Both the position numbers and the translations under genes were made by a program. Under the pieces are notes generated by a model. It was given only the letters and a program-made list of their open reading frames with translations. It made no database searches and had not been told where the DNA came from. Shown here one piece after another: positions 1-64,000 of a stretch of DNA of 64,000 nucleotides; position 1 is the first letter of the stretch, and the number at the start of each line of letters is the position of its first letter. The stretch is from Flammeovirgaceae bacterium (GTDB taxonomy: Bacteria > Bacteroidota > Bacteroidia > Cytophagales > Cyclobacteriaceae): assembly GCA_021299455.1 (NCBI GenBank), contig JAJTGQ010000045.1:1-64000 (forward strand), read 5' to 3'.

Positions 1-75
1 AAAAGTAAAGAATTAAAAAGTAAAGAATTAAAAAGTAAAGAATTAAAAAGTAAAGAATTAAAAAGTAAAGAATTA
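1..75. repeat. Five perfect tandem copies of a 15-bp unit
   Basis: The unit AAAAGTAAAGAATTA is repeated five times without a mismatch from base 1, so the array may continue upstream of the window. The period is a multiple of three, and plus frame 1 reads a Lys-Ser-Lys-Glu-Leu pentapeptide in every copy. Very AT-rich tandem arrays of this kind also occur as non-coding spacers in Bacteroidota, so coding is not proven. Confidence 0.95.
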
Positions 76-99
76 ATTGTCAATCTAAAGATAGGATGA
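1..99 (+). other. Possible 3' end of a gene encoding KSKEL repeats (partial)
   Basis: Frame 1 is open from base 1 through the tandem array. It gives five KSKEL pentapeptides, then a short tail (IVNLKIG) and a TGA at 97-99. The other two plus frames contain a stop in every repeat unit. A charged Lys/Glu pentad could extend a helix at the C-terminus of a protein that starts upstream. The repeat may equally be intergenic and open only by chance, because a 15-bp unit keeps one frame open indefinitely. Confidence 0.2.
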
Positions 100-189
100 C
101 GCTCACAGAAATACAAACACTCTATTTCGTTTTACTATTTATTTTCGATATAGTGTTTGAGTGGTTGGTTTCTCAGAAAGTTTTGGAAA

Positions 190-565
190 CCCTTGTTATT
201 GTTGGTCTTCAACCAATAATGTTAAATCCCGAAACAGTCTCGGTCATTAAATTTGCCAATAAAAAAGTGGTCTATTTTGAGACCTAAAACAGTTTCCCAA
301 ATATACTGAGCCCGTTGGTCGGTTGCAACGTGGAAAATTTTACAGGTGACACAACCCGATTGTTATTGTTGGTCTCCGACCAACAATCCTAATTCTTGAG
401 ACAATCCCTTTAACCAACCAAACAATAAAAAATCTGATAAATTTTGAGGCTCCAAAATTTCATATGGCCAAATATACTTAGCAATCAGATCGACCGCAAC
501 GTGGAAAACCACGTATTTTTTACGTGGTTTTCCACGGTTGACTTTGTCAGAAATTTTACAAGTAA
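190..565. repeat. Diverged direct duplication of about 160 bp in a gene-free region
   Basis: Copy A (about 190-345) and copy B (about 358-565) share ordered blocks: TGTTATTGTTGGTCT, a CCAAC/GACCAA arm, CCAAATATACT-AGC, GCAACGTGGAAAA and AATTTTACA-GT. Copy B carries an extra hairpin (500-536) between the last two blocks. Each copy also starts with an inverted repeat; in copy B it is perfect, 10 bp at 365-374 against 378-387. Short open frames cross the region on both strands but look accidental. No gene is recognisable between 100 and 698. Confidence 0.65.
500..536. other. Perfect 16-bp stem-loop with 5-nt T loop
   Basis: Bases 500-515 and 521-536 are perfect reverse complements (CGTGGAAAACCACGTA) around TTTTT. 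The arms themselves contain the internal near-palindrome CGTGG-AAAA-CCACG. The structure lies inside copy B of the diverged duplication and is absent from copy A. No T tract follows on the plus strand, so it is not a classical terminator. Confidence 0.85.
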
Positions 566-650
566 GCCGTTTCGATAACCAAAAAACTGATTTCAAGTTG
601 AATGCACAATTTTCGAACTTAAACTAGCCAATTCGATGGGGAAATAATAA

Positions 651-682
651 TATCTTTGCCGCCCTGCCTACCGGCTGGCAGG
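651..682 (+). promoter_or_regulatory. -7 element TATCTTTG followed by a leader hairpin
   Basis: TATCTTTG at 651-658 matches the Bacteroidota -7 consensus TAnnTTTG, 40 bp before the ABC-F start. No good TTG lies at the expected -33 distance. Directly downstream, CCTGCC (663-668) and GGCAGG (677-682) form a GC-rich hairpin that would sit at the 5' end of the transcript. It contrasts with the AT-rich surroundings. Confidence 0.5.
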
Positions 683-698
683 CTTATTTTTCTAATAC

Positions 699-2339
699 AT
701 GATCTCTGTCGACAACCTGACCGTTGAATTTAACGGTTCTGCGCTTTTTAGTGATATCACCTTCAACATCAATGAGAATGACCGTATTGCCCTCATGGGC
801 AAGAATGGAGCTGGAAAATCTACTCTTTTAAAGATTATTGCGGGCGTGAGTAAAGCCACTCGAGGCAAAGTAACAGCTCCCAAAGAGGCGATTATTGCCT
901 ATCTCCCCCAACATCTGCTTACGGAAGACGATGCCACCGTTTTTGAAGAAGCATCAAAGGCGTTTGGTAAAATCCTCGCCATGAAAAAGCAGATGGATTA
1001 TTTGAATAGTCAACTGGAAACGCGCACAGATTACGAATCCGATGAGTATTCAAAAATCATTGAACAAGTATCTGAGCTAAGTGAAAAATACTATTCCATT
1101 GAAGAGATCAATTTCGATGCTGAAGTAGAAAAGACGTTGATGGGTCTTGGCTTCTTGCGTACAGATTTTAACAGGCCTACCACCGAGTTTAGCGGTGGCT
1201 GGCGTATGCGAATCGAGTTAGCAAAAATCCTTTTGCAAAAACCCGATTTGATTTTGCTTGATGAGCCGACCAACCATTTGGACATTGAATCAGTACAGTG
1301 GCTGGAGGAGTTTCTAAAAACAAGTGCAAAAGCTGTAATCGTAATTAGTCACGATAAAATGTTCGTTGATAACCTTACAAATCGCACGATTGAGGTGACG
1401 ATGGGGCGTATTTACGACTACAAAACCAACTATACCCATTACCTGCAACTGCGCAAAGAGAGGCGCGAGCAACAGCAAAAGCAATTTGACGATCAGGCAA
1501 AACAAATTGCTGATATCCAACAATTCATCGATCGGTTTAAAGGCACCTATTCTAAAACGTTGCAGGTCCAGTCTCGCGTCAAGATGTTGGAGAAAATCGA
1601 AATCATCGAAGTCGATGAAGTGGATTCATCAGCCTTGAACCTAAAGTTCCCTCCTGCCCCACGCTCCGGAAATTATCCGGTGATCATGGAAGGTGTTACG
1701 AAAAAATATGGAGACCATGTCGTTTTCAAAGATGCGTCTATTACGATTGCTCGTGGTGAGCGGGTGGCATTGGTCGGCAAAAATGGCGAGGGGAAATCTA
1801 CGCTCGTTAAAGCCATTATGGGCGAAATCGAGTATGACGGGAAACTTCAATTGGGCCATAATAGTATGATCGGGTACTTTGCGCAAAACCAAGCTTCATT
1901 GCTCGATGAAGATTTGACCGTCTTCCAAACCATCGATCAAATCGCGTTTGGAGATGTCCGTACTCAAATAAAAAATATTTTGGGCGCGTTTATGTTCAGT
2001 GGCGAAGCCATCGATAAAAAGGTGAAGATGCTTTCGGGGGGAGAAAAGACACGACTGGCAATGATCAAGTTACTTCTGCAACCTGTGAATCTGTTGATTC
2101 TCGATGAGCCTACTAACCACCTAGATATAAAGACAAAAGAGATCTTAAAGGATGCGCTGAAAGCATTTGATGGCACCCTGATTTTAGTGTCCCACGATCG
2201 CGATTTCCTGGACGGATTGGCGACTAAAGTTTTTGAGTTTGGGAATAAGAGAATCAAAGAACACTTTGAAGATATCAATGGATTTTTGCGCAATAAGAAG
2301 CTGGAAAATCTTCGCGAGGTGGAGCGAAGCGTGAGATAA
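699..2339 (+). CDS. ABC-F family ATPase (translation factor type)
   Basis: Cytoplasmic twin-ATPase protein of 546 aa with no membrane segments, so not a transporter; ABC-F proteins act on the ribosome. Domain 1 has Walker A GKNGAGKS (about residues 34-41), signature FSGGWRMR and Walker B LILLDEPTNHLD. A charged linker of about 80 residues follows, typical of the P-site tRNA-interaction motif. Domain 2 has GKNGEGKS, LSGGEKTR and LLILDEPTNHLD. Both ATP sites look intact. The ATG at 699 lies 40 bp after a -7 element. The length fits the Uup/YbiT/EttA-like group, but the exact subfamily cannot be fixed by eye. It stands alone and converges on the next gene. Confidence 0.95.
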   Translation: MISVDNLTVEFNGSALFSDITFNINENDRIALMGKNGAGKSTLLKIIAGVSKATRGKVTAPKEAIIAYLPQHLLTEDDATVFEEASKAFGKILAMKKQMDYLNSQLETRTDYESDEYSKIIEQVSELSEKYYSIEEINFDAEVEKTLMGLGFLRTDFNRPTTEFSGGWRMRIELAKILLQKPDLILLDEPTNHLDIESVQWLEEFLKTSAKAVIVISHDKMFVDNLTNRTIEVTMGRIYDYKTNYTHYLQLRKERREQQQKQFDDQAKQIADIQQFIDRFKGTYSKTLQVQSRVKMLEKIEIIEVDEVDSSALNLKFPPAPRSGNYPVIMEGVTKKYGDHVVFKDASITIARGERVALVGKNGEGKSTLVKAIMGEIEYDGKLQLGHNSMIGYFAQNQASLLDEDLTVFQTIDQIAFGDVRTQIKNILGAFMFSGEAIDKKVKMLSGGEKTRLAMIKLLLQPVNLLILDEPTNHLDIKTKEILKDALKAFDGTLILVSHDRDFLDGLATKVFEFGNKRIKEHFEDINGFLRNKKLENLREVERSVR

Positions 2340-2353
2340 CAACAGTTTACTTG

Positions 2354-3976
2354 TCAATCTGTTTTTGCAATCTTTCTAACCAGCGTTGCCTTGTCGCTTT
2401 TCACCTCCAATAAATAAATTCCATTGGCCAGAAGTGATAGGTCGTATTGTATTGGATTCGTTTCCCAGCCGACCGCTGTCGACTGCTGAAAAATCTGCTG
2501 ACCCAACAAATTGTAAACTGAAACGGTAATCAATCCGTTGGAAGGCGCCTTCAACAGAATATTTAGCGATCTTGAGACGGGGTTAGGAAACACAGAAATA
2601 TCTTCTTCCAAAACGCCATACTTCAAATAGCTTTTCGCGATCTCAAAGTTGGGAATACCATGACCTAATGAATTATTGGGAGTGGAGAAGAGGCTCCCTG
2701 ATTGGATGATAGCTTGCGTGATTTCACTGGCCGACTTGTTGGGGAACGCCTGGATCAACCCTGCCGCCAAAGAGGCAACCAGCGGGCTCGCCAAAGAAGT
2801 TCCACTGGCAGAGCTCAAAGAACCATTGGCGGCAATCACCGCAGTGCCGGAACCTAATGCAACTACATCAGGTTTTAGCCGCTGATCGGCCGTTGGTCCG
2901 ATCGAGCTAAAAGAGCTTTTGCCACCGAGCGATGTAATAGAGCCGACAGCCAACACACCTTCTGCATCGGCAGGGGTAGTCACAAATTTCCAAAAATTAT
3001 TATTCCCTTCATTGCCTGCACTACAAATCACGACTATGCCCTTTTCAACTGCTTTGCGGGCCGTGATGCTGACAACAGCTCTGTTGCCCGTCAAATCAAA
3101 AATAGTGTAGTTCATAGAAGGGTCATCGAATGTGCTATAGCCAAGCGAAGAGTTGATCACATCTACGCCCAAACTATCTGCTTTTTCGGCAGCGAACGCC
3201 CAGTTGTATTCTTCAATCCTGTACTCCGTGGCATCATCTTCTGTTTCAAAAAGGTAGTAGTTGGCTTTGTAAGTTCCACCCACAAAAGTTCCAGGGACAT
3301 AAGCAGCCATTACCGACAATACACTTGTTCCGTGATCATCGTCAGAATAGACATTGCTGGTATTCCTAACGAAATTAAAAACGCCTTTTATTCTACCTTC
3401 CAAAAACAGCGGTTGAAAAGGTGCTGTCAAGTTTACTCCCTGCCAGCCACTATCAAATTGTGCGATGGTGACCCCTTCTCCTCTATATCCCTCCTCCTGC
3501 ATTTTATCCATGGCTAGTTGTTGAAGCTGGAAGTCGCTTTGTTGGGCAACCGCGTCAGGCTGATTTGATTTGTTATGTGTTGCCATTCGTCCACCTTGCA
3601 GAAGTGTCCCGGGCGCAACAAATTCTGTTTTTGAAACAAACGGAAGCGCGTTAATCGTTGGAATAATCGATTGATCTGCCTGTATCAATACACCATTCCA
3701 CCATTTGGAAGTGAAATATGTCTTCGCGCCTAACATCTTAATCTGACTGACGTAGCTGGCATTAACAGGCAAGTCATCAGGCCCAATTGCGATACCGCCC
3801 TTTGTTCTCCGATCGATACTTTTTTGGGTTAAGAACTTGACTGGATCAGTTACCGAAAAAACAGAATTGTTCTTGTCTTTAAAAAAAACAAAATAGCGGT
3901 TGGATTGAGAAACAACCGGCAAAGACCCACAAATCAAAACCCATGTCAGGAGTTTTCTCATCTCACCGCGACTCAT
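2354..3976 (-). CDS. Secreted S8 subtilisin-like protease with T9SS sorting domain
   Basis: 540-aa exported serine endopeptidase. An N-terminal signal peptide ends near residue 24. The catalytic triad reads Asp175 (AQFDSGW), His215 (DDHGTS) and Ser394 (SGTSLASP), with the oxyanion Asn322 (SAGNEG). The last 80 residues (about 460-540) form a type A sorting domain with the DISVFPNPV start and NGIYLLEV block, indicating export across the outer membrane by type IX secretion and anchoring or release at the surface. The start ATG overlaps the stop of the upstream lipoprotein gene (ATGA), so the two are probably translationally coupled. An internal ATG at 3961 would give a tighter signal peptide. 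Confidence 0.93.
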   Translation of the reverse strand: MSRGEMRKLLTWVLICGSLPVVSQSNRYFVFFKDKNNSVFSVTDPVKFLTQKSIDRRTKGGIAIGPDDLPVNASYVSQIKMLGAKTYFTSKWWNGVLIQADQSIIPTINALPFVSKTEFVAPGTLLQGGRMATHNKSNQPDAVAQQSDFQLQQLAMDKMQEEGYRGEGVTIAQFDSGWQGVNLTAPFQPLFLEGRIKGVFNFVRNTSNVYSDDDHGTSVLSVMAAYVPGTFVGGTYKANYYLFETEDDATEYRIEEYNWAFAAEKADSLGVDVINSSLGYSTFDDPSMNYTIFDLTGNRAVVSITARKAVEKGIVVICSAGNEGNNNFWKFVTTPADAEGVLAVGSITSLGGKSSFSSIGPTADQRLKPDVVALGSGTAVIAANGSLSSASGTSLASPLVASLAAGLIQAFPNKSASEITQAIIQSGSLFSTPNNSLGHGIPNFEIAKSYLKYGVLEEDISVFPNPVSRSLNILLKAPSNGLITVSVYNLLGQQIFQQSTAVGWETNPIQYDLSLLANGIYLLEVKSDKATLVRKIAKTD

Positions 3977-4710
3977 TTACTAAATTCCCTTAAACTCTGC
4001 TTATAAATAACACCTTGTTGGGTTCGCTTTTGTGCAAAGCATGGCAACTGAGAATTGGCAAAGTAGTTTAGGAGGTAACTCTCTTTGTAAACCAAACCCA
4101 CCTGATCTGCATACACTTCCAATCTTGAATCCCGATAGATAATATTACTTTGTTCATCATTTTGGACCACTGAAACTGAATGACCAAAACTCAAACCGGA
4201 CGATTCAACCACGTAGGGCTTATTGACAAGTGTGCTCTTATAATCGTCCTCGTTCTTTCCATTTAACTCTTGGCGATTGTTGTACAGATTACCGTTCCAA
4301 ACCAAGTCATTTGTTATGGGTGCGAGTAACTTGACGTAAGAAATATTGCCTTCGCTGACCACTATTCTATTGCCAATCCGCTGGGCTGTCCAGGTTTCGA
4401 AATCAAGCCATGGATCAGCAGCATTTGTCCTCTTAGAACGTTTGAATCGATAAGTGAACCCTTGATCAGCAGGAATTGAATCCACCACCTCCACCAATAA
4501 CTGATAGTTAAGCGTTGTCGTGCCATTGTCTGTGCAAGCTGCCCGAGTGATACTCGTCTCCTCGATATCATAGAGCCAGGTTTGACCCACTCGAAGAGGA
4601 AAATAATTGACATTTTTCTCCACTCTTTCTGAATCACAGCTGATTCCTAAAAGACCTAGAAACGCCATCACAATCCCGTACCGAACGATATCTGCAAACT
4701 TAGGTCGCAC
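3973..4710 (-). CDS. Hypothetical lipoprotein, partner of the S8 protease
   Basis: Not assigned to a named family. The mature part begins at a lipobox Cys (LLGISC-DSE) after a hydrophobic stretch, followed by a soluble, beta-rich region of about 220 residues (NYFPLRVGQTWLYDIEE, typical of Bacteroidota secreted proteins of unknown role). The start is uncertain. GTG at 4710 gives a normal lipoprotein signal with basic residues. ATG 4764 would abut the opposite-strand TrpF-like gene and give a 43-residue leader. ATG 4668 leaves no basic n-region. It overlaps the downstream protease gene by 4 bp. Confidence 0.7.
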   Translation of the reverse strand: MRPKFADIVRYGIVMAFLGLLGISCDSERVEKNVNYFPLRVGQTWLYDIEETSITRAACTDNGTTTLNYQLLVEVVDSIPADQGFTYRFKRSKRTNAADPWLDFETWTAQRIGNRIVVSEGNISYVKLLAPITNDLVWNGNLYNNRQELNGKNEDDYKSTLVNKPYVVESSGLSFGHSVSVVQNDEQSNIIYRDSRLEVYADQVGLVYKESYLLNYFANSQLPCFAQKRTQQGVIYKQSLREFSK

Positions 4711-4762
4711 AATTTTTACGCAGTTTAAGCTCAAAGTTATTTTTTCTTTTTGATATTTGGGC

Positions 4763-5335
4763 ATGACTCTCAAAACGAACGTACTGGTTGAAAACATCTG
4801 TAATCTAAGTGAAGCACGGTACTGTTCAGGCATGGGTGTTCAATTTTTGGCCTGCCCTGCCGCCCAGGTCGATCCAACTCTGTTTGTGGCCATCAAAGGA
4901 TGGGTACAAGGGCCAGAAATGGTGGTAGACATAAGTGAATCAGCGGAGCACCCTGATCTAAACGCGTATGAGGCTGATTTTATTTTAGTGAATTCCAACC
5001 AGCTCTCAGCAACGGCAAATAAAAGTCCCTTGCCATTCATGGTAAGACTCAATGCAGATGATCTGTTAAGCCTCGACCAGCTCACCAAGTACTTCGAACG
5101 GATTCAGTTTGTGATCACTGATGTCGTCTCCAAAAAAGAAATCGACAAACTAAGCGCGCTGAAGTACAAAATAATTGCGTCAGTCGACAAGAAAAATTCC
5201 AACCAACTCACTGAGATACTCAACTTGCCGATTGCTGGCATTTTATTGACGGGCGAAAGCGAAACTACCCCTGGGTTAAAAAACTATGATCATCTATCAA
5301 CAATCCTCGAAGAACTAGAGGCTAGCGAGGGCTAA
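4763..5335 (+). CDS. TrpF-like (beta/alpha)8 barrel protein, probably not a PRA isomerase
   Basis: About 190 aa with landmarks of phosphoribosylanthranilate isomerase: an N-terminal NLSEARYCSGMGV block (compare NLEDAxxxxxxGA) and a C-terminal TPGLKNYDHL phosphate-loop-like block. The N-terminal KICG motif that carries the catalytic Cys is replaced by LVEN-IC, aligning Glu at the Cys position. No trp genes are nearby. It is more likely a paralogue with another role than TrpF itself. ATG at 4763 is chosen over TTG at 4757. Its start abuts the divergent lipoprotein gene, and its 3' end overlaps the convergent response-regulator gene by 14 bp. Confidence 0.65.
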   Translation: MTLKTNVLVENICNLSEARYCSGMGVQFLACPAAQVDPTLFVAIKGWVQGPEMVVDISESAEHPDLNAYEADFILVNSNQLSATANKSPLPFMVRLNADDLLSLDQLTKYFERIQFVITDVVSKKEIDKLSALKYKIIASVDKKNSNQLTEILNLPIAGILLTGESETTPGLKNYDHLSTILEELEASEG

Positions 5336-6005
5336 ACTTATATCTTCCGTTACCCAGGCTAGTCAGCCATTTTCCTCCCAGCTTTTGCGCGATGCTGTTA
5401 ATGTAAGCCTCAACGGAGTTCGCAGCTGAATAAACCTCGGAACCCCAGATGCTGTTAACCAAATTTTGTAAACTGATTATTTTTCTCGGGTTTTGAGCAA
5501 AGAAGAAAAGCAACTCAAATTCATGTTTGGAGAATCTGATTGGAATTCCTTTGAGATAAGCCAACGCGGCTCTTCGATGAATGACTAGATTACCAACAAT
5601 CACGGAAGGAACGCTCTTCCGAATCACGAATTGATCGTTCAATACTGTGGACACTTTTTTTGTAAGCGCTCTCAAGCCAACAATCTTTTCAATAAAATCG
5701 TCTCCGCCTGTATCAAGAGCCGCATCATGATAGTAATGCTCTGAGCGCGCAGTAAGAAAGAAGATATAGGTATCTTTAAATTTTGGAAGACTTCGCAATT
5801 GCTTGCAAATCTCTATTCCCGAAGGAGCGGGCATCATAATGTTGAGGATGATTAAATCAGGACGAAAACTAACAGCCGCGTCAACGGCCTCATGGCTGTT
5901 CTCAACCACTTTGATTTTAAATCCTTCTCGCGATAGATTGTAACGCAACAACTCTAGAATATCCAGATCATCGTCCACCACCAAAATTCGATAGGCTCTT
6001 CCCAT
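5322..6005 (-). CDS. OmpR/PhoB-type response regulator with Asn at the phosphorylation site
   Basis: 227 aa: receiver (1-120) plus winged-helix DNA-binding domain (about 135-227, ending GNGRYKFSPR). The acidic pocket (VVDDD, Asp11-13), Thr85 and Lys107 are present. The phospho-acceptor is Asn55 in LIILNIMMP, where the family has LIILDxMMP; the codon is AAC rather than GAT/GAC. After the Lys, the usual Pro is Ile. It may therefore act without His-Asp phosphotransfer. No histidine kinase is adjacent. It lies 62 bp downstream of the glycosyltransferase gene on the same strand. Gene regulation by DNA binding is inferred from the domain. Confidence 0.9.
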   Translation of the reverse strand: MGRAYRILVVDDDLDILELLRYNLSREGFKIKVVENSHEAVDAAVSFRPDLIILNIMMPAPSGIEICKQLRSLPKFKDTYIFFLTARSEHYYHDAALDTGGDDFIEKIVGLRALTKKVSTVLNDQFVIRKSVPSVIVGNLVIHRRAALAYLKGIPIRFSKHEFELLFFFAQNPRKIISLQNLVNSIWGSEVYSAANSVEAYINSIAQKLGGKWLTSLGNGRYKFSPR

Positions 6006-6067
6006 TTCGTGGAAAAGATACCCTTCAAATATGATTGAAGTTTTATTGCAGCGTTATCAAATTACTG

Positions 6068-7063
6068 CTATGACGTTGAGCCATACTTTTCAATCAATTT
6101 TTCCACTGCTACGCCAGCAATATCAGGAAAGGAAATATCCAGTAGGCTGTTCTCATCAATCCATTGCTCAACACGCTTGATGGTTTTCTTTTTAACTTTT
6201 TTCAACACTGGCACGCCCAATTTTTTCAAGGCGGCTGCATTGCAATGCTGTTCGTATTGCGTTTTCATCGGCACAACCAACAATTTTTTACGCAAATGCA
6301 ATACTTCTGCGGGTGTTTCGAAGCCAGCCCCACAAACCACACCCGAACTCGAGACCACGCTCTCCACAAAATCAACGCCACTAATAGGATACACCGAGAT
6401 GCGCCCCACATGATAGGCACTCTTAGTATGCTTGGAGAAAATATGCCATTTTACCTTGGAAATCTTGAGCAAGCGCTGAACCAACTTCTTATCATCATAG
6501 GCCGGTAGGTATACCGTGTAATGACCTAGATCTTTGGTGCGAGCCTCCCGGATAGCTCTTCGGATAACAGGTGTAAAAATGTTTTTATCGTACTCCTCGA
6601 AATGAAAACCAACGTATTTTTTAACGGGTGCATAGTTTCGAATCATCCATTCCCCGAAAGGGTCAACGATTTTTGGCCGTGGTGATTTTTTCGATAGCAA
6701 CGCAGCTTGATGACTCAACGACACGCACCTCACTTCCTTTTTCTTGCAGGCCCAGGCAGAAATGGGCTCAAAATCATTCACTACCAGGTCGTAGTTTTCA
6801 ACTGGAAAGCTCTTGATTTCTTTAATGACATCTTTTGAGCTGTTCTTTTGAAACGTCTTTAGAAAATTGATTCCGCCACTTTTGCCAAAGTAAAAGCTGA
6901 GTCCTTTTGATTTGTACTTCACCGGATAGGGCAACACGATCTCCGCTTGGGCTCCACTTACAAATAAGTCGAGTTCACCATGTTTTCTAAGCTCGGGAAT
7001 AATATCGACCGCTCGGCTTAAATGACCATTGCCGGTGCCTTGAATAGCATAAAGAATTTTCAT
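6068..7063 (-). CDS. MurG/GT28-like glycosyltransferase
   Basis: 331 aa with GT-B fold features. The N-terminus is MKILYAIQGTGNGHLSRA (glycine-rich GNGH acceptor loop) and the C-terminal half has a donor-site region (SSGVVCGAGFETPAEVLHLRKK, then VPMKTQYEQHCNA), as in UDP-sugar transferases of the MJ1255/MurG-like group. No transmembrane segment is seen; such enzymes sit on the inner face of the membrane. It overlaps the preceding LpxH-like phosphoesterase gene by 4 bp (ATGA), pointing to a joint role in glycolipid or envelope metabolism (inference). Donor and acceptor are unknown. Confidence 0.85.
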   Translation of the reverse strand: MKILYAIQGTGNGHLSRAVDIIPELRKHGELDLFVSGAQAEIVLPYPVKYKSKGLSFYFGKSGGINFLKTFQKNSSKDVIKEIKSFPVENYDLVVNDFEPISAWACKKKEVRCVSLSHQAALLSKKSPRPKIVDPFGEWMIRNYAPVKKYVGFHFEEYDKNIFTPVIRRAIREARTKDLGHYTVYLPAYDDKKLVQRLLKISKVKWHIFSKHTKSAYHVGRISVYPISGVDFVESVVSSSGVVCGAGFETPAEVLHLRKKLLVVPMKTQYEQHCNAAALKKLGVPVLKKVKKKTIKRVEQWIDENSLLDISFPDIAGVAVEKLIEKYGSTS

Positions 7064-7911
7064 TTTTTCGTAGAAAGAAATTCGTTGACAAGGTCTTTAA
7101 AAATCTCGTCATTATCTAGCGTATTGCGGGCGTGTTTAGAAAGCTTTATTTTTTGAGCATGCAAGTCTTCACTATAGCGATAGATCTTCCACGCGCCCTG
7201 ATTGTACTCAAGCGAAGTCAGGTTTTCGACCCAATCGCCCGAATTCAAATACATCACCTCTCCTTTTTCTGTGGTAATCTTTCTCATTTCTGGCTGGTGA
7301 ATATGGCCGCAGATGACAAATTGATAGCCATTGGAGATCGCAATATCAGCAGCCGTTTGTTCAAAGTCATTAATAAATTTGACCGCTTGCTTCACACTGT
7401 CTTTAACGCGTTTTGAAAGTGATATCTTTCCGCGACCAAATGCTTTTAACACAAAATTTACAAACGAATTGATGAGTATCAACGTATCATAACCAATCGC
7501 GCCTAATTTGGCTAGCCACTTCGAGTATTTCATCGTCACGTCAAATACATCGCCATGAAAAACCCATGCCGATTGGCCATTCAACGAGAGGACTTTTTTA
7601 TTGCCAATTTGAAAAGAGCCCAATCTGAATCCAGCGAACTTTCGAAGCATTTCATCGTGGTTGCCCGTCAGATAGGTAATCTTGGTTCCTTTAGCGATCA
7701 GACTGGTAATGTGCTTCACCACCTGCATGTGCGATTTGGGCCAGTAGCGTTTGCTAAACTGCCACATATCGATAATATCTCCGTTAAGGATAATGCGCTT
7801 GGGCTTGATGGACTTTAAGTAACGAAGCAGCTCTTCTGAGTGGCACCCGTAAGTACCTAGATGAACATCCGATATAATCACTAGTTCAACATCTCGCTTT
7901 CTTTTTCCCAT
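7060..7911 (-). CDS. Calcineurin-like phosphoesterase, LpxH-like (UDP-2,3-diacylglucosamine diphosphatase type)
   Basis: 283 aa with a full set of dinuclear-metal motifs: DVHLG (Asp15, His17), GDIID (Asp45), GNHD (Asn84, His85), a FHGD block and CGHIHQP near residue 208. Many Bacteroidota carry such LpxH-like paralogues, so hydrolysis of a UDP-diacylglucosamine or related pyrophosphate is plausible but not certain. The N-terminus is basic with no signal peptide. A hydrophobic stretch around residues 135-160 suggests membrane association. It is first in a two-gene unit with the glycosyltransferase, overlapping by 4 bp. Confidence 0.85.
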   Translation of the reverse strand: MGKRKRDVELVIISDVHLGTYGCHSEELLRYLKSIKPKRIILNGDIIDMWQFSKRYWPKSHMQVVKHITSLIAKGTKITYLTGNHDEMLRKFAGFRLGSFQIGNKKVLSLNGQSAWVFHGDVFDVTMKYSKWLAKLGAIGYDTLILINSFVNFVLKAFGRGKISLSKRVKDSVKQAVKFINDFEQTAADIAISNGYQFVICGHIHQPEMRKITTEKGEVMYLNSGDWVENLTSLEYNQGAWKIYRYSEDLHAQKIKLSKHARNTLDNDEIFKDLVNEFLSTKK

Positions 7912-8002
7912 CGGTAGGTTTGGTACACAAAATTACAACTTCGATATCGCTGTTGTTAAAATACCAAATTACCAAAATGTTAACTCAATGTTTCCTCTTT
8001 TT

Positions 8003-8662
8003 TTAGTGAGCAAAGCGAAAACGCAAATACTTGATTACTTCACCTTGGGCGGAGAACATCTGTTCGTACTTGGTCTTGATATCAAAGCACTCCGGTCGAA
8101 GCGCGGACTGATAAAGATCATGTGTATATTCAAAATCCACTAGATCATTGCGATAGCCCAATTCTTCTAAAGTAAAGTTGAATAGATCGGTGTTATCTGT
8201 TTTAAACCGGAAGTAGCCATCTGGTGCTAGTATTTTTTTATACATATCTAAATATCGCGTGCTCGACAATCTCCTTTTCGCATCCCTTTTTCGAGGGAGT
8301 GGATCAGGAAAAGTGAGCCATACCTCGCTCACCTCACCCACTTCAAAGAAACTTTCAATGAATAAAATACCTGTTCGCAAGAAAGCAACATTCTGTAAGT
8401 TATCTTCTACTGCCCACGTACTACCTTTCCAAAGACGATCTCCTTTCTTATCAACGCCAATGTAGTTCCGGTCCTGAAATTGCCGGGCAAGATTGACGGA
8501 ATACTCACCTCTGCCACAAGCCAGTTCAATAGTAATGGGGTGTTGATTTTTAAAAAAAACGTCACTCCATTTTCCCTTGATAGTATTAAACAGCTCTTTG
8601 CCCGGCTCAATTACATTTTGCCGCCCGGCAATAATCTCAAATCGCTTCAACTTGCTCTTCAT
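8003..8662 (-). CDS. trmB: tRNA (guanine-N7-)-methyltransferase TrmB
   Basis: 219 aa SAM-dependent methyltransferase that makes m7G46 in tRNA. The SAM site is ELACGRGEYS (about residues 47-56), followed by YIGVDKKGDR. The family signature is TFPDPLPRKRDAKRRL, and a C-terminal FKTDN block is present. The start ATG overlaps the stop of folC by 4 bp (8659-8662), so the two are probably co-translated. Length and motif spacing are normal for the family. Confidence 0.95.
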   Translation of the reverse strand: MKSKLKRFEIIAGRQNVIEPGKELFNTIKGKWSDVFFKNQHPITIELACGRGEYSVNLARQFQDRNYIGVDKKGDRLWKGSTWAVEDNLQNVAFLRTGILFIESFFEVGEVSEVWLTFPDPLPRKRDAKRRLSSTRYLDMYKKILAPDGYFRFKTDNTDLFNFTLEELGYRNDLVDFEYTHDLYQSALRPECFDIKTKYEQMFSAQGEVIKYLRFRFAH

Positions 8663-9939
8663 AACCCGTCAATTTCGGCAACCACAAAGGTGCTGCCTCC
8701 AATAAAAATAAGATCGTTTTCACCGCTCATTCTTTTCGCCTGACGGATCGCTCCATTTACATCAGGTACAACCTCGCCCTTCAATTGATGCGTAGCGGCC
8801 TGTCGGAACAATTCGCCCGCATTCATGGCTCTCGGAATCTTGGCTTCACAAAAAAAATAATAAGCTTCTTTAGGCAACAATGACAGAATAGTAGTGATGT
8901 CTTTGTCTTTGACGCTTCCCCAGACTATAAAAAGTTTATGAAAATCTTGTTTGCCGAGTTGGGCTACAACCTCCTTCACTCCTCCTTCATTATGTCCGGT
9001 ATCGCAAATGATGGTAGGCTTGGCTCCCAATAACTGCCATCTTCCCTTCAATCCTGTCAGGTTGGTAACATTTTTCAGCGCTTGACGCACATGACTGGCT
9101 TCAATATGAAACCCCTTACTCTGCAACACCTCAACTGTTGCCAATACTCCGGCCAAATTATTTCGCTGATAGGCACCTTTCAAATCCAACACATATTCTT
9201 CTGTTTTGCCCTTATGGAATACGCTATAGCTATCTGTTAATTGGCTTACTTCCCAATCATCAGTCGCAAATTGTATTGAACTATTAGTTATAAGAGATTT
9301 TTCGCTGAACACATTGTCCACCAAAGCGTTTCTTTCGCTTATGATTGCAGGAACACTTTGTTTTATGATTCCTGCCTTTTCAAAAGCAATTTTTGGCAAT
9401 GTGTCACCCAGCAAATCCTGGTGATCCCAACTGATATTGGTAATCAACGAAACCATGGGAATAATTACATTGGTCGAATCCAGCCTCCCCCCAAGCCCTA
9501 CTTCAATCACCGCTACATCAACTTGCTGTTGAGCAAAGTATTCAAAAGCCATCGCCACGGTGATCTCAAAAAACGAAGGCTTGATCTCTTCTATTGTTGG
9601 CTTAATGCGCAAGACAAAATCAACGACAGAAGCTTGGTCAATTTCTATACCATTGATTCTTATTCGTTCGGTAAATTCTTTAAGGTGAGGTGAAGTGTAC
9701 AACCCGGTTTTGTAACCTGCCGTTTGCAAAATAGCCGCCAGCATGTGCGAACTGCTTCCCTTTCCGTTGGTTCCTGCTATGTGTATACTTTTGAATTTGT
9801 TTTGAGGATTGCCTAGGGCATTACACAATTTTATCGTGTTGAATAGGTCGGCTTTGTACGCAACAGCACCTATACGTTGAAACATCGGTAGGTTTTGATA
9901 AAGGTAGTCTATTGCCAGTTGGTAACTCGAAATCAACAT
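8659..9939 (-). CDS. folC: Bifunctional dihydrofolate synthase / folylpolyglutamate synthase
   Basis: 426 aa from ATG 9939. Mur-ligase-like enzyme that adds glutamate to dihydropteroate and folates. It shows the P-loop IAGTNGKGSSS, the SPHL block (YTSPHLKEF), TNISWDHQDLLG with its metal/ATP His, the KAGIIK segment and the C-terminal DTGHNEGG. A longer open frame reaches 10014 but would run through a terminator and into the upstream barrel gene, so ATG 9939 is preferred. It is followed by trmB with a 4-bp overlap. Confidence 0.95.
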   Translation of the reverse strand: MLISSYQLAIDYLYQNLPMFQRIGAVAYKADLFNTIKLCNALGNPQNKFKSIHIAGTNGKGSSSHMLAAILQTAGYKTGLYTSPHLKEFTERIRINGIEIDQASVVDFVLRIKPTIEEIKPSFFEITVAMAFEYFAQQQVDVAVIEVGLGGRLDSTNVIIPMVSLITNISWDHQDLLGDTLPKIAFEKAGIIKQSVPAIISERNALVDNVFSEKSLITNSSIQFATDDWEVSQLTDSYSVFHKGKTEEYVLDLKGAYQRNNLAGVLATVEVLQSKGFHIEASHVRQALKNVTNLTGLKGRWQLLGAKPTIICDTGHNEGGVKEVVAQLGKQDFHKLFIVWGSVKDKDITTILSLLPKEAYYFFCEAKIPRAMNAGELFRQAATHQLKGEVVPDVNGAIRQAKRMSGENDLIFIGGSTFVVAEIDGL

Positions 9940-9944
9940 GGTGC

Positions 9945-9979
9945 AAAAATAAAAAGCCAATCTTGATTCAAGACTGGCT
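9945..9979 (-). terminator. Rho-independent terminator of the beta-barrel gene
   Basis: Read on the minus strand, an 11-bp stem (AGCCAGTCTTG / CAAGATTGGCT, one G-U pair; 9955-9965 with 9969-9979) encloses a 3-nt loop and is followed by TTTTATTTTT. It lies between the stop of the upstream barrel gene (10004) and the folC start (9939), separating the two units. Confidence 0.9.
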
Positions 9980-10003
9980 CTTAAAAAATTCTTCAGGAAA
10001 CTA

Positions 10004-10600
10004 CTAATTACCAAACTTCAACAAATTGAAGCCAACTGAAACTTGAATTACCTGGTTTTTTGCATCAGCAGATCCTGCAACATCATTAATTTTTGTAAGC
10101 CCCAAATTATAACGGGCATCAATATTTAATCCAAAGGGAAGATCCCAGCCTAGACCTAGTGCAGCAGTGATGTCAGAACTTTTTAACGTGTTTTTAATAT
10201 CCACTGAACCACCAGCAACGGCATCTTGACTTGCGCTCGCCAAAAACCCAAACTGGGGACCAGCTTGAAGATTGAGTCCGCCAACCAAATACAATTTCAA
10301 TATTACTGGAATATTTACATAGTCAAAACGAGTATCAAGGCTAGTTCCATTTAAGGGCTTAATAGACGAGCCCTGTCTGGAAAAAATGATTTCAGGCTGG
10401 ATTCCAATTTTGGCCAACTTAATCGAGAGATACGCGCCTGCGTGATATCCGGTTTTGCTGTTATAAGCAGTGCTTGGACTGCTTGCGTCAACATTTGCAA
10501 AATTTAAGCCCCCTTTAACCCCAAGGGCAATTGATGCCTGAGAGAATGACTGACTAACTACTGCAAACAAAAAGAGTAAAACAAAAACAACTTTTTTCAT
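10004..10600 (-). CDS. Small outer-membrane beta-barrel protein (OMP_b-brl type)
   Basis: 198 aa. The signal peptide ends at SFSQ (about residue 21). The mature part shows alternating aromatic/hydrophobic strands starting LGVKGGLNFANVD, with GYHAGAYLSIK, PEIIFSRQGS and LNLQAGPQFG, a layout shared by 8-stranded porin-like barrels of Bacteroidota. It ends in a hydrophobic strand (VSVGFNLLKFGN). Function is unknown; such proteins are usually outer-membrane structural or adhesin-like components. It is a single-gene unit with its own promoter (10639-10668) and terminator (9945-9979). Confidence 0.88.
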   Translation of the reverse strand: MKKVVFVLLFLFAVVSQSFSQASIALGVKGGLNFANVDASSPSTAYNSKTGYHAGAYLSIKLAKIGIQPEIIFSRQGSSIKPLNGTSLDTRFDYVNIPVILKLYLVGGLNLQAGPQFGFLASASQDAVAGGSVDIKNTLKSSDITAALGLGWDLPFGLNIDARYNLGLTKINDVAGSADAKNQVIQVSVGFNLLKFGN

Positions 10601-10638
10601 ACTAGTTTAATTTAAATTTAATTTATGTTTAGGTTCAT

Positions 10639-10668
10639 CAAAACTAATCCAAAAAAAGGCAACCACAA
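10639..10668 (-). promoter_or_regulatory. Bacteroidota housekeeping promoter of the beta-barrel gene
   Basis: On the minus strand, TTG (10668-10666) is followed by a 19-bp spacer and TAGTTTTG (10646-10639), an exact match to TTG-N19-TAnnTTTG. It lies 38 bp before the ATG at 10600. A leader of roughly 30 nt is predicted. Confidence 0.85.
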
Positions 10669-10687
10669 GAACTTTTTTTGTTTTTTA

Positions 10688-10825
10688 CTACTGTCATCCG
10701 ACTAACAATAATTTTTTGAAAAACATTGGTATTCTGACTCATTCAAGAGGTTTTTTTTGGACTCTCAAAGCCACCCCCTCCGCGCTTTCCCCCGTTCAAT
10801 TTATAATTTACTCGGATGACAATAG
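10688..10825. repeat. 138-bp element bounded by 18-bp inverted repeats
   Basis: CTACTGTCATCCGACTAA (10688-10705) and the reverse complement of 10808-10825 differ at only two of 18 positions, with an uninterrupted 10-bp core TGTCATCCGA. The element fills most of the spacer between the beta-barrel promoter and the acyltransferase stop. Its inside holds a poly-T run and a C-rich tract but no gene. It could be a small non-autonomous mobile element remnant or a large hairpin. No clear target duplication is visible. Confidence 0.6.
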
Positions 10826-10830
10826 TTTTT

Positions 10831-11400
10831 TTACTTTTTCCGCAAAGGTGTTTCTCCAGATAGGCCCAACTCCTTATTTTTTCCAGTAATACCAGAATAA
10901 AAGTTAAACAGAGTTTTCATGTCAGAATCAAAATCATCGGTTGGATAAAAAGGCTTCGCTACAACCACGGTTTTTGTGGCAAAATCGAAGCCAACCGGCA
11001 CTATTGGCACATTGGCTTTCTTTGCGATGTAGTAGAAACCAGTCCTTAGCTTGTCTACTTTTTTACGTGTGCCTTCGGGGGCCAAACCCAAAATAAATTT
11101 TTCGTGTTGGTCGAAAATATGAGCGATTTGATCCGTCATATCTTTATGGCCAGACCGGTCAACCGGATAACCTCCTACTGCCCTGAAAAACCATCCAAAT
11201 GGTGGCCTGAACAATGAATCTTTTCCGATAAATTTTGCGGTTTGAATATTTAGAACACTTCGCGCTAAGATACCGATCACAAAATCCCAATTGCTGGTAT
11301 GTGGCGCTACGGCAACAATATATTTGTTGATGTTTTGAGGAACATCTCCTTGAGTTTTCCAACCCATCCATTTAAAAACCAGCACCAGCAACCAACGCAT
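10831..11400 (-). CDS. 1-acyl-sn-glycerol-3-phosphate acyltransferase family (PlsC-like)
   Basis: 189 aa. It carries the acyltransferase HX4D motif as HTSNWD (about 34-39), the substrate-binding block GGYPVDRS and APEGTRKK, all expected for PlsC-like enzymes that acylate lysophosphatidate or a related glycerolipid at the membrane. It is short for the family and has a hydrophobic N-terminus. It starts 1 bp after the hutU stop on the same strand, as the last gene of the run MBL hydrolase - patatin - hutU - acyltransferase. Confidence 0.88.
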   Translation of the reverse strand: MRWLLVLVFKWMGWKTQGDVPQNINKYIVAVAPHTSNWDFVIGILARSVLNIQTAKFIGKDSLFRPPFGWFFRAVGGYPVDRSGHKDMTDQIAHIFDQHEKFILGLAPEGTRKKVDKLRTGFYYIAKKANVPIVPVGFDFATKTVVVAKPFYPTDDFDSDMKTLFNFYSGITGKNKELGLSGETPLRKK

Positions 11401-11401
11401 A

Positions 11402-13411
11402 TCAAAACAATTTATTCAAAACAGCTTCGTCAGTCAAATAGGTAGAAGTCACTTGCAAACTTGGATTTTGCTGCTGTGCACGTGCGATACTTGTTAATGC
11501 CCCGGTATTTCGCGCCCAAGCTCTTCGCGCAATTCCATTGTTCACGTCAAAATGCAACATGCTTTTCAATTTTCGATCTGCCTCTGAAGAACCATCCAAC
11601 AACATTCCAAACCCTCCGTTGATCACCTCTCCCCACCCAACGCCACCACCATTGTGTATGGAAACCCAAGTAGCCCCTCGGAACGAATCACCTATCACAT
11701 TGTGAATAGCCATATCTGCCGTGAAACGAGAGCCATCGTAAATATTGGACGTCTCACGATAGGGACTATCTGTACCGGACACATCGTGATGATCGCGCCC
11801 CAAAATAACAGGGCCAATTTTGCCTTGCGCAACGGCTTCATTAAAGGCAGCCGCAATTTTTATTCGCCCCTCGGCATCGGCATACAGTATTCTCGCTTTT
11901 GAACCAACCACCAGGTTGTTCGCTTTCGCAGCACGTATCCAATCAATGTTATCTTTTAGTTGTGATTGAATCTCATCGGGAGCTGAAACAACAATTTGAG
12001 AAAGTATTTCTGCGGCTAGTGCATCAGTATAATCTAAATCTTCTTGCTTACCTGAAGCACAAACCCAGCGAAACGGCCCGAAGCCATAATCAAAACACAT
12101 GGGGCCCATAATATCCTGTACATATGACGGGTACTTAAAGTCAACCCCATTGCTTGCCATTACATCTGCTCCCGCTCTGGATGCTTCCAAAAGAAATGCA
12201 TTTCCGTAATCGAAAAAATAAGTACCGCGAGATGCGTGGGTGTTAATTGCTTGTGCTTGCTTTCGAAGTGAGTCTTGAACTTTAACTTTAAACAGCTCGG
12301 GGTTCTCAACCATCAACCGATTAGAATCTTCAAAACTCACTCCTGCGGGATAGTATCCACCAGCCCAAGGATTGTGCAAAGATGTCTGGTCAGAGCCGAG
12401 GTCGACAAATATTTCTTCTGCTGCAAGCTTTTGCCACACGTCAACAATGTTGCCCTGAAATGCAATCGAAACAATTTCCTTTTTTGATTTTGCTGCGCGA
12501 ATCCGCTGACACAAAGTGTTGAGATCGCTAACCACTTCATCTACCCACCCTTGCTGAAGTCTTTTTTGCGTGGCAGCTTCGTTTATTTCGGCTACTACCG
12601 TGATGCAACCGGCAATGTTCCCCGCTTTGGGTTGGGCGCCACTCATCCCGCCTAGGCCTGAGGTTAAAAAAAGTTTGCCGGCAAGCCCTTCACCTTTTTT
12701 TGAAATCCTCCGACCCGCGTTCAAAATGGTAATGTTTGTGCCATGCACAATCCCCTGAGGCCCAATGTACATATAGCTGCCTGCCGTCATCTGACCGTAC
12801 TGGGTTACTCCCAATGCATTGAACCTTTCCCAATCGTCCGGCTTCGAATAATTTGGAATCATCATCCCATTGGTAACAACTACTCGCGGAGCTTCTTTCG
12901 AAGAAGGAAACAAACCCATCGGATGCCCCGAATAAATGTGCAACGTTTGATCCTCATTCATCGTGGCCAGATACTTCATCGTAAGTAAGTACTGCGCCCA
13001 GTTTTGAAAAACTGCTCCATTGCCCCCATAGGTAATCAACTCGTGAGGATGCTGTGCAACACGAGGATCTAAATTGTTTTGAATCATTAACTGGATTGCA
13101 CCGCCTTGCATACATTGGTAAGGATAGTCTTCAATACCCCTCGCCCTCATTTCATACTTCGGGCGCAACCGATACATATAGATCCGCCCAAATTTCTGTA
13201 GTTCATCATAAAACTCGGGTGCCAACACTTCATGATGACGAGGATGAAAATAGCGAAGAGCGTTGCTAATCGCCAGACGTTTTTCTTCTTGTGTAAGAAT
13301 GTTTTTTCGCCTTGGCGCATGACTCACCCCATTGTCGAACTCACTTGGCGAGGGTAATACATCAGGTATCCCCTCAAGAATTTGCTCCCTAAAAATTTCT
13401 GTCTTTGCCAT
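11402..13411 (-). CDS. hutU: Urocanate hydratase (long Bacteroidota form)
   Basis: 669 aa. The enzyme converts urocanate to 4-imidazolone-5-propanoate with tightly bound NAD+, the second step of histidine degradation. Visible blocks are YGGNGAVFQNWAQY, IYSGHPMGLFPS, TAGSYMYIGPQGIVHGT, LGSDQTSLHNPW, FGPFRWVC and a C-terminal HNGGGVGWGEVINGGFG. It is about 110 residues longer than the Pseudomonas/Bacillus type (about 555), as in other Bacteroidota. No hutH, hutI or hutG is in the window. It sits in a close run with a patatin (20 bp upstream) and an acyltransferase (1 bp downstream), an unexpected setting for this pathway. Confidence 0.95.
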   Translation of the reverse strand: MAKTEIFREQILEGIPDVLPSPSEFDNGVSHAPRRKNILTQEEKRLAISNALRYFHPRHHEVLAPEFYDELQKFGRIYMYRLRPKYEMRARGIEDYPYQCMQGGAIQLMIQNNLDPRVAQHPHELITYGGNGAVFQNWAQYLLTMKYLATMNEDQTLHIYSGHPMGLFPSSKEAPRVVVTNGMMIPNYSKPDDWERFNALGVTQYGQMTAGSYMYIGPQGIVHGTNITILNAGRRISKKGEGLAGKLFLTSGLGGMSGAQPKAGNIAGCITVVAEINEAATQKRLQQGWVDEVVSDLNTLCQRIRAAKSKKEIVSIAFQGNIVDVWQKLAAEEIFVDLGSDQTSLHNPWAGGYYPAGVSFEDSNRLMVENPELFKVKVQDSLRKQAQAINTHASRGTYFFDYGNAFLLEASRAGADVMASNGVDFKYPSYVQDIMGPMCFDYGFGPFRWVCASGKQEDLDYTDALAAEILSQIVVSAPDEIQSQLKDNIDWIRAAKANNLVVGSKARILYADAEGRIKIAAAFNEAVAQGKIGPVILGRDHHDVSGTDSPYRETSNIYDGSRFTADMAIHNVIGDSFRGATWVSIHNGGGVGWGEVINGGFGMLLDGSSEADRKLKSMLHFDVNNGIARRAWARNTGALTSIARAQQQNPSLQVTSTYLTDEAVLNKLF

Positions 13412-13431
13412 TTTTTCGTTCGTATACTATT

Positions 13432-14217
13432 TTAACTGGCCGGCTTTTCGATATCAATCATTCCCACACCAAAATGGTGCGGCAGGAAATTTGCTTTCGT
13501 GAACTGATAGCTAATGTCGAAAATTTCTTGTGCCTTCGCTATATCAAAACTACCAAATCTGGACAGATGTGGAGGTTCAATAAACACATCACATAGTCCT
13601 TTGCTGATCAGTGTATTTGCGTTGATGGCCATCAAAAGGCTCCGCTCAATAACCGTTCGAAGGCTGTTTGGGTCAAAATCCTGACTGATATGATTACAAT
13701 GAAGCCCGACAATTTTATCGCATTTGTCTCTGATTGGGCGCACGGGTAGGTTATCAAATAATCCTCCATCTACATACAACCCGCCATTGAAGCTCATGGG
13801 ATTGAACACGGCAGGGATACTGCATGAACTCAGAATAGCGGGCACCAATTCTCCTTTGTCAAAATACTCAATTCGCCCTTTTCGAATTTCGGTGGCGGCT
13901 ACCGTCAATGGCAGTTTTAGGCTCGCAAAATCATTTTCTGGTAAATGTTTAAGCAGCAGATCACGTAGACCATCCATGCGAAGCAAGCCTGCCCACGTCC
14001 ATGCTGGTCGCACCGATTTAAAAATACTCAACGTTCGAATAATTGAAAAAATCTCGTCAGGCTTGTAGCCATATGCATACATTGCACCGACAATAGAACC
14101 TGCACTGGTTCCTGAAACCATAGAGAAGTGAACACCCATTTCATCCAAGGCTTTTAGAATTCCCAGGTGTGCTACTCCACGTGCGCCTCCGCCAGACAGA
14201 ACGACTCCAAGCGTCAT
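13432..14217 (-). CDS. Patatin-like phospholipase
   Basis: 261 aa from ATG 14217. Ser-Asp dyad lipid acyl hydrolase with oxyanion loop SGGGARG (8-14), nucleophile motif GTSAGS (Ser38) and the Asp in YVDGGLFDN. It resembles the single-domain cytoplasmic RssA/YchK-like group. A longer frame to 14286 exists, but ATG 14217 overlaps the MBL gene stop by 4 bp (ATGA) and gives the canonical MTLGVVLSGGGARG start. It probably acts on a lipid ester; the substrate is unknown. Confidence 0.93.
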   Translation of the reverse strand: MTLGVVLSGGGARGVAHLGILKALDEMGVHFSMVSGTSAGSIVGAMYAYGYKPDEIFSIIRTLSIFKSVRPAWTWAGLLRMDGLRDLLLKHLPENDFASLKLPLTVAATEIRKGRIEYFDKGELVPAILSSCSIPAVFNPMSFNGGLYVDGGLFDNLPVRPIRDKCDKIVGLHCNHISQDFDPNSLRTVIERSLLMAINANTLISKGLCDVFIEPPHLSRFGSFDIAKAQEIFDISYQFTKANFLPHHFGVGMIDIEKPAS

Positions 14218-15053
14218 AAGATTTCTTTTAGTGCAAATGTCTGATCTAATCGAACACCGCGTTCCGTTTGTTTTACGGTGCAGCATTCATGGACGGGGTC
14301 GTGCTCCAAAAATAAAATATAGTTATTGGATGCTGCCTCCATCAAAAAGGCCTCCTTTTCTTGCATCGTCAAAAGTGGCCTTGTATCATATCCCATCACA
14401 TAAGGCAAAGGCACATGATGCGATGAAGGGAGCAAATCAGCCATAAAGCAAATGGTCTTGTCTTTGTATTTTATCTTGGGAATCATCATCCGATCTGTAT
14501 GTCCAGAGGCAAAGAAGATATCCATCTGTGGAAAGGGAGATAAATCTTTTTCACCAACAAATTTCAGTTGCCCACTTTCCTGCATGGGAAGAATATTTTC
14601 CCTCAAAAAACTCGCTTTTTCACGTGCATTGGGTTGGGTAGCCCATAACCAATGATCTTCGTTACTCCAATAGCGGGCGTTGGGAAATGTAAGTTCGAGC
14701 TTTTCCCCCACTCTGCTGATACCACCCCCACAATGATCAAAATGCAAGTGAGTCAAAAACATATCTGTCACATCGTTCTCGCTAAATCCATTTTTGCGCA
14801 ATGAGTTGCTCAAACTATCTTCTCCATTCAAAAAATAATAGCTGAAAAATTTTTCGTCTTGTTTGTTACCCAGTCCGTTGTCAATCAAAATCAATTGATT
14901 GCCATCTTCAATAAGCAAACAACGCATCGCCCAATTGCACATATTGTTGCTGTCGGAGGGATTCAATCTATTCCAGATTGACTTAGGCACAACACCGAAC
15001 ATGGCGCCACCGTCTAACTTAAAAAAGCCAGTATCTATTGTATGTAATTTCAT
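14214..15053 (-). CDS. MBL-fold metallohydrolase
   Basis: 279 aa with the metallo-beta-lactamase signature HLHFDH near residue 103, a later His in SGHTDRM, the bridging Asp in FMADLLPS and a final His in FLEHDP, so the di-metal site looks complete. The arrangement matches the lactonase/quorum-quenching-like and general MBL hydrolase group. There is no signal peptide. It is first in the minus-strand run leading to patatin, hutU and the acyltransferase, with a 4-bp overlap with patatin. The substrate cannot be told from sequence. Confidence 0.9.
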   Translation of the reverse strand: MKLHTIDTGFFKLDGGAMFGVVPKSIWNRLNPSDSNNMCNWAMRCLLIEDGNQLILIDNGLGNKQDEKFFSYYFLNGEDSLSNSLRKNGFSENDVTDMFLTHLHFDHCGGGISRVGEKLELTFPNARYWSNEDHWLWATQPNAREKASFLRENILPMQESGQLKFVGEKDLSPFPQMDIFFASGHTDRMMIPKIKYKDKTICFMADLLPSSHHVPLPYVMGYDTRPLLTMQEKEAFLMEAASNNYILFLEHDPVHECCTVKQTERGVRLDQTFALKEIL

Positions 15054-15154
15054 TGGCTCATGCTAAAATCGAAGTTCGTGCTTTTTGATGTAAAACCAAA
15101 GTCAAATCAATATCCCAACACTTTTTGTGTGTTATTTATTTTCGGAATTCATGC

Positions 15155-15162
15155 TAAATTTG
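15155..15162 (+). promoter_or_regulatory. -7 element TAAATTTG before a secreted hypothetical gene
   Basis: TAAATTTG matches TAnnTTTG exactly. The -33 position has TTA at a 20-bp spacer rather than TTG. The ATG is only 15 bp downstream, so the leader would be very short. Confidence 0.5.
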
Positions 15163-15176
15163 AGAAAAGTAATTTT

Positions 15177-15914
15177 ATGAAAGTGTTGATGATCATTGCT
15201 ATGCTAGTTTTTATAGAAAAACAAGTATCTGCTCAAACTCCTACCATTAATAACAATGTTCGGTCTGCGAACCTACTAAATCAACTAGGATCCTATCGAG
15301 TTACCCCTGGTGATATTTTTTTTCCGATATCCTCGAACGAAAAAAGTCAAACAATTGGAGACGTGTACCTAGACGCACACTGGAGTCAATCATCACTTCT
15401 TCTTTTTGACAATGAGAGGTTGATTAATGACTACCTAACAAGATACGATATTCAAAACAACGAATTCGAATTCCGATTAAAAGGTGGCGTAAAGGTACTT
15501 GCTGGAGAAAAGGTCAAAAATATTGTTTGGATCGACTCGTTGACAAAACAAACAAGAATAATGAACAATGCCCGTGAATACATTGCAAGTGTAACGCCCA
15601 TTGACGGTTTCTTTGAGGTCCTTCAGGAAGGAGACGTCCAACTTTTAAAGAAAGTCTATCTTGAAATCCTTCGTCCAAATTTCAGCCCGGCTTTAAATGT
15701 GGGTAGCAAGGACACTAAAATCATTAAAAAGTCAGAATACTTCTATTCGATCAATAACAAACTAAATCAAATTAAAAAGAAAGCCTCACTAGATGCCATT
15801 CAAAAATATGACTCATCAATTGAATTGGAGTCATTAATCAAAAAAGAGAAGATCAATTTAAATAAGGAAAGTGATTTGAGAAAACTCTTCCTTATACTGA
15901 ACAGCAAAAAATAA
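15177..15914 (+). CDS. Hypothetical secreted protein
   Basis: 245 aa from ATG 15177. An open frame continues upstream to 15060, but ATG 15177 gives a clean signal peptide (MKVLMIIAMLVFIE... ending VSAQ). The mature part is soluble and charged, with a region reading GVKVLAGEKVKNIVWIDS and an Asn/Lys-rich C-terminus. No catalytic motif or known family was recognised. It is probably periplasmic or surface exposed. It is monocistronic, divergent from the MBL gene and convergent with accA. Confidence 0.75.
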   Translation: MKVLMIIAMLVFIEKQVSAQTPTINNNVRSANLLNQLGSYRVTPGDIFFPISSNEKSQTIGDVYLDAHWSQSSLLLFDNERLINDYLTRYDIQNNEFEFRLKGGVKVLAGEKVKNIVWIDSLTKQTRIMNNAREYIASVTPIDGFFEVLQEGDVQLLKKVYLEILRPNFSPALNVGSKDTKIIKKSEYFYSINNKLNQIKKKASLDAIQKYDSSIELESLIKKEKINLNKESDLRKLFLILNSKK

Positions 15915-15921
15915 AAAGATA

Positions 15922-16872
15922 CTACTCTTTTACTACGCCCATCGCGCAAAATTTATCGATACGCTGATTAACTCGTTCTTGGGCGGAAAGCTTCGATAAC
16001 TCTTTGTAGTTTTCTATAATGATTCTCTTTATCTCAGTTGCCATCGCCTTGACATCGGTATGTGCTCCCCCCAAAGGCTCCTTCACTATACCATCTATCA
16101 ATTTATTTTGTAACATGTCCTTGGCTGTTAGTTTGAGCACTTCAGCAGCTTGCTCTTTATAATCCCAGCTACGCCACAAAATAGACGAACAAGATTCTGG
16201 CGAGATCACTGAATACCAGGTGTTCTCTAACATAAGGACACGATCTCCAATGGCTATGCCCAACGCGCCTCCGGAGGCCCCCTCACCGATAATGATGCAA
16301 ATCACTGGAACCTTTAACATGAACATCTCTTTGAGGTTGCGCGCAATTGCTTCGCCTTGTCCCCGCTCCTCGGCTTCTAAACCTGGAAACGCCCCAGGTG
16401 TATCAATAAAAGTGACAATTGGCTTATTGAACTTTTCCGCCATTTTCATCAGGCGAAGTGCCTTACGGTAGCCTTCTGGGTTAGCCATGCCAAAGTTACG
16501 CATCTGGCGTTGTTTCGTGTTCCTACCTTTCTGCTGGCCAATGATCATAAAGGTCTGACCTTCGATTGTCCCCAGGCCTCCAATCATTGCCTTATCATCA
16601 CCAACATTTCGATCACCATGGAGCTCAATGAAATCCGTGGTGATCTCGTAGATATAGTCTTGAGTATAAGGGCGATCAGGATGGCGGGATAGCTGAACTC
16701 GCTGCCAACCTGTTAGGTTTTCAAAGGTTTCCTTCTTCAATTCAGTTATCTTATTGTCTAACGCTTGTATGGCTTTGGTAACGTTTTCATCGCTATCGTC
16801 TGAGAGTTGCTTCATGTCTGCCAATTTACTTTCCAATTCAGCGATAGGTTTTTCAAACTCCAATAGATTCAT
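15922..16872 (-). CDS. accA: Acetyl-CoA carboxylase carboxyltransferase subunit alpha
   Basis: 316 aa. With AccD it transfers the carboxyl group from biotin to acetyl-CoA to make malonyl-CoA for fatty-acid synthesis. Recognisable blocks are the N-terminal [50 protein letters not shown], the oxyanion region [15 protein letters not shown] and YSVISPE. Length is normal. A -7 element lies 33 bp upstream. It is monocistronic here; accD, accB and accC are not in the window. Confidence 0.97.
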
Positions 16873-16904
16873 CTTTCTTAACCTCTTTGTTTTCTGGGTA
16901 GGGG

Positions 16905-16912
16905 CAAATTTA
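16905..16912 (-). promoter_or_regulatory. -7 element TAAATTTG of accA
   Basis: On the minus strand TAAATTTG matches TAnnTTTG exactly and lies 33 bp before the accA ATG (16872). No TTG is found at the 17-20 bp spacer, so only the -7 box is supported. Confidence 0.5.
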
Positions 16913-17092
16913 CAGAAATTTAAAATACCGTGAAATTGATCAATGTTGCCGTCCGATCATCGAATCTCACTAAATTGCGCACTTGTTTTTTTACCATGTA
17001 CGGCTACAACGGTGCAAACCACTTACCATCAATAAGCTTTTATAAAGGTTTTTTACCTACCGTTGTTTCGTTTTACATTTAGACATTTACAG

Positions 17093-18985
17093 ATGACTAT
17101 CAATAAGTACTTCATAATTGATTTTGACAGCACCTTCACAAAAGTGGAAGCATTTGACGTGTTAGCAGAGATCATCGTAAAAGAGCACCCCAATAGTGAG
17201 GACATAAAGAGGCAGATTTTTGAAATCACCAACTTGGGAATGGAGGGGAAAATTTCCTTGCGTGAGTCTATTGAAAAACGGCTTGATATTTTGCAGCCTG
17301 AAAAAAGGCATCTCGCGCCATTGATCAAACAACTGAAGCTAGTTGTTTCCGAATCCTTCAAACGCAACAAAGAATTTTTTACTACTTACGCTGAAAATAT
17401 TTACATCATTTCCAATGGTTTCCGCGAGTTCATCGAACCCGTTGTCACGGAATTTGGGATTAAGTCAGAAAATATTTTAGCTAACGAATTTATATTTGAT
17501 GAGTTAGAAAAAGTAATTGGATTTGATCTCAATAATCCGTTATCGGCCAATAATGGAAAAGTTGAACAACTTAAAAGACTCAACTTAAATGGAGATGTAT
17601 ATGTAATTGGCGATGGCTATACCGATTATGAGATTAAACATGCCGGCCTGGCAAATAAGTTCTTTGCCTTTACCGAAAACATTGAGCGGGAAAGCGTTCT
17701 CAGCAAGGCCGACCACGTTACCCCTAGTCTGGACGAATTTTTATATTTGAATAAATTGAATACAACCATCTCCTACCCAAAAAATCGCATCAACGTACTC
17801 CTGCTGGAAAACGTTCATCCTGTCGCACTTGAGCTGATGAAAGCGGAGGGATTTAATGTCGAGACCTACCCAGCCGGGTTGGATGAAGACGAGCTATGCG
17901 AGAAAATAAAAAACGTTTCCGTGTTGGGCATTCGATCAAAAACCCAGGTTACAGCTAAAGTCTTAGAAAACGCAAACCGGCTAATGGTCATTGGTGCATT
18001 CTGCATTGGCACCAATCAAATAGATTTGAAAGCGGCTACTAAAAAAGGAGTGGCTGTGTTCAACGCGCCATTTAGTAATACCCGATCAGTGGTAGAACTA
18101 GCTATTGCCGAAATGATTTTATTGATGCGTGGCATCATTGACAAATCCACAAAAATGCACGAGGGAAAGTGGGATAAATCGGCCAAGGGTAGTTTTGAAA
18201 TTCGTGGAAAAAAACTGGGCATTATTGGTTATGGAAACATTGGTGCGCAGCTGTCTGTAATAGCTGAAAATCTGGGAATGAAGATTTACTATTATGACAA
18301 AGAAGAGAAATTAGCATTAGGAAATGCAACCAAGTGTAAGTCGCTGAAGGATCTTTTGGCGTTGGCTGATGTCATTACGCTTCACGTAGACGGAAAAGAA
18401 TCGAATGCTAATTTAATTGGAGCCGCTGAATTCAAAGTGATGAAGAAGGGCGTGATTTTTCTGAATCTCAGCCGTGGCCATGTGGTGGATGTGAAAGCGC
18501 TAAGGGAAAGCATCTTAAATGGTACTGTTGCCGGCTGTTCAGTGGATGTTTTCCCCTATGAACCCATTAGCAACGATGAAGAGTTTATATCTGAATTGAG
18601 AGGGCTTCCAAATACTATCCTTACCCCACATATTGGCGGAAGTACTTCTGAAGCGCAGGAGAACATTGGTAACTTTGTTCCTGGAAAAATGATGGACTAC
18701 ATCAACACGGGAAGCACCAGCAACAGTGTAAACTTCCCCAACCTTACATTACCCATTTTAGAGAATGCGCATCGCTTGATTCATATCCATAACAACGTAC
18801 CAGGTATTCTGGCTAAAATCAACCATATCCTTGCCGACAATGGAGTCAACATTGTGGGGCAATATTTAAAAACGAACGAGCAAATCGGATACGTAATCAC
18901 CGACATCAATAAAGAATACAACAAAGAAATGATTAAAGAGATGCGAGCGATCGAGAATACGATCAAATTCAGAGTCTTGTACTAA
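17093..18985 (+). CDS. Fused phosphoserine phosphatase (HAD) and D-3-phosphoglycerate dehydrogenase with ACT domain
   Basis: 630 aa from ATG 17093 (a TTG at 17063 is less likely). Residues 1-225 are a HAD phosphatase with all four motifs: DFDST (Asp10, Asp12), SNG (107-109), Lys156 and GDGYTD (173-178). Residues 230-545 are 3-phosphoglycerate dehydrogenase with GxGxxG (379-384) and catalytic Arg461, Glu490 and His513. Residues 560-630 are an ACT domain (HNNVPGILAKIN) that may bind serine. One chain would thus carry the first (SerA) and last (SerB) steps of serine synthesis. The middle step may be supplied by the class-V aminotransferase gene 400 bp downstream. Confidence 0.93.
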   Translation: MTINKYFIIDFDSTFTKVEAFDVLAEIIVKEHPNSEDIKRQIFEITNLGMEGKISLRESIEKRLDILQPEKRHLAPLIKQLKLVVSESFKRNKEFFTTYAENIYIISNGFREFIEPVVTEFGIKSENILANEFIFDELEKVIGFDLNNPLSANNGKVEQLKRLNLNGDVYVIGDGYTDYEIKHAGLANKFFAFTENIERESVLSKADHVTPSLDEFLYLNKLNTTISYPKNRINVLLLENVHPVALELMKAEGFNVETYPAGLDEDELCEKIKNVSVLGIRSKTQVTAKVLENANRLMVIGAFCIGTNQIDLKAATKKGVAVFNAPFSNTRSVVELAIAEMILLMRGIIDKSTKMHEGKWDKSAKGSFEIRGKKLGIIGYGNIGAQLSVIAENLGMKIYYYDKEEKLALGNATKCKSLKDLLALADVITLHVDGKESNANLIGAAEFKVMKKGVIFLNLSRGHVVDVKALRESILNGTVAGCSVDVFPYEPISNDEEFISELRGLPNTILTPHIGGSTSEAQENIGNFVPGKMMDYINTGSTSNSVNFPNLTLPILENAHRLIHIHNNVPGILAKINHILADNGVNIVGQYLKTNEQIGYVITDINKEYNKEMIKEMRAIENTIKFRVLY

Positions 18986-19386
18986 GTTAAAAAAATAAAA
19001 CCCACTGGATTTGGTGGTGGTTTCTGAACCCCATAAATGACAAGTTTTGGGCTGCTATCTGGTCGCGATCTTCCACTGTTAACCTGCTTTTTGGGCGAGG
19101 TCCGTTTTACACGGATGAGGCCTGATTTTGTCCGACAGCTTTACCCGGTATTGTATAATTGTTAGGTTCAGCAAACGTGTCCCAAATCCAAGTGGGAATT
19201 ATGATTCAAAACTACAAAAATGTTCTTCGTTTCTCAATAAACTCATCAATTCTATTTTCTTCAATAGCATTTCTGCCTCCCAACCGATAGTGAAGTTAGT
19301 TGTGTTCAAATTTTAAGTCGAATTAAGAAGATAAATGATGATTGTCAGTGTGATTGATTTTAACTTGCAGTCTCAATCAGGTGATC
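18986..19386. other. 400-bp spacer, unusual composition in its centre
   Basis: No convincing gene. The central part (about 19010-19240) is noticeably less AT-rich than other spacers here and contains a small hairpin TCCGT-N5-ACGGA (19101-19115). A 62-codon frame at 19128-19316 shows no recognisable product and no start signal. It may be a gene relic or a structured non-coding element. The last 100 bp resemble an ordinary AT-rich leader. Confidence 0.4.
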
Positions 19387-20460
19387 ATGAATATCAATCT
19401 CACTCCCGGGCCATCACAACTTTTCTATACCGTTCCAGATCACGCACGCCATGCCTTCAAGGAGGGAATTACTTCTATTTCTCATCGTAGCAAAACATTT
19501 GAATCTTATTTTCAGAAAGCAACTGAAGGGCTGAAAGAATTGTTGGGTATTCCAACAGAGTACTTTATCTTCTTTACCGGCTCAGCAACTGAAGTCTGGG
19601 AAAAATCAATTCAAAACTTGGTCGAGAACTCTTCCATGCACCTTGTGAACGGTGCCTTTTCAAACCGCTATTTTGAAATTGCCAAGCAATTGGGAAAGCA
19701 CGCCCAGAAAATGGATGCTCCTCTTGGGCAAAACTTTTCATCGATACCCATTACCAACTATGGCACAGAACTAATTGCGATCACTCAAAATGAAACAAGT
19801 ACGGGAGTATCACTAACCAATGACTTCATTCGAGAGGTACGAGAAAAAAACAGTGAAGCGCTAATTGTTGTGGATGCCGTTTCTTCTATGCCCTACCCCG
19901 CGTTGGATTATTCTCAAATAGATTCCGCTTTTTTCTCTGTCCAAAAAGGATTTGGTATGCCTGCAGGATTAGGCGTGTGGGCTGTCAATCCTAGATGCAT
20001 CGAAAAGGCAGAATCACTATTGGCAAGAGGCTTTTCCATTGGGTCATATCACAATCTCCCCACGCTGCTTTTGAATGCACTCAAAAACCAAACGACCGAA
20101 ACGCCAAACGTGCTCGGCATCTACTTACTGAGTTGTGTAGTGGAGGATTTCCTTCGAATTGGCATCAAAAAGATTCGTCAGGAGACAGATTACAAAGCAG
20201 CCATCTTATACCAAGCACTAAAGGCTCATCCATTGATGTCTCCTTTTGTAAAAGATGAGTCAGCGCAGTCTAAAACAGTGATAGTGGCTGATTGCGGTGA
20301 ACATTCAGTTCGAATCAGTAACTATTTATCTGAGCACGGCTTTAACCCGGGAGAAGGCTACGGAGAGAAAAAGAAATCACAATTGCGTTTCGCCAATTTC
20401 CCGGCACACTCCAAAGAACAGTATGAACGAATGGTTGACCTGATTGAGAACCTAAGATAG
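19387..20460 (+). CDS. serC: Class-V aminotransferase, probable phosphoserine aminotransferase (SerC type)
   Basis: 357 aa from ATG 19387, giving NLTPGPSQL as usual for the fold. PLP enzyme with SHRSKTFESYF near residue 34, FTGSATEVWE, an Asp-containing VVDAVSS block and the likely PLP-lysine in FFSVQKGFGMPAG. The C-terminus has QLRFANFPAHS, comparable to the substrate-binding Arg region of PSAT. The gene directly follows the SerB-SerA fusion, which supports conversion of 3-phosphohydroxypyruvate to phosphoserine. Other class-V transaminases look similar, so the assignment leans on context. Confidence 0.78.
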   Translation: MNINLTPGPSQLFYTVPDHARHAFKEGITSISHRSKTFESYFQKATEGLKELLGIPTEYFIFFTGSATEVWEKSIQNLVENSSMHLVNGAFSNRYFEIAKQLGKHAQKMDAPLGQNFSSIPITNYGTELIAITQNETSTGVSLTNDFIREVREKNSEALIVVDAVSSMPYPALDYSQIDSAFFSVQKGFGMPAGLGVWAVNPRCIEKAESLLARGFSIGSYHNLPTLLLNALKNQTTETPNVLGIYLLSCVVEDFLRIGIKKIRQETDYKAAILYQALKAHPLMSPFVKDESAQSKTVIVADCGEHSVRISNYLSEHGFNPGEGYGEKKKSQLRFANFPAHSKEQYERMVDLIENLR

Positions 20461-20461
20461 T

Positions 20462-21238
20462 CTAGGGTGCGCTGCCAAAGGAGTCCTTTGGCGTATATTG
20501 AATGTCGAAAACTAAGACTAAATCACTAACCTTTGTTTTGTTGGTTTCTAGCTCGTAGTTAATCGCTTTTGGTAAAATACCGTGTAGGTAGATATACGAA
20601 AAGCGACTGATCTGAGTTGACCCTAAAATAACACTTGTCGAAGTTATGATATTATTTTTTGAAAAATAGCGTGCTAGAGCGAGCGGTTGAAGGGTAGTGG
20701 TAAAGCCGCTTGGAAGCAAAAAATGATCTAGCCAATAAACTCCTGAAAATGGATTCGTGACTCCTTCATATTCATTTGTATAAGAAACACCTAATAACCC
20801 AGTTCCCCTTTTTAGAGTTGTCAAATTGTTATTTAAAGTGGTCGTCTGAAGCAAACTTGATTTGTGGATTATCTGCGTCAGGTTACCTCCACTGTAACCA
20901 AAAGAAATGGAGTCCTTATACCAAAGCTGACCAAATTGCCATCGAATTTTATACTTGGTCAGTTTCCCACCGGTAAATATCAGTTGAAAGCGCTGCAGCA
21001 ACTTTCCTGCCTTGTTAAATTGCTTGATGGAGGTAGAGTCAGTATAGTACGCATACTCTAGTGAAATCGAATCAGTACCTACCACTCGTTGTATTCGTCC
21101 ATCTTTGTGTTGAAAAGAATACTCTTCGTAAGAACTCGACAAAATACTCTTGATCAAATACTTTTGTGGATTGAGATCGGGGCCGCACGACAAAATAGTC
21201 GCTGCACAAGCAAACAGTAGTAACAGAACCCTGGTCAT
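20462..21238 (-). CDS. Hypothetical lipoprotein
   Basis: 258 aa with a lipoprotein signal (TRVLLLLFACAATILSC, lipobox Cys near residue 18). The mature part has repeated Tyr/Ser/Gly-rich strands (QHKDGRIQRVV, FTGGKLTKYKI, FGYSGGNLTQI) reminiscent of Bacteroidota lipoproteins with YD-like beta hairpins. No enzyme motif is seen. It is probably anchored in the outer or inner membrane and of unknown function. Its stop lies 1 bp beyond the serC stop in convergent orientation. Confidence 0.8.
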   Translation of the reverse strand: MTRVLLLLFACAATILSCGPDLNPQKYLIKSILSSSYEEYSFQHKDGRIQRVVGTDSISLEYAYYTDSTSIKQFNKAGKLLQRFQLIFTGGKLTKYKIRWQFGQLWYKDSISFGYSGGNLTQIIHKSSLLQTTTLNNNLTTLKRGTGLLGVSYTNEYEGVTNPFSGVYWLDHFLLPSGFTTTLQPLALARYFSKNNIITSTSVILGSTQISRFSYIYLHGILPKAINYELETNKTKVSDLVLVFDIQYTPKDSFGSAP

Positions 21239-21373
21239 TCGAATTTGATATCAAATATACAATTTACGCATCATGCATACCTAAAACAGAGTTTTGGTAA
21301 TTGATCTGTAAGATCGATTAAACTATCTATCTCTTTATTTGTCTAACTTTCAAATTCCAAAGAAAACAGGCCA

Positions 21374-21910
21374 TTGGAAGACCAGGAACTCTTACAAAAA
21401 ATCCGAAATCCGGACTCGCGCAACTATGGTTTCAATTTACTGGTTCGTCAGTACCAGCAACGCGTCTATTGGCATGTCCGTAAAATGGTCATTGACCACG
21501 ATGACGCTGATGATCTGACACAAGAGGTCTTTATCAAAGTCCATAAGTACATTGATGGATTCCGTGAGGATTCTCAGCTTTTTACCTGGATCTACCGAAT
21601 CGCAACCAATGAATGCTTGAGTCATCTCAACAAAAAGAAGAAAAGATTTTTTTTGCCAATTGAAGACGTGGGGCATCAACTATCTGCAAAAATTGATTCT
21701 TCGACAGACTTAGACGGAGATGAAATCCAGAGAGCATTGCAAAAAGCTATTTTAAAACTGCCTGATAAACAGAGACTTGTGTTTAATATGAAATACTTTG
21801 ATGACCTCCCCTACGAGACCATTTCAGAAATCACAAAAACTAGCGTTGGTGCGCTGAAAGCAAGTTTTCACCATGCGGTGAAAAAAATAGAGGGATTTTT
21901 AGATCAGTGA
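21374..21910 (+). CDS. ECF RNA polymerase sigma factor (first pair)
   Basis: 178 aa sigma-70 family factor. Region 2 contains DDADDLTQEVFIKVHKYI and FTWIYRIATNECLS (about 50-85). Region 4 is a helix-turn-helix with LPDKQRLVFNMKYF and YETISEIT (about 135-170). No ATG is available: the frame closes at a TAA at 21344-21346 and the first plausible start is TTG 21374, giving MEDQELLQKIRN. Downstream and co-directional are a membrane anti-sigma-like protein (57 bp), a Spy/CpxP-like protein and a beta-barrel, suggesting an envelope-stress regulon. Confidence 0.93.
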   Translation: MEDQELLQKIRNPDSRNYGFNLLVRQYQQRVYWHVRKMVIDHDDADDLTQEVFIKVHKYIDGFREDSQLFTWIYRIATNECLSHLNKKKKRFFLPIEDVGHQLSAKIDSSTDLDGDEIQRALQKAILKLPDKQRLVFNMKYFDDLPYETISEITKTSVGALKASFHHAVKKIEGFLDQ

Positions 21911-21967
21911 TTAAACTTCGTTACAGAAACGTAATCTTAGTAATAGAATCGAGTAATTTTAAGAAAC

Positions 21968-22381
21968 ATGAAACGTCTAGATGAGATTCCAAAAAAGCAA
22001 ATCTTTACCGTGCCTGATGGCTACTTTGAAGATTTACCCATGCGCATTCAGGCAAGGATTCAAACACCTGAAAGTAAGAGCTCTTGGATACCCGAATTCA
22101 ATCTGGCTTTAAAATTTGCCCTACCAGTTATATTGATTGGGGTTATCTCGGTGATTGTGTGGGTTAGTTTGCCAAATACGGAGGACGCTCTAGCTAATTT
22201 AGATGCCGTACCTACAGAACAACTACTGGCCTACTTAGAAGCTGACGAAATTTCAACCGAGGAAATAATTGAAAACGGTAATTTTACGAACGCAGCTATC
22301 AATTCGTTGTATCAACAACCTGAAGAATTAACCACCCATGAATTGGATGAATTGGCACAACAATATGATTTGAATTTTTAA
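21968..22381 (+). CDS. Single-pass membrane protein, candidate anti-sigma factor
   Basis: 137 aa. A cytoplasmic N-terminus of about 45 residues (RLDEIPKKQIFTVPDGYFEDLPMRI) is followed by one transmembrane segment (LKFALPVILIGVISVIVWVSL, about 49-69) and an acidic C-terminal tail (YLEADEISTEEI). The DGYFEDLP motif is frequent in small proteins next to ECF sigma genes in Bacteroidota. No zinc-binding HxxxCxxC motif is present, so it is not a classical ZAS anti-sigma. The role is inferred from position between the sigma and Spy-like genes. Confidence 0.8.
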   Translation: MKRLDEIPKKQIFTVPDGYFEDLPMRIQARIQTPESKSSWIPEFNLALKFALPVILIGVISVIVWVSLPNTEDALANLDAVPTEQLLAYLEADEISTEEIIENGNFTNAAINSLYQQPEELTTHELDELAQQYDLNF

Positions 22382-22391
22382 CGAGATCGAT

Positions 22392-22910
22392 ATGAAAAAC
22401 TTATTCTTATATACACTGTTACTTATCGGAAGTTTTGCCGCAACCGGGCAAGAGCCTGATAAACAAGATCCAAAAAATTTGGAGAAAATAAATGCAGCTC
22501 GCATCGCATTGATTTCTGAAAAATTGAAATTGACGCCTGCACAAGCAGAAAAATTCTGGCCTGTTTATCGCGAGTTTACTGAACAACGCATGGCACTGAG
22601 AAAACAATACCGAGACGCAGAGAGAACACAAGATGTTACTAAGCCAAAGCCTGATCGCGACCAGGAGTTACTCAAGCTAGGTATGATGCTAAAGCAACAG
22701 AATTTGGATTTGGAAAAAAATTATTCAGAACGCTTATTAAAAGTGATTTCAGCCCAGCAATTGCTTACATTGCCAAAGGCAGAAGAGGAGTTTAGACGAA
22801 TGTTGTTACAGCGTTTACAAGATCGGGAAGACCTACGAGAGATGAAACGTGAAAACCGCGAAAATATTCGCAATAGGCTCGAGCAAAGGGCTCGAGAAAA
22901 AAATAATTAA
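22392..22910 (+). CDS. Spy/CpxP-like periplasmic protein (LTxxQ family sensor)
   Basis: 172 aa exported helical protein. The signal peptide ends near AATGQ (residue 19). An LTxxQ-like motif (LKLTPAQAEKFWPVY) begins about residue 45, followed by long charged helices and a very Arg/Glu-rich C-terminus (about 130-172). Family members bind unfolded periplasmic proteins or metals and tune envelope-stress signalling; in Bacteroidota such genes often follow an ECF sigma/anti-sigma pair. Spacing is 10 bp after the anti-sigma-like gene and a 1-bp overlap with the barrel gene downstream. Confidence 0.82.
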   Translation: MKNLFLYTLLLIGSFAATGQEPDKQDPKNLEKINAARIALISEKLKLTPAQAEKFWPVYREFTEQRMALRKQYRDAERTQDVTKPKPDRDQELLKLGMMLKQQNLDLEKNYSERLLKVISAQQLLTLPKAEEEFRRMLLQRLQDREDLREMKRENRENIRNRLEQRAREKNN

Positions 22911-23878
22911 TGAATCAAAACGTGAAGCGCATTTTAGTCATCCATTTCTTTTGGATGACTTTTGCTTTTTATGCCAACGGGCAAGAGCAAGATACGTTAG
23001 CCAGCCGTACCGCGGCTGTAGCAGACTCCCTTTCGCTCAGCCAGCTAGACTCCATTTTTAGTTATGCAGATTCCCTTTCCATATTTACAATGATTGACAG
23101 CCTTCTGAAAAGGCAAAGTGAAATTGGCTCTTCACTGGTCGTACGAACTGGGTTTAACAGTAACATCATATCGGCCGGAAGAACAATTGGCGTTAACCAG
23201 TATGGGGCCACGGCCGGACTGTCCTATTACCATAAAACAGGACTTTTCCTCGATCTGAGTTCTTATTGGAGTCAGGAATATAATCCTAACCTCTACCTGA
23301 CGATTGCATCCCTCGGCTACCTAAAAATGATATCGAAGCACTATTCATTTTTGGCATCTTATGATCGATTGATCTACAACAATACCGATATAAATGTTGA
23401 AAATCCGCTGACGAATATGGTTGGCCTATCAAACTTTATCGACTTCAAACCAGTGACTCTGCGACTAGACTATTCCCTTTATTTTGGAAAGCAAACTGCT
23501 CATCGGTTGACCCCCGGTATTGTTCTTAGCTTGCGGAAATACGATTTTCTTGGGCTGGATAGAATTTCTTTTACTCCCGCTTATCAGATACTGTTTGGCA
23601 GTGCTACCATCACCTCTATTCAGCTTGGCCAACAACCCTCTGTTCGACTCTCCAGAAGGCTTCCTCAATTCCAACAGGTAAATAAAGATGAATTCGGTTT
23701 GATGAATTATGCTCTGACCTTGCCGTTGCGAGTGACGAAGAAGAACTGGTCGTTAACTGCATCGTATACGTATAACTGGCCGGTGGCACTACCCGGTGAA
23801 GACAGCACACTGCCTGAAAATAGCTTTATCTCACTTACCCTTTCTAAGCTTTTCAATTTTACGCCCCACTCAAAGTAA
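22910..23878 (+). CDS. Outer-membrane beta-barrel protein, end of the sigma operon
   Basis: 322 aa. A signal peptide (cleavage near YANGQ) is followed by a Ser/Asp/Leu-rich helical stretch of about 60 residues, then many amphipathic strands with Tyr/Phe at alternating positions (TAGLSYYHKTGLFLDLSSYWS, LRLDYSLYFGKQ). It ends SFISLTLSKLFNF. This suggests a barrel of about 12 strands. Function unknown. ATG 22910 shares one base with the stop of the Spy-like gene, so it is likely co-translated and a candidate target or partner of the stress system. Confidence 0.78.
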   Translation: MNQNVKRILVIHFFWMTFAFYANGQEQDTLASRTAAVADSLSLSQLDSIFSYADSLSIFTMIDSLLKRQSEIGSSLVVRTGFNSNIISAGRTIGVNQYGATAGLSYYHKTGLFLDLSSYWSQEYNPNLYLTIASLGYLKMISKHYSFLASYDRLIYNNTDINVENPLTNMVGLSNFIDFKPVTLRLDYSLYFGKQTAHRLTPGIVLSLRKYDFLGLDRISFTPAYQILFGSATITSIQLGQQPSVRLSRRLPQFQQVNKDEFGLMNYALTLPLRVTKKNWSLTASYTYNWPVALPGEDSTLPENSFISLTLSKLFNFTPHSK

Positions 23879-23935
23879 TTTGCTTTTGTTAGACCTATCT
23901 TTTCAATACTTTACAAGCATATTAAAAAAGTCACT

Positions 23936-25786
23936 ATGAAAAGATTACTGCTGTTCTTAGCTATTTCGATTACTACTCTGGACGCGGACGCTCAACGCGA
24001 TTATTGGCAACAAAAAGTGGAGTATGTGATGAATGTTAATCTTGATGCTAGTACTCATAAGGTAATCGGTACTCAACAACTAACTTACCAAAACAACTCC
24101 CCCGATACGCTTACTAAAGTTTATTATCATCTCTACTTCAATGCTTTTCAGCCAGGTAGCATGATGGACGTACGTTCAAGAAGCTTGCCTGATCCCGACA
24201 GAAGAGTAGTCGATCGCATCTCAAAACTGAAAGATGATGAAATTGGTTACCAACATATCCAGACTCTAAAACAAGATGGGAAAGACCTAGTCTACAAAGT
24301 CAATGGAACAATATTGGAAGTTACCTTAGCCAAGCCAATTCTTCCTAAAGGGAAGGCGGTGTTTGATATGAAGTTTGAATCGCAAGTGCCTATTCAAATC
24401 CGAAGAAGTGGTCGAAATAATCGCGAAGGCATCTCTTACTCCATGACTCAATGGTATCCAAAGATTGCCGAGTATGATTTCCAGGGTTGGCATGCTTACC
24501 AATATGTGGCACGGGAGTTCCACAGCCCATGGGGCGACTTCGATGTAAAGATTACGATCGACCCTAAATTCACGATTGGGGGAACTGGTGTTCTTCAAAA
24601 CCCGGGGCAGATCGGACACGGATATTCGGACAGTGCAAAACCTAATTTGTCAGGAAATTTAACCTGGCACTTCGTGGCGAAAAATGTGATCGACTTTGCC
24701 TGGGCTGCTGACCCTGACTATACCCACGACAAAGCAAAAGTACCCAACGGCCCAGAGCTTCATTTCTTCTACCAAAAAAATGAAAAGACAGCCGAAACGT
24801 GGAGAAAAATGGAAGAGTACGCGATAAAAGTATTTCAGTATCTCAACGATAACTTCGGAAAATATCCTTTTGATACCTATTCGATCATTCAAGGAGGCGA
24901 TGGCGGCATGGAATACCCCATGTGCACGTTGATATTAGGAGAAGGAAGTTTGGCAGGAGTAAGTGGCACTATGGCTCATGAAGTAGCTCACAGCTGGTAT
25001 CAAATGACTCTTGCTTCAAACGAGGCCTTGTACGCATGGATGGATGAAGGCTTTACCGACTTTGCCAGCAGTGAGGCAATGTCTTCCATCCTAAGTGAAA
25101 CAAGCCCCCCCCATCAAGGGAGCTACTCAAGCTATTTTAGCCTGGTAAATAGTGGTCTGCAAGAACCCGCCAATCAGCACTCAGATCATTTCAATACCAA
25201 CCGAGCATATAGCACAATGGCCTACAGCATGGGCGCTGTTTTTTTAGAACAATTGAAATACATTATTGGCGAGGACAACTTCTATAGAGGAATGAAGCGT
25301 TACTACAACACCTGGAAGATGAAGCACCCCGAGCCCAACGATTTCATCAGAATAATGGAAAAGACATCGGGTTTACAATTGCATTGGTACTGGCGCTATT
25401 GGATTAACACCACAAAGCGAATTGATTATGGAATTGGACGGATTGCAGAAACTGGTGGCAATACCCTGGTTGAACTAAATCGGATCGGAGAATTTCCCAT
25501 GCCTATTGATTTGACAGTCACCTTTAAAGATGGTAGCAAACAATTATATTATATTTCAATGAATGAACTACTGGGAAACAAGCCCCCCGAAAATATCATT
25601 GAGGGGCGAATAACACTTGAACCCTGGCCATGGGTAAATTCATCTTACTCGTTGATAATCAACAAAAAAGAGTCAAGCATAGAAAGTATTGAAATAGACC
25701 CTTCTCAGCGTATGGCAGATGTGAATAGAAAGAATAACAAGATTGTTCTTTCTGAATTAAAACCTTACGTTAACCCCACCAAATAG
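23936..25786 (+). CDS. Secreted M1-family metallopeptidase
   Basis: 616 aa zinc aminopeptidase-like enzyme. The signal peptide ends near ADAQ (residue 20). The zinc site HEVAH (His348, Glu349, His352) has the third ligand Glu371 exactly 18 residues later (WMDEGF), and the exopeptidase-type motif GGMEYP lies just upstream. The N-terminal 220 residues match the M1 beta-saddle domain. It probably works in the periplasm or at the surface on peptides. A run of eight C (25105-25112) lies within the frame downstream of the active site. The gene starts 58 bp after the barrel gene and may be independently transcribed. Confidence 0.93.
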   Translation: MKRLLLFLAISITTLDADAQRDYWQQKVEYVMNVNLDASTHKVIGTQQLTYQNNSPDTLTKVYYHLYFNAFQPGSMMDVRSRSLPDPDRRVVDRISKLKDDEIGYQHIQTLKQDGKDLVYKVNGTILEVTLAKPILPKGKAVFDMKFESQVPIQIRRSGRNNREGISYSMTQWYPKIAEYDFQGWHAYQYVAREFHSPWGDFDVKITIDPKFTIGGTGVLQNPGQIGHGYSDSAKPNLSGNLTWHFVAKNVIDFAWAADPDYTHDKAKVPNGPELHFFYQKNEKTAETWRKMEEYAIKVFQYLNDNFGKYPFDTYSIIQGGDGGMEYPMCTLILGEGSLAGVSGTMAHEVAHSWYQMTLASNEALYAWMDEGFTDFASSEAMSSILSETSPPHQGSYSSYFSLVNSGLQEPANQHSDHFNTNRAYSTMAYSMGAVFLEQLKYIIGEDNFYRGMKRYYNTWKMKHPEPNDFIRIMEKTSGLQLHWYWRYWINTTKRIDYGIGRIAETGGNTLVELNRIGEFPMPIDLTVTFKDGSKQLYYISMNELLGNKPPENIIEGRITLEPWPWVNSSYSLIINKKESSIESIEIDPSQRMADVNRKNNKIVLSELKPYVNPTK

Positions 25787-25821
25787 CTTTTGTTATCAAC
25801 TATTTTAGCTAAAATTGGCCC

Positions 25822-26271
25822 ATGGAAAAGAAAGCCGAAATTCAAAAAACGATCTATGATAATGCCAAGACGCATTTCTTAGGCAACTTCCCAGATTCTC
25901 TACCCATCGAGCAAGCCTATGTACACATCGGCATGTACCTCGGGTGGATTATTGATATGGATCTTTATTCTGAGTATTTTGAGGAAGAGGCGTCTGGTCA
26001 GATTTTCCGTTTCAAACGAAGAGAAATTTCTTGTACCATCCTAAGCGAAATTTGGGATGGCTACTTAGGCTTTGAGCTTTTTAGCCGTGTCGGTAATATG
26101 TTTACTTACTACTATTATGGTGGAGGTCTTTATCGCGCAGATTACGATGAACTATTAGTGAAGGCGTTACCAAGCATCTACCATGTGGTCGATAGTTGGG
26201 ATCATTATGAGAAAATGAAGGTTCGTATGTCGATGCGGTACCAAGACTGGAGAAAACTAACAGGAAACTAA
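25822..26271 (+). CDS. Conserved hypothetical small cytoplasmic protein
   Basis: 149 aa with no signal peptide or membrane segment. It begins with a YDNAKTHFLGNFPDSLP block and an AYVHIGMYLGWIIDMDLYS block, resembling a widespread uncharacterised domain (DUF7832-like, from memory and unverified) found in small proteins that sometimes sit near toxin or immunity genes. A TAAAATTG box (25810-25817), one mismatch from the -7 consensus, with a TTG at a 17-bp spacer, lies just 4 bp before the ATG. The 3' end abuts the next gene in convergent orientation. Function unknown. Confidence 0.75.
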   Translation: MEKKAEIQKTIYDNAKTHFLGNFPDSLPIEQAYVHIGMYLGWIIDMDLYSEYFEEEASGQIFRFKRREISCTILSEIWDGYLGFELFSRVGNMFTYYYYGGGLYRADYDELLVKALPSIYHVVDSWDHYEKMKVRMSMRYQDWRKLTGN

Positions 26272-28065
26272 TTACTGAATCTGTTTTCCGTTTTTATCAA
26301 TCACAATAATCTTGTTTTCCCCCATTGTTGAAATCTTGATTGATAACTCAGCAGTGTCCGCATTGTAAATCAATTCTGTGGGCATAAAATCAAGTTGAAG
26401 ATTGACACTCCAGGCAAGGCCATCTGATCGGTAGACCTTGGTTATCGTAACTGGGAATCTCTCTTGGACCTTGCTCTCTGCGTAAATTAATGAGAAGAAT
26501 ACCTGCTGAAGCGCATCAGTAGTAGAGACACACTTTAGAATGGGAAGGTTTCTTTTCGTAAAACTTGTCTTGTCTACTTCAAACGTAGCTTTGACATCTG
26601 GTCTTCGGCTGGGAGTAATGGAATACAAATACCCAGTGGCCGTAGAATCGCTATATTGAAGACCAATGGTGTATTTATTCTCCAAAATAAGTAACGGCTT
26701 AAACTTCAAATCTCTGGATTGCTCAAAGAAAAGCGGGATCGAATCCTTTTCATCGATAGCCCATTTTGTTGTTTGCATGGTGCTTTCCCAGTCGAGCTCC
26801 TTTTTTAATTTCTCGCGGTTAGCAAAATCCTGAGTGGTTTTCACAAGACTGTTTAGAACGGCTTGGTTGCCGTAAGATTTTGTAATAAAGTGTTGGTAGT
26901 TTTCACCCTCCACTGCAATATCTCGTTCAAGTAACTTCTTAGCCAGACTATCCAATCGATCCACATATTTTAGCTCTTCGTTCAGAAAAGAGAGTTTCAA
27001 CATAAGATTACTAGTATCCTTGAACGGCTTATGTGCGACCACACTGGATTTGTATCTTAAGTCCGCCTTCTTCATTTCAAAAATACTTAGTGGTAGTGGA
27101 TTTGGGTCGTACTTAGAGAGCTGTGCGTATAGAAGTCCATCCTCCAAATGATCCAAATCGCTAACAATAGACACCGAATCTCTTTTTAACTTAAGATCCA
27201 ATTTGTTAAGTGAAATGTCATACGCAATCAAACGCTCACGTAGTGGATTAATCACATTCTCAATCGTTTCGAGAGATGACTTCGCCCATCTCTTGTAGTC
27301 CCAAATACGCAGATCATCCGTAAAAAAATCCGCGGGAGATGTCCCTTCTTTTCTGAAATCAGTTATTTCCTGCGGATTAAATTGCTGATTATAGTTCGGC
27401 TTTTGAATGGCTTTTAAAGCGGTTCGGTAATTTCCAAAGGCCATTAGTGCAGAGTCATAGGTTTGCGCTAATTTTGTCAACTGCTGAACAAGTGCCTCAT
27501 CCGATTTTAGAAAAAAACTGCTTTGCGATGTAAACTTAGACTGAATGATCTTAAACTGTTCCACAGTTGCCAGGTATTGTCTTTCTGATTCAACAAAATG
27601 CTTTTTAAGCTCTTTGGCTTTTTCCTTTCGCTCCTTAATATTTTTGACCCGCGTCTCTAAGTCAAGACGTACGTCTGAAAACTTAACCCCAAAATCACCT
27701 GTTCTCGGATCTCTTCGACTATACATTTCCTCGTAATACTCATCGTGCTTTTTCAGCTCTCGCTCAGTAATGGTATTATAGGCCTTATCAAAAAAAAGCA
27801 AGGCAGAATCCGAATTAGACAATAGAATTGGTGTGTGTTTAAGCAGGTCGTTAGCCATTGATTTCTCTTGAAAAACAATCCCCATAAAGAGAAAAGCATG
27901 CGGAGTATCGTCATCGCTTTTCAGGTATCTTTTCAGATGCGGCTCAGCCACTTCATACTGCTTAGAATTTAGTAATAAAACCAAATCCTTATATTTTACT
28001 TTTTGCGAATACCCGATTGAGCAATACACTAGAAATACTACCAAAAAAGAAACTTTTCTGTTCAT
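26272..28065 (-). CDS. Large exported hypothetical protein with helical core
   Basis: 597 aa. A signal peptide (about 20 residues, ending CSIGYSQ) is followed by a short TPR-like part (about 25-70: YEVAEPHLKRYLKSDDD...AFLFMGIVFQEK). Next comes a long, strongly charged helical/coiled-coil region (about 120-340). The C-terminal third is predicted beta-rich and ends KIIVIDKNGKQIQ. No catalytic motif or known family was recognised. It is divergent from the TlpA-like gene. It may be a periplasmic scaffold; this is only inference from composition. Confidence 0.8.
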   Translation of the reverse strand: MNRKVSFLVVFLVYCSIGYSQKVKYKDLVLLLNSKQYEVAEPHLKRYLKSDDDTPHAFLFMGIVFQEKSMANDLLKHTPILLSNSDSALLFFDKAYNTITERELKKHDEYYEEMYSRRDPRTGDFGVKFSDVRLDLETRVKNIKERKEKAKELKKHFVESERQYLATVEQFKIIQSKFTSQSSFFLKSDEALVQQLTKLAQTYDSALMAFGNYRTALKAIQKPNYNQQFNPQEITDFRKEGTSPADFFTDDLRIWDYKRWAKSSLETIENVINPLRERLIAYDISLNKLDLKLKRDSVSIVSDLDHLEDGLLYAQLSKYDPNPLPLSIFEMKKADLRYKSSVVAHKPFKDTSNLMLKLSFLNEELKYVDRLDSLAKKLLERDIAVEGENYQHFITKSYGNQAVLNSLVKTTQDFANREKLKKELDWESTMQTTKWAIDEKDSIPLFFEQSRDLKFKPLLILENKYTIGLQYSDSTATGYLYSITPSRRPDVKATFEVDKTSFTKRNLPILKCVSTTDALQQVFFSLIYAESKVQERFPVTITKVYRSDGLAWSVNLQLDFMPTELIYNADTAELSIKISTMGENKIIVIDKNGKQIQ

Positions 28066-28143
28066 TGGACGGTTTAATTGGTCGAAGTTATCAAATTATG
28101 GACATTTGATAAAAAATAGTCAATAACCAAGCCAAAGGCAGCC

Positions 28144-28731
28144 ATGAAAATCTTAAAGGAAGTCTTAAAGACGGGTTTAACGTTGGTGATTTTACTTGTG
28201 GTACTCAATTACACAGGTCTGATTGGCAGCATTTCATCAGCCACTCAATCGGCCATTTTGAAGACCGGATTATTGGATGCAGAAGTTGACGTTTCCCGGT
28301 CGGAAATCTTCAATTATGATTTTACGATTAAAGACCTCGCAGGAAACAAATTTTCCTTTGGTCAATACAAGAGCAAAGTCGTCTTTGTCAACCTATGGGC
28401 GACATGGTGCGGTCCTTGCCGTGCAGAAATGGCTGGAATTCAAAAATTGTATAGTTCTATTGCTTCAGATAGCATTTCATTCGTTATGCTTTCGCTTGAT
28501 CGAGATACTGACCAAGAAAAAGTGGTAAAGTATGTGAACACAAAAGGTTTTACATTTCCGGTATACCTGCCTTCCGGCCGATTGACCGAGCAGCTCAGTG
28601 TTCCCTCCATTCCAACAACCTTCGTGATTGGAAAAGACGGAAGAATAGTGGCCAAAGAGGTGGGCACGACCAATTTCAACACCGATAAATTCAAAAAATT
28701 CTTAAAACAACTAAAAGAGGAAAGACATTGA
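28144..28731 (+). CDS. TlpA/ResA-like membrane-anchored thioredoxin
   Basis: 195 aa. One N-terminal membrane segment (about 10-30) anchors a periplasmic thioredoxin fold with the redox motif WATWCGPC (Cys89, Cys92). The cis-Pro region SVPSIPTTFVIGKDGRI follows in the C-terminal half. Such proteins reduce or form disulfides in exported proteins, for example during cytochrome c maturation. The preceding FTIKDLAGNKFSFGQYK strand is typical of the AhpC/TSA-Redoxin subgroup. It is monocistronic. Confidence 0.92.
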   Translation: MKILKEVLKTGLTLVILLVVLNYTGLIGSISSATQSAILKTGLLDAEVDVSRSEIFNYDFTIKDLAGNKFSFGQYKSKVVFVNLWATWCGPCRAEMAGIQKLYSSIASDSISFVMLSLDRDTDQEKVVKYVNTKGFTFPVYLPSGRLTEQLSVPSIPTTFVIGKDGRIVAKEVGTTNFNTDKFKKFLKQLKEERH

Positions 28732-28740
28732 CCATCAATT

Positions 28741-29442
28741 TCAAGAATTTAGACTTTTGGTCAACTGCTTCTGGAGTCTTGCAAGACCAACACTCCCCTT
28801 CTCAACGATGAATTCGAGGTTGGGAACATGAAGTACATCCGGCTTCTTGGGATCGATGACGAATTTCTTAACGTGATCAGGCACATAGTCAATCAAGCCA
28901 GCCGCAGGATATACAAGCATCGATGTGCCCACTACCAAAAAAATATCGGCAGTACTTGCAATGACCGAAGCCACTTCAATCATCGGCACTGCCTCGCCAA
29001 ACCAAACGATATTTGGCCTCAGTTGTGAGCCCAGTTCGCAAAGGTCGCCCAGCTTCAATTCCCATCCGCTGATTGGATAAATTAGAGAGCTGTCTTTCGT
29101 ACTCCGTGACTCAAATAATTTGCCGTGAAGATGGATTACGTTCGATGAGCCTGCTCGTTCATGAAGATCATCAACATTTTGAGTAATGATAGTGACGTCA
29201 AAATCCGCTTCAAGCTCAACCAATATCTCGTGCCCTTTGTTTGGTTTGGATTCCAGAGCTTTCTTTCTTCGCTCATTGTAGAAATCCAATACAAGCGTAG
29301 GGTTTCTTTCCCATCCTTCCGGTGTAGCAACATCTTCGACTTTGTGTCCCTCCCAAAGTCCGCCTGAATCACGAAAGGTAGCAATGCCACTTTCTGCACT
29401 AATGCCAGCCCCGGTAAGAACTACAATCTTCGTTCTTTTCAT
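28741..29442 (-). CDS. SIR2-family NAD-dependent deacylase (CobB-like, class III)
   Basis: 233 aa sirtuin. NAD-binding GAGISAESGIATFRD (11-25), TQNVDDLHERAG (88-98), catalytic His106 (HLHG), FGEAVP and GTSMLVYPA are all present. Tyr55 and Arg58 in FYNERR match the Tyr/Arg pair that gives SIRT5/CobB desuccinylase or demalonylase activity. The two zinc Cys-x-x-Cys pairs are missing: only Cys135 remains in the module between HLHG and LRPNIVWFGE. I recall the same loss in other Bacteroidota sirtuins, so it may be a stable variant. The gene overlaps the S9 peptidase by 4 bp. Confidence 0.92.
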   Translation of the reverse strand: MKRTKIVVLTGAGISAESGIATFRDSGGLWEGHKVEDVATPEGWERNPTLVLDFYNERRKKALESKPNKGHEILVELEADFDVTIITQNVDDLHERAGSSNVIHLHGKLFESRSTKDSSLIYPISGWELKLGDLCELGSQLRPNIVWFGEAVPMIEVASVIASTADIFLVVGTSMLVYPAAGLIDYVPDHVKKFVIDPKKPDVLHVPNLEFIVEKGSVGLARLQKQLTKSLNS

Positions 29443-31481
29443 TTCAACTTCCTGTCGAAGAAATCTTTAGCCGCGGTAAAAATTCTTGACCAACTTTCGT
29501 AGCGCAAAAATCCATGCACCTCATCGGGCAAGACTAATAGCTCCACAGTCACATTTTTTGCTCTTAACTTTTCAACTAAATCAACAGTTTGCTGAAAATT
29601 TACATTGCGATCATCGTCACCATGCACCATCAATACTGGCGCTACCCATTTTGAAAGATCAGCAACCGGAGACGATTTTCTGGCCAGCTCTGATTCTGAC
29701 TTTAAAAGTCCCCAGCTATTCGTTGCGTCTTGACCATCAAAAGACCAATCATGCACTCCATGTAAATCAACCCCTGCTTTAAAAATTTCCGGGTTGCGGG
29801 CTAAACCCATGGCCGTTAAATATCCACCATACGAACCGCCCCATAAACCAATTTTAGTCGGATCGACCTCAGCTAAACTCTGAAGATACTTCGCGGCTGC
29901 CACCACATCTTGGTATTCGGTGGCGCCACGCGGTCCCTGATTTTTGGTCATCCTAAAATCACGGCCATAACCAATCCCATTTCTGAAATTTACTGAGAGC
30001 ACCGCATAGCCCTGATTCGCCAAAAGTTGATTGAATGCGTAGCAATTGCTGTAGTAATCGCTGTAATGGAAGCCTAGCAACATTTGACGCGTGGGGCCTC
30101 CGTGCATATAAACCACTCCCGGTCTTTTGGTTGTAATAGTTCGATTGATAAAAAGTTGACCGTGTATAAGCGTCCCATCTGCCGCCTTGAAAGTTACTGC
30201 CTCGGGTTTGACAAATAACGATGCATTAAATGAAACCGGCTTTTGGGGGAATACCGGAACTGCCAGTTTCTTCGCCTCGTCAATTCGAGCCACCACCTTT
30301 GAGGCATTAAAAGACGATCTCACGCAATACAACTCATTACCAGCAAAAATGGGATACATCTCGATGCCATCTCCTAGAGTAACTGCGGTAGGATTTGCAT
30401 TCATTACCGATGACTTCCAAATATGTCGTCTGTTGATATCTTCACGATTACCATCGAAATAAATATTCTGTCCTGTTGGATCAACCACAAAACTTTCCAC
30501 TTCGCCATCGCCCGGTGTGATGTCTTTCAAATCGCTTCCATCAGGGTTAATTGAAAACACATGGTTCCACCCCGTATGCTCAGAGTGGAATAAAATGCGA
30601 TTAGTTGTTGTCCATGCAATTGGATTTGCAGAATAACTCTGGGCAAAACCGCCATCCAATCCGGGAGATTTCCAGATTGCCTTTAAAATACCTGACTCAA
30701 TTTCCGCGACCATTAACGTAAATGAGGTGCCTGTCGTAAAATTCTCCAGTTCACCAATCTTTGTTCCTGGCATTCGTATAAAGGCAACGCTCTTGCTATC
30801 GGGTGACCAGACGGGAAGTTGGTCTTGCGTTACATCAGGTGCAATCCACTTAATTGCTTTGGAAATTAAACTAAACACGCCAATAAAACTATGATCTCCC
30901 CGATCGCTTGTAAATAAAACATCATTGCCATTAGGCGAAAAAATGGGGCGGCTATTAGACCCTCTTGCCAAAAAGAGAGGCTTTGGTTCTGCATTAATCT
31001 CCAGTGTCGATTCGAAAATCTGACCTCGCTTAGAAAATAAAAACTTTAACCCATCGCGGAAGAATATCGGGCTGTTCCCAGACACGATTTTAGCAGGAGC
31101 ACTTTTGTTGCCAATATCTTTGAAGTAAATAGCCTGATCTGCACCATCGGCTAAACTGGCAGGATTGGGGTTTTGTCCAGCTCTGTTCGTAGCTCCTCCA
31201 CGAACAAATAGAATCTTTAATCCATTGGGTGAAAAAGCTAGTTGCGAAATCTCTTGCCCATCATCAGCTGGGTAGTCTGTAACAAACCGGGGAAGGTCTG
31301 TTCCTGTTTTAACCACAATGTTCCGTTTGCCACGGTCATTGATTACCCAAGCGATATTCTTTCCATCTTTTGAAGAGGTAAAACCCGATTCTGTGGGTGC
31401 ACTTAAAAACTGTTCCAATAAAGTTTGTGCAAACCCGGGCGATGTAGCGCCCAAAAGAACCAATAGCAAAAGCTTTTTCAT
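29439..31481 (-). CDS. S9-family prolyl oligopeptidase-like peptidase, secreted
   Basis: 680 aa. The signal peptide ends near SPGFAQ (about 19). The N-terminal two thirds form a TolB/WD-like beta-propeller with repeated PNGxxxLF/VxxG strands. The C-terminal alpha/beta-hydrolase domain has GGSYGGYLT (nucleophile Ser), HGDDDRNV (Asp) and DEVHGF (His), a complete triad. The GVVYMHGGP oxyanion region is present. It likely cleaves oligopeptides in the periplasm. The downstream sirtuin gene overlaps it by 4 bp, an odd functional pairing that probably reflects co-transcription only. Confidence 0.93.
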   Translation of the reverse strand: MKKLLLLVLLGATSPGFAQTLLEQFLSAPTESGFTSSKDGKNIAWVINDRGKRNIVVKTGTDLPRFVTDYPADDGQEISQLAFSPNGLKILFVRGGATNRAGQNPNPASLADGADQAIYFKDIGNKSAPAKIVSGNSPIFFRDGLKFLFSKRGQIFESTLEINAEPKPLFLARGSNSRPIFSPNGNDVLFTSDRGDHSFIGVFSLISKAIKWIAPDVTQDQLPVWSPDSKSVAFIRMPGTKIGELENFTTGTSFTLMVAEIESGILKAIWKSPGLDGGFAQSYSANPIAWTTTNRILFHSEHTGWNHVFSINPDGSDLKDITPGDGEVESFVVDPTGQNIYFDGNREDINRRHIWKSSVMNANPTAVTLGDGIEMYPIFAGNELYCVRSSFNASKVVARIDEAKKLAVPVFPQKPVSFNASLFVKPEAVTFKAADGTLIHGQLFINRTITTKRPGVVYMHGGPTRQMLLGFHYSDYYSNCYAFNQLLANQGYAVLSVNFRNGIGYGRDFRMTKNQGPRGATEYQDVVAAAKYLQSLAEVDPTKIGLWGGSYGGYLTAMGLARNPEIFKAGVDLHGVHDWSFDGQDATNSWGLLKSESELARKSSPVADLSKWVAPVLMVHGDDDRNVNFQQTVDLVEKLRAKNVTVELLVLPDEVHGFLRYESWSRIFTAAKDFFDRKLK

Positions 31482-31607
31482 AGTAACGAGTTAAGTCTAA
31501 CAAATATACTATTCGTCCTTTATTAATAGTGCAATAAAATCGCCATCCATCAAATTGATAGTAGTTATTTTTAAAAAGATCACTTACATTTAAAAACCAA
31601 AATTAGT

Positions 31608-33347
31608 ATGGCTGATCTTCAAATTAAAAAATCAACCAAGACCTACGATGTCTGCATTGTGGGCTCTGGTGCTGGTGGTGGAATGGCCGCCTATGTCTTA
31701 GCAAAAGCGGGAATAAAAGTGGCGTTACTGGAAGCCGGCCCTATGTACGACCCTGCAAAAAATGTAACGCAATTAAAGTTCCCCTATGAATCTCCAAGAA
31801 GAGGTGCCAGTACAACCTTCCGTCCCTTTGGAGACTTTGACGCTGCCTATGGCGGTTGGGAAATTGAGGGTGAGCCATATACCCAAAAAGATGGAACACA
31901 GTTCGATTGGTTCCGTTCGCGCATGTTAGGCGGTCGCACGAATCATTGGGGACGGATTTCCTTACGATTTGGACCAAATGATTTCAAACACAAAAGCATA
32001 GATGGGCTTGGTGAAGACTGGCCGATCGGTTACGAGGATGTCGCACCTTACTATGATAAAGTAGATAGGTTAATTGGTGTTTTCGGAACGAAAGAAGGAA
32101 TCTTCAATGAACCGGATGGCATTTTTCTTCCACCACCTAAACCGCGCTTGCACGAATTTTTTGTAAAAGATGCTGCTTCATCACTTGGTGTAAAAGTGAT
32201 TCCATCACGGTTATCCATACTCACCAAAAAAATTAATGAAGATCGGGGTGTTTGTTTTTATTGCGCTCAATGCAATAGAGGTTGCACCGTGCATGGCGAT
32301 TTCTCCTCCTCATCGGTATTGGTAAACCCTGCTGTCAATACAGGGAATGTTGATGTAATCGCCAATGCCATGGCTCGTGAGGTTCTCACCAATGAAAAAG
32401 GAGAAGCGACCGGTGTTTCCTACGTCAGCAAATATGATATGCAGGAGTACCAACTCAATGCACGTATTGTGATATTGGCTGCCAGTGCCGGAGAGTCTGC
32501 AAGACTATTATTGAATTCAAAATCCGCTTTTCATCCCAATGGGTTAGCCAACGGAAGCAATGTAGTCGGAAAGTATCTGCATGACTCGACCGGAGTAGCA
32601 ATGGGTGGTGTGCTACCCAAATTATTCAACCGCAAAAGATACAATGAGGATGGCGTAGGCGGATTGCACTTGTATTCTCCTTGGTGGCTTGATAATAAAA
32701 AATTAAACTTTCCACGTGGTTATCATATTGAGTATTGGGGAGGAATGGGAATGCCTAGCTATGGATTTGGTGGCGGCATACAAGGCATTAATGGAAAATA
32801 CCCCGGGCCAGATGGAAAATTAAAAGATGCTGGTGGGTATGGTGCTTCACTTAAAGCAGACTACCGCTATTATTATGGTGCCAGTTTTGGAATGGCCGGT
32901 CGTGGAGAGGCCATTGCTCGGGAAGACAATTATTGCGAGATCGATCCGAACGTGGTAGATAAGTATGGCATCCCGGTTTTGCGTTTTCACTACAAGTGGA
33001 GCGACTACGAAATCAAGCAAGCCAAACACATGCAAGACACCTTTCAAGAGATCATCCACAAAATGGGAGGCGATATTACCTGGAGCGTAAAAGGTGCCGA
33101 CCAAAACTATGGATTGGAAACACCCGGGCGCATCATTCATGAAGTAGGTACTGTGCGCATGGGTAACGAAAGGAAAAAGTCTGCACTCAACAAGTTCAAC
33201 CAAGCACATGACTGCAAGAATTTGTTTGTCGTAGATGGTGGCCCTTTCGTTTCGCAAGCAGACAAAAATCCAACTTGGACGATACTGGCGTTGTCGATGA
33301 GAGCGAGTGAATACATTATTGATGAAATGAAGAAACAGAATATTTAG
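31608..33347 (+). CDS. GMC-family oxidoreductase with Cys-cluster (sugar or alcohol dehydrogenase)
   Basis: 579 aa flavoprotein. The FAD-binding dinucleotide fold is VGSGAGGGMAAYVL (18-31), with LLEAG and GGRTNHWGR downstream. Cys216, 219, 222 and 226 form a CX2CX2CX3C cluster (CFYCAQCNRGC), as in FAD-glucose dehydrogenase and fructose dehydrogenase large subunits that carry an Fe-S cluster. The C-terminal GMC block has HEVGTVRMG and NPTWTI with the catalytic His and Asn. It has no signal peptide of its own, while the next gene encodes a small subunit with a Tat-type signal, suggesting hitchhiker export. The substrate is probably a sugar or glycoside (inference). Confidence 0.9.
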   Translation: MADLQIKKSTKTYDVCIVGSGAGGGMAAYVLAKAGIKVALLEAGPMYDPAKNVTQLKFPYESPRRGASTTFRPFGDFDAAYGGWEIEGEPYTQKDGTQFDWFRSRMLGGRTNHWGRISLRFGPNDFKHKSIDGLGEDWPIGYEDVAPYYDKVDRLIGVFGTKEGIFNEPDGIFLPPPKPRLHEFFVKDAASSLGVKVIPSRLSILTKKINEDRGVCFYCAQCNRGCTVHGDFSSSSVLVNPAVNTGNVDVIANAMAREVLTNEKGEATGVSYVSKYDMQEYQLNARIVILAASAGESARLLLNSKSAFHPNGLANGSNVVGKYLHDSTGVAMGGVLPKLFNRKRYNEDGVGGLHLYSPWWLDNKKLNFPRGYHIEYWGGMGMPSYGFGGGIQGINGKYPGPDGKLKDAGGYGASLKADYRYYYGASFGMAGRGEAIAREDNYCEIDPNVVDKYGIPVLRFHYKWSDYEIKQAKHMQDTFQEIIHKMGGDITWSVKGADQNYGLETPGRIIHEVGTVRMGNERKKSALNKFNQAHDCKNLFVVDGGPFVSQADKNPTWTILALSMRASEYIIDEMKKQNI

Positions 33348-33353
33348 TTGATC

Positions 33354-33391
33354 GATGTTCGTTGTTCGTTTAGCAAAAAACAGCGAACATC
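33354..33391. other. Stem-loop between GMC and small-subunit genes
   Basis: GATGTTCGTTG (33354-33364) pairs with CAGCGAACATC (33381-33391), 11 bp with one wobble and a 16-nt A-rich loop. It lies 7 bp after the GMC stop and 28 bp before the next ATG. No T tract follows, so it is more likely an intergenic repeat or an mRNA-stability element than a terminator. Confidence 0.6.
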
Positions 33392-33418
33392 TACCAGCGA
33401 AAAACCAACAACCAAAAA

Positions 33419-34078
33419 ATGGACAGAAGAAAATACCTCAAAACCCTTGCTGTTGGATCGTTATCCGCGGCTGCATTGTTACAAACGTGTTCGCCTCCAA
33501 AAAAAGAAGAGGCTCCTGATCTTACAAAGATCAATGGCGGTCATGATCGCCAACCGAATGAGATTGAGCATTTCAAAAAAGTATCGGCAGAAAAATTTTT
33601 GGATGCCCACGAAATGGCGACTATCACCATTCTAGTTGACATCATTATACCCAAAGATCAGATTTCAGGCAGTGCTACCGAAGCGGGTGTTCCTGAGTTT
33701 ATTGAGTTTATTGTGAAAGACATGCCACGTCATCAATTACCAATGCGCGGTGGTTTGAAATGGCTTGATCTACAATGCATGAAACGTTTTACAAAAGCGT
33801 TCACGGAGTGCACGACTACCCAACAAATTGAAATGGTAGATGAAATTGCCTTCCCGGATAAAGCGAAACCAGAAATGTCACAGGGTGTAGCTTTTTTTAA
33901 TTTACTTCGAGACCTTACTGCTACGGGATTTTATACGAGTAAGATTGGTATTGCCGACATCGGATATGTAGGTAACAAACCCAATCAATGGGATGGTGTT
34001 CCACAAGAGGTATTAGATCAGTTCGGTTTAAAGTATGATGAAAGAACATTGACAGAAAGTGTAAAATTTGAAAGCTAA
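33419..34078 (+). CDS. Gluconate 2-dehydrogenase subunit 3 family protein, Tat lipoprotein
   Basis: 219 aa. The N-terminus DRRKYLKTLAVG has the twin-arginine pattern (Arg3-Arg4) and a lipobox LLQTC (Cys24), so export by Tat and lipid anchoring are likely. The mature part matches the gluconate-dehydrogenase gamma family: HEMATITILVDIIIPKD, a GVPEFIEFIV segment and KPEMSQGVAFFNLLRDLTATGFYTS. This subunit accompanies GMC dehydrogenases and gives them an export signal. It lies 71 bp downstream of the GMC gene. Confidence 0.9.
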   Translation: MDRRKYLKTLAVGSLSAAALLQTCSPPKKEEAPDLTKINGGHDRQPNEIEHFKKVSAEKFLDAHEMATITILVDIIIPKDQISGSATEAGVPEFIEFIVKDMPRHQLPMRGGLKWLDLQCMKRFTKAFTECTTTQQIEMVDEIAFPDKAKPEMSQGVAFFNLLRDLTATGFYTSKIGIADIGYVGNKPNQWDGVPQEVLDQFGLKYDERTLTESVKFES

Positions 34079-34099
34079 AAAACCATTAACGATTACAGC

Positions 34100-35515
34100 A
34101 TGATATCAAGAAGAAAATTCATTCAACAAGCAGGAGCTGCTGCTGCGTTCACCATCCTACCTAGGTTTGTACTGGGCAAAGGCTATGTCCCGCCAAGCGA
34201 TACGTTGTACATAGCTGGCATTGGCGTGGGCGGAAAGGGGTATTCTGATCTCACTGGTTTTGTGGCTAACCCTAAAGCGAAGATTGCATTGCTCTGCGAT
34301 GTTGACGATCGGATGGCTATAAAGGCGAAAGAGAAATTCCCTGACGCCAAGTATTACAAAGACTTTCGGGAAATGTTGGACAAAGAAAAAGGGATCGATG
34401 CTGTTTCCGTTTCTACGCCCGATCACACGCATGCAGTAGCCACGATGGCAGCCATGGAGAGGGGCAAGCATGTGTACGTCCAAAAACCATTGACACATTC
34501 TATATATGAAGCGCGCGTTTTAGCAGAAGCCGCTAGAAAATACAAGGTGGTAACCCAAATGGGCAATCAATTTGCCTCGCATGAGGATGTACGAAAAATG
34601 AAAGAGATGGTGGACGCTGGAATGATAGGCAAAGTGAAGAGTGCGGTTGCGTGGACCAATCGCCCTGTTTGGCCCCAGGGAATTGCCCGCCCGGGTGGCG
34701 TTCATGAGATACCGAAAGAATTAGATTGGGATCTTTGGCTAGGCCCTACAAAATACATCGACTTCAATCCGGGATATGTGCCATTTAACTGGCGTGGATG
34801 GTGGCAGTTCGGCACTGGTGCGCTTGGCGATATGGCATGTCATATTCTAGATCCATTTTTTAGAATTTTACCAGTTGATTTTGCGACCGAGGTGGAGTGC
34901 AGTGCCACCACCAATTGGGAAGGAATTTTCAAGGAGGCTGATTATTCAGACTGCGGGCCTTCATCATCCATCATTCATTTTAAATTCCCAAAGAAAGAAG
35001 GCAAAGGGCATATCAAACTGACTTGGATGGATGGAGGTCTTCTTCCTGAACGTCCGGAAGAATTATTGCCCAATGAGCAGATGGGCGATGGCAGCAATGG
35101 AATTATCTTGGAAGGCACAAAAGGAAAATTAATGGCCGGTTGCTACGGCCTCAACCCTACCCTACTGCCTACCCAGAGGATGAAAGAAAAAAAGATGCCT
35201 AAGCAAACTCTTCCGCGCATCGAAGGAAATGAAGCGGGGCACTACACGCAATGGGTAGACGCCTGTATGAAAGGCTATGGACAAATGGAATTGAGTTCGT
35301 CATTTGATTATGCGGGGCCACTCACTGAAGCAGTGTTGATGGGCAACTTAGCCATCCGCAGTTACAATCAACGCAAGATGAATGCAGACGGAAAGGGTTA
35401 CTCATTTCCAGGTCGTAAAAAATTATTGTGGGATGCCAAGAATATGAAGATTACAAACTTTGACGAAGCCAACGCATTCGTGAAGAGGGATTACCGAAAA
35501 GGATGGGGCTGGTAA
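34100..35515 (+). CDS. Gfo/Idh/MocA-family oxidoreductase with Tat signal
   Basis: 471 aa. A Tat signal (ISRRKFIQQAGAAAAFTILP, Arg4-Arg5) precedes a Rossmann fold with IAGIGVGGKGYSD and CDVDDRMA (about 38-70), the conserved TPDHTHAV and QKPLTHSIYEA blocks (the EKP-type Lys appears here as QKP), then a C-terminal GFO_IDH_MocA domain with GALGDMACHILD. Exported members often carry tightly bound NAD(P) and act on sugars. It follows the GMC pair by 21 bp, so the three genes probably oxidise a sugar in the periplasm, for example through a 3-keto intermediate (inference). Confidence 0.9.
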   Translation: MISRRKFIQQAGAAAAFTILPRFVLGKGYVPPSDTLYIAGIGVGGKGYSDLTGFVANPKAKIALLCDVDDRMAIKAKEKFPDAKYYKDFREMLDKEKGIDAVSVSTPDHTHAVATMAAMERGKHVYVQKPLTHSIYEARVLAEAARKYKVVTQMGNQFASHEDVRKMKEMVDAGMIGKVKSAVAWTNRPVWPQGIARPGGVHEIPKELDWDLWLGPTKYIDFNPGYVPFNWRGWWQFGTGALGDMACHILDPFFRILPVDFATEVECSATTNWEGIFKEADYSDCGPSSSIIHFKFPKKEGKGHIKLTWMDGGLLPERPEELLPNEQMGDGSNGIILEGTKGKLMAGCYGLNPTLLPTQRMKEKKMPKQTLPRIEGNEAGHYTQWVDACMKGYGQMELSSSFDYAGPLTEAVLMGNLAIRSYNQRKMNADGKGYSFPGRKKLLWDAKNMKITNFDEANAFVKRDYRKGWGW

Positions 35516-35561
35516 ATTTTGTGAAGGGATTCGTTTACCTTTGGAGAATTACCCAGTCAGA

Positions 35562-36572
35562 ATGCTAAAAATCGATAGCCACACGCACATTCTCCCCAAA
35601 AAAATGCCCAATTGGAGCGAGAAATTTGGCTATGGCGATTTCATCTATCTTCAACACCACAAAAAAGGAGTTGCCAAAATGATGCGCGGAAATCAATTTT
35701 TCCGCGAAATCAAAAGCAATTGCTGGGATGCCGAAGAACGTGTTGAAGAATACAAACAATTCAATACGCAGGTGCAGGTGGTTTGTACAATTCCAGTCAT
35801 GTTTTCCTATTGGGCAAAGGCGTTAGATTGCCTTGCCCTCTCAGAATTCCTGAATGATCATATTGGCAAGCTGGTCGAGAAATATCCTAAGCAATATATC
35901 GGACTTGGAACAGTTCCGATGCAAGATGCCGAGCTTGCGGTAAAAGAATTGGAACGCTTTAAAGAGATCGGGCTCGTTGGCTTACAGATTGGCTCCAACA
36001 TCAATGACGAAAACTTAAATGAAGAACGCTTCTACCCTATTTTCGAAGCCTGTGAAAGATTGAATTTGGCGGTGATGGTTCACCCCTGGAATATGATGGG
36101 TGAAAAACATATGCAGCGTTATTGGTTGCCTTGGTTGGTGGGAATGCCCGCTGAGACATCACGTGCAATTTGTTCAATGATTTTTGGAGGCATTTTTGAA
36201 AAGTTGCCAAAACTTCGAGTGATGTTTGCCCATGCCGGAGGATCTTTTCTGCCAACAATCGGCAGAATAGAGCATGGATTTGATTGCCGCCCGGATTTAG
36301 TGGCCATCGATAACAACTTTAATCCACGGAATTACATCTCAAAGTTTTGGGTGGATAGCATTACTCATGACCCGCTCATATTAGAATATGTTTTGAAGCT
36401 ACAAGGATCAAAAAAAGTAATGCTAGGCTCAGATTATCCATTCCCTTTGGGTGATTTAGAAATTGGCAAGTTTATTGAAGAGATGAATTTAAGCGAGCAA
36501 GTAAAGGAAGATATATTTTGCAACTCCGTGTTAGAATGGCTCGATTTGCCAAAAAGTAATTTTAGTAATTGA
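35562..36572 (+). CDS. 2-amino-3-carboxymuconate-6-semialdehyde decarboxylase (ACMSD)
   Basis: 336 aa amidohydrolase-superfamily decarboxylase of the kynurenine branch of tryptophan breakdown. Zinc ligands are visible: HTH at the N-terminus (DSHTHILPKK), the His in MVHPWN and the Asp in LGSDYPFPLG. Blocks such as IPVMFSYWAKALDCL, YWLPWLVGMPAETS and FAHAGGSFLPT closely match the animal enzyme as I remember it, so the specific name is well supported. ATG 35562 is used; TTG 35541 is possible. No other kynurenine gene is in the window. It is co-directional with the oxidoreductase genes but probably unrelated in pathway. Confidence 0.92.
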   Translation: MLKIDSHTHILPKKMPNWSEKFGYGDFIYLQHHKKGVAKMMRGNQFFREIKSNCWDAEERVEEYKQFNTQVQVVCTIPVMFSYWAKALDCLALSEFLNDHIGKLVEKYPKQYIGLGTVPMQDAELAVKELERFKEIGLVGLQIGSNINDENLNEERFYPIFEACERLNLAVMVHPWNMMGEKHMQRYWLPWLVGMPAETSRAICSMIFGGIFEKLPKLRVMFAHAGGSFLPTIGRIEHGFDCRPDLVAIDNNFNPRNYISKFWVDSITHDPLILEYVLKLQGSKKVMLGSDYPFPLGDLEIGKFIEEMNLSEQVKEDIFCNSVLEWLDLPKSNFSN

Positions 36573-36580
36573 CATACTCT

Positions 36581-37210
36581 GTGATTAAAACCAATCTCCT
36601 GTTTTTTCTATTCAGCATCGTTTCAGTAGTTACGCTCGTTGCGCAAACCGAGAAAGAAAAAATTCAGCAAATAGAAACGCAAAAGCAAATAGATAAACAA
36701 CGAAAACTCACCACAAAACTCGATTCAGCGATTCGTCTAATGGAAGAAGGTCAATACGAACAAGCTGACGCAAAATTCAAGGCGGTTTTAAGAGAAATCA
36801 AAAGCGTACCGTCCGATTTAACCTACCATTTTGGAAAGAACTCTTTCCTGCTCGGAAAATACAAACAAAGCGTTGACTGGCTGACCAAGTATATACAACT
36901 GAAGGGAACAAGTGGTCAATTTTCAGAAGCGGCCGTTGGGTGGTTGTCACAGGCTGAAGGAGAATTGATTAAAGAAAAAGAACGCGAAGCAAAACTTGCC
37001 TCTGAAGTACTGTCCAGTGATTTTACCATCGACTGTGGCCCTACGGGAAAGGTAGCCTGCACTATCTGCAAAGGGTCGACAGTTGTTGTGAAGAAAAATT
37101 ACTTTGGAGATACTTATTCTACTTGTCAATACTGCCACAAATTAGGCTATCTCACGTGCGAAGAATACAATCTGCTGCTCAAAGGCAAATTAAAACCAAG
37201 TGCTGACTAG
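36581..37210 (+). CDS. Exported protein with TPR-like helices and a C-terminal zinc ribbon
   Basis: 209 aa from GTG 36581, which gives a classic signal peptide (IKTNLLFFLFSIVSVVTLVAQ). A TTG at 36569 that overlaps the ACMSD stop is the alternative; no ATG exists. Residues about 25-130 are charged helices with a TPR-like EEGQYEQADAKFKAVL motif. The last 60 residues contain CTIC and CQYC about 25 residues apart, arranged like a DnaJ-type or rubredoxin-like zinc ribbon. Paired CxxC motifs in an exported protein are unusual. Function unknown. Confidence 0.75.
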   Translation: MIKTNLLFFLFSIVSVVTLVAQTEKEKIQQIETQKQIDKQRKLTTKLDSAIRLMEEGQYEQADAKFKAVLREIKSVPSDLTYHFGKNSFLLGKYKQSVDWLTKYIQLKGTSGQFSEAAVGWLSQAEGELIKEKEREAKLASEVLSSDFTIDCGPTGKVACTICKGSTVVVKKNYFGDTYSTCQYCHKLGYLTCEEYNLLLKGKLKPSAD

Positions 37211-37272
37211 CAATCTATCGCTGGCTGAGAATTTCTACGATATCTCTATCTTTGCAACCTTGAAGTTAGATT

Positions 37273-38340
37273 ATGCCACTCTATAATCGCATCAGCGGAA
37301 AAGAACTGAAGGCCAAGTTAAAGGAAGCACGCGAACCGCGTTCGACTATTTCTTTTTATAAATACCATCAACTGTCGGATCCCAAGGTGTTTAGAGACAA
37401 ACTCTACCAATTATTTGAATCCGTGCAGGTGTTAGGGCGCATCTATTTAGCTAACGAGGGAATCAATGCGCAGATCAGCGTGCCTACTGAACATCTAGAT
37501 TTCTTTAAAAACCAATTGTATAGCATTCCATTCTTAAATGGCGTTCGACTCAATACCGCAGTTGACGATAACGGCAAGTCATTTTTTAAATTGAAAATTC
37601 TGGTTAGGAACAAAATTGTTGCTGATGGATTAAACGATGCCACCTTTGATGTTACAGACCGAGGCGTACATGTAGGAGCACGAGCATTTAACGAACTGGC
37701 AGAGAAAAAAGATACGATCATTGTGGACATGCGAAACCACTACGAAAGTGAGGTGGGCCATTTTCGAAATGCGATTTGCCCCGATGTCGATACGTTCCGG
37801 GAAGAGTTAAAAGTGGTGGAAGAACTACTGCACGAAAAACGAGACCAGAATCTATTGATGTACTGCACAGGTGGCATTCGTTGTGAAAAAGCAAGTGCTT
37901 GGTTTAAGCACCGCGGCTTTAAAAATGTTTTCCAATTAGATGGAGGTATTATTGAATACGCCAAGCAAGTAAAAGAACAAGGACTCGAGAATAAATTTAT
38001 AGGCAAAAATTTTGTCTTTGACGAGCGCCTTGGCGAACGTATTACAGAAGACGTCATCAGCAAATGTCATCAGTGCGGAAAGCCCTGTGATGACCATACA
38101 AACTGCAAAAATGATGGCTGCCATTTGTTGTTCATTCAATGTAAAGAATGCGCTGAACGTTTTGATGGATGCTGCACCAATGAATGCAAAGAAACTATTG
38201 GCCTACCGATAGACGTACAAAAAGAGATTCGCAAGGGGATAAATAAAGGGCGACAAGTATTTAAAAAAGGAAGAGCGCTGAAGGTTGAGAATCAAAAAGA
38301 AGTCAGAAGTAAGAATTTGGAATACAGAAGTCAGATATAA
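37273..38340 (+). CDS. trhO: tRNA uridine(34) hydroxylase TrhO (rhodanese family)
   Basis: 355 aa. It catalyses O2-dependent 5-hydroxylation of U34 in tRNA. The N-terminal ferredoxin-like domain (SFYKYHQLSDP...ANEGINAQIS) is followed by the rhodanese domain with the active-site loop YCTGGIRCEK and QLDGGIIEY. A Cys-rich C-terminal block (CHQCGKPCDDHTNC, then CKECAERFDGCC) is typical. The last 15 residues (KEVRSKNLEYRSQI) are read from an intergenic-type inverted repeat and are probably an appended tail. It is monocistronic with no clear promoter match. Confidence 0.95.
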   Translation: MPLYNRISGKELKAKLKEAREPRSTISFYKYHQLSDPKVFRDKLYQLFESVQVLGRIYLANEGINAQISVPTEHLDFFKNQLYSIPFLNGVRLNTAVDDNGKSFFKLKILVRNKIVADGLNDATFDVTDRGVHVGARAFNELAEKKDTIIVDMRNHYESEVGHFRNAICPDVDTFREELKVVEELLHEKRDQNLLMYCTGGIRCEKASAWFKHRGFKNVFQLDGGIIEYAKQVKEQGLENKFIGKNFVFDERLGERITEDVISKCHQCGKPCDDHTNCKNDGCHLLFIQCKECAERFDGCCTNECKETIGLPIDVQKEIRKGINKGRQVFKKGRALKVENQKEVRSKNLEYRSQI

Positions 38341-38394
38341 AATGTGAGTAGTAATAATTAAATAAATCTACATTCTAACTTCTACCTTCTTTTT
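38294..38394. repeat. Imperfect inverted repeat spanning the trhO 3' end
   Basis: Bases 38294-38316 and the reverse complement of 38372-38394 agree at 20 of 23 positions around AAAAAGAAG-AGAAGT-AGAAT. The left arm lies inside the trhO frame and the right arm in the trhO-mogA spacer. The core AGAAGTCAGAAG (38298-38309) recurs in reverse orientation between thrC and thrB (46488-46499), so this appears to be a dispersed intergenic sequence. Confidence 0.7.
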
Positions 38395-38406
38395 TAACCT
38401 CAATTG

Positions 38407-38928
38407 ATGATTAGAATAGGCATTATTAACGTTTCTGACCGCGCTAGCAAGGGTATCTACGAAGATATTCCGGGTCAGGCAATTGTTTCCACACTCAATG
38501 AATATTTGACGAGTCCCTGGGAAAAAGAATATGCCGTAGTCCCCGATGAGCAGACCCAAATAGAAAAGACGCTTATCGAGATGGCCGATGAAAAACAGTG
38601 CTGCCTGATTGTAACTTGTGGAGGAACGGGACCGGCCAAACGAGACGTGACACCAGAGGCGACAGAAGCGGTGTGTGATAAGATGATGCCGGGATTTGGC
38701 GAATTAATGAGAGCTACGAGCCTGCAATATGTCCCGACCGCTATACTATCCCGTCAAACGGCTGGTATTAGAAACAAAACTTTAATTGTAAATTTGCCCG
38801 GGAAGCCCGCTGCAATCCGTCAGTGTTTGGATGCGGTGTTTCCTGCTATTCCTTATTGTATTGATCTCCTGGAAGGTCCGTTTTTGCAGTGCAATGAGAC
38901 AGTAATAAAGGTTTTTAGACCGAAATAA
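38407..38928 (+). CDS. mogA: Molybdopterin adenylyltransferase (MogA/MoaB type)
   Basis: 173 aa from ATG 38407. It adenylates molybdopterin before molybdate insertion. Motifs are INVSDRASKGIYEDIPG at the N-terminus, the MPT-binding VTCGGTGPAKRDVTPEA segment (about 70-86) and LPGKPAAIRQCLDAVFPAIPYCIDLL near the C-terminus. No other molybdenum cofactor gene is nearby. It precedes the M23 peptidase by 41 bp but the two are unlikely to be functionally linked. Confidence 0.93.
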   Translation: MIRIGIINVSDRASKGIYEDIPGQAIVSTLNEYLTSPWEKEYAVVPDEQTQIEKTLIEMADEKQCCLIVTCGGTGPAKRDVTPEATEAVCDKMMPGFGELMRATSLQYVPTAILSRQTAGIRNKTLIVNLPGKPAAIRQCLDAVFPAIPYCIDLLEGPFLQCNETVIKVFRPK

Positions 38929-38969
38929 TACATACGTGAATTCATTATTGCCCATTAAAAAGCAAATCT

Positions 38970-39950
38970 ATGGCACGAATTAAATATTACTACGACACTG
39001 AAACCTGTAAATATGAGCGCATAAAAACCACCTCGGGCGACATTTTTTTGAATGCGCTTGGGTTGCTTTCGCTTACGTTAGCCATGGCCGTTGGGTTAGT
39101 TGTTTTGTACAGCAACTACTTTGAATCACCGCGCGAATTACTTCTATCCAATGAAGTAAAGGAGATGGAATATCTATATCAAAATTTAAACAAGGAAGTA
39201 AGCAAACTGGATAACGAACTTGCTCATTTAGAGCATCGAGACGATAACATCTATCGCGCTGTGTTGGGCGCTGAGCCGATAGACAAGAGCGTGAGAGAAG
39301 CAGGTGTCGGGGGCGTAGATCGGTATGAAGACATCAAAAAGAAGGACCTCGTGCACGAAGACTTCCTTATCAAATTGCACGAACGAGTAGATAAGTTAAA
39401 GCGTAAAGTCTACATAGAATCAAAATCCCAGGACGATGTAATTGCGTTAGCTGAGAACAAAGAAAAGTTGTTTGCTGCAATCCCTGCTATTCAACCCGTT
39501 GCCAACAAAGAATTGATTGCGCTCGCTTCTGGATTTGGCATGCGTATTCATCCTGTGTACAAAGTTCGCAAAATGCACACGGGTGTCGATTTTGCAGCAG
39601 CCATTGGAACACCCATCTACGCTACCGCAGATGGTATCATCGATAAATTAGAAGTTAGCTTTAGCGGCTATGGAAAACAACTGGAAATCGACCATGGTTT
39701 TGGCTATCGTACACGATTTGCGCACATGCACGGTTTTGCAGTTCGTCTTGGACAAAAAGTAAAAAGAGGTGACCTGATTGGGTATGTAGGTGAAACAGGT
39801 CTTTCTACTGCGCCCCATTTACACTACGAGGTTTTTGTAAATGGTATTCACGTAAATCCAATTCATTATTTCTTCAATGACCTGAATGCCAAGGAATATG
39901 AAAAGGTCATCGAACTGGCCTCTATTGAGAATCAGTCATTAGGCATGTAG
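38970..39950 (+). CDS. M23-family metallopeptidase (LytM-type, membrane anchored)
   Basis: 326 aa. A cytoplasmic N-terminus of about 30 residues and one membrane segment (FLNALGLLSLTLAMAVGLVVLY, about 26-47) are followed by a periplasmic coiled coil (about 55-160) and a LytM domain. Zinc ligands are HTGVDF (His, Asp) and HLHYE (His), with GMRIHPVYK and AHMHG also conserved, so it should be active on peptidoglycan cross-links. The architecture resembles Bacteroidota cell-wall hydrolases tied to division or morphology. Confidence 0.93.
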   Translation: MARIKYYYDTETCKYERIKTTSGDIFLNALGLLSLTLAMAVGLVVLYSNYFESPRELLLSNEVKEMEYLYQNLNKEVSKLDNELAHLEHRDDNIYRAVLGAEPIDKSVREAGVGGVDRYEDIKKKDLVHEDFLIKLHERVDKLKRKVYIESKSQDDVIALAENKEKLFAAIPAIQPVANKELIALASGFGMRIHPVYKVRKMHTGVDFAAAIGTPIYATADGIIDKLEVSFSGYGKQLEIDHGFGYRTRFAHMHGFAVRLGQKVKRGDLIGYVGETGLSTAPHLHYEVFVNGIHVNPIHYFFNDLNAKEYEKVIELASIENQSLGM

Positions 39951-40028
39951 AAAAATTCTTGGCCGCCATTACTTAAGGTCAGTAAGATTTATAAAGAATA
40001 AGGTAACTTGGATATAAGTCAATTTGTA

Positions 40029-40958
40029 ATGCTGAAAAGGATATTCATCGTAATTGTTACCTGTCTTTCCGTATTTCAATCAGTCGCCCAAGGATGCAGT
40101 GATGCAGGTTTCTGCACGATGGGTGCAATGAAGCCTGATCAACCTTACAATAAGAAGCTCGAGTTTAAACTTCGCACTATGGAGCTGAGCTTTTATCGTG
40201 GCACTACTAATCTCACACCGATTGTGTATGTAACTACTGTCGATCTAAACTTTAGTTTGAACAGGCGAACTACGTTTCAGGTTAAATTGCCTTTTCAGTT
40301 TGTGGATGGTAAACTGGCATCCACCTCATCTCTGGGAGATATCTCGCTTTGCTTCACTCGCAATATCTTTTCGTCAGACAGGTTTGATGTTAATCTTTCC
40401 ATTGGCGGCAAAATCCCCACGAATTCGTCCAACAAAAACACGCAGGGACTGCCACTGCCCATGTACTACCAAACCAGTTTGGGTACGTATGATGCGATAG
40501 CAGGTCTCTCGTTAGTTAACCGCAATTGGTTATTCGCAACAGGTATCCAAGTTCCACTAAATCAGAACAGCAATGAATTCGTATGGTCACCCTGGGATGA
40601 TACAGCAGAGAAAGATTATGTGCGTCAGTATGCGCTTGCTAAAGATTTAAAACGGGGTATCGATGTAATGCTGCGGGTAGAAAGAAACTTTCGGCTGTCT
40701 CGTTTCAATTTTTCAATTGGACTTTTGCCTATCTATCGAGTTACACGAGATGAATTCACAAATTCCGGAGGTGAACGAAAAGTGCCAGACGAAGCAATGG
40801 GTTTAGCTCTATCAGGAATTATTACGGGTGGATACAGTTTCAATACCCAATCCGGACTTCGGCTTTTGCTCGGACACAAAATTGTTCAACGAGAGCTAAA
40901 TCCTGATGGACTTACCCGCGAGTTTGTTAGTTCCCTTACTTATATTCACAGATTCTGA
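40029..40958 (+). CDS. Outer-membrane beta-barrel protein coupled to the CHAT protease
   Basis: 309 aa from ATG 40029 (a TTG at 40008 also lies in frame). The signal peptide ends SVAQ, followed by an unusual mature start GCSDAGFCTMGAM with two Cys, then amphipathic strands (MELSFYRGTTNLTPIVYVTTVDLNF, cut here for brevity to its ends) and a final strand ending YIHRF. That C-terminal Phe is a barrel-assembly signal. It probably forms a 10-12-stranded barrel. Its stop codon shares one base with the start of the TPR-CHAT gene, so the pair is almost certainly co-translated. Confidence 0.8.
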   Translation: MLKRIFIVIVTCLSVFQSVAQGCSDAGFCTMGAMKPDQPYNKKLEFKLRTMELSFYRGTTNLTPIVYVTTVDLNFSLNRRTTFQVKLPFQFVDGKLASTSSLGDISLCFTRNIFSSDRFDVNLSIGGKIPTNSSNKNTQGLPLPMYYQTSLGTYDAIAGLSLVNRNWLFATGIQVPLNQNSNEFVWSPWDDTAEKDYVRQYALAKDLKRGIDVMLRVERNFRLSRFNFSIGLLPIYRVTRDEFTNSGGERKVPDEAMGLALSGIITGGYSFNTQSGLRLLLGHKIVQRELNPDGLTREFVSSLTYIHRF

Positions 40959-43612
40959 TGAAACAATTTCTATTATTCTGTTTCATACTTACTTTTTATG
41001 GGTCTTTGGCTCAAAAGAATCTAAAAAAAATAGATTCGCTTGTGAAAGTGGCTGCTTATAGAGAAGCACTACAACTTCTGCGGGTTGAAAAACAAACACT
41101 TGAAAATGACTCAATTTCGTTTTTAGAAAATACCGAGGCTGAAATTTTAATCACCCAAGGTAATCTGAGTGAAGCAGAGAAGGTGCTCTCTAACATTAAG
41201 ATTTCAACACCTTACCTGCAAGCGATTACCCAATCGACAACAGGTTTTTTGAATTTAAATAAGGGACGCTATGACCTTGCCAATGAAACCCTTCAAGCCG
41301 CACTGGCTGCTTTCCAATCTACTGGCAAATCAAATACGAAGGAAGCAGCTCGTTGCCTTGCCAATATTGCTTCATATTACCTGGCTACTGGTAAGTACAA
41401 TAAAGCAGAAGAATATGAAACCATTGCGCTCCAACTCAGGCAAAAACTCTTTGGTGAGAGCAGCGAAGAGGTTGCAGCCTCATACAATAACTTAGGAACT
41501 ATATATCTTAGCTCAGATCCTGACCGTTCGTTAGATTATTACGAGAAAGCTTTGACTACTTACCAACAGCTTCATCGTGGCAATCACCCGAAATTAGCCA
41601 TAGCAAACACCAACATCGGCATAGCCTACAACCAATTAGAATTGTATGGAGATGCCATCAACTCATTTGATACTGCGAAAAAAATATGGGAGCAAATCTA
41701 CCCTGACGGTCATCCTAATCTTGCCATTGTTTTACAAAATATCGGAAGCGCTTATTCGAAACAGAAAAACCCAAAAGTTGCCGAAGAGTTTTATGACAAA
41801 GCAATCTCAATTTACACGAAGTCCTATGGAACCAAACACCCGGATTTGGCGAGCGCTCTCAATAGTCTTGGCAGTTTACAATTAAACAATAACGAATACG
41901 ACAAATCGATAGCAACTTTTCAAAAGAGCATTGTTGCGAATGCTCCATCATTTAATAGTTTAGACCTTGAAAGTTACCCAATTGGATCTGATTATTATAA
42001 CCCGATGGTGCTTGTCTACTCTATCAACTTCAAAGCAAAGGCACTGGAATCCAAATATCTTGGCAGATCACTCAAATTAAATGACCTCAAGATTGCTCTG
42101 CAATGCATTTATAAGTGCGATTCCTTGATAGATGACATTCGACATCAAAGCACCGATGAACAAGATAAACTGGCGCTTGGTAATATTGCTACCGAAGTCT
42201 ACGAAGTGGGAGTAAGGGTGGCCCACACGATAGGCGAAAACAGTATCAACCCAAGAGCCTATTTTGAAAAAGCTTTTTATTTCGCTGAAAAGAGTAAATC
42301 TTCTGTTCTCCTGGAATCTATAGCAGAAACCCAAGCAAAGTCTTTTGCAGGCATTCCACAAGAACTGCTTGATCAAGAATTGAAAATCAAATCATCGATT
42401 GCTGTTTTAGTACAAAAACTCACTCAGAAACCAGCCGAGCAAGAAGAGAAGGAAATCAGAGAAAAACTATTTGTATTAAACAATGAATACACCTCTTTCG
42501 TAAAAAAACTCGAGAAAGATTTCCCTAAATATTTCAATCTGAAATTTAGTCAACGGATAAACACAGTATCAGACATTCAGAACCAGTTGGACGCTACAAC
42601 AGGTTTAATTAGCTATTTCTTAGCGGAGAAAACGAATAGGCTTTATCAATTTTCTGTTACGAAGCAACGTTTTAAAATCAAAGATTCCTCCATTCCCCCT
42701 GACTTGAATCGACTGCTCAAAGGTTTTATGAATAGCATTCTGTTTAGCAACTTTGAAACCTACAAAAAAACTTCACTCCCGATTGCCGCTTTACTAAAAC
42801 CAAATGTCGATCGTCAAATAAAAGAGTTAGTTGTTATTCCAACAGGACGGCTTGGAACAATTCCTTTTGATGCACTGCCAAGCGGCAGAATAAAAGGAAC
42901 AAACTTTAATCAGGTATCGTACTGGTTGAAGGAATACGCCATCTCCTACGAGTTTGCGTCCAATCTATTTACTCAAAAGGGCAGAGAAAAATTAGCTACT
43001 GAAAGTCCAACCATCTTCCTCTGTGCACCGGTAACTTTTCCTGAAAAAGATAACCTGAGCCAATTGCCTGGAACCGAAAAAGAAGTAAACAACATCTCAC
43101 AACTTTTTGCAAATTCAAAGTCGGTGAAGTTTGAAGATGCAACCGAGACGGTCATCAAGTCCAAACAGATTTCAAACTTCAACTATTTACATTTTGCCAC
43201 ACATGGTATTGTAGACGAAGAAAACCCTGAGTCATCTAAAATATTTCTACAAACGACCGATGCAGATGATGGAAACTTATATGCTGGCGAGATTTATAAC
43301 CTAGAACTAAATGCAAACCTTGCGGTACTTTCTGCTTGTCAGACTGGCTTAGGAAAAATTTCAAAAGGTGAAGGTGTGATTGGATTGTCACGTGCGTTGA
43401 CATATGCAGGAGCAAAAAATATTGTGGTTTCTTTTTGGAGCGTTGCCGATGAATCCACTTCAAAGCTTATGACAGACTTTTACACAAACCTTCTCGGCAC
43501 CAAATCCATTCATTTTAACAGATCATTGCAACAAGCAAAGCTGAAAATGTCGAAGACTATTGAGTATTCAAATCCATTCTTCTGGGCTCCGTTTGTGCTA
43601 CTTGGAAAATAA
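40958..43612 (+). CDS. Exported TPR-CHAT caspase-like protease
   Basis: 884 aa. The signal peptide ends near YGSLAQ (about 19). At least six tetratricopeptide repeats (about 85-320) follow, for example ARCLANIASYYLATGKYNKAEEY and AIANTNIGIAYNQLELYGDAI. A helical linker leads to a C-terminal CHAT domain (about 560-884). The peptidase dyad is His749 (HFATHG) and Cys794 (LSACQTG), followed by GEGVIGLSRAL and SFWSVADEST. The domain is of the clan CD (caspase/separase) type. Most described TPR-CHAT proteins act in the cytoplasm, whereas this one carries an export signal and is coupled to a barrel. A strong terminator follows. Confidence 0.93.
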   Translation: MKQFLLFCFILTFYGSLAQKNLKKIDSLVKVAAYREALQLLRVEKQTLENDSISFLENTEAEILITQGNLSEAEKVLSNIKISTPYLQAITQSTTGFLNLNKGRYDLANETLQAALAAFQSTGKSNTKEAARCLANIASYYLATGKYNKAEEYETIALQLRQKLFGESSEEVAASYNNLGTIYLSSDPDRSLDYYEKALTTYQQLHRGNHPKLAIANTNIGIAYNQLELYGDAINSFDTAKKIWEQIYPDGHPNLAIVLQNIGSAYSKQKNPKVAEEFYDKAISIYTKSYGTKHPDLASALNSLGSLQLNNNEYDKSIATFQKSIVANAPSFNSLDLESYPIGSDYYNPMVLVYSINFKAKALESKYLGRSLKLNDLKIALQCIYKCDSLIDDIRHQSTDEQDKLALGNIATEVYEVGVRVAHTIGENSINPRAYFEKAFYFAEKSKSSVLLESIAETQAKSFAGIPQELLDQELKIKSSIAVLVQKLTQKPAEQEEKEIREKLFVLNNEYTSFVKKLEKDFPKYFNLKFSQRINTVSDIQNQLDATTGLISYFLAEKTNRLYQFSVTKQRFKIKDSSIPPDLNRLLKGFMNSILFSNFETYKKTSLPIAALLKPNVDRQIKELVVIPTGRLGTIPFDALPSGRIKGTNFNQVSYWLKEYAISYEFASNLFTQKGREKLATESPTIFLCAPVTFPEKDNLSQLPGTEKEVNNISQLFANSKSVKFEDATETVIKSKQISNFNYLHFATHGIVDEENPESSKIFLQTTDADDGNLYAGEIYNLELNANLAVLSACQTGLGKISKGEGVIGLSRALTYAGAKNIVVSFWSVADESTSKLMTDFYTNLLGTKSIHFNRSLQQAKLKMSKTIEYSNPFFWAPFVLLGK

Positions 43613-43640
43613 AAAACCTGACCGTTTCGGGTCAGGTTTT
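43613..43640 (+). terminator. Rho-independent terminator after the CHAT gene
   Basis: An 11-bp stem AAAACCTGACC (43613-43623) / GGTCAGGTTTT (43630-43640) with a 6-nt loop begins immediately after the stop codon. The T run is within the 3' arm. It closes the barrel-CHAT unit. Confidence 0.88.
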
Positions 43641-43792
43641 ACACAGTCTAAACGCTATGGCAAATAGGTTTTTCGTGTGCTTTAGAGAACCCCAAAGTAG
43701 GGAGTTGAGTTTCATTTTTCCTAAACATTTTGTAAAACTTTGTTAAAACTTAAAAAATGGCCTTTTTTGAGCCAAAATCACAATATCTGTAA

Positions 43793-44446
43793 ATGATAGA
43801 GGATAACTACCGCCAGCGAGGGTTGCGCAACAACCTGGTTAAAAAACTGCGTTTAAAAGGGATTTTGGATGAAGAAGTACTGGCGGCAATCGGAAAAGTG
43901 CCCAGACACGCGTTTTTTGATGATGCCCTACTCAGCCATGCTTATGAGGACAAAGCCTTCCCAATTGGGGAGGGACAGACCATTTCTCAGCCTTATACGG
44001 TAGCCTTCCAGACTGAGAAGCTCCGTATTAGGCCGAGCGACAAAGTGCTTGAAATCGGTACAGGTTCTGGCTACCAGGCCGCCATTTTGGTGGAGATGGG
44101 TGCCAAGGTTTACACCATTGAATTTCAAAAAAAGCTTTACGAGCGTACAAAAGAGTTTCTGCCGAGTCTTGGCTACAAACCTTACTTCTTCTTTGGAGAT
44201 GGATCGAAGGGTATCCTAAGCAAAGCTCCATTTGATAAGATTATTGTGACCGCTGGCGCACCTGTTATCCCGACTGCGTTAATCGAACAGCTGGCAGAAG
44301 GCGGCATTATGATTATACCCGTAGGCGATAGAGAAAAGCAAATGATGCTGAAGATAACCAAACGAAATGGAAAAATTACTCAAGAGGAGTTTGATAACTT
44401 CGCTTTTGTTCCACTGCTTGGTGAACAAGGATGGGGTGGAAAATAA
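43793..44446 (+). CDS. pcm: Protein-L-isoaspartate O-methyltransferase
   Basis: 217 aa. It repairs isoaspartyl residues in damaged proteins using SAM. Characteristic parts are VPRHAFFDDAL, AYEDKAFPIGEGQTISQPYTVAF (shortened: the GEGQTISQP core), the SAM site LEIGTGSGYQAA and FDKIIVTAGAP with IPVGDREKQ. Length is normal. It begins a short plus-strand pair with a secreted hypothetical gene 10 bp downstream. Confidence 0.95.
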   Translation: MIEDNYRQRGLRNNLVKKLRLKGILDEEVLAAIGKVPRHAFFDDALLSHAYEDKAFPIGEGQTISQPYTVAFQTEKLRIRPSDKVLEIGTGSGYQAAILVEMGAKVYTIEFQKKLYERTKEFLPSLGYKPYFFFGDGSKGILSKAPFDKIIVTAGAPVIPTALIEQLAEGGIMIIPVGDREKQMMLKITKRNGKITQEEFDNFAFVPLLGEQGWGGK

Positions 44447-44456
44447 TTTTTTACGC

Positions 44457-45179
44457 ATGAAAAATCTGACACTTTTGCTGGCCATAATCCTGATAAGTAA
44501 CTTTACTCATTCTCTGTTTGCCCAAGTGGTTGAGGTAGTGAAGAAAGGCAAATCAACTCCCCATGAGAGAGTGACGAACTTTGAATACCTCGAGCCAAAC
44601 ACAATTCCAAAGCACGCTTCACTTGTTGCGACACTTAAAGCAACCGAAAGCGGAAAAGACGCAACCATACCAAATCTCTTCTTCGCATTAAAGTACAAAA
44701 CGTATCAACTTCAAGGCAATAGCTTTAAAGTGATCGCTTTCGCAAAAGAAAAAACTTCCAATAAATTAGAACTTACCATCGATGTCTATTACTCGAACGA
44801 CTCATTACTTCTTGTCAACAGAAACAATCATATCAAAAACACAGTTTTCATTTTTGGCGATGACAAAGGTGATGATGAAACATATAGCTTCTCGATAAAC
44901 GAAGTTGAGCACGAAATCAAATCTGGCTTTTATTACAAATATGTTCTTGCAAAAGGAAGTCAGGCGGAAATTACTCAAGGTAAGCTTGTCACCAACACTA
45001 TGTACGTAAAATGGAAAGAGAATAAAGTGTCACAATTTCGATCGCTTTCAAAATTTGGCCTTGCACCAACCAAAGAATCGCATGACTACCTAAGTCGTTT
45101 TTTTAATATGGGAGCCTTAAACCCAATTGACAATGATTTGGGCTATCTTCTAGCTTCGTTACTAAAGCGACAAGAGTAG
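44457..45179 (+). CDS. Hypothetical secreted protein downstream of pcm
   Basis: 240 aa from ATG 44457. A longer frame starts inside pcm, but this ATG gives a good signal peptide ending SLFAQ. The mature part is soluble with mixed strands and helices (NLFFALKYKTYQLQGNSFKVIAFAKEK trimmed to its start and end) and shows no catalytic motif. Its 3' end overlaps thrC by 18 bp in convergent orientation. Probably periplasmic; function unknown. Confidence 0.75.
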   Translation: MKNLTLLLAIILISNFTHSLFAQVVEVVKKGKSTPHERVTNFEYLEPNTIPKHASLVATLKATESGKDATIPNLFFALKYKTYQLQGNSFKVIAFAKEKTSNKLELTIDVYYSNDSLLLVNRNNHIKNTVFIFGDDKGDDETYSFSINEVEHEIKSGFYYKYVLAKGSQAEITQGKLVTNTMYVKWKENKVSQFRSLSKFGLAPTKESHDYLSRFFNMGALNPIDNDLGYLLASLLKRQE

Positions 45180-46463
45180 AAACTGTTTCAACTCACTAAA
45201 AGAACTGGTCAACCTAATTGTATGCTTTTCCCTTTTTAAAAACACATTCAGTCTTTCAGGTATTGGCACCATTTGACGTATTGCACCTTCTACAACATCT
45301 TTAAACTTTACCGGGTGAGCTGTCTCCAGAAATATCCCAACAGTACTTGAATGCGACTTTAAATACTGTTTCAAACCCAAATAACCGACCGCTCCATGGG
45401 GATCTAGACAATACTTTGAGTTTTTGAAAACCTGGCTCATGATGTTTACCGTGTCCTCATCAGAATAGTGGCAGCCAACTAAATCTTTTAACAAAGCATC
45501 GAAATCATTTTGATACAAATCCAATATGCGGGCAAAATTGCTTGGATTGCCCACATCCATTGCATTGCTAATGGTTTGCACGGATGGTCTAGGTGAAAAT
45601 ATCTTCGTTTTTAAGTAAGCAGGAACAATGTCGTTCTTGTTCGTAGCTGCCACGAATTTATGAATAGGCAATCCCATTCGTTTAGCAAATAAACCAGCGG
45701 TTAGATTCCCGAAATTTCCACTTGGAACTGAAAATACTATTTCATTTTGTTTGCCTTTGAGTTGCGCGACTGCATGAAAATAATAGAATGATTGTGGGAT
45801 CAATCGGGCAATATTGATTGAGTTAGCAGAAGTCAGAAAGAGTTTTCGCTTTAACTCTTCATCCATGAAAGCTTGCTTCACCAACCGTTGGCAATCGTCA
45901 AACGTCCCATCGATTTCTAATGCAGTAATATTTCCGCCAAGAGTTGTGAACTGCTTTTCTTGAATGTCGCTCACCTTACCTGACGGATAAAGTACGATCA
46001 CTTTTGTACCCGGCACATTGAAAAATCCATTGGCTACGGCACTTCCTGTATCGCCTGATGTGGCTACTAAAATGGTGATCTCCTTGTCTTGTTGATTGGC
46101 AAAGTAGCCAAGAAGGCCCGACAAAAATCGAGCGCCAAAATCTTTAAATGCCAATGTTGGGCCATGAAATAACTCGAGTGAAAAAACATTTTCCTCAATT
46201 TCCACCAAAGGTGCGTCAAACTGTATTGTGTGATCAACTATTCGTTTGAGCTCGTTGGTCGGGATGTCCTCACCAATCAGATTCTTGGCTACCTGAAATC
46301 CAATTTCCTGAAAAGGTAACTGTGAAAGTGATTCAAAAAAAGAAGCTGGCAAAACCGGAATACCTTCAGGCATGTACAACCCGTTATCTGGCGCAAGCCC
46401 TTGGATTACCGCTTCGCGTAAACTTACTCTGTGACTTTTGTTATTCGTACTGTAGTAATTCAT
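45162..46463 (-). CDS. thrC: Threonine synthase
   Basis: 433 aa PLP enzyme converting O-phosphohomoserine to threonine. The PLP lysine is in HGPTLAFKDFGARF (about residue 110), with ATSGDTGSAVANGFF and SVPSGNFGNLTAG as the other cofactor-binding blocks and an N-terminal NNKSHRVSLREAVIQGLAPDNGLY stretch (shortened) typical of the long form. It is the last gene of the thrA-thrB-thrC minus-strand operon and lies 48 bp after thrB. Confidence 0.96.
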   Translation of the reverse strand: MNYYSTNNKSHRVSLREAVIQGLAPDNGLYMPEGIPVLPASFFESLSQLPFQEIGFQVAKNLIGEDIPTNELKRIVDHTIQFDAPLVEIEENVFSLELFHGPTLAFKDFGARFLSGLLGYFANQQDKEITILVATSGDTGSAVANGFFNVPGTKVIVLYPSGKVSDIQEKQFTTLGGNITALEIDGTFDDCQRLVKQAFMDEELKRKLFLTSANSINIARLIPQSFYYFHAVAQLKGKQNEIVFSVPSGNFGNLTAGLFAKRMGLPIHKFVAATNKNDIVPAYLKTKIFSPRPSVQTISNAMDVGNPSNFARILDLYQNDFDALLKDLVGCHYSDEDTVNIMSQVFKNSKYCLDPHGAVGYLGLKQYLKSHSSTVGIFLETAHPVKFKDVVEGAIRQMVPIPERLNVFLKREKHTIRLTSSFSELKQFLLLSL

Positions 46464-46511
46464 TCTTCAATATATTCTGAATGCCAGCTTCTGACTTCTA
46501 AATACTGTATT

Positions 46512-47444
46512 CTATTTCTCATCCAAAATCCTCGCCCCCTCCTGATTCACCTTCGACACATACACTTCACTCTTCAAATTGTTTTTTAAAAATTCAAGCT
46601 GCATGACCTCCCCTACTTTCGTTGCCTTTGCGTGATCTGTACTTAATGCAAACATCGTGGGGCCTGAACCGGAAATACCACAGCCTAATGCACCAGCCAT
46701 TACTGCTGCCTCCCTTACTTGTTCAAACCCTGGAATAAATGCGGAGCGTATTGGCTCGGCAATCTTATCCTGCAACGAACGACTTATAAGCGAGTAATCT
46801 TTACCCATTAACCCAATCATTAGCCCAGCAATATTACCTGTTTGAGCAATGGCGTCTTTCAAATTTACTGTCGGCTTCAAAACTCTGCGAGAGTCTGATG
46901 TTTTTAATTCAATCTGTGGGTGAACCAATGTGACATAAATGTTTTCTGTAGCCGGAATTTTGATTACATCCAACGGATAATAATCACGCACTAAAACAAA
47001 TCCACCCATTAAACAAGGAGCTACATTATCGGCATGAGCTGACCCGCATGCGATCCCTTCGGCTTCCATGGCATGAACGACTAGTTGCTCACGCGTCAGT
47101 GGGTTACCCATTAAATGATTGATCGCCACTAACGCTGCCACGCCACTCGCTGCACTAGAACCCATGCCACTGCCCAGTGGTAGATTTTTATACAATTCTA
47201 TTTCAACACCTTGGTGCTTGCCAATACTTTTTAAAAACGACTGGACAGCAACGCCTGCTGTATTTCTAGACGCGTCAAGCGGAAGTCGGCCTCCATCACC
47301 AACTATTTTCGACAAAGTAACCTCATTGCTTTCGTTTAATCTCAACATCACTTCATCGCCCGGAAAATCAACGGCAAACCCCAGCACATCAAAACCGCAA
47401 CAAACGTTGGCTACTGTGGCGGGGGCAAATGCTCTTACATTCAT
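46512..47444 (-). CDS. thrB: Homoserine kinase
   Basis: 310 aa GHMP-family kinase that phosphorylates homoserine. ATP-binding motif LPLGSGMGSSAASG (about 87-100), N-terminal AFAPATVANVCCGFDVLG and C-terminal GALGCGISGSGPTMFAL are the three GHMP blocks. Length is typical. It is the middle gene of the threonine operon: 94 bp after thrA, with palindromic sequence in that gap, and 48 bp before thrC. Confidence 0.96.
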   Translation of the reverse strand: MNVRAFAPATVANVCCGFDVLGFAVDFPGDEVMLRLNESNEVTLSKIVGDGGRLPLDASRNTAGVAVQSFLKSIGKHQGVEIELYKNLPLGSGMGSSAASGVAALVAINHLMGNPLTREQLVVHAMEAEGIACGSAHADNVAPCLMGGFVLVRDYYPLDVIKIPATENIYVTLVHPQIELKTSDSRRVLKPTVNLKDAIAQTGNIAGLMIGLMGKDYSLISRSLQDKIAEPIRSAFIPGFEQVREAAVMAGALGCGISGSGPTMFALSTDHAKATKVGEVMQLEFLKNNLKSEVYVSKVNQEGARILDEK

Positions 47445-47499
47445 TCTATAAATCTTTGTGTTTTTATTAACTACTATTATAAATCCAAATCAGTTCCCG

Positions 47500-47532
47500 G
47501 TTGCCAGTTACCGGTAACAGGAAACTGGCAAC
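47500..47532. other. Nested palindromes between thrA and thrB
   Basis: A perfect 12-bp palindrome GTTACCGGTAAC (47507-47518) overlaps a longer stem GTTGCCAGTT (47500-47509) / AACTGGCAAC (47523-47532). The two structures are mutually exclusive because they share bases. No T tract follows on the minus strand. It may be an intergenic repeat or an mRNA processing or stability site. Confidence 0.7.
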
Positions 47533-47538
47533 AGACAA

Positions 47539-49992
47539 TCAGTTACTATAATTTCCAATTCTAATTACGTCTGCAAAAACACCTGCTGCCGTCACCTCAG
47601 CTCCGGCACCCGGTCCGCGAATTACCATCGGTCTTTCTTTATAGCGCTCAGTCGTGAGTAAGATAATGTTATCGCTCCCCGCTAGCGAATAGAACGGATG
47701 AGAAGTTCCAACCGAGGCCAATGACACGCTTGCCTTCCCTCCTTCTATTATTGCCATATACCGTAACTTCTGGTTATTGTTCTGAGCTTGATCTCTCAAT
47801 TTATCAAAGTCCAAATTGAAAGCAGATAGCTGATTGAGAAATTCCTCCACCTTCATTTCCCCTTTACACTTTTCAGGTACCAGGTTTTCAACTTTTATAT
47901 CTTTTAGCTCGAGATCAAGACCAATTTCACGCGCTAAAATCAGCGCTTTACGAGCTACATCCATTCCATTCAAATCATCTCGAGGATCCGGCTCTGTAAA
48001 TCCTTTTTCTTTTGCCTCTTTCACAATGTCGCTAAACTGCTTTCCCTCCACAAAAGAACTAAAGATGAAATTCAAGGTTCCACTTAAGACGGCTTCAATG
48101 CGTAGCGCTTTATCACCACTGAGTAACAAGTCGTTTAGCGTGTTGATGACGGGCAAGCCAGCACCCACATTCGTTTCATACAAAAACTTAACTCCACGCC
48201 TGGCTGTTGTTGATTTTAATTTTTTATATCGCTCCAGAGAACCTGAATTTGCTTTCTTATTGGGAGTTACAATAGAAATGTTTGCAGAAAGTATTCGATC
48301 ATAAAAACCAGCCACTTCTTCGCTAGACGTGCAATCCACAAAAATACTGTTAGACAAATTGAAACTTACCATCCTTTCAAAGTATGATGACAACGTCATC
48401 GCTTCACCTTCCTCGATCATCCTATCCACGGCATGATTCAATTGAATTCCATCTTCATTGAAGAGCATTTTCTTGCTGTTGGCAACCCCAACCAAGTTAA
48501 CTTCCAAATGATTCTGCGAAGCCAACTTTGCAAATTGTTGATCCATCATTTTCACTAACTCCTTTCCAATCAAACCGGTACCCACTAAAAAAACATTCAA
48601 CAGCTTTCGATCAGATAGGAAGAAAGCTTCGTGTAATACGTTCAACGCTTTGGATGTATCAGCCTGCCGGATTACAACTGAAATGTTTAATTCAGAAGAA
48701 CCCTGCGCAATTGCATGGACATTCACGCCTGCTTTACCAAGTGCACTAAACATGCGACCACTGGTGCCCGGATTATGCTTCATACCTTCTCCCACGATAG
48801 CTACAATCGTCAATTCATTTTCCATGGCAATGGAGTCCATTTCACCATTTAAAATCTCGTAATAGAATTCCTTTTCTATGGCCGCTTTTGCCTGTATAGC
48901 AAGGCCGCTTTCAATAGCAAAACAAATCGAATGCTCAGAGGATGCTTGACTGATTAAGATCACGTTAATTTTTTCTTTGGCCAGCGTACCGAACAATCGC
49001 ATAGACACACCCACAACACCTTGTAGCCCACTTCCCTGCACGTTGAACAAACTGACGTGCCCCATCGAAGAGACTCCTTTAATGATTAGTGACTTTCCAT
49101 TTGCATTCGCACTAATAACAGAACCTGGGAAAGTAGGATTGAATGTGTTTTTGATCCAGATTGGAATCTTCTTGCCCATAGCTGGTTGCATGGTGGCTGG
49201 AAAGATCACCTTGGCGCCAAAATGAGACAGCTCCATCGCTTCCTCGTAAGTCATTTCCTTTACAGTAAATGCCTTCTTCACCTTGCGTGGATCGGCCGTC
49301 ATCATTCCATCCACATCGGTCCATATTTCTAACGAGGTGGCATCTAAGGCCGCAGCGAAAATAGCTGCCGTATAATCTGATCCGCTTCTTCCTATGGTGG
49401 TCGTTTCACCTGAAGTGGATGATCCTATAAAACCGGTGACCACTTGGAGATCAACATGGCTTTTAAAGTAATCTTGAATCAGTTGATTCGTGGTTTTAAA
49501 ATCAATTTTAGCATTACCAAAATTACTGTCAGTTCTAACCACAGAACGAGCATCTAAAAATTCAGCCTTTATACCTTGTCCATTAATCGCCTCTGCAATA
49601 ATGTAGGCGGAAAGTCGCTCTCCAAAACTCATGATATAATCCAATGAGCGTAATGTTCTTTCTTTCACCAAAAAAATACCATGAAGAATGTCTTCCAATT
49701 CATTGATGGTGAATTTTACCTGGGCAATCACGCTACTCTGTTTCTGAATATCGACTAACTCGCGTACTGCTTCCAAATGCCTTTTTTCCAATTGTTCCAA
49801 CTCGATCTTGTATCCAACATCTCCTGCAAGAGCTTTTGCACTAAGTTGAATGAGTGAATCCGTGACTCCGCCAAATGCGGAAAACACAACCGCAACCTTT
49901 TCTTGTTTTACACAGGGAAACAGAATTTCAATTACAGATTTTATCCGTTCAGGATGAGCGACTGAGGAGCCACCGAATTTTAAGACTTTCAT
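47539..49992 (-). CDS. thrA: Bifunctional aspartate kinase / homoserine dehydrogenase
   Basis: 817 aa fusion catalysing the first and third steps from aspartate to homoserine. The N-terminal kinase begins KVLKFGGSSVAHPERI and includes TTIGRSGSDYTAAIFAA and WTDVDGMMTADPR. A central ACT pair (about 315-460, with VSMRLFGTLA and RMFSALGKAGVNVHAIAQ) is the likely site for threonine feedback. The C-terminal dehydrogenase has NVFLVGTGLIGKELV (about 463-477), NKKAN and the catalytic Lys region GFTEPDPRDDLNG. First gene of thrABC. No leader peptide rich in threonine codons was seen upstream. Confidence 0.97.
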   Translation of the reverse strand: MKVLKFGGSSVAHPERIKSVIEILFPCVKQEKVAVVFSAFGGVTDSLIQLSAKALAGDVGYKIELEQLEKRHLEAVRELVDIQKQSSVIAQVKFTINELEDILHGIFLVKERTLRSLDYIMSFGERLSAYIIAEAINGQGIKAEFLDARSVVRTDSNFGNAKIDFKTTNQLIQDYFKSHVDLQVVTGFIGSSTSGETTTIGRSGSDYTAAIFAAALDATSLEIWTDVDGMMTADPRKVKKAFTVKEMTYEEAMELSHFGAKVIFPATMQPAMGKKIPIWIKNTFNPTFPGSVISANANGKSLIIKGVSSMGHVSLFNVQGSGLQGVVGVSMRLFGTLAKEKINVILISQASSEHSICFAIESGLAIQAKAAIEKEFYYEILNGEMDSIAMENELTIVAIVGEGMKHNPGTSGRMFSALGKAGVNVHAIAQGSSELNISVVIRQADTSKALNVLHEAFFLSDRKLLNVFLVGTGLIGKELVKMMDQQFAKLASQNHLEVNLVGVANSKKMLFNEDGIQLNHAVDRMIEEGEAMTLSSYFERMVSFNLSNSIFVDCTSSEEVAGFYDRILSANISIVTPNKKANSGSLERYKKLKSTTARRGVKFLYETNVGAGLPVINTLNDLLLSGDKALRIEAVLSGTLNFIFSSFVEGKQFSDIVKEAKEKGFTEPDPRDDLNGMDVARKALILAREIGLDLELKDIKVENLVPEKCKGEMKVEEFLNQLSAFNLDFDKLRDQAQNNNQKLRYMAIIEGGKASVSLASVGTSHPFYSLAGSDNIILLTTERYKERPMVIRGPGAGAEVTAAGVFADVIRIGNYSN

Positions 49993-50305
49993 TTGAAAAA
50001 TAGATAGATATCGAAATGGATTGTCGTTATTGAAATGAACCTTTCACCTCAAAAAAATAAAAAACTAGTACAATGGGGGATTGGATATAGAGGGCGCTAC
50101 CCCGTAATAATAGTTGTGATCGTAGTAATGCCAGTAGCAATTACTTGTAACGATGTAAATGAATAGCGGTTTTCCATACTTAACCTGCGCAAGAAGCAAA
50201 TAGCGTTCGGTTAATGCAAAATATTTTTTTGTTTTTATGAAAGAAAAAAGACAAACTAACGGTTAGTAGTTAACTTTGAGACGAAATTTTAAAATCAACT
50301 CTGCC
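49993..50305. other. Divergent spacer thrA / thioesterase
   Basis: About 310 bp with no gene. It holds a short palindrome ACTAAC-G-GTTAGT (50255-50267) just before the -7 box of the thioesterase promoter, and a weak inverted repeat AGTAAT/ATTACT near 50128-50149. A run of T around 50224-50235 is present. The palindrome overlaps where a regulator would block the promoter, but no operator is proven. Confidence 0.4.
50271..50278 (+). promoter_or_regulatory. -7 element TAACTTTG of the thioesterase gene
   Basis: TAACTTTG matches TAnnTTTG exactly, 27 bp before the ATG at 50306. No TTG lies at a 17-20 bp spacer. The 13-bp palindrome at 50255-50267 ends 3 bp upstream of the box. Confidence 0.5.
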
Positions 50306-50827
50306 ATGGCTCGCAAAAAAAAACACCCCAAAGACTCCTTCGTGAGCATGACCGAGCTCGTGTTGCCCAATGATACAAACACACTTAACAATTTAATGGG
50401 CGGGCGACTCATGCACTGGATGGACATTGTTTCTGCAATAGCCGGCCAAAAGCATTGCAATAGTATTGTAGTAACCGCATCAGTTGACAACATCTCCTTT
50501 CGGGAACCTATTCGACTGGGAGATGTCGTCACCCTTCGTGCGAGAGCAACGCGTGCGTTTAATTCATCATTAGAAATACGAATCGATGTAGACGCAGAGA
50601 ACATTCCCGCAGGAAAAAAGATCGCAAGCCATTCGGCTTACTTTACTTTTGTAGCTGTGGATGCCAATGGAACGCCCGTGGAAATTCCAGAAGTAGAACC
50701 TGAGACAGAAGAAGAAATGGAATTGTACAAAGGAGCTTTGCGCAGAAGACAACTTCGATTAATCTTAGGCGGAAGGATGAAGCCAAGCGAAGCGCACGAG
50801 TTAAAATCGCTGTTTGATACTAAATGA
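50306..50827 (+). CDS. Acyl-CoA thioesterase (hotdog fold)
   Basis: 173 aa from ATG 50306 (a TTG at 50276 lies inside the -7 box and is rejected). Hotdog-fold family of YciA/acyl-CoA hydrolases: TELVLPNDTNTLNNLMGGRLMHWMD (shortened) carries the conserved Asn-Gly-hydrophobic active-site helix, followed by VVTASVDNISFREPIRLGD and AHSAYFTFVAVD-like strands. The C-terminal 35 residues are acidic then basic. It cleaves acyl-CoA thioesters; chain length is unknown. A terminator-like hairpin follows. Confidence 0.92.
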   Translation: MARKKKHPKDSFVSMTELVLPNDTNTLNNLMGGRLMHWMDIVSAIAGQKHCNSIVVTASVDNISFREPIRLGDVVTLRARATRAFNSSLEIRIDVDAENIPAGKKIASHSAYFTFVAVDANGTPVEIPEVEPETEEEMELYKGALRRRQLRLILGGRMKPSEAHELKSLFDTK

Positions 50828-50834
50828 TGCAACT

Positions 50835-50861
50835 GTCAGCCTGAGGCTCTAGAAGGCTGAC
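50835..50861. terminator. Terminator-like hairpin after the thioesterase
   Basis: GTCAGCCT (50835-50842) pairs with AGGCTGAC (50854-50861) around an 11-nt loop, starting 8 bp after the stop and followed by GACTATTTTTA. The T tract is interrupted, so termination may be partial before the next plus-strand gene. Confidence 0.6.
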
Positions 50862-50876
50862 GACTATTTTTAAAAA

Positions 50877-51251
50877 ATGATGCAAGAAATTTTTGAAAGC
50901 ACGTACCCCGAGGAATTATACCTCATCAAACCAAAAGTGACGGTGGTGATACCCGTTCCGTGGACAGAAGTGAAAGAAGCAGAAAAGACGCTGCTGTCAA
51001 AAATATTAGGCGCTGTCAAACAGAGTTTGGACTCAGTGACAATCAAACAACAATCACTGCTCGATTTGTCATTGTGGGGAGAAAAACCTGAGCGCGTGTT
51101 GTGCTTTAGTCCGGCCGAAGGCTTGCCCAAATTTGAAGTGCTGCCCACACAAGGCACTTCAGTGATTGTTTCATTGCCCCTGCCTGAGTTGCTTACCAAC
51201 GATGAGGCAAAGAAGAAACTTTGGGCGGGGCTGAAAATGATGTTTAGTTGA
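50877..51251 (+). CDS. Conserved small hypothetical protein
   Basis: 124 aa, soluble, no signal peptide. It reads VVIPVPWTEVKEAEKTLLSKILGAVKQ (shortened to its ends) with a later LSLWGEKPERVLCFSP. From memory a protein of this shape in Bacteroidota has been considered a DNA polymerase III psi-like or clamp-associated small subunit, but I cannot verify that. It begins 49 bp after the thioesterase stop, past a terminator-like hairpin. Confidence 0.65.
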   Translation: MMQEIFESTYPEELYLIKPKVTVVIPVPWTEVKEAEKTLLSKILGAVKQSLDSVTIKQQSLLDLSLWGEKPERVLCFSPAEGLPKFEVLPTQGTSVIVSLPLPELLTNDEAKKKLWAGLKMMFS

Positions 51252-51400
51252 TTTATGAAATCCTAACACCAGCCAAGAATTGCTTTAGAAGGCCCGTTGG
51301 CCTTACCCCCTCATTTGTAATACCACACCTTCTCAAAAGTTTCGGTGCGAAAACTGCCTTTAACTACGAAAAACCTCCATTTTCACGCCCAAAATGTCTA

Positions 51401-51430
51401 TTGACCAATGCGTAAGTTCTTCTATATTTG
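51401..51430 (+). promoter_or_regulatory. Strong Bacteroidota promoter of hppA
   Basis: TTG at 51401-51403, a 19-bp spacer and TATATTTG at 51423-51430 match TTG-N19-TAnnTTTG perfectly. Transcription should begin about 51435, leaving a leader of roughly 50 nt before the hppA ATG. Confidence 0.88.
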
Positions 51431-51488
51431 CGGAACTTTTTTTAAGCCCTGATAATGATGGGCGTGAATCTTAAACCTTAAAACCTGT

Positions 51489-53786
51489 ATGCTAAATCAA
51501 TTGTTGTATGCGCTGCCCTTCTTCGGTGTTCTGGGCTTATTGTATGTTGTTTGGAAAAGTGCCTGGGTGGCTAATCAAGATGCCGGCACCGACAAAATGA
51601 AGAAAATTGCCGGCCACATTGCCGAGGGCGCTATGGCCTTTTTAAAAGCCGAGTATAAGGTGCTCGTTGTTTTTGTGGCTTGTGTGGCGGTTCTTTTGGC
51701 TGTAACGGCCAATGGCACAACCTCTTCATGGTTAGTAGGTGTATCTTTTGCTCTTGGGGCATTCAGCTCTGCGCTCGCAGGTTTCATTGGCATGCGGGTG
51801 GCTACCAAAGCAAACGTACGCACGACCAACGCAGCTCGGAAAAGTTTGGGCAAAGCCCTGGAGATCGCTTTCGTAGGCGGCTCGGTCATGGGCATGGGTG
51901 TGGTTGGTATTGGTGTACTTGGGCTTAGTATTCTTTTGATTGTATATGGAAATATGTTTGGCTTGGATACCCAAGACAACGTTACAAGGGTAATCACTAT
52001 CATAACCGGGTTTTCATTTGGAGCATCTTCTATCGCTTTGTTTGCACGTGTGGGTGGTGGTATTTACACAAAAGCTGCCGATGTTGGCGCTGACCTTGTA
52101 GGTAAAGTTGAAGCTGGTATTCCTGAAGATCACCCACTGAACCCTGCAACGATTGCCGATAACGTTGGTGACAACGTGGGTGATGTGGCTGGTATGGGTG
52201 CTGATTTGTTTGAGTCGTATGTAGGTTCTATTGTGGGTACGATGGTATTGGGTGCTGCGTTTATGGTACCGGGTTTTAGCGATAATTTCAATGGACTTTC
52301 TGCTGTATTGTTGCCGTTGGTTCTAGCAGGAGTCGGCATTATCATGTCGTTTGTTGGAACGTTCTTCGTAAAAGTAAAAGAAGGTGGCGATCCACAAAGA
52401 GCATTGAATATGGGTGAGTTTTCTTCATCCATTGTCATGATCATAGCTTCTTATTTCATCATCACATGGATGTTGCCAGCAGAGTGGACGTACAATGATC
52501 TGTTGTACAGAGACGATGCGGGTAATCCAACGGTTCGTGTGATGACTTCATTGGGCGTGTTCTGGGCAACCATCATCGGGCTTGTTGGCGGTGTGTTGGT
52601 TGGTTTGATTACTGAATATTATACTGCCATGGGCAAGAAGCCTGTGCTTTCTATTGTAAGACAATCTTCTACCGGTGCAGCTACCAACATCATTGCCGGC
52701 TTAGGCGTGGGTATGATGTCAACCATGCTACCTACGTTAGTGATTGCTTTCTCTATCATTGGTGCATTTTACTTTGGCGGATTATACGGTATCGCTATTG
52801 CAGCGGTAGGTATGCTCTCTAATTTGGGTATTCAATTAGCAGTAGATGCTTATGGACCTATCTCTGACAATGCAGGTGGAATAGCTGAAATGTCTGAACT
52901 TCCGAAAGAAGTTCGTCAGCGTACAGATAAGTTAGATGCAGTTGGTAACACTACAGCGGCAATCGGTAAAGGTTTTGCAATTGCATCAGCGGCACTTACC
53001 GCATTGGCTTTGTTTGGTGCATTCATGACTACTGCTCAAATCCATGCGATTGATGTATCGAAAGCAAATGTGATGGCGGGCCTATTCATTGGGGGCATGC
53101 TTCCATTTGTATTCTCTGCATTGGCTATGGGTGCGGTAGGTCGTGCCGCCATGGCGATGATCGAAGAAGTGAGAAGACAATTCAATGACATCCCTCCTCT
53201 TAAGGCTGCTCTGGCTGCTATGAAGAGAAATGGCGACAAAGAAATGAAAGATTGGTCAGCTGATGACCAAAAGATATTTCATGATGCAGACGGTTCTGCG
53301 GAGTATGGCAAGTGTGTAGAGATTTCTACCAAGGCAGCGTTGAAAGAAATGGTTCTTCCTGGTTTGATGGCCGTGATCGTGCCTGTAGTTATTGCTTTCC
53401 TCCCTGGTTTTGGCGTAGAAGCCCTTGGCGGGATGTTGGCAGGTGTTACAGTTTCTGGTGTATTGATGGCGATCTTCCAATCAAACGCTGGTGGTGCTTG
53501 GGATAACGCCAAGAAAAGCTTTGAAGAAGGCGTAGAGATCAATGGGCAGATGTACTACAAGAAATCAGAGCCACATAAGGCTGCTGTTACGGGTGATACG
53601 GTGGGCGATCCATTCAAGGATACCTCTGGCCCTTCGTTGAACATCTTGATTAAATTGATGTCGATTGTGGCGTTGGTGATTGCTCCGTTATTAGTGCCTT
53701 CCGACAAGGCAACTGTTAAAACGGAAGTGAAGCCTACGATTGAATCGGTAACTCCGGTTGCTGAAACACAACCAGCAGTACATTAA
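51489..53786 (+). CDS. hppA: Membrane-bound ion-pumping pyrophosphatase, K+-dependent type
   Basis: 765 aa with about 16 hydrophobic helices. It couples PPi hydrolysis to Na+ and/or H+ transport across the inner membrane. Substrate-site blocks are [19 protein letters not shown] and [20 protein letters not shown] (about 200-240) and the C-terminal [18 protein letters not shown]. Ala490 and Gly493 in [10 protein letters not shown] are the residues of K+-dependent enzymes; K+-independent pumps have Lys and Thr there. Na+ versus H+ specificity cannot be decided by eye, though K+-dependent forms of Bacteroidota often pump Na+. It has its own strong promoter and terminator. Confidence 0.96.
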
Positions 53787-53804
53787 GAAAAGACAAAAAC
53801 TGTG

Positions 53805-53831
53805 AAAAGCCCTGCCTCGGTAGGGCTTTTT
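53805..53831 (+). terminator. Rho-independent terminator of hppA
   Basis: AAAAGCCCT (53805-53813) pairs with AGGGCTTTT (53822-53830) around an 8-nt loop, followed by more T. It starts 18 bp after the hppA stop. Confidence 0.9.
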
Positions 53832-53835
53832 GCTT

Positions 53836-53865
53836 TTGTAAAAGTTAATCCTGTTGGTACCTTTA
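53836..53865 (+). promoter_or_regulatory. Promoter of the DUF2147 gene
   Basis: TTG (53836-53838), a 19-bp spacer and TACCTTTA (53858-53865) match the Bacteroidota promoter except for the last base of the -7 box. It begins 5 bp after the hppA terminator stem and 49 bp before the ATG at 53885. Confidence 0.65.
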
Positions 53866-53884
53866 AGCCAGATCAATAAATATT

Positions 53885-54322
53885 ATGTCAGTTAGAACAT
53901 TTACCACATCCCTTTTTTGCTTCGTGCTAATGCAATGCGCATCGGCCCAAACGTCTATTTTGGGAGCCTGGAAATCCATTGATGACAAAACAGGTGAAGC
54001 CAAATCAATTGTTGAAATCTATGAGCGAGGATCTAAGATTTATGGAAAAATCATAAAAATATTTCCCCAAAAAGGTGTCACCGATCCGATTTGTACAAAA
54101 TGCCCAAAAAACGATCCTCGATTTAACAAGAAAATTCTAGGAATGGAAATCATCAAAGAACTTACCCCTGACGGAGATGAGTTTGAAGGGGGTGATATCC
54201 TCGATCCTGAAGTGGGCAAAATCTACAATTGTAAACTTTGGCTTGAAGGGGAACAGCTGAAAGTACGGGGTTACTTAGGTCCGTTTTATCGTACCCAGAC
54301 ATGGGAAAAAGCAAAACCCTAA
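53885..54322 (+). CDS. DUF2147 domain secreted protein
   Basis: 145 aa. The signal peptide ends near ASAQ (about 22). The DUF2147 pattern is complete: GAWKSIDDKTGEAKSIVEIYE, KIYGKIIKIFP, DPICTKCPKNDPRFNKKILG and LDPEVGKIYNCKLWLEGEQLKVRGYLG, each shortened where long. It has a conserved lipocalin-like beta-barrel form. Function unknown; often found in envelope-stress or small-molecule contexts. It has its own promoter. Confidence 0.92.
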   Translation: MSVRTFTTSLFCFVLMQCASAQTSILGAWKSIDDKTGEAKSIVEIYERGSKIYGKIIKIFPQKGVTDPICTKCPKNDPRFNKKILGMEIIKELTPDGDEFEGGDILDPEVGKIYNCKLWLEGEQLKVRGYLGPFYRTQTWEKAKP

Positions 54323-54393
54323 GCAACTCAACCTAAAAAGAAGGAACTTTAACCTAAATTACCACCCACAAGATTACTTAAAGGTTACCAATA

Positions 54394-54966
54394 GTGGCAC
54401 TACGCGTATTTAAATCAAGTTCTGAGTTAGACGAGAAGGAAATCTTCGAACGGATCACGAAAGGGGACGAAAAAGCCCTAGAACTGATCTACAAGAAGTA
54501 CTATCGGATGATGACTAAGTTGGTTGTCACCAATAGCGGGACGGAAGAGGAGGCGAGAGATGTTTACCAGGATGCATTAGTGGTGTTTTGGCAAAAAGCC
54601 AGATCAGGGAATCTGATTCTGACTTCCAAAATGAGCACTTTTATCTATAGCATCTGCCAAAACTTATGGAGGAAAGAGCTAGACAGGAAGAAGCGACTTT
54701 CTAATGAACAGAAGGACACTCCTACCACCATGGATATGGATAGTCCGGAAAGAGAGAAAATAGTTGCGAAATGCCTGGATCAGTTGGGCGAAACGTGTAG
54801 AAAGGTATTGATGTATTATTATTTCGATGAAATGTCGATGCAGGAAATAGCGGAAAAGTTGGGGTTTGCTAACACCGATACCGCTAAGACCAAAAAATAT
54901 AAGTGCAAACAAAAATTAGACGAACTAGTAAAAGCTCAGTATTCTGAGCAGGATTTTTTAGACTAA
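54394..54966 (+). CDS. ECF RNA polymerase sigma factor (second pair)
   Basis: 190 aa. Region 2 contains EEARDVYQDALVVFWQKA and FIYSICQNLWRKELDRKKR (about 50-105). Region 4 contains ETCRKVLMYYYFDEMSMQEIAEKLGF (about 128-153; split: CRKVLMYYYF, MQEIAEKLGF). The start is GTG 54394, since no ATG is near the beginning of the homology. The downstream gene, 6 bp away, encodes a likely membrane-bound partner. Confidence 0.92.
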   Translation: MALRVFKSSSELDEKEIFERITKGDEKALELIYKKYYRMMTKLVVTNSGTEEEARDVYQDALVVFWQKARSGNLILTSKMSTFIYSICQNLWRKELDRKKRLSNEQKDTPTTMDMDSPEREKIVAKCLDQLGETCRKVLMYYYFDEMSMQEIAEKLGFANTDTAKTKKYKCKQKLDELVKAQYSEQDFLD

Positions 54967-54972
54967 CAGATC

Positions 54973-55830
54973 ATGAACAATTTTGAATTAATAGATGACT
55001 ATTTGACCAACCGCCTAACTGGCGAAGGGAAAATAGCTTTTGAGAAACAGTCGGAGGCTGATCCATCATTAAAGGCTGACCTTCAACTGCAAAAAGTAAT
55101 CTTAGAAAGCGTAAAGAAAGCGCGTGCCGCAGAATTGAAAACGATGCTTCAAAACGTTCCCGTAGGTGGAAGTGCTGGAATAGCCCAATTTTCAGTTATG
55201 AAAATGGCAGCAGGAATCATCGGTGCAGGTCTTCTTATAGCCGCGTTGAGTTACTATTTCAAAAATTCTGGTGAGAACGGACCTAATATGTCGACCTCGC
55301 TGGAAGACTCCATTAAAAAGGTAAACCCAAATGACTTTGAACCGCTAGAAGAACCTACAGTAACAACGCCAGCAGAGGAGAAAAAAGATGAATCTTTTAA
55401 GCAGGAAGAGAAACCGGCCAATAAGCCAGTAGTGAGTACAGGTGAAAAAGAGCAAATCACAACCTCAAAACCCAAGATAGAGTTGGTTGATCCTACTAAA
55501 GACATGATTGATAGTGACTCTCGGCCCTTGACCAAACAACAAATGGCCGGATCGCCCGTCAGTAGCTCGAAAATCACGGTTAATGTTTTATCGGATAACA
55601 AGAAATATTCTTTCCATTACCAATTTTCAGAGGGCAAGTTATTATTGTATGGAGCTTTTGATAAGGCTCTGTACGAGATATTGGAAATAAACGGTGAAAG
55701 TCATAGTGTATTTATGTTTTATAAAGAACAGTACTATTTGCTGGATGTGAACCAAACCAAAGCAGCGCCTTTGCAGCCGATAACGGACCGCGAACTGATT
55801 TCAAAGCTAAAAGAGTATAGAGGTAGGTAG
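54973..55830 (+). CDS. Membrane anti-sigma-like protein
   Basis: 285 aa. The N-terminal 70 residues (FELIDDYLTNRLTGEGKIAFEK) resemble the cytoplasmic sigma-binding part of Bacteroidota anti-sigma factors that open with IDDYLxxxLxGEE. One transmembrane segment (about 76-93: AAGIIGAGLLIAALSYYF) separates it from a long periplasmic part, rich in Pro/Glu/Lys in the linker and ending in a folded domain (about 195-285). Binding of the adjacent sigma factor is inferred from position; no zinc motif is present. Confidence 0.82.
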   Translation: MNNFELIDDYLTNRLTGEGKIAFEKQSEADPSLKADLQLQKVILESVKKARAAELKTMLQNVPVGGSAGIAQFSVMKMAAGIIGAGLLIAALSYYFKNSGENGPNMSTSLEDSIKKVNPNDFEPLEEPTVTTPAEEKKDESFKQEEKPANKPVVSTGEKEQITTSKPKIELVDPTKDMIDSDSRPLTKQQMAGSPVSSSKITVNVLSDNKKYSFHYQFSEGKLLLYGAFDKALYEILEINGESHSVFMFYKEQYYLLDVNQTKAAPLQPITDRELISKLKEYRGR

Positions 55831-55852
55831 TGAGTTTTAGTAGTTGAGTTTT

Positions 55853-55884
55853 GAAACACCCTCCCATGGAGGGTGTTTCTTTTT
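55853..55884 (+). terminator. Strong terminator of the second sigma/anti-sigma pair
   Basis: A perfect 12-bp stem GAAACACCCTCC (55853-55864) / GGAGGGTGTTTC (55868-55879) with loop CAT is followed by TTTTT. It is placed 23 bp after the anti-sigma-like stop and 22 bp before the ftsX ATG. Confidence 0.95.
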
Positions 55885-55890
55885 ATCCGC

Positions 55891-55898
55891 TATATTTG
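55891..55898 (+). promoter_or_regulatory. -7 element TATATTTG in front of ftsX
   Basis: TATATTTG matches TAnnTTTG exactly. It begins 7 bp after the terminator T tract and ends 7 bp before the ftsX ATG at 55906, so the transcript would have almost no leader. No TTG is seen at the -33 position. Confidence 0.55.
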
Positions 55899-55905
55899 TG
55901 GCTTA

Positions 55906-56805
55906 ATGAACGAACCTTCAAAACACAAATATCGAAAGAAGAGGCTAGGCACCTACCCTTATATAAGTGTTGTGTTTAGTATTACGTTAGCGCTTTTTGC
56001 AATTGGCGTATTTGGCACACTGGTGATCTACTCTAACGAACTAGAAAATGTCGTGCGCGATAATGTGAAGGTTCAGGTTTATTTGAAAAATCAACTTTCG
56101 AAGGAGCAAACTGATAAAATTGAAAGTCAGCTAAAAGCTAAGAACTTCGTCAAAAAGGGTGGCAACGATGGAGCTATCCAATTCGTATCTAAAGAAACAG
56201 CGGCCAAACAATTCATCAAAGAAACGGGCGAAGACTTCAAACGGTTTCTGGGTGAAAATCCACTTCGAAATGCTTTCTTGGTGAAAATTGACCCCGCTTA
56301 TCACGATAAATCCAGCTTAGCTAGAATAAAGGCAGAAATCGAAAAAGTACCTGGCGTATTTCAAGCTTACTATGTAGAAAACGTAATAGACTCCATCAAT
56401 CAGAATGTTGCAAAGATTGGGCTAGTGCTGATGGGATTGGTCGCCATTTTATTGGTAACTGTTGTCCTTCTCATTAACAATACCGTGCGATTGGCTCTTT
56501 TTTCTCAACGCTTCATTATACGCAGCATGCAATTGGTGGGTGCCAAGCGATGGTTTATTCAACGCCCTTTTCTTTTTCAGGCGATGTGGCACGGTGCCTT
56601 GGCTGGCTTACTTTCTTGCGGCTTGTTATATTCCTTTGTTTCATTTGCTACTTCAAAAATTGAGGACTTAGCCCTCATTCAGAATACGCAACGACTCTAT
56701 CTGCTCGCAGGGTCGCTTTTGATTACAGGTATTGTAGTGGCAACTATCAGTACCTACCGGGCAGTTGGCAAATATTTACGATTATCACTAGACGAATTAT
56801 TTTAA
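55906..56805 (+). CDS. ftsX: Cell-division permease-like protein FtsX
   Basis: 299 aa with four hydrophobic segments (about 22-45, 170-195, 220-245, 265-285) and a periplasmic extracellular loop between the first two (DNVKVQVYLKNQLSKEQ, VPGVFQAYYVENV). With FtsE it transmits cell-division signals to peptidoglycan hydrolases. ATG 55906 (MNEPSKHKYRKKRLG) is chosen; the frame also opens inside the terminator at 55873. First gene of the ftsX-DUF3098-uppP-truB-ribF operon; ftsE is not here. Confidence 0.94.
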   Translation: MNEPSKHKYRKKRLGTYPYISVVFSITLALFAIGVFGTLVIYSNELENVVRDNVKVQVYLKNQLSKEQTDKIESQLKAKNFVKKGGNDGAIQFVSKETAAKQFIKETGEDFKRFLGENPLRNAFLVKIDPAYHDKSSLARIKAEIEKVPGVFQAYYVENVIDSINQNVAKIGLVLMGLVAILLVTVVLLINNTVRLALFSQRFIIRSMQLVGAKRWFIQRPFLFQAMWHGALAGLLSCGLLYSFVSFATSKIEDLALIQNTQRLYLLAGSLLITGIVVATISTYRAVGKYLRLSLDELF

Positions 56806-56809
56806 CGCG

Positions 56810-57016
56810 ATGAACAAACTTGCTTTTGGAAAGAAAAACTACCAATTGATGGTGATTGGAATTATCACATTGGTTATCGGTTTCACAATTATGTCAATGG
56901 ATAAAGAACCATATGGCTTTGGGTTTCTCGGCCTTACTCTCGGACCCTTAATTGTGATTTCAGGTTTCATTGTCGAGATCGCTGCAATTTTGCACACGCC
57001 TAAAGAGAAAAGATAA
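56810..57016 (+). CDS. DUF3098 small membrane protein
   Basis: 68 aa with two hydrophobic segments (about 13-30 and 37-60) separated by [11 protein letters not shown]. It matches the Bacteroidota-specific DUF3098, usually located between ftsX and uppP. It lies 4 bp after ftsX and 5 bp before uppP. Its role is unknown; the position suggests an envelope or division-linked function. Confidence 0.9.
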
Positions 57017-57021
57017 CTCTC

Positions 57022-57816
57022 ATGTCAATTATTGAGGCCATCATCCTTGCCATCGTGGAAGGACTCACCGAGTATTTACCTGTGTCTTCTACAGGACATA
57101 TGATTATCGCCTCTTCTCTGATGGGAATGAGTTCGACCCCATTTGTAAAAACATTTACAGTTGCCATTCAACTGGGCGCTATTGTTTCAGTAGTAGTTCT
57201 TTATTGGAAAAGGTTTTTCCAAACGATGGATTTCTACTTCAAGCTATTTGTAGCTTTTTTGCCAGCCGTAGTAATAGGGCTTTTGCTAAACGATTATATT
57301 GATCAACTATTGGAACGCGTAGAGGTGGTGGCAGTGATGCTTATTGTTGGCGGTATCGTTTTTCTGTTTGTTGACAAGCTATTTCAAAAAAACGAGCAGC
57401 AGGGTCTATCGTCTGTCTCCTACCCCACTGCTTTTAAGGTCGGGTTATTCCAGACGATTGCAATGATTCCTGGGGTGTCTCGCTCTGCTGCGACTATTCT
57501 AGGCGGACTCACTCAACAACTGACTAAAAAAACTGCTGCAGAGTTCTCTTTTTTTCTGGCTGTCCCTACTATGTTTGCAGCCACCGCGTATAAACTTTTG
57601 AAATTTTATAACGAAGGTAATGCCTTTGGTCAACAAGAATTGCTACTGTTATTAGTTGGAAACCTAGTTGCGTTTATTGTGGGTATGATTGCCATCAAAT
57701 CGTTCATCAACTTCTTGACAAAACATGGATTCAAAGTGTTTGGCTATTATCGAATTGCGGTGGGGCTAATCATCTTGATGCTGTATTTCTTAGGCATACC
57801 ATTATCCATAGTCTGA
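57022..57816 (+). CDS. uppP: Undecaprenyl-diphosphate phosphatase
   Basis: 264 aa integral membrane protein (BacA family) recycling undecaprenyl pyrophosphate. Catalytic motifs are [14 protein letters not shown] (about 13-26) and [14 protein letters not shown] (about 151-164), the Glu/Ser and Arg of the active site. It has about eight membrane helices. Its stop shares one base with the truB ATG. Confidence 0.97.
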
Positions 57817-58469
57817 TGGAAGCGACTGAGGGGAGACTCTTGTTGATCAATAAGCCCTTGAACTGGACTTCGTTTGATGTGGTTAATAAACTTCGATACA
57901 AGCTAAAGACAAAAAAAATTGGCCATGCCGGAACTCTCGATCCTTTAGCCACAGGGTTATTGATCATTTGCACCGGTAAAATGACCAAGCAAATTGATGG
58001 CTACCAGGCTAAGGAAAAGGAATACACGGGTCATTTCGTCATTGGACAAACCACACCCTCGCACGACCTGGAGACGGAAGTTTCTCAACCCACCGATGTT
58101 TCATCGGTAACAGACGAGCAATTGATTAACGAAGCCAAAAAGTTCATCGGAGAGATTCAACAAATACCACCACTTCATTCCGCCATTAAAGTGGACGGTA
58201 AGCGTGCTTATAAACTAGCGCGTCAGGGTAGCGACTTGGAATTAAAACCACGCACAGTAACCGTTTCTACTTTTGAGATTACATCCATTCAAAAACCAAA
58301 CGTTGCATTTCGGATTGTTTGCTCAAAAGGCACTTACATACGTAGCTTAGCCAGAGATTTCGGCAATGCGATTGGAACCGGTGCCTATCTTGGTTCGCTG
58401 TGTAGAACCCGAATAGGAGACTTTCTACTCAGCGATGCAAAAACGTTAGAACAAATCGATCCTGTTTAG
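57816..58469 (+). CDS. truB: tRNA pseudouridine(55) synthase
   Basis: 217 aa. It isomerises U55 in the tRNA T-arm. The catalytic Asp42 lies in [14 protein letters not shown], preceded by [15 protein letters not shown]. The loop [15 protein letters not shown] and a C-terminal [14 protein letters not shown] block confirm the family. The C-terminal RNA-binding PUA part is short or absent. One-base overlap with uppP, 2 bp before ribF. Confidence 0.96.
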
Positions 58470-58471
58470 TA

Positions 58472-59410
58472 ATGAAAATCTACTACAGCCTCGAAGACTT
58501 TTCAAAACTCGCCAATGGTGTAGTAACCAGCGGAACCTTTGATGGTGTTCATCTCGGCCACCAAAAAATCATTCGCAGGCTCAAAGAAGTTGCTGAAAAA
58601 AGTAAAGGAGAGACGGTGGTAATCACGTTTTGGCCACACCCGCGATTGATCCTAAAACCAGCCGATGATTCGTTGAAGCTTCTTAACACTTTTGAAGAGA
58701 AGGCTGCGCTACTCAAAGAGCAGGGCATCCAACATCTCTTACGAATTCCTTTCACTAAAGAGTTTTCTCAAATTTCGTCACAGCAATTCATCACCACTGT
58801 GCTAGTGAATACAATCGGCACCAAAAAATTGGTCATTGGCTATGACCACCGCTTTGGTAACAATCGAGAAGGCAGTTTTGAGCAATTGAAGATCAGCGGG
58901 CCAGCCTTCGGTTTTGAGGTAGAGGAAATTGAACGACAAGATATCGACCATGTGGCGGTGAGCTCTTCTAAAATTAGGAAGGCGCTGGAAGAGTCCGACC
59001 TTGAAAGTGCCACTCACCTATTGGGTCGCCCCTATTCGATCAGTGGCCAAGTCGTTCGCGGAGATAAGTTGGGGAGAGTGTTGGGTTATCCTACCGCTAA
59101 TATTGATTTGGACTCGCGATTAAAGCTGATACCCGCAGATGGTATTTATGCAGTAACGGTTCAACACGAGCATCATGTGATGAAAGGAATGCTGTATATC
59201 GGTAATCGACCAACCATCAATGGCACTAAAAAAGTTATTGAAGTAAACATCTTTGATTTCAATAAAGAGATTTATGGAGAGACCTTAACGGTGGCGTTTC
59301 ACCAATTGATTCGAACGGACACAAAATTTGGTGATTTGGAAGGGTTAAAGAATCAATTGCATCAAGATAAGAAAGATGCGTTGGCCATTCTAGAACACAT
59401 GATCATTTGA
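58472..59410 (+). CDS. ribF: Bifunctional riboflavin kinase / FAD synthetase
   Basis: 312 aa. The N-terminal FAD synthetase has GTFDGVHLGHQKII (about 21-34) and VIGYDHRFGNNREG. The C-terminal riboflavin kinase has VVRGDKLGRVLGYPTANI and GMLYIGNRPTI (about 190-245). It makes FMN and FAD. Last gene of the operon starting at ftsX, convergent with the antiporter gene. Confidence 0.97.
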   Translation: MKIYYSLEDFSKLANGVVTSGTFDGVHLGHQKIIRRLKEVAEKSKGETVVITFWPHPRLILKPADDSLKLLNTFEEKAALLKEQGIQHLLRIPFTKEFSQISSQQFITTVLVNTIGTKKLVIGYDHRFGNNREGSFEQLKISGPAFGFEVEEIERQDIDHVAVSSSKIRKALEESDLESATHLLGRPYSISGQVVRGDKLGRVLGYPTANIDLDSRLKLIPADGIYAVTVQHEHHVMKGMLYIGNRPTINGTKKVIEVNIFDFNKEIYGETLTVAFHQLIRTDTKFGDLEGLKNQLHQDKKDALAILEHMII

Positions 59411-59412
59411 CG

Positions 59413-61002
59413 TTAGGTTTCTGCGACTTCTAATTCTAGTCGAGCCTCCTCGAGATCTAGTTCATATTCAATTTTTCGCAGTGCTTCATCACCAATTTTT
59501 TGGGCTTGATACATCAAATCAAGCACTACCCGCTCTTGCTTTATTAGCTCATGCTGTATACGATGCAACTCTCCTATTTGCCCCTCAGTTAGGCGATTGG
59601 ACTCGTCTTTGCGCAATCGCTGGATACGAATCTCATATTTTGATTTAATCTGTGCCAACACCACATCGTCCAAACCAAGTGAATAGTTTTCCTCGATGTG
59701 CTCAATTACCGAGGACGCTATCTGGTGGCGAATCTCGTCTTCTTCCTTTTTGGTTCCCAAGTCACCCTTTACGCCCAGCTTTTTGACCAGCACTGGAAGC
59801 GTCATGCCTTGAAAAACCAACGTAGAAAAAATTACTGCAAACGTCAGAAAAATAATCAAGTCTCTATTGGGAAAGGGCGTGGTTCCCTGTAGCACTAGCG
59901 GAAGAGCCATCGCTGCCGCCAAGGAAACAACTCCCCGCATGCCGGACCAGGCTACAATGGAAACATTACGGGCACTAAACTCAGGTTCGCGTCTACGTAC
60001 GCCACCACTCAGTCGCGGCAGATAGGCTGCCGGAAAAACCCAAATAATTCGTGCCAGGATTGTTGCCGCACTAACAAGAAAGCCATACCACAACAGTGTA
60101 GTGAACGAATGCTCCTGAATATTTGCCAATACAGTCTTAAGTTGCAGGCCTATTAAAATAAAGATCACTCCATTCAAAATGAAGTTTACCGTATCCCAGG
60201 TTGAGTAGGCTTGAATTCGAGATTGGTGACTAAATATTTTTGAAGAGCGTTGACTCAAGAACAATCCACACGCAACCACTGCCAGCACTCCCGAAACATG
60301 AATTTGCTCTGCGAACAAATAGGCGATGTAAGGTGTAATGAAAGTGAGCGTGGTATCAGTAGTCGGATTGTTCGGTGTAATCTTGTGTATCCAAAAAAGC
60401 AGCTGGCCAACTATCAATCCAATGATGATACCAACACCGGCCACATAGAAAAAATTAATGCTTGCTAACCAAAAAATAAATGTGCCAGTAGCCGTTGCAG
60501 CAATCGCATAGCGCATGGCGATTAGCCCCGTTGCATCGTTCACTAAACTTTCTCCCTCCAAAATGGTAATCAATCGTTTTGGAACACCCAGGCCTTTCGT
60601 GGCTGCTGTAGCCGCAACCGCGTCTGGCGGTGAGATAATAGCTCCCAAGACAAATGATTCAGGCCAGCCAAAGCCGGGTATTAGGTAGTGTGCAACACAC
60701 GCAATCGCTGTGGTGGTGAACAACACACAACCTACCGCTAACAAAGAGATCGGCCTCCTGGCAGCCTTAAAATCGGTCCAAGACGTTGTCCAAGCAGCGG
60801 AATAAAGGGCAGGTGGTAAAAAGATTAAGAAAACAACATCTGGATTCAACTCAACAACTGGCAATTGTGGGATCAGGCCAATGCCGATCCCTGCCAAGAC
60901 GAGTAATACAGGATATGGTATTTTAACCCGATCGGTCACCTCGGCCAGTGCGGTTACCACGGCCAAAAGAAGAATGATGACGGTAATGTTTTCTAGCTCC
61001 AT
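59413..61002 (-). CDS. CPA1-family Na+/H+ antiporter
   Basis: 529 aa with about 12 membrane segments and a charged C-terminal cytoplasmic tail of about 120 residues that reads as coiled coil. The CPA1 core is recognisable: ISPPDAVAATAA and ILEGESLVNDATGL, where the Asp residues of the ND motif bind the ion, and WSGMRGVVSLAAAMALP. It exchanges Na+ (or K+) for H+. Together with the K+-dependent pyrophosphatase this fits a sodium-oriented membrane energetics (inference). Confidence 0.93.
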   Translation of the reverse strand: MELENITVIILLLAVVTALAEVTDRVKIPYPVLLVLAGIGIGLIPQLPVVELNPDVVFLIFLPPALYSAAWTTSWTDFKAARRPISLLAVGCVLFTTTAIACVAHYLIPGFGWPESFVLGAIISPPDAVAATAATKGLGVPKRLITILEGESLVNDATGLIAMRYAIAATATGTFIFWLASINFFYVAGVGIIIGLIVGQLLFWIHKITPNNPTTDTTLTFITPYIAYLFAEQIHVSGVLAVVACGLFLSQRSSKIFSHQSRIQAYSTWDTVNFILNGVIFILIGLQLKTVLANIQEHSFTTLLWYGFLVSAATILARIIWVFPAAYLPRLSGGVRRREPEFSARNVSIVAWSGMRGVVSLAAAMALPLVLQGTTPFPNRDLIIFLTFAVIFSTLVFQGMTLPVLVKKLGVKGDLGTKKEEDEIRHQIASSVIEHIEENYSLGLDDVVLAQIKSKYEIRIQRLRKDESNRLTEGQIGELHRIQHELIKQERVVLDLMYQAQKIGDEALRKIEYELDLEEARLELEVAET

Positions 61003-61141
61003 GAACTATCTACCAATTTGACACTGGCAGTCAAATTAAAAGCTATTTATCGTGTCTGCAAAACCAAACTGTTTTGAAAATCCAATAAACCTTCGGGAAC
61101 CCACGAACCTTTTTTCAAAACACTTGTTTTACCTTTACCTC

Positions 61142-61552
61142 ATGAAAATAGCCATTTCCCGAAAAGAACATTTTAACGCTGCTCATCGATTGTCCAACCC
61201 ATCTTGGAGCAATGAAAAAAATGATGCCGTTTTTGGTAAGTGTAACAATCCGAATTATCACGGCCACAACTATGAAGTAATAGTAACACTGATTGGCGAA
61301 ACCGATCCAGAGACCGGCTATGTGTTTGACATGAAATTACTGAGTGATCTGATTAGCGAAAACGTTCTCAAACACTTTGATCATAAAAATCTTAACTTAG
61401 ATACAGTTTACTTCAAGGACTTGAATCCAACAGCTGAAAACATTGCAGTGGTGATTTGGAAGATACTGAGACAAAAAATTGATAACCGATACGAGCTTAA
61501 AATAAAACTGTATGAGACAGAAAGAAATTTCGTTGAATATCCAGCCCATTAA
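61142..61552 (+). CDS. 6-pyruvoyltetrahydropterin synthase-type enzyme
   Basis: 136 aa from ATG 61142 (an open frame to 61052 has no support). Zinc His are in HFNAAHRL and HGHNYEV. The catalytic Cys lies in CNNPNYHGH, spacing CX5HGH as in PTPS, whereas QueD of queuosine synthesis normally has CX3HGH. Other PTPS-like blocks are DHKNLNLDTVYF and PTAENIAVVIW. This favours a tetrahydropterin pathway rather than queuosine. It overlaps folE by 41 bp, and folE supplies its substrate dihydroneopterin triphosphate. Confidence 0.88.
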   Translation: MKIAISRKEHFNAAHRLSNPSWSNEKNDAVFGKCNNPNYHGHNYEVIVTLIGETDPETGYVFDMKLLSDLISENVLKHFDHKNLNLDTVYFKDLNPTAENIAVVIWKILRQKIDNRYELKIKLYETERNFVEYPAH

Positions 61553-62198
61553 ATCGTTTGACGATGATGATTTGGATCACCCGGTGGGATCGCACGACAC
61601 ACCACTGCGCGCTGATGCTTTTGAACTAACGGATGACGAAAAGATCAATAAGATTGAGGATCACTTTCGCGAAATAATGACTGTTTTAGGGCTTGATTTG
61701 AATGATGACAGCTTAAAAGGGACGCCTAGAAGGGTTGCAAAGATGTACGTGAAAGAAGCCTTCAGCGGGCTGAATCCGGACAATCGGCCAACGACCAGAT
61801 TATTTGAGAATAAATACAACTATGACCAAATGTTGGTCGAGAAGGACATCACATTCTTTTCACATTGTGAACATCATTTTGTACCCATTTACGGAAAGAT
61901 CCATGTGGCTTACTTTTCCTCCGGCAAAGTAATTGGTCTTTCGAAAATCAATCGCTTTGTTCAGTATTTTGCGAAACGCCCTCAAGTACAGGAAAGGCTG
62001 ACTGTACAAATTGGCAAGGAGTTAGAGCGTGTTTTGGGTACGACTGACGTTGGTGTAGTAGTCGATGCGAATCATATGTGTGTAGCTTCCAGAGGCGTTG
62101 GAGATACGAATAGCAAGACAGGGACGGCCTATTTTTCGGGAAAATTCAAGGACGAAAACGTAAAACGTGAATTTCTCAACTACATTAATGCCAGATAG
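61512..62198 (+). CDS. folE: GTP cyclohydrolase I
   Basis: 228 aa. It opens the GTP ring to dihydroneopterin triphosphate, precursor of folate and tetrahydropterins. Zinc and catalytic residues are in SHCEHHFVPIYGK and HMCVASRG, with TPRRVAKMY upstream and RPQVQERLTVQI following. ATG 61512 lies within the PTPS-type gene, so both frames overlap for 41 bp. The first 45 residues are an acidic extension before the folded domain. Confidence 0.95.
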   Translation: MRQKEISLNIQPIKSFDDDDLDHPVGSHDTPLRADAFELTDDEKINKIEDHFREIMTVLGLDLNDDSLKGTPRRVAKMYVKEAFSGLNPDNRPTTRLFENKYNYDQMLVEKDITFFSHCEHHFVPIYGKIHVAYFSSGKVIGLSKINRFVQYFAKRPQVQERLTVQIGKELERVLGTTDVGVVVDANHMCVASRGVGDTNSKTGTAYFSGKFKDENVKREFLNYINAR

Positions 62199-62330
62199 CA
62201 ATCAACGAACTTGACTATCACTTTCATGTTCGAAAGCGTCAACATCGATAGCCGAACAAACCTTAGCAAATAAGCCAAATTAGCACCTATTTGAAAGCAT
62301 TTATTTAGGGCTGACGGCTTAAATCCCACC

Positions 62331-62338
62331 TATTTTTG
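62331..62338 (+). promoter_or_regulatory. -7 element TATTTTTG of the aconitase gene
   Basis: TATTTTTG matches TAnnTTTG exactly, 31 bp before the acn ATG (62370). A CTG, not TTG, lies at a 17-bp spacer, so the -33 box is weak. Confidence 0.5.
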
Positions 62339-62369
62339 TAGATTAGCGACAACTTTTAATCTACTAAAT

Positions 62370-64000
62370 ATGGTATTCGACTTAGCTATGATCAAGGCTC
62401 TCTATGCAGCAATGCCGGGCCGTATCGCCAAAGCCAGAAAAGTTGTTGGCAAACCTCTTACCCTTTCAGAAAAGATATTGTACTCGCATCTACATGCAGA
62501 CCAAAAGCTTGAAAATTTTGGGAGAGGCAAGTCGTATGTTGACTTTGCTCCTGATCGCGTGGCTATGCAAGACGCGACAGCGCAAATGGCATTGCTTCAG
62601 TTCATGTCTGCTGGAAGACCAAAAGTTGCGGTCCCATCTACTGTACATTGTGATCACTTGATTACTGCGAAAGTTGGTGCTGCCGATGATTTGAGTTTTG
62701 CAACTACTGAGAGCAAGGAAGTGTTCGATTTTCTTTCTTCGGTTTCAAATAAATATGGTCTTGGGTTTTGGAAGCCAGGGGCAGGTATTATTCATCAGGT
62801 AGTACTAGAGAATTATGCGTTCCCTGGAGGCATGATGATTGGAACTGATTCACATACTGTAAATGCCGGTGGCCTGGGAATGGTTGCGATCGGTGTAGGT
62901 GGCGCTGATGCTGTTGATTTAATGGCGGGTATGGCGTGGGAACTAAAATTCCCTAAACTAATAGGAGTAAAATTGACCGGTAAACTTAATGGCTGGACAT
63001 CGGCTAAAGATGTAATCTTAAAAGTTGCGGGCATCCTAACGGTAAAAGGCGGAACCGGAGCAATTGTAGAATATTTTGGCGAAGGAGCGACTTCCATGAG
63101 CTGTACCGGTAAAGGCACGATTTGCAACATGGGCGCAGAAATTGGAGCAACTACTTCAACGTTTGGCTATGATGCTTCTATGAGCCGCTATCTGGCTGCC
63201 ACCGGCAGAGCCGAGGTAGCTCGTTTAGCTGATAAAATTAAAAATCACCTTACTGCTGATCCTGAAGTATACCAGAACCCTTCAAAGTATTTTGACCAAG
63301 TTATAGAGATAGACTTAAATACGCTGGAACCTCACTTGAACGGTCCTTTTACGCCCGATTTAGCAACGCCCATTTCAAAAATGAAAGAAGCTGCGGCAGC
63401 AAATGGATGGCCTACGAAGATTGAAGTAGGCTTGATAGGCAGTTGCACAAACTCTTCTTACGAAGACATCAGTCGTTCGGTAAGCTTAGCAAAGCAAGTG
63501 ACCTCGAAAGATCTAAAATTAAAATCTCAATTTACGATTACACCCGGTAGTGAGCAGGTTCGTTTCACGATCGAACGCGATGGGTTCTTAGAGGTATTTG
63601 ATAAGATCGGAGCAACTGTCTTTGCCAATGCCTGCGGACCTTGTATTGGTATGTGGGCCCGAGTTGGGGCAGAGAAAGCAGAAAAAAATACCATCGTCCA
63701 CAGCTTCAACAGAAACTTTGCGAAGCGTGCCGATGGCAATCCAAATACGTTTGCCTTTGTAGGCAGTCCCGAGATTGTAACGGCAATGGCCATTGCGGGA
63801 GATTTAAGTTTTAACCCACTCACCGATTACCTGACTAACGAAAAAGGCCAGCAAGTAAAACTTGATCCACCTTACGGTGACGAACTTCCCGCAAAAGGCT
63901 TTGACGTAAAAGATCCGGGCTTTCAAGCTCCTGCTAAAGATGGCAGTAGTGTGACAGTAAAAGTTAGCCCCGATTCAGATCGTTTGCAATTGTTGGCACC
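62370..64000 (+). CDS. acn: Aconitate hydratase, mitochondrial type (3' end outside window)
   Basis: About 543 codons of an expected roughly 755 are present from ATG 62370; the frame is open to the window edge. It isomerises citrate to isocitrate in the TCA cycle. The 4Fe-4S cysteines are Cys359 (GSCTNSS), Cys422 and Cys425 (NACGPCIG), almost the same numbering as porcine aconitase (358, 421, 424). The blocks [24 protein letters not shown] and [23 protein letters not shown] (partly shortened) are intact. The small swivel domain lies beyond 64000. Confidence 0.95.

Follow-up and report, generated by a model that had tools for sequence, protein, structure and literature searches.

A predicted fusion of phosphoserine phosphatase and 3-phosphoglycerate dehydrogenase in a Flammeovirgaceae bacterium, and decay of its dehydrogenase part in relatives

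The window analyzed here is a stretch of 64,000 nucleotides from a Flammeovirgaceae bacterium (contig JAJTGQ010000045.1), and all features described below lie on its forward strand. A gene at 17093..18985 runs from an ATG start to a stop, without an internal stop, and encodes a 630-aa protein in which an HAD-IB phosphatase (residues 1–222) is followed by an E. coli-type 3-phosphoglycerate dehydrogenase (PGDH; residues 226–630) carrying an ACT domain at its C-terminal end. The initial annotation had read this SerB-SerA fusion as HAD phosphatase, PGDH and ACT domain in one protein, and this was confirmed by the complete catalytic motifs and by the Pfam matches above cut-off, namely PF12710 HAD at residues 9–179, PF00389 at 235–547, PF02826 at 339–515 and PF22629 ACT at 562–625. 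The phosphoserine-phosphatase-like domain, assigned on the basis of PF12710, a TIGR00338 match below cut-off and a structure model, occupies 17093..17758; it is followed by the junction ISYPKNRI (17768..17791, residues 226–233), the first segment of the PGDH substrate-binding domain (17795..18091, residues 235–333), the NAD-binding domain (18107..18637) and the ACT domain (18776..18967). The S-Y-P-K of the junction is kept in 122/122 fusion proteins and also in all 27 proteins whose PGDH catalytic domain is dead or absent. Since the architecture is conserved across genomes, an assembly artefact was ruled out as the source of the fusion.

The PGDH part scores 650.6 bits with the PGDH equivalog model NF008759, whose cut-off is 404, and shares 51% identity with E. 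coli SerA across a 401-residue alignment (Z 46.9). With the residue roles assigned as in E. coli, we found the catalytic triad (R461, E490 and H513, corresponding to E. coli R240, E269 and H292), the 3-phosphoglycerate site (R281, S282 and N329, corresponding to R60, S61 and N108) and the serine contacts of the ACT domain (H566, N568 and N586, corresponding to H344, N346 and N364) all present. E. coli SerA, a PGDH with one ACT domain (1psd/1yba), thus shares with the fusion its domain order and all three of these residue sets, but it lacks a phosphatase domain.

In the phosphatase domain, the HAD-IB motifs (DxD, S/T, K and GDxxxD) are complete, with D10, D12, S107, K156, D174 and D178, and E19 and R63 align with E29 and R65, the substrate-contact Glu and Arg of human PSPH. 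The serB model TIGR00338 was the best phosphatase model, with 53.3 bits for the whole protein and 56.7 bits for the isolated domain, both far below its cut-off of 144.15, and the HAD-IB subfamily model fell just short of its cut-off (44.6 vs 45). Fold searches with the whole protein returned PGDH and other 2-hydroxyacid dehydrogenases and were uninformative on the HAD part; because of this dominance of dehydrogenases, residues 1–223 were modelled separately (pLDDT 94.4). The nearest structural neighbours of this model are phosphoserine phosphatases, with Z 27.4 for 3kd3 (2.1 A over 213 residues) and Z 26.4 for human PSPH (2.1 A over 209–210 residues). The domain therefore shares with HAD-IB phosphoserine phosphatases (human PSPH, 3kd3 and M. 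jannaschii PSP) the whole-domain fold, the catalytic motifs and two substrate-contact residues, but differs from them in its low identity (24–34% in structural alignments), in its score below the TIGR00338 cut-off and in being joined to a PGDH.

Downstream of the fusion gene, an intergenic gap of 401 bp (18986..19386) contains a weak, terminator-like hairpin at 19002–19017, one of seven such sites in the scanned region against 3.7 expected from shuffles. The next gene (19387..20460) encodes a 357-aa class V aminotransferase (PF00266, 81.5 bits), and its description as a SerC-type enzyme was borne out, though it is a diverged one: its best solved relative is 3ffr (E 1.1e-99), which the depositors named SerC, yet it scores under every listed NCBIfam SerC cut-off, TIGR01366 being the best with 130.9 vs 401.65 bits. 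It is the sole TIGR01364 match in its own genome (E <= 0.01). Some families commonly show this adjacency and others rarely do; SerC adjoins the fusion gene in many Cytophagales, and in several families the spacing runs from -4 to 130 bp, so that some frames overlap or nearly touch. Of the 68 fusion loci followed by 4 kb or more of sequence, 27 had an adjacent SerC, whereas no SerC was found in the 6 kb downstream of the other 41, so the system does not always include a SerC neighbour.

The full-length fusion was found in a single frame in 30 of the 39 genomes searched, the own genome included, and the same intact architecture, again in a single frame, in 72 of the 80 named loci of another collection. 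It is present in named Cytophagales and Flavobacteriaceae, and trees, built on thinned sets of 68 and 51 rows, place the fused forms in one clade within the sampled set. The fusion is old and widespread in this bacterial group. Two branches encode HAD and PGDH in separate, adjoining genes. SerA proteins without the HAD part are nested inside the fusion clade (L049 and L068), showing that this part is dispensable in places; genome G035 carries such a HAD-less SerA, and its sole match to the serB model is weak and lies in a 702-aa frame.

The PGDH part has decayed at four places on the tree, while the phosphatase and the serine-contact residues of the ACT domain persist; the proteins were collected through matches to the fusion or to its HAD part, and the retention of HAD in this set is therefore partly built in. 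The residue counts started from 165 distinct loci and excluded six rows truncated at contig ends, four rows labelled HAD-only (among them L225, itself truncated in this way) and L072 of genome G019, which probably has a frameshift in a draft genome. Two modes of decay were seen: either catalytic residues are lost, or the NAD-binding domain is cleanly absent. Clean loss of this inserted domain leaves the substrate-binding and ACT domains in place. Where the PGDH catalytic domain is dead or absent, the three serine-contact positions are all conserved in 27/27 proteins, whereas R60 and S61 (E. coli numbering) are both kept in 0/27; N108 is kept in 15 of the 20 short forms. A single origin for all PGDH-dead forms was rejected (p-AU 0.009 when forced into one clade). 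The forms without the NAD-binding domain gave p-AU 0.046 when forced into one clade, and they likely arose by two separate losses, though this value is borderline.

On the basis of these observations, the 630-aa protein is very probably a bifunctional PGDH/phosphoserine phosphatase with a serine-binding ACT domain, the separate neighbouring aminotransferase performing the second step. The C-terminal 405 residues would oxidize 3-phosphoglycerate with NAD, as E. coli SerA does (step 1), the neighbouring aminotransferase would carry out the transamination (step 2), and the N-terminal 222 residues would dephosphorylate phosphoserine (step 3); serine bound to the ACT domain would restrain both dehydrogenase and phosphatase. 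Rather than channelling substrates directly, such a fusion more likely pays off by fixing the stoichiometry of the two activities and by placing the first step and the irreversible last step under a single sensor. Judging from the conservation pattern in the decayed relatives, what remains of the PGDH/ACT module may still act on behalf of the phosphatase, perhaps as its serine sensor. We give even odds to a further reading, in which the PGDH module lost its catalytic role on several occasions, through active-site decay or clean loss of the NAD-binding domain, and became a serine-sensing regulator of the phosphatase. In that case, the ACT domain would also put the phosphatase step of the intact fusion under serine control, and one enzyme of the pathway would more than once have been converted into a regulatory component of another.

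The shared serine feedback proposed in the initial annotation is plausible, and it has become better supported because the ACT serine contacts survive where PGDH is dead. A possible alternative, to which we give appreciable though limited credence, is that both enzymes are active without joint regulation, the ACT domain governing PGDH alone and its survival reflecting dimer assembly or slow decay. In E. coli SerA, the ACT domains additionally provide a subunit interface, and a retained ACT domain could accordingly serve assembly instead of serine sensing; however, the three serine-contact residues are not obviously needed for plain assembly, and they were kept throughout the very proteins in which R60 and S61 were never kept together. 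The decayed relatives, in which phosphatase, dehydrogenase and serine sensor of one protein have been separated, provide a natural experiment and make the purpose of fusing non-consecutive enzymes directly testable.

An unlikely alternative is that the substrate of the HAD domain is a different phosphate, the domain serving for example as a repair or overflow phosphatase for the substrate or product of PGDH, and that phosphoserine phosphatase is another protein. The TIGR00338 score under the serB cut-off is compatible with this, and the histidine-phosphatase family PF00300 has four matches in the genome. The check for a separate serB that had been proposed was run, and the TIGR00338 search of the own genome (96.5% complete, 176 contigs) found no second SerB-like gene; the fusion ranked first at 56.7 bits and the rest reached at most 33.6 bits, the next four lying in frames of 831–917 aa. 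In the 30 genomes chosen for this search, none had a serB above the TIGR00338 cut-off, and the best match was a member of the fusion family in 22. A canonical separate serB was found in neither search, and a non-homologous phosphoserine phosphatase could possibly be encoded elsewhere in the genome, considering the incomplete assembly and the PF00300 matches. That the closest structures are phosphoserine phosphatases with aligned substrate-contact residues also argues against another substrate, and the retention of HAD in PGDH-dead forms indicates that it is not merely a helper of PGDH. Some genes annotated as PSP have been proposed to be histidinol phosphatases, according to PMC5764234, but such a role is weakened here by a separate HisB, which scores above its cut-off in the own genome.

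Equally improbable is a channelling complex of the fusion and SerC that passes intermediates along: the close adjacency in many Cytophagales would favour it, but SerC is often not found downstream, HAD and PGDH are separate genes in two branches, and the channelling between fused domains that had been suggested for this locus is unsupported because steps 1 and 3 are non-consecutive, step 2 residing in the separate SerC, and the PGDH product phosphohydroxypyruvate is not the phosphatase substrate.

Among known systems, the mycobacterial SerB2 (ACT-ACT-HAD; 5jlp/3p96) likewise combines a phosphoserine phosphatase with ACT domains, and the HAD parts match with Z of about 22. Unlike those of the fusion, its ACT domains lie N-terminal of HAD without a dehydrogenase between them, and the range aligned with our HAD model (176–389) agrees with this placement. 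The algal PSP-GPDH (Dunaliella DsGPDH, 6iuy, whose structure was matched by our HAD model) resembles the fusion in joining an N-terminal PSP-like HAD domain to a C-terminal NAD-dependent dehydrogenase (PMC7468427), but the dehydrogenase family and pathway differ and its two steps are consecutive; its work in glycerol synthesis (PMC7468427) lends some support to another substrate for the HAD domain. In oomycetes and brown algae, a PGDH-PSAT fusion (PMC5715807, PMC2705460) likewise joins enzymes of this pathway, but it is eukaryotic and unites steps 1 and 2, whereas the bacterial fusion unites steps 1 and 3.

In the literature searched, mostly outside subscription journals, we found no description of a SerA-SerB or PGDH-PSP fusion or of its decay, and no mention of the tag Echvi_2777, an Echinicola gene that probably encodes this fusion. 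The fusion may explain missing-serB calls by annotation pipelines in Bacteroidota, possibly because the score stays below the serB equivalog cut-off and the best match falls on the PGDH half. For Echinicola vietnamensis, the GapMind table rows available to us from PMC7311316 contain no SerB gap and list Echvi_1811 as a diverged, apparently essential SerC; the 357-aa aminotransferase is a diverged SerC-type enzyme too.

Re-reading of the open reading frame confirmed the coordinates and the 630-aa length that the initial annotation had assigned to the SerB-SerA fusion gene (17093-18985, + strand), which starts with ATG and is free of internal stops. Its component parts are known families, and Pfam assigns, over the cut-offs, an HAD phosphatase (residues 9-179), two 2-hydroxyacid dehydrogenase domains (235-547 and 339-515) and an ACT domain (562-625). 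The phosphoglycerate dehydrogenase (PGDH) part is a clear equivalog of NF008759 (650.6 bits, cut-off 404); the best model for the phosphatase part is serB TIGR00338, at 56.7 bits and thus under its cut-off of 144.15. When fusion residues were numbered onto E. coli SerA by alignment and the positions were computed, the window protein was found to keep all residues of the triad (R240, E269, H292), the substrate site (R60, S61, N108) and the serine contacts (H344, N346, N364; E. coli numbering). The HAD part has D10, D12, S107, K156, D174 and D178, and its E19 and R63 correspond in the alignment to the human PSPH glutamate and arginine that hold the substrate. The AlphaFold2 model of the whole fusion has a mean pLDDT of 90.4, with residues 229-630 fitting E. 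coli SerA 1psd (Z 46.9, 3.4 Å, 401 residues). The HAD part modelled separately (pLDDT 94.4) matches 3kd3, named 'phosphoserine phosphohydrolase-like' (Z 27.4, 2.1 Å, 213 residues), and human PSPH (Z 26.4, 2.1 Å, 209-210 residues); every entry at ranks 1-19 (Z 27.4 to 21.4) carries a phosphoserine phosphatase name, and the algal PSP-GPDH fusion 6iuy follows at rank 20 (Z 21.0).

The initial annotation had asked whether a separate serB is missing, and our serB-model search of the source genome (3.9 Mb, 176 contigs, 96.5% complete) found none: the top match is the fusion, the next four (at most 33.6 bits) lie in frames of 831-917 aa, a size suggestive of P-type ATPases, and the remainder reach at most 13.1 bits. 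No second match to the whole fusion was found in this genome at E <= 10, with three candidates scored. No serB match exceeds the cut-off in any of 30 genomes selected to cover the architectures; the top match is a fusion-family member in 22, and the remaining 8 have no such match. The source genome encodes a HisB-kind histidinol phosphatase separately, and a non-homologous phosphoserine phosphatase elsewhere in it is possible because it has four PF00300 histidine-phosphatase matches.

The next gene after the fusion (19387-20460, + strand) encodes a SerC-type class V aminotransferase of 357 aa, whose closest solved protein is 3ffr, a SerC according to its depositors, and which is the sole TIGR01364 match in the source genome at E <= 0.01. 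SerC of this kind is found within 6 kb downstream on the same strand at 27 of the 68 fusion loci that offer 4 kb or more of downstream sequence. When counted by family at named fusion loci (among the best 80) where 2 kb or more of downstream sequence is available, it is present in Spirosomataceae (10/12), Cytophagaceae (8/10), Flammeovirgaceae (3/3), Cyclobacteriaceae (2/5) and Flavobacteriaceae (1/20). The gaps between fusion and SerC range from -4 bp upward, and co-transcription in the window is uncertain because its gap is 401 bp. Steps 1 and 3 of serine synthesis would be carried by the single fusion chain and step 2 by the neighbouring aminotransferase, and the fusion would couple the levels of the first and the last enzyme and place both under a single serine sensor. 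Channelling within the fusion, as initially suggested, was not borne out, because steps 1 and 3 are not consecutive and the fusion itself is therefore unable to pass an intermediate between its active sites.

A full-length fusion in one frame is present in 30 of 39 genomes, the source genome included. In the other nine, it is cut by contig ends (G006, G011), broken in frame (G019), divided into two adjacent genes (G031), represented by the SerA part only (G035) or replaced in the search by distant dehydrogenases only (G012, G025, G026, G037). In the phylum sample, 20 of 296 genomes carry the full-length fusion: 12 listed from the window's order (the source included), seven of family f19 and one of f58; the listing leaves out 65 genomes that gave no match. 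In a scan of named genomes, whose counts rest on the best 80 loci, all four fusion parts occur in 72, including Spirosoma, Dyadobacter, Emticicia, Algoriphagus, Belliella, Pontibacter, Maribacter, Arenibacter, Kordia and Cellulophaga, as well as one contig each under the labels Roizmanbacteria (L160) and Latescibacterota (L162); the remaining eight are six loci cut by contig ends, one split pair and one lone HAD. Under the label Candidatus Roizmanbacteria we found a 605-aa fusion (L160:4565-6382; 46-65% to the window protein, by domain) and a lone HAD (L154:5118-5789), which reflect either transfer from Bacteroidota or contigs that were wrongly placed. The Latescibacterota-labelled contig of 3.9 kb, whose fusion (L162:432-2339) adjoins Fulvivirga on the tree, is probably misbinned. 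Echvi_2777 of Echinicola vietnamensis is, we assume, also the fusion.

A SerA tree was built from 51 thinned rows with E. coli as the root, and the program warned that its bootstrap was unsettled. It unites every fused row (36) and every split row (4) in one clade (support 99/92), outside which stand eight free-standing SerA rows (f17, f35, f57, f59). HAD-less SerA proteins of f35 (L049, G286) and f12 (L068, G035) are placed inside the clade without strong support; loss of the HAD part or transfer of SerA may account for them. The serB-model search of G035 gives one weak match only. The split pairs, those of f73 versus those of f8/Marinoscillum, occupy two separate places on both trees and are best read as fissions; the HAD plus ACT tree rejects their union in a single clade (p-AU 0.0007).

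More surprising than the fusion itself is that its PGDH part has decayed repeatedly. With an f16 relative as query, 79 of 396 genomes of the class gave matches: 47 in fusion-length frames (at least 627 aa), one cut by a contig end (G427), six of f72 (frames of 600-618 aa), one of f96 (G365, a 732-aa frame), one of f75 in two frames (G379), three with HAD in its own frame (f73), and 20 in frames of 424-501 aa, where the alignment begins at query residue 1-12 and reaches the final one, 439. These 20 short forms (18 of f16, G305 of f17 and G344 of f75) are composed of HAD, the first segment of the PGDH substrate-binding domain and the last 105 residues with ACT, and are without fusion residues about 333-525, the region of the NAD-binding domain. 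Short-form loci are L059-L066 and L079-L097 (f16 and G305) and L098 (f75), whose proteins measure 424-493 aa with start codons uncurated. In the f72 proteins the NAD-binding domain is still recognisable and the catalytic residues are lost. Full-length fusions with lost PGDH catalytic residues are at L107, L113-L118 (f72), L127 (f96) and L101 (f82).

Across 154 distinct proteins, the eight HAD residues are all kept in 153, the exception being L161, which lies near a contig start and whose assigned start codon is too far downstream, and the three ACT serine-contact residues are kept in all 154. Of the 122 fusion proteins, 121 have the whole PGDH triad, as do 5/5 split pairs; it is incomplete in all six f72 proteins and in the one of f96; NAD-domain columns are missing in 20/20 short forms. 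R60 and S61 are kept together in 0/27 proteins (20 short forms, six f72, one f96), and N108 in 15/20 short forms and 2/6 f72 proteins. The sole fusion with an incomplete triad (L101), in which R240 and R60 are both changed to Gly, may represent an early stage of this decay, and its genome has another PGDH-like gene (323-aa frame). On a 68-row tree the live and dead PGDH states need four changes, and a single clade of both short-form groups is borderline (p-AU 0.046). A single clade of all dead forms was rejected on this tree (p-AU 0.009).

Because the serine-contact residues survive where PGDH is dead, the ACT domain, with its putative serine binding, would appear to matter to the phosphatase; this survival is the best available argument, and retention of the domain for assembly is a live rival explanation. 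A second PGDH-like gene was found in all 11 f16 genomes tested (best match in a 316-342 aa frame, 31-38% identity), and in G305 the best other PGDH-like match is in a 389-aa frame. At all three f16 loci tested (L128, L129, L131), a short ACT-less PGDH-like gene, whose best model is PGDH TIGR01327 with a score under its cut-off, adjoins a canonical SerC that exceeds the cut-off of TIGR01364. Such a serC-serA pair may plausibly have taken over steps 1 and 2, with the fusion retaining step 3 along with the serine sensor. The one neighbour gene tested at L133 (G344) gave no match. The six f72 genomes also encode further 2-hydroxyacid dehydrogenases (27-34% identity), not necessarily PGDHs.

Joining within the same pathway is known from the PGDH-PSAT fusions of oomycetes and brown algae (PMC5715807, PMC2705460), which resemble the window fusion in this respect; a PSP-dehydrogenase fusion is known in green algae (PMC7468427). 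GapMind lists the SerC of Echinicola vietnamensis as diverged, and the table rows covered show no SerB gap (PMC7311316), which would fit a fusion there. The SerB-SerA fusion is best called a widespread variant for which no description was found in a literature search, direct phrases included.

Next upstream of the fusion gene, and divergent from it, is accA (15922-16872, - strand; TIGR00513 over cut-off). The urocanate hydratase at 11402-13411 (- strand; TIGR01228 over cut-off) has 669 aa, about 120 aa beyond the model. A second amino-acid pathway fusion in the window is the bifunctional aspartokinase/homoserine dehydrogenase at 47539-49992 (- strand; NF006959 over cut-off), which is of the well-known ThrA kind.
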